DNA of 35,578 bases from positions 1 to 35,578 of IMG/VR virus record IMGVR_UViG_3300027759_000019; one strand, 5' to 3'. Origin of the DNA: a virus. Positions within the stretch are counted from its first letter, which is position 1. Each line of letters begins with the position of its first letter. Made by a program: the position numbers and the translations under genes. This document shows positions 1 to 35,578 of the stretch, piece by piece. The notes beneath the pieces are model-generated. The model had not been told where the DNA came from. It saw only the letters and a program-made list of their open reading frames with translations, and did not search any database.

Positions 1-127
1 GTCATGCCAGGCACTCTTATGTCGGCAGCACAACCCACCCGATGCTGACTAGTATCTTTAGAACCAACAGCATCATTAACCAGTTTAGAGCGGAAAGCAC
101 TATTAACCATAATGGGCTTGTTTCCCA
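1..127. repeat. Direct terminal repeat, left copy (circular-assembly overlap)
   Basis: These 127 bases are identical to the last 127 bases of the window (35452-35578). The copy lies inside one continuous reading frame (M15 peptidase) that reads through when the ends are joined, so the molecule is circular or circularly permuted. A length of 127 fits the overlap left by a k-mer assembler. A genuine packaged terminal repeat would more often lie outside a gene. Confidence 0.95.
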
Positions 128-263
128 ATAATGTTTTAACATCTTCCAAGAACTCAGCAAGACGGGTGAGGTTTGCAGTTTCAGTATCATTCGGACTATT
201 ATCCAATGTACGATGATCGGTATGCGTAAGTTCTTCAAGCGTAAAATGTTCAGTTAAGTTCAT
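1..263 (-). CDS. M15-family peptidase (endolysin-like), N-terminal part cut by the window edge
   Basis: This is the 5' portion of a 142-aa protein whose remainder is at 35286-35578. Joined across the circle junction, the protein starts MNLTEHFTLEELTHTDHR and has the zinc-peptidase pattern SxHxxGxAxD (H74, D81) plus a final WTH (H115), the metal ligands of M15 D-Ala-D-Ala carboxypeptidase-type enzymes. Such phage proteins cleave peptidoglycan cross-bridges and act as the lysis enzyme. The ATG at 263-261 overlaps the stop of the holin-like gene as ATGA. The length is normal for single-domain phage M15 peptidases, so the gene is intact and only the window divides it. Confidence 0.9.
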   Translation of the reverse strand, partial: MNLTEHFTLEELTHTDHRTLDNSPNDTETANLTRLAEFLEDVKTLLGNKPIMVNSAFRSKLVNDAVGSKDTSQHRVGCAADIRVPGM

Positions 264-427
264 TTGTCAGGCGAGAATGTTCCAATCAAACCAGCAATAG
301 CTAGACCAGCGCAAATAATGCTATCAGCCATTACAGGCGCAATAGGTATACCAACAGCAGTTAACATTAAGATGATTCCACGCCATGTGGATGCTTCTTT
401 AATACGTTCTAAAATATATGTTTTCAT
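260..427 (-). CDS. Small two-helix membrane protein, probable holin
   Basis: A 55-aa protein (MKTYILERIKEASTWRG...) with an amphipathic N-terminus, a hydrophobic segment at about residues 18-30, a short turn, and a second at about 35-50, ending in the polar tail SPDK. Small proteins of this build directly upstream of a phage endolysin usually act as holins, which permeabilise the inner membrane at lysis. It overlaps the upstream 118-aa gene (ATGA at 427-424) and the downstream M15 gene (ATGA at 263-260), forming a tight lysis cassette. The holin role is inferred from size, topology and position. Confidence 0.75.
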   Translation of the reverse strand: MKTYILERIKEASTWRGIILMLTAVGIPIAPVMADSIICAGLAIAGLIGTFSPDK

Positions 428-780
428 AAACCTTCTCCTGGGGTTACATAAGCTGCTGAATTTGTATAATCACCAATCACTTTTGCATATACATTTGCTG
501 TTTGACTAACTTGTGGTCCTGTAATTACTTTGTAACTAAATGGTGGCAATGGAACAACAAAGCTACCCAATGTGGCTGTTTCTGGTAAAGCAACATTAAA
601 GTTATTTGTTGCATTAATCCAAACATAAGCAAAATTGTTTACGCTATCATTTGAAAGTAAATATTGATTAACAGGGCTAGTAGAAGTAATTGTAAATGCA
701 ACAGATTCCGTATTAGCAGCTCCAGTAGCAACTACCTTAACCGTTTTTCCCATCGGCTGAAAAGGAATATTATTAGCCAT
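424..780 (-). CDS. Probable small virion protein, paralogue of the 110-aa protein at 10004-10336
   Basis: A 118-aa protein rich in Thr, Val, Asn and Ala with alternating beta-strand patterns and no membrane segment. It shares a layout with the 110-aa protein at 10004-10336: an early NxPF-x3-G-x-T, a central NQY followed by a hydrophobic strand ending in NAT, a Pro-rich stretch, and the C-terminus (Y/I)xTPG(E/D)G. This suggests duplication of a small beta-sandwich virion protein such as a capsid decoration or fibre accessory. It sits just before the lysis genes, with TAATG coupling upstream and ATGA downstream. I do not recognise a named family. Confidence 0.7.
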   Translation of the reverse strand: MANNIPFQPMGKTVKVVATGAANTESVAFTITSTSPVNQYLLSNDSVNNFAYVWINATNNFNVALPETATLGSFVVPLPPFSYKVITGPQVSQTANVYAKVIGDYTNSAAYVTPGEGL

Positions 781-1025
781 TAGATAATCCTATTTTTCTC
801 AGGTTTTGTAGTAGAAGATATTTTGCTATTGTATTCGCCTTCTTCAAAACAAAATACACTACGGAATCCACCCATCGGAACTTGTCCTGGTGACCATTTT
901 TGTGTACGAATTGTAGTGTCAGATGGTTGCTGTGGGCGTGTTGGCTTGCCTGGCATCTGAGAATAATTTAATTCTTCTGCACCTTTTACACTACTCTTGT
1001 TTGTCCAATCTTTCGGGTTTCTCAT
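780..1025 (-). CDS. Hypothetical protein, 81 aa
   Basis: A polar, Pro/Lys-rich protein (MRNPKDWTNKSSVKGAEELN...) with no hydrophobic segment and a short core around MGGFRSVFCF. Its start lies inside the end of the 75-aa membrane protein gene (35-nt overlap) and its stop overlaps the next start as TAATG, which supports real coupled translation. I do not recognise a family. The position between structural and lysis genes fits a minor virion or late accessory protein. Confidence 0.6.
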   Translation of the reverse strand: MRNPKDWTNKSSVKGAEELNYSQMPGKPTRPQQPSDTTIRTQKWSPGQVPMGGFRSVFCFEEGEYNSKISSTTKPEKNRII

Positions 1026-1218
1026 TTTTAGTCCTATCTTTCATGTGAATTAATGCAAAACTGAAAACACAAAAAAATGCCATAGTTCCCAATCTCTCCA
1101 ATGTCGGTATATACATTGTCCAACAGGCTAGACTAAATGACAACCCTAGAGCAATGATTACCAACAAACGATCTGTAATAATTTGTAATGCTAAACGTAT
1201 TAATGAAACTGCTTCCAT
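991..1218 (-). CDS. Two-transmembrane small protein, possible lysis accessory
   Basis: A 75-aa protein with an amphipathic N-terminus (MEAVSLIRLALQIITDR), two hydrophobic spans at about residues 18-37 and 44-58, and a charged C-terminal tail (KDRTKNEKPERLDKQE). That topology suits an inner-membrane holin, antiholin or other lysis accessory. A second candidate holin (260-427) lies downstream and a one-helix protein (9462-9641) farther upstream, so which one is the true holin is undecided. Confidence 0.65.
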   Translation of the reverse strand: MEAVSLIRLALQIITDRLLVIIALGLSFSLACWTMYIPTLERLGTMAFFCVFSFALIHMKDRTKNEKPERLDKQE

Positions 1219-1254
1219 AATTATCCCCTTTGATTAACCAGTACACAGTTTAAC

Positions 1255-1458
1255 CTACTCGTCATCATCTGTGTTGATAAATCCACTACCCCACTCATCG
1301 TCACTTAACTTCTGTTTCAATTTTTCAATGTTGATTGCTCGATCAATCACTTTACATTTGTCTGTTAAAGAGGCTTGGTCATCTTGCATCACCTCTTGCA
1401 ATAGCTTACTGACAGCATCTTCAAGGTCTGGATTAACGCCTTTATTCTTCTTACTCAT
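1255..1458 (-). CDS. Hypothetical acidic helical protein, 67 aa
   Basis: MSKKNKGVNPDLEDAVSKLL... then helical residues with DKCKVIDRAINIEKLKQKL and a very acidic end (NTDDDE). It begins at 1458-1456, overlapping the stop of the 902-aa gene as TAATG. The basic start, helical middle and acidic tail resemble small phage DNA-packaging or assembly proteins, but no function can be assigned. A small-terminase-like role is conceivable, though the large terminase gene is far away at 21538-23319. Confidence 0.6.
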   Translation of the reverse strand: MSKKNKGVNPDLEDAVSKLLQEVMQDDQASLTDKCKVIDRAINIEKLKQKLSDDEWGSGFINTDDDE

Positions 1459-4166
1459 TATTTACCTAGCAAAGCATCTAAAGGATTAGTTAAAAAATTT
1501 AAACCACGAGCAGATTCGGCTGCTAAACCTCTAAACGTTGTACGAATTAATAACTCTTGAATATTGCTTAATTTTTGTTGTGGACTAATATCTAATCGAC
1601 TACTTAATTCGTCAATCTTAGATGTTAATACATTTATGTCAGCTTTAGTCATTAAACCACTTGACTCAACAAAAGGAGCAATATCTTTACGCCAAGCATC
1701 AATTGCTCCTGCTGGACTTCTACTAGCTTTATTGGCAACAATTTGTCGAATTGCATCTACTGCCATTTTTTGCGTTTGAGCATCTTTAGTTAATATTGGT
1801 CCTACTTGCTCCCAAAGTTTAGGGCTTCCACTTAGGATAATTTCTTCCATACGCCTTACTGGTGAGGCATCACCTAAGATTAACTTACGTATTGCTTCAC
1901 TTTGAGAAGTAAGAGGAGCTTGTTGTTTACGTAATAAATTTGCTTGTTTTTCTGCTTCTGAGACTACTCGTTCTTGTTGTCTGCCAACAGCTTTAGTAAC
2001 GTCAGTTGTTTGTTTTTCAGCACTTTTTGCTATGTTTTCAGCTTGTTTAAGTGCATCACTTGTAACTTTTTCTGCTTGTTTCTCTGCTTGTTGTAGGATG
2101 TTTTCACCCGCTTTGCCACCTGTAGTTCGAAAACGTTGCGCTACATCCGTTAATTCTTGCTCTCTTTTTAGGGCAGAAGTTTCAGCTATTTTAGGTAAAT
2201 TTCGTGCTTCTGTACGTAATGTTTGAGCTAATGTACTTCTTGCTCCACCAAAAGTTTCAGCTCTACCTAAACCTTGTGAGGCAGTATTTAACTCAGAAAA
2301 CAGTTTAGGCAATGTGCGCTCATTTAACCAATCATTATTCGTTTGCATAAACGATTGAATCTTTTTTGCATCAGCATTTTTTAATATGTTAACAACATAA
2401 TTTCTAGCAATATTTTCTATAGACTGTGGGTTTACACCTGACAAATTAACAATATCTTTGATAGCAGTTTCATTATTAAAAACAGATTTAGCAATACTTG
2501 CTGGATTTGTGACAAAACGACCCATGTCAAAATCTTCTTTACCAACAATCATTTGACCTAGTTTTGTTTTAAAAGCATTTAAAGGTATCGAATCATTTTT
2601 GTATTGTTCTAAAGCATTTGCAATGCCAGGAGAAAATTCTCTTTGAACAGACTCAACACCCTCAGCAAGTTTTCTAGCTGTGCTTTGGCTAATAGCATCC
2701 GCACCTTCGGCAGGTAATCCAGATGCTCTATCTCTTAATACCCTACGTAATGTTTCTAATCCACGAAAACTTAATAAAGCATTAGGTATCTCTACAGACA
2801 CTCCATCAATTTCTTTTCTAACTGTAGGGTCTAAGGCTTTTGATATAGCTGTTAATTGTTGTTTAATTGCGCCTTCAGGAACATTAGCTAAATTAGTTGT
2901 AGGGTCTGTCAAAGCATCTTTGACTTGTTTACTAAAATCTGCAAATGCTTGAGTTTTATTTGCTGTATTACCTTGCTGTTCTTTGACTAAAGCAAAATTA
3001 AAAGCCTCACTAAAATTAGCGTCTGCATTTTGATCTCTTGTTTTTTTCAATAAATCAAACCTTGGCAACAACAAATTTCTTATTTGTTCACCAGACTGTG
3101 TTTCGGTTAAAGGAGTACCTATGTCAGCAATCTTTTGTTGTGCTGCACTTAATTCTCTAGTTGACTTAACAACCTGCCCACCAGCTTGTTGGCGTAGCTT
3201 TAATATTCTTTGTTGTGCATCTCGCAATATCTGTTGAGCTTGTTCTTGACCTTGTTTAATTGCTTGTCTAGCATCTATTTCTAAAACATCTCCAATATTT
3301 GATGAAGAAGTTTTTGCTCTATCTCGAATTGCATTAGCTTTTGCTTCAGCAGTATTAATTACAGACCGTGCCGACATATCAGCAGTTTGATTTAACTTTT
3401 GTATACCAGCAGACAACTCTCTATCTAAATTTACAGAACGTTGTGTAGCACCTGACATTAAATCATTTGCTTGTTTTTCTAAAAGATTTATTTGTTGCGT
3501 ATAGCTAGATATTAAGTTATCAGTTCCTTCTTTTAAAACATTATAGGAATAAATCGCTGGCTGATCTCCTACTTTTCCACCACGTATGTCATTAACAATT
3601 TTTTCTAAGAATGATCTTTGACTTGGGGTTAATACTTTTTCTTCTGTACCAAACATCTTAGCTACATCATTCATTGCTTGATTGACTGTGCCTTTTGTAG
3701 CTACAGGAATCATGTAACCAATTCCTTTAAGAAGTGCTTTTGAAAATTCAGGAGCTACGGCTGCTGCTGTAAAACGAGCTATTTCTTCAGTAGGTTTACT
3801 AGCGTTAAAAACATCACGAGCAGTTTGTCCTACAACTTCTTCGGCAGCACCGCTTACCAAACCTGCACCAGCACTTGCTAATCTTTTACCTCGCATACCA
3901 CGACCCATCATCATCAATGGTGGACCAGCAGGAGCTGTTAAAGGAAACATAGATAAACCCATTCCAGCACCAGTTAAAATTTCTGGAGCTACAGCACCCA
4001 ACGCAGATGAAATAGTTGCTGTACCAACTACATCTTTTGCACGATCAAATATATCTGGTTCTTTTTTTTCTCTAGGTTTTTCTATAGAAGGCACATCTGA
4101 TTTTGGTGTGGGTAGATCAGAAATATCTGTTTTTACTGGTTTTGGTAGATCGCTAATGTCAGCCAT
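1458..4166 (-). CDS. Large internal virion / ejection-type protein, 902 aa
   Basis: The N-terminus is polar and repetitive (DISDLPKP...DISDLPTP). Next comes a Gly/Ala/Met-rich hydrophobic stretch at about residues 45-110 that could insert in a membrane, then a long Gln/Ala/Lys-rich helical region with coiled-coil character, strongest around 680-760 (repeats of EKQAE.., LKQAEN.., SEAEKQAN). It lies last in a run of four large late genes before lysis, the position where short-tailed phages encode ejection proteins that enter the host envelope with the DNA. No enzymatic motif is visible. The role is inferred from composition and position. It is coupled by TAATG to both neighbours. Confidence 0.65.
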   Translation of the reverse strand: MADISDLPKPVKTDISDLPTPKSDVPSIEKPREKKEPDIFDRAKDVVGTATISSALGAVAPEILTGAGMGLSMFPLTAPAGPPLMMMGRGMRGKRLASAGAGLVSGAAEEVVGQTARDVFNASKPTEEIARFTAAAVAPEFSKALLKGIGYMIPVATKGTVNQAMNDVAKMFGTEEKVLTPSQRSFLEKIVNDIRGGKVGDQPAIYSYNVLKEGTDNLISSYTQQINLLEKQANDLMSGATQRSVNLDRELSAGIQKLNQTADMSARSVINTAEAKANAIRDRAKTSSSNIGDVLEIDARQAIKQGQEQAQQILRDAQQRILKLRQQAGGQVVKSTRELSAAQQKIADIGTPLTETQSGEQIRNLLLPRFDLLKKTRDQNADANFSEAFNFALVKEQQGNTANKTQAFADFSKQVKDALTDPTTNLANVPEGAIKQQLTAISKALDPTVRKEIDGVSVEIPNALLSFRGLETLRRVLRDRASGLPAEGADAISQSTARKLAEGVESVQREFSPGIANALEQYKNDSIPLNAFKTKLGQMIVGKEDFDMGRFVTNPASIAKSVFNNETAIKDIVNLSGVNPQSIENIARNYVVNILKNADAKKIQSFMQTNNDWLNERTLPKLFSELNTASQGLGRAETFGGARSTLAQTLRTEARNLPKIAETSALKREQELTDVAQRFRTTGGKAGENILQQAEKQAEKVTSDALKQAENIAKSAEKQTTDVTKAVGRQQERVVSEAEKQANLLRKQQAPLTSQSEAIRKLILGDASPVRRMEEIILSGSPKLWEQVGPILTKDAQTQKMAVDAIRQIVANKASRSPAGAIDAWRKDIAPFVESSGLMTKADINVLTSKIDELSSRLDISPQQKLSNIQELLIRTTFRGLAAESARGLNFLTNPLDALLGK

Positions 4167-5671
4167 TATCTATATCCCTGAGTAGCTAAATAATCTTTTG
4201 CTGCTTGTTCATTGCCATTAAAATTTGTATCAGCATACGTTTTTAATTTTTCGCCAGTTGGCATTGGTTTTGTTTGTGCCTGTGGAACTTGCAATGGAAC
4301 ATTTTCTCCGCCTCGTAACCCTGGATATTGTCTTTCTGCATTTAGTTGTTCACGTCTAAGCTCGCTCAATCCTTCTTTCATAGCATTTTCTAAAGCTAAG
4401 TATGGTCTAAATCCACCCTGATACAATGGTCTCATTATATTATCTTCATTTTTAGTTAATGCTTGACCTGCTGTTTGAAACTCTGCTGATCTAAATTTAG
4501 CTAATGTTCGTATTAAGTTTAAAACTTCAACATCATTTGCAAATGCTTGTTCTGCTGGATTACCAGGTATGTATTTATCAATACCTAACGCATTAGTAAA
4601 TTTTTGGTATTTACCTTCATCTTGTAATCGTTTTAAAACTGGCAATGCTTTTTCTAAGGCTGGAATTACTGATTCTCTAAAATCATGTGCAAGTCTAGTT
4701 TTTTGATCAGGCGGTTTTAAAGCACTATCTTTAGCACCCAATCTTTGTGAACCAGCAACACTTTGTGCAAATTCAGAATCAGCAGGAAACACTCTCATTG
4801 CTAGTGTATTTTTATCAATAACTGTTACAGAACCATCAGGTTTTACTAAAATTTCATTGTTAGGTTTGTTTAGTTGTAGTCTTTTTAAACGGGCATCTTC
4901 TTCTTTTTGTTTAAATTCTTTTACTTTAAAGTCTACAGTCAAACCACTATCTAATAATTTTAATGCACCATCTACATTACCTTTATTTAGCATATTACCT
5001 AAAACAGAGTTAGTTCCAGCTAAAGCAATTGCTTGTTGTCCAGCAGCGTAGGATGCTTCTTTATCTATGCCACGTAATTGAATAGATTTTTCTAATTGTT
5101 TTTCTATTTCATTACGTAGGTCTGTAATACGCTTGTATTCTTTATCAAATTCTTTAACTTCTTTTTCATACAAGTCTTTACGACCTGTTTGCCAACCCTT
5201 TAACATTCCTGTCATAGCGTTCATGGCATTGTTAGCACCCATCTTTCCTGATGAACCTACTATCATTCCTAAAGTAGAAACCATACTGAATAGTGCGCCT
5301 AATGAGGCTAAGTTTTCTTTAGTAGGATGAAACTCTGGGCGTGGGTATTCATCTTTTTTTAATTGATTAGCATCTATATCACTTCGTATATCAGTAGCAT
5401 ATTGTTTTTCAATACTAGACTTTAATCCTAGATTAGCTGCATCCATTCCTAATTTAGTTCGAGCAGTATCTACATCTACTTGTGTTTTTTGTTGCAACAA
5501 GCCTGATTGATCTTTTAAGAATTGTTGTGTTATTGGATCATACTTTTCTGTTTTTAAAGGAGGTACTTCAACCTTTGGTGCTTCAGGAAATTTAGTCGGC
5601 AATACTTCAGGTTTAATATTTAAACCTTTTTGTAAATTATTTTGACTAGTAATTTCATCAGGATTAATCAT
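4166..5671 (-). CDS. Probable internal virion / ejection protein, 501 aa
   Basis: A mostly helical, charged protein. A Pro-rich N-terminus (about 20-45) is followed by a helical segment, then a short Gly/Met/Ala-rich hydrophobic stretch at about 125-160 (ALFSMVSTLGMIVGSSGKMG), then a heptad-like helix around 170-200. The C-terminal half is globular and charged. It shares the general plan of its neighbours (polar arm, hydrophobic patch, long helices), consistent with DNA-ejection proteins of short-tailed phages. There is no enzymatic motif and the exact role is unassigned. The start is one base after the upstream gene's stop. Confidence 0.6.
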   Translation of the reverse strand: MINPDEITSQNNLQKGLNIKPEVLPTKFPEAPKVEVPPLKTEKYDPITQQFLKDQSGLLQQKTQVDVDTARTKLGMDAANLGLKSSIEKQYATDIRSDIDANQLKKDEYPRPEFHPTKENLASLGALFSMVSTLGMIVGSSGKMGANNAMNAMTGMLKGWQTGRKDLYEKEVKEFDKEYKRITDLRNEIEKQLEKSIQLRGIDKEASYAAGQQAIALAGTNSVLGNMLNKGNVDGALKLLDSGLTVDFKVKEFKQKEEDARLKRLQLNKPNNEILVKPDGSVTVIDKNTLAMRVFPADSEFAQSVAGSQRLGAKDSALKPPDQKTRLAHDFRESVIPALEKALPVLKRLQDEGKYQKFTNALGIDKYIPGNPAEQAFANDVEVLNLIRTLAKFRSAEFQTAGQALTKNEDNIMRPLYQGGFRPYLALENAMKEGLSELRREQLNAERQYPGLRGGENVPLQVPQAQTKPMPTGEKLKTYADTNFNGNEQAAKDYLATQGYR

Positions 5672-5672
5672 A

Positions 5673-6689
5673 TTAAGCTCCTCTTACAACCGTTGGTGGT
5701 GCATAACCATACGTTCCACCGCCAGCAATTTGTGCTAACTGAGTATAAAAATTCTGTGTATTAGTTGCCATTTGACGATCCATTTGCAATCCTGTACGGA
5801 TAGCACCTAACGCAATATTGTCACCTATTTGGGCTACTTGCAAACCATATTTAAATTGATTATCTAATAAGTTATTGTAAATTTGTGCAATTTGATTAGC
5901 AGATTGTTGTTGACCAACACCGCCACGACTTGCTACTGATTGAGCTATTCGAGCTTTAGCAGCGTCTAATGATGCTTGAGATTGAGGAGTCAATTGACCA
6001 GCTTGCGCTTGTGTCATTAACTTTTGTCCTGTTTCTGTATATGGTTGTGCAATAGCTTTTTGTTCTGCTGTGGCAGCTTGCGATTGACCAGCAAGACGTT
6101 TATTTTGAAATGCGCCAATTAATCCTAATCCACCAGCTAAACCTAAACGACCTAAATTTTCAGGTTTTGTTAAGGCTTCTTTAGTATCTTTACCTAATTG
6201 ATCTAAGAAACTAGGCTTTTGTGGTGTTGCTAACTCAGGAGCATTAGTTGGTATTGTTCTTTGACCACCATAAAAACCACCTGCTTGAGATTCTACGTCA
6301 GTTGTTAGTGCTGGTGCTGATGCTTGTAATTCTTCTGGAAAAGAACTACCACCGCCATAATATCCACCTACTTGTGCCTCTGGATCAGGATAATAAGCAT
6401 TATTAGCACCAGTATATCCATATACCGCATTTTCTTCAGGACTAAAATCTGTTCCTGCTGTGCTTAAACTAGAATAATCCCCTGATGAATCATAACTATA
6501 ATCCTCTTGAAACTCAGGCAAGCCAGTTTCAGGATTAGGTTCTCCACTACCACCAGCTCTTCTAAGTAAGGCAGCTTCTTGAGGATTAATGTGCGCTAGG
6601 ATTGAGTCTTTACCACGCCCTTTAGAACGGAGTAATTGTGCAAGTCCTGCAAGGTCAGTACTTAATGCTGTTGATAGATTTTTAGCCAT
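5673..6689 (-). CDS. Probable internal virion / ejection protein, 338 aa
   Basis: Residues about 45-165 are a low-complexity Gly/Tyr/Ser/Pro-rich linker. A short Gly/Leu-rich hydrophobic patch (LGRLGLAGGLGLIGAF) lies near 180-195, followed by a Gln/Ala-rich helical C-terminus with many Gln residues, ending in a Gly/Tyr tail. Similar architectures occur in phage proteins that coat or are ejected with DNA. The gene sits two bases after the 792-aa gene and two before the 501-aa gene, so the three are surely co-expressed. Specific function unknown. Confidence 0.6.
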   Translation of the reverse strand: MAKNLSTALSTDLAGLAQLLRSKGRGKDSILAHINPQEAALLRRAGGSGEPNPETGLPEFQEDYSYDSSGDYSSLSTAGTDFSPEENAVYGYTGANNAYYPDPEAQVGGYYGGGSSFPEELQASAPALTTDVESQAGGFYGGQRTIPTNAPELATPQKPSFLDQLGKDTKEALTKPENLGRLGLAGGLGLIGAFQNKRLAGQSQAATAEQKAIAQPYTETGQKLMTQAQAGQLTPQSQASLDAAKARIAQSVASRGGVGQQQSANQIAQIYNNLLDNQFKYGLQVAQIGDNIALGAIRTGLQMDRQMATNTQNFYTQLAQIAGGGTYGYAPPTVVRGA

Positions 6690-6690
6690 G

Positions 6691-9069
6691 TTATATTCCT
6701 AACGCTCCTCTTAAAGATTCTCTATTCCACACATCTTTTCTCTTATCATCTTTTCCTAATAAATAAGGTTCTGATGTACTTGAAACATCTGGTCTTGATG
6801 GTAATCCTGTTCCTAACAAAGCAGCGACATTTGTATCTATACCAAGTCCTGTTGATAATGGTCTATTTCGCGTTGATGGACTTATTCTTTGTGGAATTAC
6901 AGAAGTTGAAACAACAGTTTTATCAGTAGTTTTTGTTGGTTTTACTGGTTTTTCTGGGTTTTCAGGATTACTAATAACTACTTCTTCATCATCAACTTCA
7001 GGAATTACTGGCAAATCTTCTGTTTCTGTTGGAATAGTTGATTTTGTTGTAGTAGGTTTTGTTGTATCAACTAATTTATCTGTTTGTGTTGGTGGAAAAA
7101 TTAAATCAATAATTTTTTTATCTGTTGTTGGTTTTACTGGTGACGGCTTTAATCTATTTTGTAATCGAGTCTGTAAATTAGGAGCAGGTTCGATTCTACC
7201 TGTTGGTAAAGCTGCTGGATCAACATTTGGATCAGCACTTGGTGTCGTACTAGGTATTGTTGTAGGAAATACTGAAGGGGTAGTTGTAGGTGTTATTAAA
7301 GGATCACCTATAGGTTCAATAACAGGTTCAGTAGTTGTTGGTATCGTGGGTGTTGTTGGAACTACTTGCGGTATATTTGTAAACGCAGGATCAGTACCTT
7401 GATAACCATACATTTGTATTAATTGTGAAATTTCTTCTGGCGTAATATTTTCTGATGTAAATGTTTTTATATCTTGATCAGTAATTGGCGTTTTTCTTCT
7501 GTTAGCTTCAACTACAATTTCATTTGGATTTTGTCTTACATCTATTGTGCCAAGATCAGACGCATCTGATAATTTAAAAAAATTATCAATAGTTGGATAT
7601 AAATCAGGATTTTTATCAATTAAATTTTGTATATTTTCTTTACTAAATAAATTATTTAATTCATCTCTATATGGTTTATATGTTGGGTCTTGTTCAGCAA
7701 GTGATAATAATTCTTTTATATAATTTAAATCCATTTGTGGTGAAGTTCCACCATAAGCGTTCATATATTCATCTATAGATGCTTTTAATGCAGGATTTGC
7801 TAAAACATTTTTTAAATACTCAGGATCATTACTAGCTTGCGTAATAAACTTTTGCATACCTTCTTTGCCAGCTTGTACAGGCACTAAAGGAGTAGTTGGT
7901 GTGAAATCATTTACAAAATTAGGCAATGCTTGCGCTAATAAAGCATATTGCGTACCAGCATCAATTGAATTTCCATCAACTTTTGATTGGGCAAACATTT
8001 GTTTTAAACTATCAAACATTGCTTGATCTCTTGATGTCGGATTACTTAATTCTGCGCTTTGTATTTCTTTTTTTACAGAATCTTCTTTTTGCGAATCTGA
8101 AATTATTCCACCAATAATAGATGGAACGCTATTTGTTATTGCAGTACTAATATCCGAGCCAGAAACAGCAGCTGTAGTTGCTACTTTAGAAACATTGCTT
8201 ATTAATGTTGCAGAGTCTTTTAAATCTGGAATGTTAGTTAATAAATTATTGGTATATGATCCAACAACGCTTCCTGCTAAACTTGATGTTACTGCTGTAG
8301 TTACATCTGTACCATTAACCGCAGCAGATACAACGCCACTAGTAACCGCATTACTAATTGCTGTTGTTACTTGTTTGGTAGTTAAGTCTAAAGCTGTTGC
8401 CATAGCTTGTATGTTTTCTGCTCCACCAGCAATAGCTGTTCCTATCTCAGCCACATTAGCACCAGCACCTCCTGTAATAGCACCTGCAATAGCACTTTTA
8501 ACAACATCGCCACCTGTTACAGCAGCTAACACAGATGATGATGCAGAACCTAATACAGCAGCTCCTAAAGTAGCAGCTCCAACTGCACCTACACCTAAAA
8601 GAGCTTCACCAATTGCTAAAGACAATCCCCCTGTTACGGGTGCTGCAATAACAGATAATGCTGCAAGTGCAAGACCTGTAGGATTAAAAGTATCATAAGG
8701 TTTTGCTGCTTCATAATTTGCTGTTATTTGTTTCCAAGCATCCCAATCAACTTCTGCTTGAGGTGTTGGATTTTCAGGAGTTGGTGGTGGTCTATATACA
8801 GGTATTGCTCCACCTAAAGCATATACTTGATTAGGGTCTTCTCTACTTGGCTGTGAAGGAGGTGGTGGCGGAGGAGGGGGTGGTGGAGAGGGTGGTGGTT
8901 CTGGAAGTGGAGCATAAATATTTCCATAAAGATTAGATAAATAATCTTGATTTTGTTTTAATAAACTTACATATCTTTCATCAGACATAGGATCATTTTC
9001 ATACCTATTATTCTCTACCTGAATCATGTAGTTGATGTCGTCTTGATTTGTGACTGGACCAATGCTCAT
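6691..9069 (-). CDS. Large virion protein with polyproline arm and Ala/Gly-rich core, 792 aa
   Basis: Residues about 55-74 form a Pro-rich arm with ten consecutive prolines. Residues about 107-310 are Ala/Gly/Val/Thr-rich and weakly hydrophobic (repeats of AAVLG, AIAGAITGG, TAIAGG), the sort of region that can penetrate membranes. Residues about 330-540 are globular and charged. The last third is Pro/Thr-rich low complexity (TTPTIPTTTEP...). It heads the series of four large late proteins and is a candidate ejection or tail protein. The leader before it (9070-9120) has an A-tract and C-tract but no strong Shine-Dalgarno. The polyproline would need elongation factor P. Confidence 0.6.
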   Translation of the reverse strand: MSIGPVTNQDDINYMIQVENNRYENDPMSDERYVSLLKQNQDYLSNLYGNIYAPLPEPPPSPPPPPPPPPPSQPSREDPNQVYALGGAIPVYRPPPTPENPTPQAEVDWDAWKQITANYEAAKPYDTFNPTGLALAALSVIAAPVTGGLSLAIGEALLGVGAVGAATLGAAVLGSASSSVLAAVTGGDVVKSAIAGAITGGAGANVAEIGTAIAGGAENIQAMATALDLTTKQVTTAISNAVTSGVVSAAVNGTDVTTAVTSSLAGSVVGSYTNNLLTNIPDLKDSATLISNVSKVATTAAVSGSDISTAITNSVPSIIGGIISDSQKEDSVKKEIQSAELSNPTSRDQAMFDSLKQMFAQSKVDGNSIDAGTQYALLAQALPNFVNDFTPTTPLVPVQAGKEGMQKFITQASNDPEYLKNVLANPALKASIDEYMNAYGGTSPQMDLNYIKELLSLAEQDPTYKPYRDELNNLFSKENIQNLIDKNPDLYPTIDNFFKLSDASDLGTIDVRQNPNEIVVEANRRKTPITDQDIKTFTSENITPEEISQLIQMYGYQGTDPAFTNIPQVVPTTPTIPTTTEPVIEPIGDPLITPTTTPSVFPTTIPSTTPSADPNVDPAALPTGRIEPAPNLQTRLQNRLKPSPVKPTTDKKIIDLIFPPTQTDKLVDTTKPTTTKSTIPTETEDLPVIPEVDDEEVVISNPENPEKPVKPTKTTDKTVVSTSVIPQRISPSTRNRPLSTGLGIDTNVAALLGTGLPSRPDVSSTSEPYLLGKDDKRKDVWNRESLRGALGI

Positions 9070-9120
9070 AATTAATTATTCTTCAAATTTTGTGTTTTTT
9101 TTGGGGGTGGGGAAACATTT

Positions 9121-9459
9121 TCATAATCCTAAACTTGCTGCTATTTGTTCATGGATTGTTAAATGTGTTCCTAACCAATCGTAAAAATCGTTCTCTTTTT
9201 TAAAGTCTACATCTAACATATTAAATGGATTACTTAAATTTAAATAGCTTGCAAGGGCTTGATGTTCGACCTGATGAGCCAGTAACCAGTCATCTAAGTT
9301 GTCAACATTGGCATCTGTAATGGGAAATTTAGGGTAAGAACGACCTAAATCAGTCAATGTTTCCCAAAATAACAAGTGCTGTACACCATTTTCAAACAAA
9401 AACTCTCCTAATGACTCTGGATCACCAAATTGCACAATAGAAAGAGTTTCCATGTTCAT
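9121..9459 (-). CDS. Hypothetical late protein, 112 aa
   Basis: A compact acidic protein with many aromatics and His (LLFWETLTDLGR..., DNLDDWLLAHQVEHQALASYL, NDFYDWLGTHLTIHEQIAASLGL). The two halves share the theme DW-L-x2-H-x3-H, suggesting an internal duplication or paired helices. I recall similar small proteins beside tail genes of environmental phages but cannot assign a function. Two ATGs are possible (9459 and 9453). The first lies two bases after the upstream stop and is preferred. Confidence 0.65.
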   Translation of the reverse strand: MNMETLSIVQFGDPESLGEFLFENGVQHLLFWETLTDLGRSYPKFPITDANVDNLDDWLLAHQVEHQALASYLNLSNPFNMLDVDFKKENDFYDWLGTHLTIHEQIAASLGL

Positions 9460-9461
9460 CG

Positions 9462-9641
9462 TTAGTTCATTTTCAAAGCAATGGCTACCAAAGATGCCAC
9501 AATAAATCCAGCAGATGTAATTAATATCGTTTCAATACGTTTTAACCGAGCGCAGATAGATTCATAACGTAATTCGCACACCGCTTCATGCGTATTTAAC
9601 TTTGCTCTTGTTTCATCAATCAAAAATGCTGTATTTTCCAT
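9462..9641 (-). CDS. Small one-helix membrane protein, XhlA-like
   Basis: A 59-aa protein starting MENTAFLIDETRAKLNTHEA. Residues 1-35 are polar and helical with heptad character; residues 38-57 (ETILITSAGFIVASLVAIAL) form one transmembrane helix near the C-terminus. This coiled-coil-then-anchor plan resembles haemolysin XhlA-type lysis accessories. It starts two bases after the 119-aa gene and ends two bases before the 112-aa gene, filling an otherwise unexplained gap, which supports it. Family assignment is by architecture only. Confidence 0.65.
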   Translation of the reverse strand: MENTAFLIDETRAKLNTHEAVCELRYESICARLKRIETILITSAGFIVASLVAIALKMN

Positions 9642-9643
9642 AT

Positions 9644-10003
9644 TTACACCGCATAGTAAGGTATCTTGACGGTAGTTCCGTTCAAGAGTATTGAGATATA
9701 TCCTGCTGGCACTAATGGCAAACTGGATGTAGCAAAAGTAGCGTTAGCTGTTGTAGTAGCTGATATATTTGCATTAGCTAAAGTTACATTTCCTAAACTA
9801 GTGACTGTAGAACCTAAAGTAATGGTTGTATTGCCAATAATAACGTTGCTATTTGCTAAACCGTTGTTAGGAATAGTGACTGAGGCTGTAACTGGGCTTG
9901 TATTGTTGGCATACATATACCCTGTCAAACTAGTAACAGTTAATGTAGTAACATTGGAAATGTTAGAACTAGAACTAGAAAAGGATGATACCGTCTTTAA
10001 CAT
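9644..10003 (-). CDS. Fibre-associated beta-rich protein, 119 aa
   Basis: A Ser/Thr/Asn/Val-rich protein with repeating short strands. Residues about 54-83 carry the pattern GNTTITLGSTVTSLGN followed by VTLANANIS, closely matching residues 30-54 of the 498-aa fibre (GNTSIYLGNTTTTIGN, then LTLTNATIS). The C-terminus (ILLNGTTVKIPYYAV) looks like a compact end domain. It probably forms a trimeric beta-helical piece or accessory of the fibre. The start follows directly on the previous stop (TAAATG). Confidence 0.65.
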   Translation of the reverse strand: MLKTVSSFSSSSSNISNVTTLTVTSLTGYMYANNTSPVTASVTIPNNGLANSNVIIGNTTITLGSTVTSLGNVTLANANISATTTANATFATSSLPLVPAGYISILLNGTTVKIPYYAV

Positions 10004-10336
10004 TTAGCTTCCATCCCCAGGAGTGATGTAAATAGTTGTACTTGATGTGGCATTGGCAGAGAAAAACGCATTAGGAATAAATGTTAGTATTTCATCTGTG
10101 CCTGGCAACAGAGGTAAACAATTGGCTACAGTTCCCGTTGGTGTATTTGCACCTGTAGCAGCGATGGTTGCATTAGCACCAAACCCTAAGAAAGCTGTAA
10201 TTGATCCTGAATTAATAATGCGATATTGATTACCACCAAGCGTAGTTGATCTTGCTTGTACAGCAGTAGGAGCTGGTGTAGTAGCAGTAATCACAATTGT
10301 GTTACCAGTTACAGTAAAAGGTGCATTGACACTCAT
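10004..10336 (-). CDS. Small virion protein, paralogue of the 118-aa protein at 424-780
   Basis: A 110-aa beta-rich Thr/Ala/Asn protein. It shares with the 424-780 product the N-terminal NxPF-x3-G-x-T pattern, a central NQY followed by an I/L-rich strand and NAT, and the closing motif TPG(D/E)G. No membrane or enzymatic motif is seen. Its position among fibre genes suggests a fibre-tip, decoration or adhesin-associated protein. The role is inferred from composition and position. Confidence 0.65.
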   Translation of the reverse strand: MSVNAPFTVTGNTIVITATTPAPTAVQARSTTLGGNQYRIINSGSITAFLGFGANATIAATGANTPTGTVANCLPLLPGTDEILTFIPNAFFSANATSSTTIYITPGDGS

Positions 10337-10349
10337 TAAATACTCCTAG

Positions 10350-10604
10350 TTATTGTGGCAAAGTGTTCTGTGTTTGTTGGGCTTGATATGCGCTAATTAC
10401 TTCAGGTGTCCATGCAACATTACAAATGTTTTGAACATTCTGTGGTTGTGCAGATACATCACTAGCGGGTGTAAAAGATGTACGATGATATTGTTTAGAT
10501 AACTCGTTACCATCTTCCATAATTCTTGTTACTTCACGAACTAATACAATACCATTTTCTGTTACTGTAATCTGATCAACTGCTATTTCTTTAGTTATTG
10601 CCAT
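10350..10604 (-). CDS. Hypothetical fibre-region protein, 84 aa
   Basis: MAITKEIAVDQITVTENGIV..., with strands ending in an EVTRIMEDGNELSKQYHR motif, then a short helical C-terminus (TPEVISAYQAQQ). I recall small proteins with the VREVTRIMEDG pattern beside phage tail-fibre genes, where they may be structural accessories, but the function is not established here. A good Shine-Dalgarno (AAAAGGAG) precedes the ATG at 10604. Confidence 0.65.
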   Translation of the reverse strand: MAITKEIAVDQITVTENGIVLVREVTRIMEDGNELSKQYHRTSFTPASDVSAQPQNVQNICNVAWTPEVISAYQAQQTQNTLPQ

Positions 10605-10649
10605 TTTAATTCTCCTTTTAAAAATGTCCGACTAAATAATCCAATCTAG

Positions 10650-12146
10650 TTAAGTTGTTTGATAACATCCGTTTACAAGAACTCGCCCACTTGACGGAAA
10701 ACTGCTTTCTGTTAATTGCGCGCCTGTAACATTAATTGCTTGAATATATCCAATGGTTGAATTAGATTCTATGCTATAAATAAATAGTGTTGTTAGTGCA
10801 TTTGCATCCATTTGGCAAGAATTGGGCCAGCCATAACCACCAGTATTTGATGTTGCTGTAAATGGTAGACCACTTATTCTTGTATTAAAGTCCCAAGTGT
10901 TTTTTGCAGTCCATGCAATTTGTAAAGAGAACTGAACTATTTTACCCACCTTGACATATTTTCCTTCTTGTAAAGACATGGTTGCCGTACCACCATTAGA
11001 AGTACCCAATATTGGAGTAAAAGTACCTTCTTCATAGTCATCTAGTGTATTAGCATTAGATGATGCTGATTGTGTTGCAGGGAATGTAACACCTGTACCT
11101 GAGTTGGGTACTGCTGAGTCAAGTGCAAGGGTTTGCCCTTCAGCCATTGTAATCTGTCGATTTCCATCACCATCAGATAAAACAACATAATTACTTGCTG
11201 TACGAATGTCTAAACTATCTTGGTTGCCTGTGTAGCCACCAAGGATAGTGTTTTTTCCACCAGTAGTAATTGTTGCACCAGCACCATCAGTTGTTCCAGT
11301 GCCTACAAAAGTGTTGTAACTTGCTGTGTTTGCGCTTACACCTGCCCGAATCCCAATATAAGTATTAGCAGCACCAGTAGTATTTGCATATCCTGCACTC
11401 CAACCTAATGCTGTGTTATAAGAGGCGGTGGTGTTGTTATTAAGAGCATCATATCCTATGGCGGTGTTGTAGCTACCTGTGTTGGAAAAGAGAGAGAGTC
11501 CGCCACTTGCGGTGTTGTAGTTACCTGCGATGTTGGTTGCGAGAGAACTATACCCACTACCAGTGTTTCCAGTACCTGTCGTGTTAGAAGTTAGTGCAAA
11601 ACGACCACTTGCGGTGTTATTAATGCCTGAGAGGTTGCCAGCTAACGCATTAAGCCCCAAAGCGGTATTGTCTGCACCACTTGTATTAGCCGCCAACGCA
11701 CTTGCACCAACAGCAGTATTTGTACTTACAGCACTACCTCCACGACCTACTCTTATACCATAAACAGTTAAGTCAGTACCAGAGTATAAAAGGTTGGCTG
11801 AGTCTTGTAATAGCCCTGCTGTGCCAGCGTATGTTACTCGACCACTTGTTAATCCTGAATCTGTAATAGATGTTGAAGTTAATGTAGTAATATTTCCTGT
11901 AGCAATATTAGCAGTACCAGTTACAGTAATATTAGTAACATTGGCTGTAGTCACCGTTACATTGGTAATGTTTACAGTTCCGCTACTAATCGTGGCGTTA
12001 GTTAATGTAAGATTACCAATAGTAGTAGTGGTATTTCCTAGGTAGATAGATGTATTACCCAAGGTAATGGGTGTGTTAAAGTTAGCATCTAAATTCGATA
12101 AGGGTATAGATGTTGTTGCCGTGCCAAAGGTGTATGGGACAGTCAT
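10650..12146 (-). CDS. Tail fibre / adhesin with YadA-like head repeats, 498 aa
   Basis: The N-terminus (residues 1-100) is made of short Thr/Asn/Ile strands typical of trimeric beta-fibres. Residues about 143-285 hold about eight repeats of roughly 15-17 aa with the theme NTAxGxxALxxNxxG, the left-handed beta-roll signature of YadA-type trimeric adhesin heads. The C-terminal 120 residues (from about 370, EEGTFTPILGTSNGG) form a globular receptor-binding-like domain. The protein would trimerise at the tail and bind the host surface. The gene starts one base after the nozzle gene's stop. Confidence 0.8.
   Translation of the reverse strand: MTVPYTFGTATTSIPLSNLDANFNTPITLGNTSIYLGNTTTTIGNLTLTNATISSGTVNITNVTVTTANVTNITVTGTANIATGNITTLTSTSITDSGLTSGRVTYAGTAGLLQDSANLLYSGTDLTVYGIRVGRGGSAVSTNTAVGASALAANTSGADNTALGLNALAGNLSGINNTASGRFALTSNTTGTGNTGSGYSSLATNIAGNYNTASGGLSLFSNTGSYNTAIGYDALNNNTTASYNTALGWSAGYANTTGAANTYIGIRAGVSANTASYNTFVGTGTTDGAGATITTGGKNTILGGYTGNQDSLDIRTASNYVVLSDGDGNRQITMAEGQTLALDSAVPNSGTGVTFPATQSASSNANTLDDYEEGTFTPILGTSNGGTATMSLQEGKYVKVGKIVQFSLQIAWTAKNTWDFNTRISGLPFTATSNTGGYGWPNSCQMDANALTTLFIYSIESNSTIGYIQAINVTGAQLTESSFPSSGRVLVNGCYQTT
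11292..11720 (-). repeat. Repeat region encoding YadA-like NTAxG units
   Basis: Tandem degenerate units of about 45-51 bp encoding NTAVGASALAANTSGAD, NTALGLNALAGNLSGIN, NTASGRFALTSNTTGTG and further copies. The protein theme is kept while DNA copies have diverged, so the array is old, though unit number could still change by recombination. Confidence 0.8.
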
Positions 12147-12147
12147 A

Positions 12148-14139
12148 TTAGAACCTCACTCTCAATTCATGTTCAAATTCAAATCCGTTATAAACAAAGC
12201 CTGCGCTATTTGATGTTACTGTGCAACCTAAATACTTGCCATATTGGGAAGCATCTGATTTAAATAATTGATAACCTACGGTATCCCAACCAATTGTTAC
12301 ATTGCTATTATTTTTCCACAAAATAACTGTAAAATTATTGTTAGTCCAATCAATTAAACTAGTTAATACGTTAATTGGATTTTGACTCACTTCACTATCT
12401 ATGGTAGCAGTTAAATCAATCGTATTGTTGCTATTTGTTGCTTCTATGGCTAATTTTAATGCTTGTTTTGTGCGTATGGGATCACCCATTGGCATCAAAG
12501 CAGTCTGTATTCTGCTAGTAATTGTATTTGCACCATCATTATACAATTTGACAAGACTATTGCCTTGTGTACCATAAATGGTTATCTTGCCACCAACAGT
12601 CACCGAGGCAATATAACTTAAAGTATCACCTTGGCTAGTTAAAAACCATTTCTTCTCAAAGAATACTGCTTGAATATACCGAGTACTGTTAGTAAATATT
12701 GCATCATAGTATCTAAAGTTAAAACACGCACATAGAATGTTATTCACCAAAACTTGACCAGCGTAGACAGGATTTGTAAAGTCAATATTTGGAAACAAAC
12801 CATCTAAGCTATCAGACAACTTACTGGTGGTTGATCCAACTAAAGCGTACATTCCGTAATCGTTCATAAATAGCACAGAACGAAAATATGGAAAGATGGT
12901 ATGTTGCCGTTTAGAGCCTACCGAGGCAGAAACGTTGGTATTGGTAAATAAAGTTGTACCATCTGACTGTACTCGTACATCAGAAAATACGTTAATTGAG
13001 TCATCACCAAAGATGTATAAGAAGTTATTAGCAGATAGTAATTGTGTAATATTACCGTGTAGAGTTGAATCGGTTAATGTTAAAAAACCAGCCGATACAC
13101 TTGTAAAATCTGAATAAGAACCTGCTGCGCTATAATAAATAGTTCTACCTTGAGCAATCCATAATCTCCCACTAAAGGTAGCTATCGCAGTATTGGTTGT
13201 GTTGTTAATTGTGGCAGTAATGGTCGCTGCGTTGGTAAATCCACCACCACTTAGGGAAACTACTAGGTTAGCAGCGTTAGTATAGCCACTACCGAAGTTG
13301 GTCATTACCACTTGCGTAACAATATTTCCTAAAACAATGGCTGTACCAGCAGCGTTTGTTCCTCCACCGCCCGTAATACTCACAGTTGGTGCGCTCGTGT
13401 AACCAGCTCCACCAGTAATCACATTAATGGTTACTGTGCCTGTCTTAAAATTAAGTAAACTAGCTACTGCCGTTGCACCACTACCGACACCATTAGCACT
13501 TGTTATGGTAACTGTTGGTGTAGTGTTATATCCTGTACCAGCGTTGGTAAGTGCAATAAATGAAACACTATTACCGCCTGTCGTTAAAAAGGATGTCGCA
13601 TTAGCTTGTATGCCGTTGGCATTATTAGGTGCTGATATAACTACAGAAGGAGACACGTTATAACCAGAACCACCATTGCTAATAGCAACTATACCAATTG
13701 AACCTATTTCTACTAAATTAGTGCCATCCCATGAAAATAAACCCTTATTTGGGTCAATAATCATCATAAATTCGTTATTCCATTGCGCTACTTGCACTCC
13801 AGAACCACTAAACGTATTAGCCGATGCAATTGTTCCCGTAGACCCGTTAATCACGTTGTAATACTGTGCGCTACCATTAGCATTAAAAGAAACGACATAA
13901 TCCATAACACCAATATTTATTGAATATAAATAGGTAGGACTAGCAAAAGTAACAGCCGTATTACCACTATAAACCACACTATAGTTAGGAATAATTTTTA
14001 GATTACCAAAACCAATAGGTTGGATATTCTCTAACCAATACAACTCTTTCTCATCAATTGAGGTGCGATTGGCTTTAGTGTTTAGTCCTGTAAATTGTTT
14101 AACAACTTGGTAGGACTTGCGTTGTTCTGCTGCTGCCAT
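12148..14139 (-). CDS. Tail nozzle / DNA-stabilisation protein, P22 gp10-like, 663 aa
   Basis: The start (QVVKQFTGLNTKANRTSI) and repeated propeller-like blades (SGSGVQVAQWNNEFMMIIDP, TFSGRLWIAQGRTIYYSA, LLSANNFLYIFGDDSINVF) fit the gp10-type packaged-DNA stabilisation protein that forms the nozzle below the adaptor in short-tailed phages. An insertion at about residues 156-297 carries four roughly 43-aa repeats of GxGYxxxPxVxI type, probably a surface beta-domain. Order after the adaptor gene matches P22-like maps (gp4 then gp10). Assignment rests on pattern and synteny; there are no catalytic residues to check. Confidence 0.7.
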   Translation of the reverse strand: MAAAEQRKSYQVVKQFTGLNTKANRTSIDEKELYWLENIQPIGFGNLKIIPNYSVVYSGNTAVTFASPTYLYSINIGVMDYVVSFNANGSAQYYNVINGSTGTIASANTFSGSGVQVAQWNNEFMMIIDPNKGLFSWDGTNLVEIGSIGIVAISNGGSGYNVSPSVVISAPNNANGIQANATSFLTTGGNSVSFIALTNAGTGYNTTPTVTITSANGVGSGATAVASLLNFKTGTVTINVITGGAGYTSAPTVSITGGGGTNAAGTAIVLGNIVTQVVMTNFGSGYTNAANLVVSLSGGGFTNAATITATINNTTNTAIATFSGRLWIAQGRTIYYSAAGSYSDFTSVSAGFLTLTDSTLHGNITQLLSANNFLYIFGDDSINVFSDVRVQSDGTTLFTNTNVSASVGSKRQHTIFPYFRSVLFMNDYGMYALVGSTTSKLSDSLDGLFPNIDFTNPVYAGQVLVNNILCACFNFRYYDAIFTNSTRYIQAVFFEKKWFLTSQGDTLSYIASVTVGGKITIYGTQGNSLVKLYNDGANTITSRIQTALMPMGDPIRTKQALKLAIEATNSNNTIDLTATIDSEVSQNPINVLTSLIDWTNNNFTVILWKNNSNVTIGWDTVGYQLFKSDASQYGKYLGCTVTSNSAGFVYNGFEFEHELRVRF
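13249..13674 (-). repeat. Four GxGYxxxPxVxI repeats inside the nozzle gene
   Basis: At the protein level the units begin GGSGYNVSPSVVISA (156), AGTGYNTTPTVTITS (200), GGAGYTSAPTVSITG (244) and a weaker FGSGYTNAANLVVSL (282), spaced about 43 residues. They interrupt the propeller-like body and look like an inserted, duplicated beta module. Confidence 0.75.
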
Positions 14140-14141
14140 AA

Positions 14142-15059
14142 TTAATATGGAGAAGAATAAACACTTGGCAAACGCCTTGTGTATACAGAATTAATAATGC
14201 TATTGATTTGTTTGAGATACTCTTGTTTAAAAATCTCAGACTCACCAAAACTTTGTTCGTAGAATTTAGCTAAATACGCTGAATAAAACGGTACGGCAGC
14301 ACTATATGGATCATTAATTGAATCATTAACGGTTGGTGTAGATAAATTCAACGGATTGGGCAATACTACGCAATCTATCTCTACTTGGTAAATCTGATCT
14401 GGAACTGGTCCAATATAAATACTATTTTGACCATAAACGCTAAATGCTAAAGGTTGACCAATATAATTCTGCCAAAAACGTAATCTTGCGCTAAAGTCTG
14501 ACCAAGCAAAATAATTCATGGGTAAACGTGAATTTCCCCAATATAAATTAATATTCACAATATCTAAAATAGTATTGCCTGAACTAGATGATAAAGGTGC
14601 AGTTCCCATGAGATTAGTTAAAGCCTCATAAGAAATATTTTCACAATTACCAACATACTGTAAAGTAGCTGTTCCATCAGCAAATGCTGTACTTGGTGGG
14701 TAATTACTATAATTATTAGTATTGTTGCCAGGATACGCTGGTGCAGTTGATCCTGATGTACCACCAGTTATATATTGATAAATAAAGATGTTGCTAAATA
14801 CAAATGTATTAGCTGTAACTACTGTATCTGCTAACCATTGAGTAGGATAAGCAGGTGCAACAGAATTAATGGTTGCGCTAGGTGCAACTTGACATGGCAC
14901 TTGAGCGACAACGATTTCTCGCAATGCGCCAGAATCTCTTACTACACGCTCACGAGCAGAATTGATGTTGTCAGTTAGTTGCTGATCCGTATAAAAATTG
15001 GCATTAGCATCATGTAACAATCTACGTACTGCGGTGAGGTAACTTGACAAAGTTGCCAT
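14142..15059 (-). CDS. Head-tail adaptor protein, P22 gp4-like, 305 aa
   Basis: The N-terminus (MATLSSYLTAVRRLLHDANA, then FYTDQQLTDNINSARERV) is the characteristic helical start of phage adaptor proteins that bind below the portal ring. A mostly beta middle follows, with an insertion around residues 90-130 rich in Tyr, Gly and Thr. A helical C-terminus (DSINDPYSAAVPFYSAYLAKFYEQSF) is typical of the family. It lies between capsid-associated genes and the nozzle gene, as expected. The closing residues (RRLPSVYSSPY) form an extended tail. Confidence 0.75.
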   Translation of the reverse strand: MATLSSYLTAVRRLLHDANANFYTDQQLTDNINSARERVVRDSGALREIVVAQVPCQVAPSATINSVAPAYPTQWLADTVVTANTFVFSNIFIYQYITGGTSGSTAPAYPGNNTNNYSNYPPSTAFADGTATLQYVGNCENISYEALTNLMGTAPLSSSSGNTILDIVNINLYWGNSRLPMNYFAWSDFSARLRFWQNYIGQPLAFSVYGQNSIYIGPVPDQIYQVEIDCVVLPNPLNLSTPTVNDSINDPYSAAVPFYSAYLAKFYEQSFGESEIFKQEYLKQINSIINSVYTRRLPSVYSSPY

Positions 15060-15073
15060 TTAATTTCCATCAT

Positions 15074-15412
15074 TTATGACGCTATTTTAAGGATGTTTCC
15101 CCGAACCTGCCTTTTAGCAGGTAGGGGTACTTTTTCCACCAACGGGGATAACGATTGGTCTTTTTTTGGAGGTTGGGTACTAATCTCCCATTGATCAAGA
15201 ATAGCTAAAGCAGCCTCTAAATCGTTGGAAGTAAGACACCAGCCCAACCTAGCCAAGTAAACTTCTTTATCTTCGCTACCATAACCAAATACATGACGAG
15301 CAACTTCTTCAGGAATCTCTACGGTAGTGTCTTTTGGAAAAGTATAAAAAACACCACCAAGTCCATCTTTTAGTTTCTTATCAGATCGGTTTGTAACATA
15401 AATCACAGTCAT
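15074..15412 (-). CDS. Hypothetical capsid-region protein, 112 aa
   Basis: MTVIYVTNRSDKKLKDGLGG..., with a FPKDTTVEIPEEVARHVFGY segment. Small proteins with this N-terminal strand and the IPEEVARHxFG pattern occur beside capsid genes of other phages; the role may be capsid-associated or completion, but is not established. The last 40 residues are basic and Pro-rich. Its ATG overlaps the stop of the 153-aa gene. Confidence 0.65.
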   Translation of the reverse strand: MTVIYVTNRSDKKLKDGLGGVFYTFPKDTTVEIPEEVARHVFGYGSEDKEVYLARLGWCLTSNDLEAALAILDQWEISTQPPKKDQSLSPLVEKVPLPAKRQVRGNILKIAS

Positions 15413-15873
15413 TAGAAACTCACTACGTTTCCAAAAACTGATATATCACAAGTAGCTGCTACGGCTGTATTAACATTTAAAAATAAAGCTGAAGTAACAG
15501 CACCACTTACTGCGGTATTGGTTAAATACGGTTCAGCAATGTTAAGTGTAATAAATGTTCCTGCACCAGTTAATTGTGTCGTTATTACATTCGATACAAC
15601 TACGTTAGGTGTAGTTACATTACCCGTTGAACGTACAGAAATAGAAATGTTTGCCGTTGCTGCGCTTGCATTTGGATCACTAATTACAATTTGACGAATA
15701 ATCACACTACCTGAGTTAGAAACAGCACCGCCATTTGTTAAACCACCACTATTTAAAGGGATGGTTACAATACCTAGACCTGCTGTTGCTAAACTCGCAT
15801 TACGAACAAATCCAACTCGACCATAACCAAAACTATCTAAAGTTGCATTACCGACCTTATTTGGGTTTGCCAT
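15412..15873 (-). CDS. Probable capsid decoration protein, 153 aa
   Basis: A soluble beta-rich protein of Val/Ile/Thr/Asn/Ala strands (GIVTIPLNSGG, VIIRQIVISDPNA, NISISVRSTGN, GTFITLNIAEPYL) with almost no charged residues after position 25. Composition and position two genes after the major capsid protein suggest a head decoration or auxiliary protein. No known family recognised. Confidence 0.6.
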   Translation of the reverse strand: MANPNKVGNATLDSFGYGRVGFVRNASLATAGLGIVTIPLNSGGLTNGGAVSNSGSVIIRQIVISDPNASAATANISISVRSTGNVTTPNVVVSNVITTQLTGAGTFITLNIAEPYLTNTAVSGAVTSALFLNVNTAVAATCDISVFGNVVSF

Positions 15874-15884
15874 AATCTCTCTCC

Positions 15885-16274
15885 TTAAACGTTGTAAGTG
15901 CCAACAACAGCATTGCCACCGTTTGAAGTATAAAGAGTTAATGATTGCGTGGCTGTAGAGGCATTAGCACGAACGTTCCAACCATCAGACAAGATAGTTG
16001 TACCGCCTGTGTTAACAGCTACATACGCTACCCAGTTATTAACTGCAACACCAGTCGCATTTTGGTATGTATTCACCTCAATCGACACGTTTGAAGTTGT
16101 CGAGTAAGGCATAATATATACACCAGCAGGTACAAACTGTGCGGATGACACACCAGCGTTCATGGATGTTAAGTTACCAATACCAATACTAGTAATAATG
16201 ACAGGTTGTAAAAACGCACTTGCTGTATTGGTGAATGTTTGTGAAACAAGGATTTTATTTGTGCTGAGTGACAT
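15885..16274 (-). CDS. Probable capsid decoration protein, 129 aa
   Basis: A beta-sandwich-like protein rich in Asn/Thr/Val (ILVSQTFTNTASAFLQPVII, AGVYIMPYSTTSNVSIEV, NNWVAYVAVNTGGTTIL). It follows the capsid gene by 12 bases with a clear Shine-Dalgarno (AAGGAG). The location directly after the capsid gene is where many phages encode head-stabilising proteins. Role inferred. Confidence 0.65.
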   Translation of the reverse strand: MSLSTNKILVSQTFTNTASAFLQPVIITSIGIGNLTSMNAGVSSAQFVPAGVYIMPYSTTSNVSIEVNTYQNATGVAVNNWVAYVAVNTGGTTILSDGWNVRANASTATQSLTLYTSNGGNAVVGTYNV

Positions 16275-16286
16275 GGTTTTTTCTCC

Positions 16287-17297
16287 TTATAAAGAAATAG
16301 AGTTATAACCTGAAACCCGTGTCATTGACTTAGGTTTAACGCTTACCAATTCGGCAATCATTAAAACTGCGCCAACATAACCGATCTGCCAGTTAGGAAG
16401 TGTAGACTCAAAGCCAGTAAACACAAACGAACCTTGATCGTGGATGTACAAACTCATGTAGTTACTGTTAATAAAGTACACAGTACCTTCTGGGCAGTAC
16501 GGATCAGGATAAATAGGAACACCAGCAACCATTAAAGCCCTAAAAGCAGCAGATGGACCATTTGCATCGCCATCAAAACCGTTTCCTGGGGTAATAACGT
16601 ACTGTTCTTGACCAACATAGTCTTGTGCTAGTAATGTCCATGTACCAAAACCACAAACACCAAACGTAGGCACTTCAGCACCGTTTTTCACAGTACCAGA
16701 AATGTATTGTAGGATGTTTTGTCTAGTTGGATTGACAGAACCAGCAGCGTACACTTTTGACTTCCACCAAGTAAAGGTGGTACGGTTAATGTTACCGTAG
16801 GTAGTCATGTTTGTACCATCATCAATAGCACCAGGTAAACCGATGAACTGTTGTGTGTTGGTATAGTTGGTGTACAAAGCAGTAGCCATTGCATCCATCA
16901 TTACGTTGGTCGCATCGTTCATACGAGCTTCGATCAATGGAATAATGGCATAGTCTTGCTGTACTGCACCTTCCATTCCGAGGAACGGAACTGGAGCAAT
17001 CATTAACTTGAGGTTGAACTCAGCGTTGAAAGCACCTTGCTGAACTGACGGTTGTGTAAACGAACCACTATAGTCAGACCATTGGGCATTAACAAACTGT
17101 GCGCCCTGTACTGGAACTGTTACTTGGGATACACCACCAGATGCGGATTGACTGTTAGCAATCAAAGCAGCCATCAAGGGTGTGCTGTTATAAAGTTGAA
17201 CAACCAGCTTGGGGATAAAGGCTCTACGAGTAACATAGGTTAACTCATTGTATTGCGATGTACCTGACGCTGGAAGAATACCGCCGCCTATAGGCAT
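16287..17297 (-). CDS. Major capsid protein (HK97-fold type), 336 aa
   Basis: The N-terminal arm (MPIGGGILPASGTSQYNELTY) leads into a helix (residues about 20-50). There is an extended beta arm around 60-100 (VTVPVQGAQFVNAQWSDYSG), a long alpha-helix at about 120-145 with many Ala and Met (NVMMDAMATAL), and a C-terminal domain with VAGVPIYPDPYCPEGTVYFIN, a pattern common in phage capsid proteins for the P-domain strand and following loop. It follows the scaffold gene, and decoration-like genes come after it. The length is typical for an HK97-fold capsid. Shine-Dalgarno GGAGAT precedes the ATG. Confidence 0.85.
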   Translation of the reverse strand: MPIGGGILPASGTSQYNELTYVTRRAFIPKLVVQLYNSTPLMAALIANSQSASGGVSQVTVPVQGAQFVNAQWSDYSGSFTQPSVQQGAFNAEFNLKLMIAPVPFLGMEGAVQQDYAIIPLIEARMNDATNVMMDAMATALYTNYTNTQQFIGLPGAIDDGTNMTTYGNINRTTFTWWKSKVYAAGSVNPTRQNILQYISGTVKNGAEVPTFGVCGFGTWTLLAQDYVGQEQYVITPGNGFDGDANGPSAAFRALMVAGVPIYPDPYCPEGTVYFINSNYMSLYIHDQGSFVFTGFESTLPNWQIGYVGAVLMIAELVSVKPKSMTRVSGYNSISL

Positions 17298-17347
17298 AGT
17301 TTATCTCCAAACAAAATTAAAAATATCCCCTTGTACTGCAATAAAAC

Positions 17348-17881
17348 TTAAATACCAATGGCTTTTCTGCCAACGTTACGTATATCTTTTAAGGCTTGTG
17401 CTGCTTCATCTCTTGCACCCATCTGTGGGTTCTTCCAATACTTAGACAAGTCAAACTTGCTAATTGCACTTGGATTATAACCACTTGGTGTAGGCTCGGC
17501 TGCTTGTTTCATCCAATCAAAATACTCGGCTGCTGTTTCGTGATTGCTAATGTTCTTTGAAAGCATAATCTTTTCAATCTGCTCAACATCGGCATCATCA
17601 CGGGCTAACCCTTTAGTAATCAATGATTGTCTACGTCTGTTCAATTCTTCACGGGCATCTTTTTCACGTAATTTATTTTCAGATACCAACAAACGGTTTT
17701 CCATGTCGGACATCTTTTTTTCTGTGTAATCTTGCATTTCCAGTTCAGGAATTGGTAGATCAGGCTTGACTTTTTTAGTCATGCGTAAGAAATCTTTGCG
17801 TGTGGATGGATTCTCAGCCAATTGCTTGGCTAAGAGTGCTAACTCATCACGCTGTTCTAATGAAATATCTTCTAAACTCAT
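17348..17881 (-). CDS. Scaffolding protein, 177 aa
   Basis: A highly charged, nearly all-helical protein without cysteines or membrane segments. A coiled-coil-like middle (about 55-115, MSDMENRLLVSENKLREKDA) and a basic C-terminus (IRNVGRKAIGI) are typical for capsid scaffolds, whose basic tail binds the inner face of the capsid protein. The position immediately upstream of the major capsid gene is the standard scaffold position. No protease domain is present. Confidence 0.75.
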   Translation of the reverse strand: MSLEDISLEQRDELALLAKQLAENPSTRKDFLRMTKKVKPDLPIPELEMQDYTEKKMSDMENRLLVSENKLREKDAREELNRRRQSLITKGLARDDADVEQIEKIMLSKNISNHETAAEYFDWMKQAAEPTPSGYNPSAISKFDLSKYWKNPQMGARDEAAQALKDIRNVGRKAIGI

Positions 17882-17898
17882 TTTTATCCCCTATTTAA

Positions 17899-18084
17899 TT
17901 AAATAACTTTCTTGGTGTCACCTGGTTGTGACATAGTCATTAGATTCTTGTTTCCTGCCTTACGAGCAGAATCCAATCCACCAAATTCTGAAAAACGTGG
18001 TGTGTTAATAACTTGTCCATTTTTCTGATTGTTATCAGTTGGTCTACGTGGTGCTGATGCGCCTCTTGGTTTAAATAAGTCCAT
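17899..18084 (-). CDS. Hypothetical small basic protein, 61 aa
   Basis: MDLFKPRGASAPRRPTDNNQ..., polar and basic with no hydrophobic core, probably disordered. It sits between the 169-aa gene and scaffold with short spacers and may be a head-assembly accessory. No family recognised. Confidence 0.55.
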   Translation of the reverse strand: MDLFKPRGASAPRRPTDNNQKNGQVINTPRFSEFGGLDSARKAGNKNLMTMSQPGDTKKVI

Positions 18085-18095
18085 GGTTCAATCCT

Positions 18096-18605
18096 TTACA
18101 TAGGTGGTGGTGGTGGCGATACATCGCCCATTGGAGGCATTCCACCTGGAGGTGGAGGAGGCATACCCATTGGTGACATACCAGGAATCATCGGTGCTTG
18201 TTGCATTGCATTACCTTCAGGTGTAGCACCACCAGCTTGAGGTAAGGTTTGTAGTAACTGCATAATTTCAGTTGGTTGCAATTCGTTGACTTTGCCTTTT
18301 TTCTGACCAATGATTGAAGTCATGGTGCGTAGTGCGCCTAAAATCTTTTGTCCTTCAGGTGTCTCACTACCGATTGCTGGCAAACTCTGCTCTAGCAAAT
18401 CCATTGCCATCGATAAATTAATCATCGCTGCTTCACGATTACCCATCTTGGGTTCAGGCGTACTCATTGGTGCGCCCATCGGTGGCATGGATGGATCAGA
18501 AATAACATTGTTTTCATCAGCAGGTAACGCAGGTGCGCCTTTAGGACTGGCTTTGTCTCTTTGACTAGCAATCATTTTCATCATTTCATCTGATGGCACA
18601 CTCAT
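18096..18605 (-). CDS. Pro/Met-rich assembly-associated protein, 169 aa
   Basis: A helical middle (NREAAMINLSMAMDLLEQSL, then EGQKILGALRTMTSIIGQ) lies between a disordered N-terminus and a Pro/Met/Gly C-terminus (residues about 140-169 with PPPPPG and PPPPPM). Phages with this gene order often have such a Pro/Met-rich protein between portal and scaffold, but its role is unknown. Shine-Dalgarno AAGGGA lies 6 bases before the ATG at 18605. It is the first gene after the structured leader at 18606-18739. Confidence 0.6.
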   Translation of the reverse strand: MSVPSDEMMKMIASQRDKASPKGAPALPADENNVISDPSMPPMGAPMSTPEPKMGNREAAMINLSMAMDLLEQSLPAIGSETPEGQKILGALRTMTSIIGQKKGKVNELQPTEIMQLLQTLPQAGGATPEGNAMQQAPMIPGMSPMGMPPPPPGGMPPMGDVSPPPPPM

Positions 18606-18628
18606 AACATTCCCTTCAAGTTGTACAT

Positions 18629-18656
18629 AGGTTACTCAGTTTTACAAAAATGTCAA
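18629..18656 (-). promoter_or_regulatory. Candidate promoter before the scaffold/capsid genes
   Basis: Reading leftward, a perfect -35 TTGACA (18656-18651) is followed after 16 bases by a weak -10 TAACCT (18634-18629), about 24 bases before the start of the 169-aa gene. The perfect -35 within a gap is notable; the -10 is poor, so promoter activity is uncertain. The segment AACCTA also resembles the early leader motif. Confidence 0.35.
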
Positions 18657-18658
18657 GT

Positions 18659-18694
18659 GGGGGTCTTATTTAGTTCTCCCAACCCCCGTGGGAG
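18659..18694 (-). promoter_or_regulatory. H-type pseudoknot in the leader of the scaffold/capsid genes
   Basis: Read leftward: CTCCCA (18694-18689), one loop base C (18688), GGGGGT (18687-18682), TGGGAG (18681-18676), an 11-nt A-rich loop AACTAAATAAG (18675-18665), ACCCCC (18664-18659). CTCCCA pairs with TGGGAG and GGGGGT pairs with ACCCCC, giving two interlocked 6-bp stems with loops of 1, 0 and 11 nt. These are the proportions of a classical H-type pseudoknot. It sits 54-89 bases upstream of the 169-aa start. Function is inferred: mRNA processing, translational control, or 3'-end protection of the upstream mRNA. Confidence 0.6.
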
Positions 18695-18739
18695 ATGTTA
18701 CTGGCAATTGCTTGCCTTTTTCCTTCTCACGGGAAACTA

Positions 18740-18787
18740 TTAACGCCTAGTTTTCCGACCACGCTTCATCATCATTTTGCCGTACAT
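18740..18787 (-). CDS. Micro-protein of 15 aa, very basic
   Basis: MYGKMMMKRGRKTRR, preceded by a strong Shine-Dalgarno (AGGAGA) about 6 bases before the ATG, and starting 17 bases after the stop of the 55-aa gene. Seven of 15 residues are Lys or Arg. Position and ribosome site argue it is translated; function is unknown. Small K/R-rich peptides are frequent in this type of phage. Its status as a gene rather than a leader peptide is uncertain. Confidence 0.5.
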   Translation of the reverse strand: MYGKMMMKRGRKTRR

Positions 18788-18804
18788 ACGCTTCTCCTAT
18801 TTAA

Positions 18805-18972
18805 CTATCCCCTAGTCATTCTGCCATAACTCCGCATACTTGGGTTACGGTCATTTGATTGCATACCTTGTACCCGATATTGCAAGGTAGGTACATCGGT
18901 TCTTGTGTTTAACTCGCTAGTTGTTACTCTAGGCGTTGCTGCTGTTGGTTGTACTGGTTTTGAATATTCCAT
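18805..18972 (-). CDS. Hypothetical protein, 55 aa
   Basis: MEYSKPVQPTAATPRVTTSE... ends MRSYGRMTRG; polar, Thr/Arg-rich and probably disordered. The ATG at 18972-18970 overlaps the portal stop (TAATG), giving translational coupling to the portal gene. No family recognised. Confidence 0.65.
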   Translation of the reverse strand: MEYSKPVQPTAATPRVTTSELNTRTDVPTLQYRVQGMQSNDRNPSMRSYGRMTRG

Positions 18973-20597
18973 TATCCGACCTCTGGTTCTTTCTTGGTTG
19001 TTTTTTCTCTGGGATTCTCTCTTGGTAGATTTTGTTCCATTTTTTCTCTTTTTGCTAGCTTTTCTTTTAATAATTGTTTCATAGGTGGTTCAACCAAGTC
19101 AAGCAAGGATTCTCGGTCAATTGCACCGACTTTAAAGAGATTAAATGCCATTTGTTTCAAATCTTCCGTAAAAATGGGAGAATTACTGTGTGCATCTACT
19201 TTTACAACAAAATCATTGGTAAATTGTCTTGGAATAAAGCGTAAACCGTTCTCATCAGTAAAATGCGTGTCATCATACGACTGCATCAGCTTTAAATACA
19301 AGGTTGCGACCTTTTCCAAGCTATCTTCTACAATCAATGCACGTTTCTTGGCTCGACTTGAACCTAAACGGGCTAATTGTGAGGCATGACCCTGACTTCT
19401 TACGCCAGATTCACCTCTACCTGATAAAACGTTGCTAATTCCCGACACTTCGGAGAACATGGCATCAACTTCATGGATTACTTCAAATAAATCAGGTGGC
19501 ATTTGTGGTGCTAAACGATCAACCCGTGCGCCTGGCATATCTGAGGCAATGTATGTACCAGCACGGTTAAGTGCCATAAACTTTTCATCAACAATACCTG
19601 AAACACCGCTATAAACTGTTGGTGGAGAGACTTGTTTGCTCAGTAAGTCTAAAATTTCAATCATGCGTTGATTGCGCATCTCTTGTAACTGCACTAATTT
19701 CTGACATTCACTTTGACCCCACAAGTAATCGTATTGTGGGTTCGGACACAATTGTACAAATGGACATTCACCTTTTAAGAACATACTCTCGCCTGGGCGA
19801 TCATATAAAATAATATCAGGTGAGGCAATCGTTACAACTTGGTAGTCTTGGGTATCATCATTCCACACCCATAACTCACGCATCTCTATCGTATCTTCAG
19901 CAACTTGGGGTGCATAGCGATTAATACCACCTAAGTCCAAATTGACGTTACCGTAAATGGTTGAGCCTGATTGACTCATCACAATACGGTTTACAGCATT
20001 AGGCATATCATCATCACTCAATTTGACACTAGCAATGACGCGTTTAATAATAGATTCTCGTTGTGGATGCGAATACAAACGGGCATACAGTTCAGATTTA
20101 GTAATGTAATAGACTTGTAAAAGTGCTTCTTGTCTGTCTGTGTACGGTATATCTTCACGCAGTACACCCATGCTTGACGGATCAATCATGTACGGCACGA
20201 TGCCACGGTTATAAACCAGTTTAATAAAGGTGGTGTTGTAGACTAATGCCCATGTCATTGCTAAAGAAAAAATTTGATCGGCATTCGAATTAAGCCATTC
20301 ATCATTCAGAGCTTGAGTAAGTATCGGTGTTTTAAATTGTTCTTCTTCAGGTACAGCAGCTCCGAGCGAAATAGAAAACCGAGTAGTCTCGGCAGAATAT
20401 AAGAAGCTAGTGAGCTGATCTAAATGCGGATGGATTTTATTAAAGTAGGCAGGAGGTTGTTCAGGCGAACTACCGAATAGATAGTAAGAGCGCAAGGAAG
20501 TGTAATCTGCCTTACGGGTTTCCATTGAGACTGAGCATTTTTCCATGAGATCAAGATAAAAATCTTCTCGATCAGCATGATTCGTAGGTATTCTCAT
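18972..20597 (-). CDS. Portal protein, 541 aa
   Basis: The N-terminus (MRIPTNHADREDFYLDLMEK, then ADYTSLRSYYLFGSSPEQPP) and a following segment with YFNKIHPHLDQLTSFLYSAE match portal proteins of short-tailed phages. A central region (MIEILDLLSKQVSPPTVYSG, then SEVSGISNVLSGRGESGVRS) corresponds to the portal stem/crown region with its conserved SGISxVxxGRGE-type loop. The C-terminal 40 residues are highly charged. It would form the dodecameric DNA channel at one capsid vertex. Position after terminase and before scaffold is standard, and it is coupled to the 184-aa gene by a 4-nt overlap. Confidence 0.85.
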   Translation of the reverse strand: MRIPTNHADREDFYLDLMEKCSVSMETRKADYTSLRSYYLFGSSPEQPPAYFNKIHPHLDQLTSFLYSAETTRFSISLGAAVPEEEQFKTPILTQALNDEWLNSNADQIFSLAMTWALVYNTTFIKLVYNRGIVPYMIDPSSMGVLREDIPYTDRQEALLQVYYITKSELYARLYSHPQRESIIKRVIASVKLSDDDMPNAVNRIVMSQSGSTIYGNVNLDLGGINRYAPQVAEDTIEMRELWVWNDDTQDYQVVTIASPDIILYDRPGESMFLKGECPFVQLCPNPQYDYLWGQSECQKLVQLQEMRNQRMIEILDLLSKQVSPPTVYSGVSGIVDEKFMALNRAGTYIASDMPGARVDRLAPQMPPDLFEVIHEVDAMFSEVSGISNVLSGRGESGVRSQGHASQLARLGSSRAKKRALIVEDSLEKVATLYLKLMQSYDDTHFTDENGLRFIPRQFTNDFVVKVDAHSNSPIFTEDLKQMAFNLFKVGAIDRESLLDLVEPPMKQLLKEKLAKREKMEQNLPRENPREKTTKKEPEVG

Positions 20598-21148
20598 CGT
20601 TTAATCTGTAGGTTATCGGGATCACGTAAACTTGAGCTTGGATCAGCCCGTGGTCCTACTGTAATCCCTGCTTGGCTTGGTGTCAACCCTGCGGACTCAC
20701 CTTTTATGGACTGACTATATCTGCCAGCCAAGATACTTTGCATATTCATTCCTTGGAACGCACCACCCCAGATGGCGTTATCCCCTGCTCTGGGTTCTTG
20801 CGGAGCTTGGGGGGTGGGCGGTTTCTTGAGTTGGTCTTTGTTACCCCGTTTACGTGTGGCGAATTTTTCGGCTTCGGCATACTCTTTTTCGGTAAACTTG
20901 TTGTTTCTGGTAAGGTATCCTGCTTGATTCTCACCCTCTCGTGCGGATTTAATATTTGACATTCCAAATTCGTTGGCAAGTTGCTTGGAGGACTTATCGG
21001 TAAACTTGGTTTTTGCCGAAACAAGCCCAGGAGCTTGGAGGTGAACTTGGAAAACTTCATGTGTACATCCTTTCATTGGGCATTTTGGTTGACGGCTTTC
21101 AAAATAACCGTGGTGATCGCATTTAAAATCCTTTAGAACTGGCATCAT
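20594..21148 (-). CDS. Zinc-knuckle-like hypothetical protein, 184 aa
   Basis: The N-terminus carries C10, H12, H13, C23 and C28 within CDHHGYF and KCPMKGC, resembling a small zinc ribbon. The rest is polar and low complexity, with Lys/Pro/Gln and Gly/Ser segments and an aromatic IWGGAFQGMNMQSILAGRYS motif. Placed between the 127-aa gene and portal; phages with this arrangement often carry a zinc-ribbon protein here, without known function. ATG at 21148 or the adjacent 21145 are both possible. Confidence 0.6.
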   Translation of the reverse strand: MMPVLKDFKCDHHGYFESRQPKCPMKGCTHEVFQVHLQAPGLVSAKTKFTDKSSKQLANEFGMSNIKSAREGENQAGYLTRNNKFTEKEYAEAEKFATRKRGNKDQLKKPPTPQAPQEPRAGDNAIWGGAFQGMNMQSILAGRYSQSIKGESAGLTPSQAGITVGPRADPSSSLRDPDNLQIKR

Positions 21149-21157
21149 TTTCCCCTT

Positions 21158-21541
21158 TTACTGTTCATCTAATGGTTTAATACTGTAATCATACTTGTTT
21201 TTAATACCGATTTGTATACCAATCTTGCCATTTTTCATCACTAAACGGGTATCTTTTTGCATAATTGGCTTGGCTTCTCTACGAAACTCCAGAAAACGGC
21301 TGTTATCTCGGTTTGCCATAATCGCTACTTCACCATCTAACCAATGATAATAGCCTTTACTGACTCGTCTTTGGACATACTCTGTTAAGGGTTCGGTCTT
21401 ATAAATAAAGACATCGAGTAAATGATTGCGTGTGATACCGCACAGATCAGCAAATAACTCTTGTGAGATGCCACGGTCATTATCAGACAGAAACCGTTTG
21501 ATTAAAACCTTTAACTCTCTTTTAGGAATAGTAGGTTTCAT
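21158..21541 (-). CDS. Hypothetical protein with HTH-like region, 127 aa
   Basis: Residues about 8-60 (LKVLIKRFLSDNDRGISQEL, then FADLCGITRNHLLDVFI) resemble a helix-turn-helix with an ISQELFADLCGITRNHL core, as in XRE-like repressors. The remainder forms charged strands (RFLEFRREAKPIMQKDTRLV). It is coupled by ATGA to terminase and is probably co-expressed with packaging genes. A DNA-binding or small-terminase role is possible but unproven. Confidence 0.6.
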   Translation of the reverse strand: MKPTIPKRELKVLIKRFLSDNDRGISQELFADLCGITRNHLLDVFIYKTEPLTEYVQRRVSKGYYHWLDGEVAIMANRDNSRFLEFRREAKPIMQKDTRLVMKNGKIGIQIGIKNKYDYSIKPLDEQ

Positions 21542-23319
21542 TTGTTGATTAATCCGTCTGAGCCGTATACCCCAATTCTTTTCAAATAATCGCTCACATT
21601 TCTACCCACAGTTAGTTGTTCAGGGGTAAAGTCATCTTGTATACGACTAATGTGTTTAGTAATCTTTTGCATAATGAGGCGAGGCTGTACTTGTTCAGCA
21701 AAGGCAGCAGTCGCTAAAGCACAGGCGATGACCCGATCATCCTTATTGCGCCCTGTTGCCATAATTGAGCCACCATCCCGAACAATGGTTTTCATTTCCT
21801 CAATGGTATCCATGTCCACAATGTCCATCATGCCACGCTCAAAGAAGTCTTTCATGTAAGACAGCATCCGTTCTTTGGTAGCTGCGGTGGTTAGCCAACC
21901 AATACTGTTGGAGTAGCCACCAAGGGTATCGTTCCTACGCCAGATATAGTTTTGCATATTGCCGTACACATCGGTAAGTTCTTTACCAAGGGCTGTACCC
22001 ATGGCTGCTGCTTGTCTTTTGAGATTCTTTAATTCATTGATAACGGCTTGACCTGGACCATTGACTTCTAAGTTTAAGGTAGAGTTTTTATAAGCACCAG
22101 CGAGGTGGGCTAAGACCCACGCAAACTGGTAGGTGTTCATTTCTGCTGTAGCAAAAGAGGCGACTTGTTCCAAGCCGTCAGCATAACAACGAAAGACTTG
22201 TATACAAAAGCGATCAGCCCAATCAGAACTACCGTAGGCAGGGTCTGCACCAATGACATAATAAGCAGTATCAACTGGTTCTTCCCAAATCTTTAGAGTA
22301 GCAAGACGTTCGGTGGACTTGAGAACCTCGGTATCTTGAAAATTAACTCCGAATGAATAACGATAACAATCGTAGGTGCGTTTTTTAAGTGCTTTGACAG
22401 CATCAGTACACCTTGAGTTAGAGAAGAATGAAGTACCTGTCATAACAAAGGCGTAATCTTCGGTAGGAGGAAACTCTTGATACATGAGACTCTCATCCTT
22501 AATACCTTCTAGCATCTTCCAACGCCACCACGCCATTTGCCTAGAGTTAATCTCTACGCCATATAACTTCTTAATATCCTTTACCCACTCTTTTTCTTCA
22601 CCTGTGAGTTTGCCATCCCAATAAACTTTATACGTCATACCTTCAGGATCGAGGCTATATAACTCATTACGCCACCACCCACAGAAGATGGCTCTCTGTG
22701 TCCTTGCTCGTTTGGCAGTAACGTACATATCGTGAAACATATTAAAGCCTCTGGCGGTACTCTCAAAGAGGTATAAACGGTGTGGATTGGTTTCAGCAAG
22801 AGAAGCTAGTAAAGATGCTAATCCTTCTTCATCTCCCCAAGAACTTGTTTCCGTACCATGCAAGTATGTAATCGCCTTGCCACGACCCAAACTTCCTTTA
22901 GCTCTAAGTCCAGCGACTTGATAAAAGAGACGAGAGCGGTTTTTGAGGGAAAGCTGATTGCGGTTGTGAGCAAGTAACGGGATGCGATACTCTTTGGGTA
23001 AACCATCCATATACATGGCGAGGGTTGACCTGAACATATCTCGGTTTTCTTCGGTGTCGGTGGTAAGTGTGCCTTGTAATCCTGCGTGGATAAAGTGCCA
23101 GTAGAGGTCAAGAGCGAGTGAGACGGTTGTGATTCCAAGTTGTCTACCTTTCAAAATAACAAAAAAATGAACATCATCTTGTAAACCTTTGGTAATCTCA
23201 TCCATCACATAGGTTTGTGACCCTAAGAGAGTACCCATCTTCTTGAGACCTTGTTCTTTCGTCTCAATCTTGAGCTGTGAACAGAAGTTATAAAACTGTT
23301 TTTGATTAAAGGCGGTCAT
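21538..23319 (-). CDS. Terminase large subunit (ATPase/nuclease DNA-packaging motor), 593 aa
   Basis: The N-terminal ATPase has a deviant Walker A, KGRQLGITT (57-65), a Walker B/catalytic segment TYLHGTETSSWGDEE (151-165), and the coupling motif LFESTARG (184-191). The C-terminal nuclease has the first acidic motif IGADPAYGSSDWADR near residues 358-372 and a late DDRVIACALA motif, the RNase-H-like acidic cluster that cuts concatemers. It pumps and cleaves genomic DNA at the portal. It lies just before the 127-aa and portal genes. Length is normal and all expected motifs are present. Confidence 0.92.
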   Translation of the reverse strand: MTAFNQKQFYNFCSQLKIETKEQGLKKMGTLLGSQTYVMDEITKGLQDDVHFFVILKGRQLGITTVSLALDLYWHFIHAGLQGTLTTDTEENRDMFRSTLAMYMDGLPKEYRIPLLAHNRNQLSLKNRSRLFYQVAGLRAKGSLGRGKAITYLHGTETSSWGDEEGLASLLASLAETNPHRLYLFESTARGFNMFHDMYVTAKRARTQRAIFCGWWRNELYSLDPEGMTYKVYWDGKLTGEEKEWVKDIKKLYGVEINSRQMAWWRWKMLEGIKDESLMYQEFPPTEDYAFVMTGTSFFSNSRCTDAVKALKKRTYDCYRYSFGVNFQDTEVLKSTERLATLKIWEEPVDTAYYVIGADPAYGSSDWADRFCIQVFRCYADGLEQVASFATAEMNTYQFAWVLAHLAGAYKNSTLNLEVNGPGQAVINELKNLKRQAAAMGTALGKELTDVYGNMQNYIWRRNDTLGGYSNSIGWLTTAATKERMLSYMKDFFERGMMDIVDMDTIEEMKTIVRDGGSIMATGRNKDDRVIACALATAAFAEQVQPRLIMQKITKHISRIQDDFTPEQLTVGRNVSDYLKRIGVYGSDGLINK

Positions 23320-23351
23320 GTATTCTTCTGGTGATCAAACTGTTCTGCTTC

Positions 23352-23582
23352 TTAAAATTCCCAATTGGCAACCTTTACCCGATTAACCTTATCTTTAGCG
23401 CATTTTACTAAGTCATTGACTCTGCCTTCAGAATAATTCTTCTTCCAAGTCTCAAATAAGGCAATCTTTTCAGCATCGGTATGGCACTCTATGACTCTTT
23501 GCATCTCTATCTTAAAACAGATGCGAGACTCATACAACTGTTCAGACCATGCCTTTTCAATGTCTAAGGTCACTAGCATCAT
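23352..23582 (-). CDS. Hypothetical helical protein, 76 aa
   Basis: MMLVTLDIEKAWSEQLYESR..., helical, charged, with three cysteines. It overlaps the 75-aa gene by 26 bases and ends 32 bases before the terminase start. Nearby terminase suggests a small packaging or early-late accessory; no family recognised. Confidence 0.55.
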   Translation of the reverse strand: MMLVTLDIEKAWSEQLYESRICFKIEMQRVIECHTDAEKIALFETWKKNYSEGRVNDLVKCAKDKVNRVKVANWEF

Positions 23583-23784
23583 CTAGCTCATTAATAATGG
23601 CTTGCAAACGATCTAGTTCAATCTGCGCTGCGGACATTAACTTTGCACTCTCAGCATGAACACGCATTAACTCATGGAAGATTTGCTCCTTATCCATTGA
23701 CCAAATACTCTGCATATACTTGCGCTTTGTGTCATCAGACACAGACTGTATTTGTTCAGCAAGAGATGTTATTCCGTTCGCCAT
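23557..23784 (-). CDS. Hypothetical coiled-coil protein, 75 aa
   Basis: An almost entirely helical protein (LAEQIQSVSDDTKRKYMQSI, then LMRVHAESAKLMSAAQIELD) with heptad spacing. It overlaps both neighbours (16 bases upstream, 26 downstream). The helical, charged character near terminase could fit a small terminase subunit, but nothing proves this. Confidence 0.55.
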   Translation of the reverse strand: MANGITSLAEQIQSVSDDTKRKYMQSIWSMDKEQIFHELMRVHAESAKLMSAAQIELDRLQAIINELDDASDLRH

Positions 23785-23987
23785 ACCCGTACCCCGTCAT
23801 TTTCTTTTCTAGCGATAAACTTCATACCCAGTTGTTTACCCATTCGATAGTTGGAATTACAAATAACTTGTAAACTCGTGTCCTCAACAAAGAAACTATC
23901 ACTAATCTCCATAACCTTATACGGATAACTGTTTCTAACCCTTATTTTAGGTAACTCTCTATTCTTTTCTATTGCTAACATATTCAC
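23769..23987 (-). CDS. Hypothetical protein, 72 aa, first gene of the late strand
   Basis: MNMLAIEKNRELPKIRVRNS..., a small basic protein with beta-strand patterns. It has the best Shine-Dalgarno in the area (AGGAGG, 5-10 bases before the ATG at 23987) and starts the leftward block next to the divergent control region. No family recognised. Confidence 0.6.
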   Translation of the reverse strand: MNMLAIEKNRELPKIRVRNSYPYKVMEISDSFFVEDTSLQVICNSNYRMGKQLGMKFIARKENDGVRVWRTE

Positions 23988-24095
23988 CTCCTACGCAAAT
24001 AATAGCATAGTTCAGAAAACACAAATTTTCTTTGGGGGGGGAAGGGAATAGGTCACGCTCATTACTAGACTCAAACCCAATTCATTTCCCAAAAC

Positions 24096-24124
24096 ATTGC
24101 ACAAGGATAAAAGAATCGCATCAA
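24096..24124 (-). promoter_or_regulatory. Candidate leftward (late) promoter
   Basis: Reading leftward: TTGATG (24124-24119), a 17-base spacer, TGCAAT (24101-24096). Each box matches the sigma-70 consensus at 4 of 6 positions with optimal spacing. It lies about 109 bases upstream of the first leftward gene. A candidate only. Confidence 0.35.
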
Positions 24125-24370
24125 CCCATAATTACCCATAACCAAAAATTGATTATTGATTAGTCATTACCGTTAGTTGATTGTTACCCAGTCCAAGCTA
24201 TTCCATTTACCTGTAAGCGAACAACCCAGGCAAATAGTTCTATTTTTAAAGAGGCGTGAGAGGAGTCTATCCATCGATCATTCCAACAAATTACCGAATA
24301 GACTATATACATAACTACTATATTAGTATTCTTTAAATTTATAGATATAGACTATATATGTCTAGAAACT

Positions 24371-24383
24371 ATAGATAACTATG
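24371..24383 (+). repeat. 13-bp repeat ATAGATAACTATG, copy 1
   Basis: Exact copy of 24500-24512. Its flanks make an imperfect version of the downstream palindrome, as expected for a second, weaker operator site about 100 bases upstream of the -10 box. Confidence 0.6.
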
Positions 24384-24483
24384 ATACTTATTATAGATAG
24401 TATATATCTATAGAAATATACAATCAATAGAAAAATACAATGTATGTTTTATACAACTATATGTTGCATTAGTAGATTATGTG

Positions 24484-24489
24484 TATAAT
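24484..24489 (+). promoter_or_regulatory. -10 box of the main rightward (early) promoter
   Basis: A perfect TATAAT, 58 bases upstream of the first rightward ATG. The -35 region is weak (TTGCAT at 24464-24469 with a short 14-base spacer), so activation or AT-rich UP-type sequence may matter. The predicted start of transcription falls on the palindrome at 24496-24515. Confidence 0.6.
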
Positions 24490-24495
24490 AGAGTT

Positions 24496-24515
24496 ATACA
24501 TAGATAACTATGTAT
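24496..24515 (+). promoter_or_regulatory. Operator-like palindrome at the early transcription start
   Basis: A perfect 8-bp inverted repeat, ATACATAG-ATAA-CTATGTAT, beginning 7 bases after the TATAAT box. A repressor bound here would block initiation or clearance. The inner 13 bases recur at 24371-24383. A binding protein is not identified; candidates in the genome are the HTH-like proteins at 21158-21541 and 31892-32161. Confidence 0.55.
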
Positions 24516-24520
24516 TGATT

Positions 24521-24540
24521 AAACCTAACTAATTAAGGAA
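24521..24540 (+). promoter_or_regulatory. Shared early leader motif, copy 1
   Basis: AAACCTAACTAATTAAGGAA, ending in the Shine-Dalgarno of the first early gene. Related sequences precede the genes at 25851, 28439, 29779 and 31308 at nearly constant distance from the ATG. Confidence 0.6.
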
Positions 24541-24546
24541 TACAAA

Positions 24547-24717
24547 ATGTTAAACAAAGCACACAGAAAAGCATTTAGAGAGGCATTGAGAAGTGACATT
24601 CCATTCTCATATTTTGCTCCACACGATAGAAAAGTAATTCGCCACAATAGCGCAATTGTTGAGGCGATAGCCTCACGCCGTGAGTTCTCATTTGTTAATT
24701 CTAATAAAGGAAACTAA
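24547..24717 (+). CDS. Small basic early protein, 56 aa
   Basis: MLNKAHRKAFREALRSDIPF... ends FVNSNKGN; helical and rich in Arg/His/Lys, with no membrane segment. It is the first gene after the early promoter and has a Shine-Dalgarno (TAAGGAA) about 7 bases before the ATG. It ends three bases before the next ATG. First early genes of phages often encode host-takeover proteins, but nothing in the sequence shows a function. Confidence 0.6.
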   Translation: MLNKAHRKAFREALRSDIPFSYFAPHDRKVIRHNSAIVEAIASRREFSFVNSNKGN

Positions 24718-24720
24718 ATC

Positions 24721-25101
24721 ATGCAAATTAAATTAACTATCTATATTAGTGATACTGATATAGCACAAGCACAAATTGACAATCCCCAAATGTCAAAAGA
24801 AAATGTTTTAGGGGAAATCAACAATTGCATCTATTTAGGTGGCGATTGTATCAATGCCATATTAAATCGTAAATTAGACATCAATGGCATTGATTACTAC
24901 ATTGAAAAGGATAAAACAGTTGTATTGGATAAATCATGGGGTGAGATGTGGTACGACAATTTTCCTACAGAAAATGATTGCCCTATGGATGTAATTGAGC
25001 ATCATGCTGAGGGTTATGATTTCCCTGTAAGTGATAACATTATCCGTTTCGCTAGAGCGATGTGGAATGAGGGTAATTTAACTGAGAAAAAGGGGAATTA
25101 A
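24721..25101 (+). CDS. Hypothetical acidic early protein, 126 aa
   Basis: Starts MQIKLTIYISDTDIAQAQID and contains an acidic/aromatic segment (SWGEMWYDNFPTENDCPMDV). Rich in Asp/Glu/Asn, it could be a DNA mimic or a host-interaction protein, but no family is recognised. The next gene begins one base after its stop, so the two are coupled. Confidence 0.65.
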   Translation: MQIKLTIYISDTDIAQAQIDNPQMSKENVLGEINNCIYLGGDCINAILNRKLDINGIDYYIEKDKTVVLDKSWGEMWYDNFPTENDCPMDVIEHHAEGYDFPVSDNIIRFARAMWNEGNLTEKKGN

Positions 25102-25102
25102 C

Positions 25103-25573
25103 ATGTCTAAATTAACAATTGAAGAAGTCTACACTGGGGGCGGTTGTGATCACTACGAAGTACACTTTAAACAGTATGGAATTCTATTCGTAGTCAACAA
25201 TAATGATTGTAATATCCCCACAGAGGGCGAGGACTGGGGATTTTGTTCCTATGCTAATGAAGATGATTTTAATAGTGGCGATTGGATCGATTGCATTGGA
25301 CCTCTTGATGATTTCAAAAAAGATAATCTAATCACTTTTTTAAAGGGTTTCCTTGTAGCTAAGCAAGTTAAAAAAATAGAGGGTTATTTTGAATTGGATC
25401 AAGTAGATTTTAATGAACTCGCTCACGATATTAGCAATGTTTGTGAGCCTCATGTTTTACATGATGCTTTATATTTCTACTTGAAAACACTTACCAAAGA
25501 ACAATTGGATATTTGGCTCAGTACATTAGATTCCAATCAATCTTTTAAATTAACTGACTATATAGAGGTATAA
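25103..25573 (+). CDS. Hypothetical acidic early protein, 156 aa
   Basis: A strongly acidic protein (GEDWGFCSYANEDDFNSGDW, LDDFKKDN...) with beta strands in the N-terminal half and helices after residue 70. High Asp/Glu content resembles DNA-mimic anti-restriction or inhibitor proteins in phage early regions, but no specific family is recognised. Coupled to both neighbours with 1-base gaps. Confidence 0.65.
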   Translation: MSKLTIEEVYTGGGCDHYEVHFKQYGILFVVNNNDCNIPTEGEDWGFCSYANEDDFNSGDWIDCIGPLDDFKKDNLITFLKGFLVAKQVKKIEGYFELDQVDFNELAHDISNVCEPHVLHDALYFYLKTLTKEQLDIWLSTLDSNQSFKLTDYIEV

Positions 25574-25574
25574 C

Positions 25575-25766
25575 ATGAAAACTATTTCCATGATTGGTAA
25601 TACATTCGCGAATTATCAAGCGAAATTTGAATCAGTAATGAAAGATTCAACAAAAGAGGAGGCAATAATGTTGCTTGATTCCATAGAATCGCAAATGTGC
25701 GAAATCCCCTATGGTGAAGAAATCTACAGTATTGCTTACAAGACTTTTGAGAAGATTTTTAATTAG
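25575..25766 (+). CDS. Hypothetical early protein, 63 aa
   Basis: MKTISMIGNTFANYQAKFES..., helical, acidic with several Met/Glu. It starts one base after the 156-aa stop and is followed by a hairpin-containing spacer. No family recognised. Confidence 0.6.
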   Translation: MKTISMIGNTFANYQAKFESVMKDSTKEEAIMLLDSIESQMCEIPYGEEIYSIAYKTFEKIFN

Positions 25767-25777
25767 TGCAATATGCT

Positions 25778-25805
25778 AATAAGGGATTGTTTACAGTCTC
25801 TTATT
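25778..25805 (+). other. Hairpin in the spacer before 25851
   Basis: AATAAGGGA (25778-25786) pairs with TCTCTTATT (25797-25805), 9 bp including one G-U, around a 10-nt loop. No U-tract follows, so simple termination is unlikely; processing or a transcript boundary is possible. Confidence 0.4.
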
Positions 25806-25825
25806 GGATTATCACTAGATAGTCA

Positions 25826-25843
25826 AAACCTAACTTAGAGGAG
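25826..25843 (+). promoter_or_regulatory. Shared early leader motif, copy 2
   Basis: AAACCTAACTTAGAGGAG, running into a strong Shine-Dalgarno 7 bases before the ATG at 25851. Same placement as the copies at 24521 and 28414. Confidence 0.6.
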
Positions 25844-25850
25844 CAATAAA

Positions 25851-26075
25851 ATGGAATTAATTACAGGCATATCAACTAAAGAAGATGTTTTAAATCACTT
25901 CACAAAATGGTTAGAAAGAGAATACCCAATCATCGATGAAGATGACGAACTCTACAATCAATTAATCATTGCCAGTGTGGATGATTTAATCAATGAAGAT
26001 GGGGCAGACTATTGGGGAGATCGATCAGTTAAAACCCTATTTCAAAGAGCTAAAGACAAACTACAAGGAGAATAA
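25851..26075 (+). CDS. Hypothetical acidic protein, 74 aa
   Basis: MELITGISTKEDVLNHFTKW..., helical, very acidic middle (DEDDELYNQ). The Shine-Dalgarno GAGGAG is optimal. One base separates its stop from the next ATG. No family recognised. Confidence 0.6.
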   Translation: MELITGISTKEDVLNHFTKWLEREYPIIDEDDELYNQLIIASVDDLINEDGADYWGDRSVKTLFQRAKDKLQGE

Positions 26076-26076
26076 G

Positions 26077-26268
26077 ATGAACACTAATTTATATTTTAAT
26101 CGCCCAATTAAAACCATGTTTCACAATAATATGAGGGTTGATTATTGTTTGTGGAACACTGGTATTCGTTTAATCTCTGTCAATGGTTTTGACCAACAAT
26201 TATTAAACAATTGCATCTTTACACATTACATAAAATTAGTAGAAAACCATGAGGGTATTACACAATGA
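26077..26268 (+). CDS. Hypothetical protein, 63 aa
   Basis: Begins MNTNLYFNRPIKTMFHNNMR. I chose the ATG at 26077 because AAGGAG (26065-26070) lies 6 bases upstream; the frame is open farther upstream (to 25993) but that part overlaps the previous gene and lacks a ribosome site. Beta-rich with one Cys pair. No family recognised. Confidence 0.6.
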   Translation: MNTNLYFNRPIKTMFHNNMRVDYCLWNTGIRLISVNGFDQQLLNNCIFTHYIKLVENHEGITQ

Positions 26269-26372
26269 ACACACTATTAGATTATTTACTAGCCACCATA
26301 TTTGGTATCTTATTAGGGTTATCACTTGTCTTATGGTGGGCTGATCCTCTTAACTACTCCTTAACACTTTAA
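26265..26372 (+). CDS. Very small membrane protein, 35 aa
   Basis: MNTLLDYLLATIFGILLGLS then LVLWWADPLN; almost all of residues 4-26 is one transmembrane helix. The ATG overlaps the previous stop (ATGA). A small inner-membrane early protein, perhaps involved in host takeover or superinfection exclusion, though this is a guess. Confidence 0.5.
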   Translation: MNTLLDYLLATIFGILLGLSLVLWWADPLNYSLTL

Positions 26373-26374
26373 CC

Positions 26375-26402
26375 AAGGACTGGGGGAAACCCCAGCTATT
26401 TT
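26375..26402 (+). promoter_or_regulatory. Hairpin-bridged ribosome binding site of the methyltransferase
   Basis: AAGGA (26375-26379) is directly followed by a hairpin CTGGGG-GAAA-CCCCAG (26380-26395) with a GNRA tetraloop, then CTATTTT (26396-26402) and the ATG. The linear gap from Shine-Dalgarno to ATG is 23 bases, far too long, but with the hairpin folded only 7 remain, which is optimal. The same principle has been described for T4 gene 25. The structure is seen in the sequence; its function is inferred. Confidence 0.65.
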
Positions 26403-27890
26403 ATGAACTATCTAAGCGTGTGTTCTGGAATCGAGGCAGCAAGTTGCGCCTGGGAACACTTGAATTGGAATCCCATTGGCTTTAGTGAGATTGAAAAATT
26501 CCCCGCGCGGGTGCTAGAACATCATTACCCCAATGTCACCAATTTTGGTGATATGACAAACTATAAGGAGTGGAACATAAATGGAACAGTTGGACTTTTG
26601 GTCGGAGGAACTCCATGTCAATCATTCTCAGTCGCAGGTCTCCGCGAGGGACTCAAAGACCCAAGAGGAAACCTCATGCTTACCTATGTTGGAATACTTG
26701 ACCACTTTAGACCCAAGTGGTTTGTCTGGGAAAACGTCCCAGGCGTACTTAGTTCCAATGAAGGAAGGGATTTTGGTTCCCTGCTTGGGGCGGTGGCAGA
26801 CATCGGGTATGGGTTCGCCTATCGGGTGCTTGACGCTCAATACTTCGGAGTGGCACAACGCCGCAGACGTGTGTTCGTTGTCGGAAACCTTGGAGACTGG
26901 AGAGGTCCCGCAAAGGTTCTATTTGAGTCAGGTTGCCTGTCAAGGGATTCTCCGCCGAGCCGAGAAAAGAGGAAAGAAATTACCTCCCGTTCTGGAATTG
27001 GCGTTGAAATCACAGGTCCCCTTGCCGCCAGAAGATTTGCAGAAACAGACGGATTAAGCGAGAACTCAGCTCAAATGGTGGTGATGCCCGATACTGTTGG
27101 AACTCTTGATCTTGAATGTGGTGGTGGTCGTAAAACCCATCAATCGGTAGTAAGTGGACATTTTATTCCGACATTTTGGAATGGTAAACAAGTTGCCGAT
27201 ACCATTACTTGTACTTCTGACGATCAACGTATGCCAGATAAAAATAAGTTACAGGCAGTTATTCAAAGCCCATACCGAAAGTCTCGTAGAGCCACATCTA
27301 AAGAAGATTTTGAAACCTGGGTGGATGATGGTATCGCGAATACTTTAAATACATTTGACTTAGGTGACATTAGAACTACTCATGCAATTGCAATTCAAGA
27401 TGCAAGTGGTAGAGATAAAGCCCAAAATGGGAAAGGTTGGAATGAAGATGTTTCATACACTTTAGAAACAAGAGGGCAACAAGGTGTTGCTCATGCGTTT
27501 AAAGTCCGTGGTGGTGGTGGTAATGGTGGTAAAGGTTATCTTGGACAAGATGAACAAGCATTTACTATTTCAACTGTACAAGACCAACAAATTGCAGTAG
27601 GTGTTGATATGTACAATTTAACTACAAGTCAAGAGTCAACACAAACAATAAGAGGTAATGGGCATATTGACCATGTTGGTGGAGTCATGCAACAAATGGC
27701 AGTACGTAGACTCACCCCTATAGAATGTGAGAGACTCCAAGGATTCCCAGATCAATACACCGACATTTTGCCTGGGGGTAAACCTACTCCAGATGGACCA
27801 CGTTATAAAGCTCTTGGAAACTCTATGGCAGTCCCTGTGATGCGTTGGATTGGTGAACGTATTGACGCAGTAGAAAAAGGTATGTTATAG
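26403..27890 (+). CDS. DNA (cytosine-5) methyltransferase, 495 aa
   Basis: All catalytic motifs are present: I, LSVCSGIEAAS (4-14), SAM binding; IV, GGTPCQSFS (68-76) with catalytic C72; VI, ENV (110-112); VIII, QRRRR (152-156); IX, RRLTPIECERLQGFP (435-449); X, YKALGNSMAVP (468-478). The roughly 275-residue stretch between VIII and IX carries the target-recognition part and a Gly-rich linker (RGGGGNGGKG). It methylates cytosine in phage DNA, probably protecting it from host restriction; no partner nuclease is present, so it is solitary. Residues 60-218 are also read in the +1 frame as a second ORF, and the start uses a hairpin-bridged ribosome site. Confidence 0.92.
   Translation: MNYLSVCSGIEAASCAWEHLNWNPIGFSEIEKFPARVLEHHYPNVTNFGDMTNYKEWNINGTVGLLVGGTPCQSFSVAGLREGLKDPRGNLMLTYVGILDHFRPKWFVWENVPGVLSSNEGRDFGSLLGAVADIGYGFAYRVLDAQYFGVAQRRRRVFVVGNLGDWRGPAKVLFESGCLSRDSPPSREKRKEITSRSGIGVEITGPLAARRFAETDGLSENSAQMVVMPDTVGTLDLECGGGRKTHQSVVSGHFIPTFWNGKQVADTITCTSDDQRMPDKNKLQAVIQSPYRKSRRATSKEDFETWVDDGIANTLNTFDLGDIRTTHAIAIQDASGRDKAQNGKGWNEDVSYTLETRGQQGVAHAFKVRGGGGNGGKGYLGQDEQAFTISTVQDQQIAVGVDMYNLTTSQESTQTIRGNGHIDHVGGVMQQMAVRRLTPIECERLQGFPDQYTDILPGGKPTPDGPRYKALGNSMAVPVMRWIGERIDAVEKGML
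26581..27057 (+). CDS. Overprinted 158-aa protein inside the methyltransferase gene
   Basis: In the +1 frame relative to the methyltransferase, starting MEQLDFWSEELHVNHSQSQV. The ATG at 26581 has a consensus Shine-Dalgarno AAGGAG (26565-26570) 10 bases upstream, within the methyltransferase coding sequence. Its second half has a motif series, SGMGSPIGCLTLNTSEWHNA, VCSLSETLETGEVPQRFYLS, then ACQGILRRAEKRGKKLP. I recall this C-terminal pattern (ILRRAxKRGKxLP) from many phage proteins annotated beside or within such methyltransferases. That points to a real, conserved overlapping gene of unknown function. It could be an artefact of conserved methyltransferase codons, though the ribosome site argues otherwise. 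Confidence 0.6.
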   Translation: MEQLDFWSEELHVNHSQSQVSARDSKTQEETSCLPMLEYLTTLDPSGLSGKTSQAYLVPMKEGILVPCLGRWQTSGMGSPIGCLTLNTSEWHNAADVCSLSETLETGEVPQRFYLSQVACQGILRRAEKRGKKLPPVLELALKSQVPLPPEDLQKQTD

Positions 27891-27925
27891 TATTTTCATT
27901 GCAGAGTCGCACCTGTGAGATTAAG

Positions 27926-28018
27926 CCCTTTATTAAGTATTTTGAGAGTTTAGGAAAGTGAATTAAGCCCATTTTCTTAAACTGTGCGAACTCAGGATAC
28001 TTACTAAAGGGTTTTTCT
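27926..28018 (+). terminator. Very long hairpin with U-tract: terminator, attenuator or small RNA
   Basis: Stem segments: CCCTTTATTAAGTAT (27926-27940) with ATACTTACTAAAGGG (27997-28011), 14 of 15 pairs; TTTGAG (27941-27946) with CTCAGG (27991-27996); AGTTTAGGAAAGTG (27947-27960) with CATTTTCTTAAACT (27970-27983). The loop is 9 nt, there is one 7-nt bulge (GTGCGAA, 27984-27990), then TTTTTCT. G-U pairs occur only if the plus strand is the RNA, which fixes orientation. It begins 36 bases after the methyltransferase stop. Much longer than a usual terminator. Confidence 0.65.
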
Positions 28019-28220
28019 ATTCGTGCGCCTGTAATCGTACTCCATACGTTATTAAGCAGCTCTGTTCGTGCTGGCGTGGAAGGAAAGCGAATCACCTACG
28101 ATAAAGGTTACACGGGTGCGTGAGGTTGCCAAGCCAAGCGATAAACAGGTAAGTATGCTGATATAGGTTTCTGTGATGGGCAGATAATTAAACCCATGCC
28201 TGATAAATAAAGCATTGGCA

Positions 28221-28243
28221 CTAGTTGTGAACTAGGACAGTTC
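28221..28243 (+). other. Two mutually exclusive small hairpins
   Basis: CTAGTT-GTG-AACTAG (28221-28235) competes with GAACT-AGGAC-AGTTC (28229-28243); the shared AACT can pair only one way at a time. The short CTAG-rich repeats may instead be protein-binding sites. Confidence 0.35.
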
Positions 28244-28413
28244 TAGGACTGAAGTATGAATGATATATGTATACCTATCATCATCCATATCGTGTGCCTT
28301 TTATTGTCTTTTAAGATTAGATGAGTATAAATACAACACTTATTTAAATAAATATATTGCAATACTTTAGATAATCATTTAATCTTTATTCGTAGTTGTA
28401 GTAGATGTAAATT

Positions 28414-28434
28414 AAACCCTAACTAAATAAGGAA
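28414..28434 (+). promoter_or_regulatory. Shared early leader motif, copy 3
   Basis: AAACCCTAACTAA (28414-28426) followed by ATAAGGAA, 25 bases before the ATG at 28439 when measured from the motif start. Confidence 0.6.
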
Positions 28435-28438
28435 TATT

Positions 28439-28687
28439 ATGAAATACAAACTATGCGTAGAGTGTAGACACCATGAGAAATATGGTGATCTAGACTTATG
28501 CCACGCTAATCCCAAAGTAAACGTTATAGATGGTTCACGCAAGTTAAGATACTGCGAGACCGAGCGCACCTATGTTGCAGAATGTTGCACAATAGATGCT
28601 CTTTGGTTCGAGCCTACTAATGCACCATTACAACCCAATGGTCCTGATGATGATTTAGACTGTATTCCATGGGGGATAGCCAAATGA
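28439..28687 (+). CDS. Cys-rich, probably zinc-binding protein, 82 aa
   Basis: MKYKLCVECRHHEKYGDLDLCHANP... with C6, C9, H11, H12, C21 and H22 forming a likely metal site, and more cysteines at C39, C49 and C50. Small phage and bacterial proteins of this kind are annotated as zinc-finger-like hypotheticals; the partner is unknown. It opens the gene cluster that leads into the recombination genes. The next gene overlaps as ATGA. Confidence 0.6.
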   Translation: MKYKLCVECRHHEKYGDLDLCHANPKVNVIDGSRKLRYCETERTYVAECCTIDALWFEPTNAPLQPNGPDDDLDCIPWGIAK

Positions 28688-28851
28688 AACTATCTGAACA
28701 AGCTCAATTAGACAATCAAATAGCTATGCTAGAGATGGAACTAGATAATTCTACTAAACGAATTATGCAATTAGAAAAGAGTATTGATGCTCTTGATCAT
28801 AAAATCTTTATGTTAAAAATAATTATTAAATCACTTTCGGAGGTATTGTAA
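28684..28851 (+). CDS. Small coiled-coil protein, 55 aa
   Basis: Starts MKLSEQAQLDNQIAMLEMEL and is a single heptad-repeat helix with a hydrophobic C-terminal part (KIFMLKIIIKSLSEVL). I prefer the ATG at 28684 (ATGA overlap with the previous stop) over an earlier one at 28669. Its stop overlaps the exonuclease start (TAATG). A possible partner of the recombination proteins, unproven. Confidence 0.6.
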   Translation: MKLSEQAQLDNQIAMLEMELDNSTKRIMQLEKSIDALDHKIFMLKIIIKSLSEVL

Positions 28852-29753
28852 TGGCTAACGACAGAAACGATTTCGCACCTGAAATACGCAATTCAGCTTG
28901 GTGGGCATCTGACACCCGTAGAGCTATCCAAGGTCATGCAGTTGAGACTATTCTAATCAAACAGGGCAAGTTGCCTCCTCCTGATTTGTCAGGTATCGAG
29001 GCAGTCCAAATGGGTCACATTATGCAACCTACCATTGGTAGACTAGCTCAAGACCGTTTAAAGAAGGAACTAAAAGATGCAGACTACGCACTTACTCATA
29101 ACTCTGAGCCTTGGTTTCGCAGTCATTTTGATTTTATTAGCTCTGACGGAAGAACCTTGGTTGAAGTTAAAAACTACAATGCGTCTACTCGACATAAGTT
29201 TGATCCTGATACTAATCGCATTCCTCCTGTCGATTATTCCCAGCTAGTCCATGAGAGTGCAGTCCACAGAATTAACCATGTAGTACTAGCGGTTCTCTTT
29301 GGTGGTCAAGAGTTTCACACATTCGAGTTTGATATAACAGAACAAGAGCAGACTGATCTGATTAAATCAATGGCTGTATTCTGGGGTCATGTTCAATCAA
29401 ACACACAACCAGAGGCTAAGTCCATAGAAGATACTAAACTCTTATTTCCTACCAGTATGGAAGGTGTTGTTATAGCTACTGCTGAGATGGAACGAGTTAT
29501 CGGTGATCTCAAGTCCATCAAAGGCAAGATTAAGGAACTAGAGGAAATCCAAGAGCAATGGGAGTTGGTGCTGCGCAATTCTTTAGCAGACAAAGCAGAG
29601 ATTCGTAGCTTTGATGGCAATACTTTAGTGACATGGAAGTCATCTAAGGCAAGTATGCGGTTTAGCACAGATTTGTTTAAGAGTGCGATGCCTGATATTT
29701 ATGAGAAGTTTATTGTAGAGAGTAGTGGTAGTAGACGTTTTTTAATTAAATAA
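28851..29753 (+). CDS. YqaJ-like phage recombination exonuclease, 300 aa
   Basis: A PD-(D/E)xK nuclease pattern: D94 in WFRSHFDFI, and E105-V-K107 in LVEVKNYN, with a preceding helix (GHIMQPTIGRLAQDRL) of the kind that carries the early acidic/Gln residues in YqaJ/lambda-exonuclease relatives. The C-terminal 100 residues contain a coiled coil (KSIKGKIKELEEIQEQWELV) and the terminal SGSRRFLIK pattern found in this phage group. It probably degrades one strand of double-stranded DNA ends and hands single strands to the RecT-like annealing protein encoded next. Confidence 0.8.
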   Translation: MANDRNDFAPEIRNSAWWASDTRRAIQGHAVETILIKQGKLPPPDLSGIEAVQMGHIMQPTIGRLAQDRLKKELKDADYALTHNSEPWFRSHFDFISSDGRTLVEVKNYNASTRHKFDPDTNRIPPVDYSQLVHESAVHRINHVVLAVLFGGQEFHTFEFDITEQEQTDLIKSMAVFWGHVQSNTQPEAKSIEDTKLLFPTSMEGVVIATAEMERVIGDLKSIKGKIKELEEIQEQWELVLRNSLADKAEIRSFDGNTLVTWKSSKASMRFSTDLFKSAMPDIYEKFIVESSGSRRFLIK

Positions 29754-29773
29754 CCTAACTAAATTAAAGGAAA
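29752..29773 (+). promoter_or_regulatory. Shared early leader motif, copy 4
   Basis: AACCTAACTAAATTAAAGGAAA, overlapping the exonuclease stop codon and ending in the Shine-Dalgarno of the RecT-like gene. Confidence 0.6.
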
Positions 29774-29778
29774 TCAAT

Positions 29779-30606
29779 ATGAGTAATATTATTCCGTATG
29801 CAGATATGGAACAGATGGCAAAGGCGATGGTAGCATCCAAGCTTTTTGGTGTGAAAGATGTCAATGAAGTAATAGCTCTCGGACTAGTTGCACAAGCGGA
29901 TGGGATGCCGTTTGCTAGTGCAGTTAGAGACTATGACATTATTTTAGGTCGCCCAGCTCTTAAATCTTCTGCCATGCAAGCACGTTTCCAAGCTGCTGGT
30001 GGAAAGATCGAGTGGCAAGCATACACCGATATAGAGTGTACAGGCGTTTTCTCGCACCCAAACGGGGGTAGTCTCACCTTAACATGGACAATCGAACAGG
30101 CGCGTTCTATAGGGCTTGTAAAGCCTAATTCGGGCTGGACAAAGTATCCTAGAGCCATGTTACGAGCTAGATGCCTCTCTGAAGGTATTAGGACTGTATT
30201 CCCAGGTTGTTTAGGCAATATGTATGCACCCGAAGAAGTTCAAGATTTTGAGGAGAAACCTAGAGCAATGCGAGACATTACTCCAACTACATACGCGGGT
30301 ACTGAGGCGGTAGCTTTGGTAGACATGGTGGATGATGAAGTGGATGTCAATACTTTAAAACTCTATGTTCCTAATCAAGACGAACCCTATGCTAAATATC
30401 TCAATATCAAGGATTGGCAGATGGGATTCTTAGATATGGCACGTAGGATTTATACAAGTCCTAAGTTTGATGAGGCGACAAGGGTAGAGAAGTACACAGC
30501 GTTAAAGGTAGCAAATAAGGAGTATATGGACACTTGGGACTCGATGCAGACTGCGGAGTTACTTGGTGGATTAAATAGATTAAATAAGGAGTTAAATAAT
30601 GGCTAG
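29779..30606 (+). CDS. RecT-like single-strand annealing protein, 275 aa
   Basis: Characteristic elements include LGLVAQADGMPFASAVRDYD (about 34-53), IILGRPALKSSAMQARFQAA, then a strand region and WTKYPRAMLRARCLSEGIRT (about 119-139) with VFPGCLGNMYAPEEVQDF. These match phage RecT-type annealing proteins. Together with the exonuclease just upstream it forms a two-component recombination system for end-joining and concatemer formation. The C-terminus is helical (EYMDTWDSMQTAELLGGLNR). Its end overlaps the next gene by 8 bases. Confidence 0.8.
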   Translation: MSNIIPYADMEQMAKAMVASKLFGVKDVNEVIALGLVAQADGMPFASAVRDYDIILGRPALKSSAMQARFQAAGGKIEWQAYTDIECTGVFSHPNGGSLTLTWTIEQARSIGLVKPNSGWTKYPRAMLRARCLSEGIRTVFPGCLGNMYAPEEVQDFEEKPRAMRDITPTTYAGTEAVALVDMVDDEVDVNTLKLYVPNQDEPYAKYLNIKDWQMGFLDMARRIYTSPKFDEATRVEKYTALKVANKEYMDTWDSMQTAELLGGLNRLNKELNNG

Positions 30607-30868
30607 TGGACACATTGCACAGGTAGGAAAAGGGGTTCTCATGCAGAACACAAAGAAAACAAGTGAGAAGTCTCCTGATTGGAAGGGTACTCTCATGCTG
30701 TCAGAGGACTATAAAGCAGGTCAAACAGTTAAGATTGCTGGTTGGACTAAAGCTACACCGATGGGAAGTCTCATTAGTTTAAGTGAGGACAACTGGAAAC
30801 CTAATCCTGATTCAAACTATCCAAAAGAGTTACCACGTAAGACTAGTGATCAGGATGTTCCTTTTTGA
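30599..30868 (+). CDS. Small protein with SSB-like C-terminal tail, 89 aa
   Basis: The body (residues 20-75) is beta-rich (DWKGTLMLSEDYKAGQTVKI, AGWTKATPMGSLISLSEDN) and the protein ends SDQDVPF, closely resembling the DDIPF tail of bacterial SSB that recruits repair and replication enzymes. The body is too short and lacks a recognisable OB-fold, so it may imitate the SSB tail or be a divergent single-strand binder. Shine-Dalgarno AAGGAG (30586-30591) is 7 bases before the ATG at 30599. Encoded between the annealing protein and the resolvase. Confidence 0.65.
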   Translation: MASGHIAQVGKGVLMQNTKKTSEKSPDWKGTLMLSEDYKAGQTVKIAGWTKATPMGSLISLSEDNWKPNPDSNYPKELPRKTSDQDVPF

Positions 30869-31242
30869 TCATCTTGTACTTACCTTATCCACCAAGTATC
30901 AATAATTATTGGATTGCAAGTGGACACAGACGCTTTATAAGCCAACGGGGTCGTGATTTTAAGGCTGCTGTGTCTACTTACGTTATTGAGCAAAATATTC
31001 CCAAATTAGGAACAATTCAAGTAAATATTGACATTATTTTGAGACCTAGATCAAAAAAACTCATGGATATTGATAATTGTATTAAACCGATCTTAGACGC
31101 TGTCCAAGATGCTGGGGTGATTGATGATGATGTACAGGTGGCTAAAGTGAGTATCGAACGTGGATTAATACAAAAAGGCGGTGGTTGTGTCGTAATGATT
31201 GTTCCCATGAGTCAAGACGTGAATCTAGCACCAATTAGCTAG
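30865..31242 (+). CDS. rusA: RusA-family Holliday junction resolvase, 125 aa
   Basis: RusA features: the N-terminal LYLPYPPSINNYW strand, the acidic site MDIDN (D68, D70), and DDDVQV (D87-D89), corresponding to the three catalytic aspartates of E. coli RusA, plus KLMDIDNCIKPILDA. It resolves four-way junctions before packaging. It begins with TTG at 30865, whose TGA overlap couples it to the previous gene; AGGA (30852-30855) lies 9 bases upstream. No ATG exists before residue 67, which supports the TTG start. Confidence 0.88.
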   Translation: MIILYLPYPPSINNYWIASGHRRFISQRGRDFKAAVSTYVIEQNIPKLGTIQVNIDIILRPRSKKLMDIDNCIKPILDAVQDAGVIDDDVQVAKVSIERGLIQKGGGCVVMIVPMSQDVNLAPIS

Positions 31243-31258
31243 ATAGTTAGGTGGTTGC

Positions 31259-31285
31259 GCCAGCCAACTTTCTTGGCAAGCTGGC
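31259..31285 (+). other. Hairpin between resolvase and next gene
   Basis: GCCAGC (31259-31264) pairs with GCTGGC (31280-31285); a GCCAA/TTGGC pairing (31263-31277) competes with or nests in it. No U-tract follows. A processing or partial termination site. Confidence 0.4.
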
Positions 31286-31287
31286 AT

Positions 31288-31301
31288 AACCTAAACTGGA
31301 G
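31288..31301 (+). promoter_or_regulatory. Shared early leader motif, copy 5 (divergent)
   Basis: AACCTAAACTGGAG, a shorter version of the motif at 24521 and 28414, running into the Shine-Dalgarno of the gene at 31308. Confidence 0.5.
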
Positions 31302-31307
31302 AAAAGA

Positions 31308-31505
31308 ATGAAATCAATGCACTTTGCTTTTGTAGGTATGTGGATTATATTCTGTGGGCTAATTATTTATCTCACCGAAGTGAGTCGCAAAGAAGAATAC
31401 TTCAAAATTGATTGTATGACCGTCATGGGTGGTTGGCATCCTGATATTCCAAGTAAATTCAAAGAACTGTGTTTAGCAGCTAAATCGGAAAGGAATGACA
31501 GATGA
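31308..31505 (+). CDS. Small membrane-anchored protein, 65 aa
   Basis: One N-terminal transmembrane helix (HFAFVGMWIIFCGLIIYL, residues 5-22), then a charged soluble part with two cysteines (DCMTVMGGWHPDIPSKFKEL). With a short N-terminus the soluble part could face the periplasm. No family recognised. Coupled to the next gene by ATGA. Confidence 0.6.
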   Translation: MKSMHFAFVGMWIIFCGLIIYLTEVSRKEEYFKIDCMTVMGGWHPDIPSKFKELCLAAKSERNDR

Positions 31506-31714
31506 TTGAAATAATATTTAATCCTGATATATTGCCTACTAAAAAAGAATGGCTATTAATTTGCAAGATGGTTAAGCAACAACCTAAGTTAACCGAGGAT
31601 GAGATAAGAGAAGTTGCCGATAGCGTTTGCCATGCTTGGAAAAAGAATGGTGTTGGCGAGATTTACATGACAGATTTTGCAAGAGCAATATTGCAGAAAG
31701 CGAGTGAGAAATGA
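31502..31714 (+). CDS. Hypothetical helical protein, 70 aa
   Basis: MIEIIFNPDILPTKKEWLLI..., helical, with a KLTEDEIREVADSVCHAWKK segment. Encoded in a chain of ATGA-overlapping genes. No family recognised. Confidence 0.6.
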   Translation: MIEIIFNPDILPTKKEWLLICKMVKQQPKLTEDEIREVADSVCHAWKKNGVGEIYMTDFARAILQKASEK

Positions 31715-31902
31715 CTGTAAACGAATTAGCTGAAAGTATTGAAAGATTACATGAAAAATTCGAACTTATTGGAGACTGTGACTTTTTAGACATAATCACC
31801 ATGGTACGCCAACAAAAAGCTGAAATAGACTCATTAAAAGATAAGTATATATCTGCATTAGAAGAAATTAGAACATTAAAAGGAGAGATAAATGATCGCT
31901 GA
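31711..31902 (+). CDS. Hypothetical coiled-coil protein, 63 aa
   Basis: A long helix with heptad pattern (VRQQKAEIDSLKDKYISALE) and an acidic N-terminal helix. Small coiled-coil proteins of this type are frequent in phage early regions without known role. It overlaps the next gene by 11 bases. Confidence 0.6.
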   Translation: MTVNELAESIERLHEKFELIGDCDFLDIITMVRQQKAEIDSLKDKYISALEEIRTLKGEINDR

Positions 31903-32161
31903 TACTTCAGTTATTGCTTATAACGAACATAAGGCTAATGGCAAAGTCGGTCAACAGTCTAATTTCCTCTTAAATTACATGAAATCAGGTGTCTCCTACT
32001 CCAGACGGGAGTTAGCAAAGCAAACAGGTATCGAGTTATCTTCTGTTTGTGGGCGCATCAATGAACTATTAGAAATGGGTCTCATTGAAGAAGGCACTAA
32101 GCGTAAATGCTTGATTACTCAAAAACTCATTACACCCGTTATAAAGGATGCTCTATTTTGA
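31892..32161 (+). CDS. Winged-helix-like DNA-binding protein, 89 aa
   Basis: Residues about 20-75 form a winged helix: FLLNYMKSGVSYSRRELAKQ, TGIELSSVCGRINELLEMGL, then a short wing IEEGTKRKCLI. The pattern resembles small MarR/ArsR-like or phage wHTH proteins. A role as a phage transcription regulator is likely; the palindrome at 24496-24515 would be a plausible target, but that is inference. The stop overlaps the next start as TTGA. Confidence 0.65.
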   Translation: MIADTSVIAYNEHKANGKVGQQSNFLLNYMKSGVSYSRRELAKQTGIELSSVCGRINELLEMGLIEEGTKRKCLITQKLITPVIKDALF

Positions 32162-32772
32162 ACTTATCTGTCTTTTCTCTTTATTGGGATAATATTGATG
32201 ACCGTATTGTCTCCTATCAACGTGAAGTCATGCTTAATCACGGTATTCCTATTCAACAACACCGTATCAATGGATTAGATCATGGTGCTTGGATGGACTG
32301 GACTATGAGACGTAATTCTGAGTTAGTTTTGTTCATGGACATTGATTGCATCATCCTTAATAGGGATAAAGCGTTCAAATACATTGAAATGGCTACAAGT
32401 GGCAGTTTAGTCGGAAATGTGCAAGCCACCAACCACATGGGTTTTGATATTGCTCAAAAACTGTTCGCTGCACCGTCTTTTCTCTGTGTTCATAAAGAAA
32501 TGTGGACAAAGCTCGGTAAACCGTCATTTAAGCCTACGCCATACGGAGATGTAGCACAACTACTCACCGATACATGGAAACGCCATAACGTGCCTGTAGA
32601 GTACCTTTCTGTGACTAATTTTGAAGTACCTAAATGGGATTTGCCTGGTGCGCCTCAATCTTACGGAATTGGCACTACATTTGGTGATTGTGTCTACCAT
32701 CTCTTTGAATCACGAGAAAGTAGCAATATTGATCGTTTCTTAGCTAAATGTGGTGAGGTGTTAGATGCTTAA
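32158..32772 (+). CDS. Glycosyltransferase-like protein, about 204 aa
   Basis: From the TTG at 32158 the protein reads LNLSVFSLYWDNIDDRIVSY... and contains LVLFMDIDCIILN, a DxD metal/nucleotide-sugar motif in the right context, with a second acidic region later. TTG is preferred over the ATG at 32107 because AAAGGA (32143-32148) lies 9 bases upstream and TTGA couples it to the preceding stop. It probably transfers a sugar to a phage or host component. First gene of a three-gene modification cassette. Confidence 0.7.
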   Translation: MNLSVFSLYWDNIDDRIVSYQREVMLNHGIPIQQHRINGLDHGAWMDWTMRRNSELVLFMDIDCIILNRDKAFKYIEMATSGSLVGNVQATNHMGFDIAQKLFAAPSFLCVHKEMWTKLGKPSFKPTPYGDVAQLLTDTWKRHNVPVEYLSVTNFEVPKWDLPGAPQSYGIGTTFGDCVYHLFESRESSNIDRFLAKCGEVLDA

Positions 32773-34150
32773 AGTAGCCGTAATCACACCATCGGTAAAT
32801 ACAGAGTATTTGATACGTGCAATCAAAAGTGTGCAAAATCAAACAATCGAATGTAAACATTATGTAGTAAATGATGGAAAAACCGATTTTTCTTGGGGCG
32901 GAGAGAGCGTTATCAATTTGCCAGAAAACACGGGAAGGGCAGACGGCATTATTTGGAACGGTCATCGTATCTACGCTGGTTTACCATTTATGCTCAATGC
33001 GGACTATGTGTTATTTCTCGATGAAGATAATTGGTTTGATGAAAACCATGTGTATTCGATGGTCTTTCTGTGCGAATCGCAGAACTTAGATTGGTGTTTC
33101 TCCTTACGGAAGATAGTCAATCAACAAGGAGAATATGTCTGCAATGATGACTGCGAGAGTCTCGGTAACATTGCTGATGCGATTGGTATGAGTCATGGTT
33201 TTGTGGATACCAATTGTTACTGTATCCGTGGCAACATATTACCGTCTGTCAGCCCTGCTTGGATGACACCAGCAATCGGTGATCGCACGTTCTACTTAGA
33301 GCTTGCTAAGAAATATCCGAACTTCAAATGTACGAATCAATACACCGTCAATTACACGACAAGAGATGCTTTACTTCCGATGTTTATCAACAACCCTAAA
33401 AAGGATAAGAATATGCCTAAAGTTTTCCTAGCAACACCCATGTATGGTGGTATGTGTACTGGTTATTACACACAGTCTATCTTACAGCTCAATAATCTAC
33501 TCAGAGACTCAGGCGTGGATTGCATGATGAGTTTTATGTTCAATGAGAGCCTGATAACCCGTGCAAGGAATGGTTTAGCCAAGGCTTTTTTAGATACAGA
33601 CTGTACGCATTTGTTTTTTGTAGATGCAGACATACGGTTTCAAGCACAAGATGTAATCAGGATGCTGAATGCTGAGAAAGAGGTGATCTGTGGTATTTAT
33701 CCAAAGAAGGAAGTTAATTGGGATACAGTCAGACGTGCTATGGACAATGGTGTACCCAACGATGAACTAAAAAGACACACGGGTAGCTTTGTAGTTAACT
33801 TAGTGAACTATGTGAACGAAGTTACTGTGCCAGTAGGTGAGCCAGTAGAAATATTTAATGGTGGTACAGGATTCATGCTAATCAAGCGAGGTGTGTTTGA
33901 TGAACTGCGAGATCATGTGCCAACCTACACCAATGATGTACATGACTTAGGGAACACGCTGAAGTCTGATTTAATCCATGAATACTTTGCTACTAGCATT
34001 GAGGATGGTACGAACCGATTACTCTCAGAGGATTATCATTTCTGTAACATCTATCGGAAGATTGGTGGGAAGATATACGCTGCACCATGGGCGCAACTAG
34101 CGCATATTGGTACATATTGTTTTGAAGGTCAACTGACACCAGCCGTATGA
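32765..34150 (+). CDS. Two-domain glycosyltransferase, 461 aa
   Basis: Domain 1 (about 1-210) is a GT-A-type fold: VAVITPSVNTEYLIRAIKSV, ENTGRADGIIWNGHRIY, and the acidic motif YVLFLDEDNWF (81-91). Domain 2 (from about 217) restarts with KVFLATPMYGGMCTGYYTQS, FNESLITRARNGLA, and a second acidic motif LFFVDADIRF (283-292). So one chain carries two transferase-like domains that may add successive sugars. A consensus ribosome site lies just before codon 217 (33401-33415), as if domain 2 could also be made alone. It overlaps the preceding gene by 8 bases. Confidence 0.75.
   Translation: MLKVAVITPSVNTEYLIRAIKSVQNQTIECKHYVVNDGKTDFSWGGESVINLPENTGRADGIIWNGHRIYAGLPFMLNADYVLFLDEDNWFDENHVYSMVFLCESQNLDWCFSLRKIVNQQGEYVCNDDCESLGNIADAIGMSHGFVDTNCYCIRGNILPSVSPAWMTPAIGDRTFYLELAKKYPNFKCTNQYTVNYTTRDALLPMFINNPKKDKNMPKVFLATPMYGGMCTGYYTQSILQLNNLLRDSGVDCMMSFMFNESLITRARNGLAKAFLDTDCTHLFFVDADIRFQAQDVIRMLNAEKEVICGIYPKKEVNWDTVRRAMDNGVPNDELKRHTGSFVVNLVNYVNEVTVPVGEPVEIFNGGTGFMLIKRGVFDELRDHVPTYTNDVHDLGNTLKSDLIHEYFATSIEDGTNRLLSEDYHFCNIYRKIGGKIYAAPWAQLAHIGTYCFEGQLTPAV
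33401..33415 (+). promoter_or_regulatory. Internal ribosome binding site before domain 2 of the two-domain glycosyltransferase
   Basis: AAGGA (33401-33405), seven bases, then an in-frame ATG (33413) that is codon 217 and the first residue of the second transferase domain (MPKVFLATPMYG). If used, it would give a separate 245-aa product (33413-34150). It may be a relic of two genes that fused or a working internal start. Confidence 0.55.
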
Positions 34151-34782
34151 GTTACGTTCCCGAACAGTCTCACCCAAATAACTTCTTAGTCAAGCTAGTT
34201 AGTCAAGCCATGGAAAAAGCACACTATGGCTTGGTAGCTGGTGGTAAAAGAGACTTACCTGACTACAAATATCTGAATCTAAACCCTGGGGAACACTATC
34301 GTTTGCTCAAAGCAATGGTGCAGATACTCAAACCAAAGACTAGTATTGAAATAGGTACATTTACTGGTCTAGGAACGATTGCTTTGCATGAGGCAGGGTA
34401 TGGTTATGTGCATACGTTTGACATCATACCGTGGGATCACCTAATGAGCCACTTAACTCCTGAACACTTTAAAGATCGGTTAGCGCAACACATTGCTGAC
34501 TTAACTGATCTTATGGAGTACAGAAAGTATAGTCATCTGTTTCAAAATGCCGATATTATCTTTATGGATGCACCCAAAGATGGTGTGTTTGAGCCAAAGA
34601 TGGTGGATTTACTCTTAAAACTATTGCCAAAGAAAGATCGCATCCTAGTTATGGATGACATTTGGTTTGATTGTATGCAACCCTTGTGGCGCAGTATCAA
34701 GTTACCAAAGATTGATATTACATCCCTTGGTCATTGGTCAGGCACAGGAATTGTAGACTTATCGCTTGGCGGTACGCTTTGA
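34147..34782 (+). CDS. SAM-dependent (O-)methyltransferase, 211 aa
   Basis: A class I methyltransferase core: motif I IEIGTFTGLGT (67-77), an acidic end of strand 2 (HTFDI), DIIFMDAPKDG (motif IV position) and ILVMDDIWFD. The order fits small-molecule or sugar O-methyltransferases rather than DNA methyltransferases. As the last gene of the glycosyltransferase cassette it probably methylates the sugar product. The start overlaps the previous stop (ATGA). Its end overlaps the convergent small gene by 24 bases. Confidence 0.75.
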   Translation: MSYVPEQSHPNNFLVKLVSQAMEKAHYGLVAGGKRDLPDYKYLNLNPGEHYRLLKAMVQILKPKTSIEIGTFTGLGTIALHEAGYGYVHTFDIIPWDHLMSHLTPEHFKDRLAQHIADLTDLMEYRKYSHLFQNADIIFMDAPKDGVFEPKMVDLLLKLLPKKDRILVMDDIWFDCMQPLWRSIKLPKIDITSLGHWSGTGIVDLSLGGTL

Positions 34783-34902
34783 ATCTTTAAAATCCTTGGC
34801 GGTAGGCGCACCCTTACTGCCAACTTTTCGCATCTTCTCTTTTGAGCCAGCAGCTATTCTTGCACGTTTGGCTAAAATATTGGCATACAATCCGTTTTTC
34901 AT
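34759..34902 (-). CDS. Small basic protein, 47 aa, end of the late transcript
   Basis: Starts MKNGLYANILAKRARIAAGS; rich in Lys/Arg/Ala, likely helical and nucleic-acid-binding or structural. Proteins with the GLYANIxAKRxRIAAGS theme recur in environmental phages, but the function is unknown to me. It overlaps the upstream gene as ATGA and the opposing methyltransferase by 24 bases, marking the convergence point. Confidence 0.7.
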   Translation of the reverse strand: MKNGLYANILAKRARIAAGSKEKMRKVGSKGAPTAKDFKDSKRTAKR

Positions 34903-35126
34903 CTACATCCCCATCGTTGTCTAGCAGCCTTACCACGCTCACCTTTCCAACTCTGTGACCTAGCGCAAAAAGACTTGTGCCGTGGTCCTGATTTGGTTGG
35001 TGCTTGTAGTTTGCTACCTGTTTCTCGGTTATATTTCGCTCTACCCTTGGCAGTCAATCCACTACCAGCCTTGACGGATAACTTCTCGCCTCGACCTACT
35101 GACAGATTAACATTTTTCTTAACCAT
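34899..35126 (-). CDS. Small basic protein, 75 aa (DUF6321-like)
   Basis: Contains the signature GRGEKLSVKAGSGLTAKGRA, KYNRETGSKL, KSFCARSQSWKGERGK and a C-terminal RWGC. I recall this pattern as a conserved phage family of unknown function (DUF6321 type); the family name is from memory and should be checked. Very basic with two cysteines, possibly DNA- or RNA-binding. TAATG coupling upstream, ATGA downstream. Confidence 0.7.
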   Translation of the reverse strand: MVKKNVNLSVGRGEKLSVKAGSGLTAKGRAKYNRETGSKLQAPTKSGPRHKSFCARSQSWKGERGKAARQRWGCR

Positions 35127-35272
35127 TATCTTTTAGAAGTACGAGCTTTTTTAGTCATACGTTTCTCATTAAGAGAGGCAGCCACAGCCATCTTTTGTGG
35201 ATAACCTTCTTTAACCATCTTACGAATGTTTGCAGAAACAGTTTTCTGACTAGTACCTTTTTTTAACGGCAT
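35126..35272 (-). CDS. Small basic protein, 48 aa (DUF6496-like)
   Basis: I place the start at the ATG 35272 ([20 protein letters not shown]), preceded by AAGGA, rather than an earlier ATG at 35317 that lacks a ribosome site and overlaps the M15 gene. The core [22 protein letters not shown] resembles short phage proteins of DUF6496 type, from memory. Function unknown. Confidence 0.7.
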
Positions 35273-35285
35273 GATAATCCTTTCT

Positions 35286-35578
35286 TTAAGAGTAAATACG
35301 TGTACCACTTTTATCAATAATTAATGCTTGTTTACGAGCTGTATTGTGAATTGAGTTAGGAATACTAATGTGTGTCCATCTATCAAACTCACGAATAATC
35401 TGATCATAGCCTAAATCTGAGGCTATTACTGCTTTGACTACTTCATCAGGAGTCATGCCAGGCACTCTTATGTCGGCAGCACAACCCACCCGATGCTGAC
35501 TAGTATCTTTAGAACCAACAGCATCATTAACCAGTTTAGAGCGGAAAGCACTATTAACCATAATGGGCTTGTTTCCCA
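35286..35578 (-). CDS. M15-family peptidase (endolysin-like), C-terminal part; continues at 1-263
   Basis: Holds the catalytic region: [10 protein letters not shown] (H74, D81 of the joined 142-aa protein), the helix [19 protein letters not shown], and WTHISI (H115). The closing segment ([15 protein letters not shown]) is normal for this family. The 5' part is at the other end of the window because the circular genome was opened here. The stop is at 35286-35288, 13 bases before the next start at 35272. Confidence 0.9.
35452..35578. repeat. Direct terminal repeat, right copy
   Basis: Identical to bases 1-127. Counting it once gives a closed molecule of 35,451 bp and restores the M15 gene. Confidence 0.95.

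Follow-up and report, generated by a model that had tools for sequence, protein, structure and literature searches.

PK-B, an H-type RNA pseudoknot kept between the portal and scaffold genes of a large group of phages: a candidate mRNA boundary element

Introduction

One of the known pseudoknots closest in kind to the one described here precedes gene 32 of the phages T4, T2 and RB69; it lies 67 nt upstream of the regulated start on the same mRNA, in which A+U-rich UUAA(A) repeats extend over the ribosome-binding site, and it is bound by gp32 (PMC3014915). The element analysed here, PK-B, shares with the gene 32 pseudoknots its H-type form, its location within a leader or intergenic stretch of phage mRNA, a geometry of the coaxial type and a very short loop 1 (PMC3014915). 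It lies between a portal gene and a gene in the scaffold position, and no described pseudoknot at a portal/scaffold junction was found in the literature of the open PMC subset.

In tailed phages, hundreds of capsid and scaffold subunits are set against only twelve portal subunits, all from neighbouring genes. Placed at the portal/capsid junction, PK-B is a concrete and testable candidate for setting this split in output.

Results

The window, i.e., the whole stretch of 35,578 nt that was analysed, is a complete phage genome (terminal repeat of more than 120 nt) and is classed as a virus record. Its portal and adaptor proteins both resemble those of phage SU10 (Pfam SU10_portal, E 1.2e-10; SU10_adaptor, E 1.2e-8), and its terminase and major head protein have PHROGs matches. 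The order on the minus strand is terminase, portal, 55-aa ORF, 15-aa micro-ORF, PK-B, promoter, 169-aa ORF, 177-aa ORF and capsid protein, so that the placement of the pseudoknot between the portal and the scaffold/capsid units, proposed in an earlier sequence-only reading, is borne out. The gap of 134 nt given there is also right, running from the stop of the 15-aa ORF (18740) to the ATG of the 169-aa ORF (18605); the portal stop lies 366 nt upstream of this ATG. Neither the 169-aa nor the 177-aa ORF had a family match in Pfam/PHROGs-type searches, and the former takes the label "scaffold" from its position alone. The features of the region are as follows.

18972..20597, minus strand: portal protein (SU10/P22-type)
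18805..18972, minus strand: 55-aa ORF overlapping the portal stop (in a relative annotated as hypothetical, UOF81571.1)
18740..18787, minus strand: 15-aa Arg/Lys-rich micro-ORF, MYGKMMMKRGRKTRR
18696..18739, minus strand: remnant region; relatives have a second pseudoknot (PK-A) and a second micro-ORF here, both lost in the window
18689..18694, minus strand: PK-B stem 1, 5' arm CTCCCA, pairing with 18676-18681; compensatory changes in relatives
18688..18688, minus strand: PK-B loop 1, C (1-4 nt in relatives)
18682..18687, minus strand: PK-B stem 2, 5' arm GGGGGT, pairing with 18659-18664
18676..18681, minus strand: PK-B stem 1, 3' arm TGGGAG; loop 2 absent
18665..18675, minus strand: PK-B loop 3, AACTAAATAAG, 11 nt, A-rich here and in relatives
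18659..18664, minus strand: PK-B stem 2, 3' arm ACCCCC
18651..18656, minus strand: -35 hexamer TTGACA, 2 nt after PK-B (via AC)
18629..18634, minus strand: -10-like hexamer TAACCT, 16-nt spacer from TTGACA
18611..18616, minus strand: Shine-Dalgarno-like AAGGGA of the 169-aa scaffold-position ORF
18096..18605, minus strand: 169-aa Pro/Met-rich ORF in the scaffold position, ATG at 18605

On the plus strand, 18703-18716 of the window reads GGCAATTGCTTGCC, with TTTTT directly behind it. This terminator-like site is antisense and lies within the region of the lost PK-A; chance alone would produce sites of this kind at roughly this frequency.

PK-B reads CTCCCA-C-GGGGGT-TGGGAG-AACTAAATAAG-ACCCCC (18694-18659, minus strand). 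On re-reading, the earlier sequence and coordinates proved exact, as did the two perfect, interlocked 6-bp stems with loops of 1, 0 and 11 nt. When both strands of the 35.6-kb window were scanned for H-type pseudoknots under a single fixed scoring rule, PK-B ranked first (35.0; runner-up 29.5); when the whole window was dinucleotide-shuffled 60 times, no shuffle scored 35, and none of 300 local shuffles matched the score of PK-B. Ordinary nested minimum free energy folding of the region gave no signal (z -0.66). In whole genomes of relatives chance pseudoknots score up to 34.2, and the window genome taken alone is therefore only suggestive.

H-type pseudoknots are known both as stimulators of recoding and in ligand-binding riboswitches, and either role is very improbable for PK-B. 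A frameshift stimulator was rejected because no slippery heptamer lies upstream, no ORF runs through PK-B and the last micro-ORF stops upstream of it. A riboswitch was rejected because conserved ligand-pocket letters are absent and Rfam offers no match even at E 10 (the window and 8 relatives gave no match at the gathering score, and at E 10 only chance matches).

Loci of relatives were taken from portal-based IMG/VR searches, a DNA pattern search, genome contigs and two GenBank phages. The survey is based on 262 loci in which the gap from portal to scaffold could be read; loci from a later portal search were read separately. A pseudoknot occupies the PK-B position in 257 of the 262. Before correction, 247 of the 262 had a pseudoknot no more than 8 nt from TTGAC; four of these (L145, L173, L256 and L259) were removed as spurious or doubtful, and added back were 11 loci of the L153 type, with a T-run between pseudoknot and promoter, together with L226, L294 and L297, where the pseudoknot is present and the extracted stretch has no TTGACA promoter. 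The loci are not independent, many being near-duplicates; they reduce to 82 distinct cores and, downstream of these, to 106 distinct sequences. Throughout, PK-B lies between the stop of the last micro-ORF and the scaffold start. The viruses that carry it form a large, mostly freshwater group infecting bacteria; contigs from metagenome-assembled genomes point to betaproteobacteria as hosts, although these contigs may be mis-binned. Two loci from the same metagenome (L117 and L131, 3300013286) begin at an identical point of the second micro-ORF, where the assembly apparently broke at sequence common to co-occurring phages.

In these relatives the fold is maintained although nearly all stem letters are replaced. 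Stem 1 occurs as TCCC/GGGA, TCCT/AGGA, ACCC/GGGT, ATTCC/GGAAT, TGTC/GACA and CATC/GATG, and stem 2 as GGGGGA/TCCCCC, GGGGAGG/CCTCCCC, GGGGCAG/CTGCCCC, GAGGGGTC/GACCCCTC, GGGAAGC/GCTTCCC and GGCAGTT/AACTGCC; even in the closest sister, L040, CACGGGGGTTGGGAG is rearranged to CACAGGGGGTGGGAG with the fold retained. Because a raw-sequence MAFFT alignment let the G-runs slide and was not consistent with the structure, an N-padded structural alignment of 33 representatives was used instead. Its paired cells amount to 95.2% (72.0 in shuffles), a figure biased upward since the padding fitted every row to the best pseudoknot of its own sequence, and both sides are changed in 83 cells (shuffled 20.3, sd 3.8), a conservative count because a few rows are still shifted. 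The covariation score is 0.400 against 0.132 in shuffles (sd 0.013; reached in 0 of 500) and at most 0.113 with the 3' partners slid; the signal comes from both helices, and the mean pseudoknot score is 30.4 against 5.1 in shuffles. For each sequence the structure was selected ahead of the count, and the weight of the case lies on the shuffle and slide controls and on the double changes. A-C pairs, when compared with G-U pairs by strand, arise mainly from over-extension of helix ends. The compensatory changes in both stems that had been proposed as a check were thus found abundantly, and where uncompensated breaks in relatives would have spoken against the fold, the comparison favours it.

That PK-B is a chance pairing or a feature of the DNA itself is refuted by this test and retains next to no probability. 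Runs of G and C pair easily, and about half of the chimeras made across lineages keep a score of at least 22 (a weak contrast, because the stems are G/C runs), but two-stem covariation lies far above the shuffled and slid controls, and an interlocked fold would be meaningless in duplex DNA. The comparative evidence is decisive and, at the level of sequence, confirms PK-B as a true H-type RNA pseudoknot that would act in cis. PK-B and its counterparts have the interlocked stems, short loop 1, mostly absent loop 2 and longer, A-rich loop 3 of this class, with stem 1 of 3-7 bp, loop 1 of 1-4 nt, stem 2 of 5-10 bp, loop 2 mostly of 0 nt and loop 3 of 4-14 nt. Among the 82 distinct cores there are 44 distinct versions of stem 2; the stem letters are free save for a C-rich/G-rich bias, and the A-richness of loop 3 (59% A, 4% G in the 82 distinct relatives) is the sole sequence feature that persists. 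What is conserved in the predicted element is its architecture, not its sequence.

Of the 106 distinct downstream sequences, 105 have TTGACA (94) or TTGACT (11), usually 1-5 nt (most commonly 2 nt) from stem 2, and 48 have TANNNT at spacer 16, whereas 17.7 would be expected with any spacer of 15-18 allowed. The perfect TTGACA noted earlier beside the pseudoknot therefore belongs to a real promoter by the hexamer statistics of the relatives, and TTGACA, a spacer of 16-18 and a TATAAT-like hexamer, the hallmarks of a sigma-70 promoter, all occur downstream of PK-B; in the window itself the promoter, with TAACCT, was too weak for the threshold of promoter prediction. The TTGACA promoter drives the scaffold/capsid genes. 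Since its transcript starts downstream of PK-B, the pseudoknot can be present only in transcripts that run on from the terminase/portal side.

This arrangement bears on a leader operator of the gene 32/rpsO kind, in which a putative phage protein (scaffold, capsid or one of the Arg/Lys micropeptides) would bind the read-through mRNA and control scaffold translation or couple it to portal synthesis. The gene 32 and rpsO mRNA pseudoknots act in this way (PMC3014915), very basic micropeptides are encoded beside PK-B, and in relatives without the promoter 16-32 nt separate the pseudoknot from the scaffold ATG. Such an operator is nonetheless unlikely, because in nearly all relatives a promoter lies downstream of PK-B and the main scaffold mRNA lacks the pseudoknot, because 50-60 nt with the promoter intervening separate it from the scaffold ATG, and because the stem letters are not conserved. 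The earlier analogy with T4 gene 32, with a virion or scaffold protein as ligand, found no support for the same reasons: a promoter stands between PK-B and the scaffold gene in most relatives, and the stems are free to change. A location in the leader of the regulated gene, as in gene 32-type operators, is lacking in the window and in nearly all relatives, the promoter-less ones excepted. We regard a protein-bound operator as the weaker reading, ranking below a boundary element.

PK-A, the second pseudoknot of the gap, lies in relatives (e.g., L002, L006, L017 and L145) just before the second Arg/Lys micro-ORF, one example being GGG-TGT-GGCUGCCU-U-CCC-UUUGAAAU-AGGUGACC. In 19 sequences, both sides are changed in 33 cells (8.2 in shuffles) and the covariation score is 0.407 (0.112 in shuffles). 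PK-A is strongly conserved in sequence, with a GGCUG strand and tandem U-G/G-U that are nearly invariant, and is still present at 47-50% portal identity (L145, L146). It has no Rfam match, and the pattern used to search for it among the loci was too strict. PK-A is missing through loss from both the window and its closest sister, and the window has also lost the second micro-ORF; since the window has kept PK-B, the latter is independent of both.

Micro-ORFs of 10-20 codons encoding almost pure Arg/Lys peptides (e.g., MARKARKGRKARK and MYKKMKRGRKTRR) are found in the gap of 261 of the 262 loci, one to three per phage. The peptide MARKARKGRKARK occurs in 15 DNA versions, and this synonymous variation argues that the micro-ORFs are translated; the peptides resemble RNA- or DNA-binding peptides. 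Most are unannotated, and in MW202753 reverse-strand ORFs have been called in their place. In the distant relative L145 (about 11635-11870), PK-A and the micro-ORF are preceded by a TTGACA of their own and followed by a hairpin-ATTTTTT, and look like a stand-alone transcription unit. The gap might even form an RNA-peptide switch, in which the micropeptides would bind PK-A (before the second micro-ORF) and PK-B (after it) and thereby control the ratio of portal to capsid or the time at which heads are assembled, a speculative reading that we hold improbable.

Some relatives depart from the common layout. In L153, L155, L156, L163, L168 and L170, stem 2 is followed directly by 7-9 T or a T-rich stretch, and in L309-L312 TTTAGTTTT forms a U-tract after PK-B. 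L294, L297, L309-L312, L320 and L322 have the pseudoknot, 16-32 nt upstream of the scaffold ATG, and no TTGACA promoter before the scaffold gene; L147 and L173 have the promoter and no pseudoknot. With exceptions in both directions, pseudoknot and promoter are separable. At about 50% portal identity a terminator-like hairpin occupies the place of PK-B after the micro-ORF: an 11-bp hairpin with ATTTTTT in L145, similar hairpins in L305 (with ATATTTT), L306 and L323, and a UUCG hairpin in L146. At about 40% portal identity (L326, L328 and L329) no structure was found, and the scaffold ORF directly follows the micro-ORF. The hairpins of L305, L306, L307, L323 and L145 have a conserved loop of 15-17 nt around TTATTCCCTTTC (TTACTCCCTTTC in L323). 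In distant relatives the place of PK-B is thus taken by predicted hairpins that are terminator-like or may protect 3' ends.

Two further readings turn on these exceptions. As a complete transcription terminator, PK-B would shield the scaffold promoter against RNA polymerase arriving from upstream, and the layout of terminator then promoter, the U-tracts of several lineages and the hairpin-plus-U-tract of the L145 group would be accounted for. We consider this unlikely, because the U-tract is absent in most relatives and because relatives without the promoter retain the pseudoknot; full termination in these would silence the capsid genes and be lethal. PK-B could instead be a processing element, with cleavage nearby leaving a protected or standardised 5' end on the scaffold message, as its position just upstream of the scaffold Shine-Dalgarno sequence in promoter-less relatives would allow; where the promoter exists, however, the main scaffold mRNA begins downstream of PK-B, and this role is quite unlikely.

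Discussion

Folded and conserved, PK-B lies at the 3' end of the portal unit, usually with a promoter right behind it, and the idea of an RNA boundary or processing point, already raised by the sequence-only reading, fits this position. We favour, with a probability of a little under one half (about 0.47), an mRNA boundary element, i.e., a 3'-end barrier that would work as an exonuclease block and/or a leaky terminator. PK-B would fold in mRNA read through from the terminase, portal and micropeptide cistrons and, being compact and mechanically stable, would halt the 3'-to-5' exonucleases that trim the portal mRNA; it may also, or instead, act as a leaky terminator or a pause site for RNA polymerase. 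The portal-unit mRNA would thereby be capped and the start of the strong scaffold/capsid unit shielded. In the lineages with a U-tract behind it, PK-B is probably a real terminator, and in those without a downstream promoter it would be leaky or act after transcription. The barrier action and its rationale in copy number are both inferred.

The freedom of the stem letters suggests a mechanical barrier rather than an operator read by its sequence, and a boundary element is further favoured by the U-tract lineages and by the replacement hairpins at about 50% portal identity. Obligatory full termination is ruled out by the promoter-less loci that keep the pseudoknot. Against a boundary element stand the rarity of the U-tract (99 of the 106 sequences have 2-3 T among their first 8 nt) and the two loci that have the promoter without the pseudoknot (L147, L173). 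A G+C-rich stem with a U-tract directly behind it, the mark of intrinsic terminators, is found in some lineages and is missing in the window and most relatives; in the window, terminator prediction called nothing at PK-B on the minus strand, where ACTTGACA follows stem 2.

PK-B has no Rfam entry. It differs from the gene 32 pseudoknot of T4, which stands in the leader of the mRNA that it regulates, in being cut off from the next gene by a promoter. With the rpsO (S15) operator it has in common an mRNA pseudoknot tied to expression control, although the rpsO pseudoknot lies inside the translational operator and PK-B of the window is remote from start codons. From intrinsic (Rho-independent) terminators and stable 3' mRNA hairpins it differs in being a pseudoknot instead of a hairpin and in usually missing the U-tract, and it shares with them a G+C-rich structure, the position at the end of a group of cistrons and the place before a promoter.
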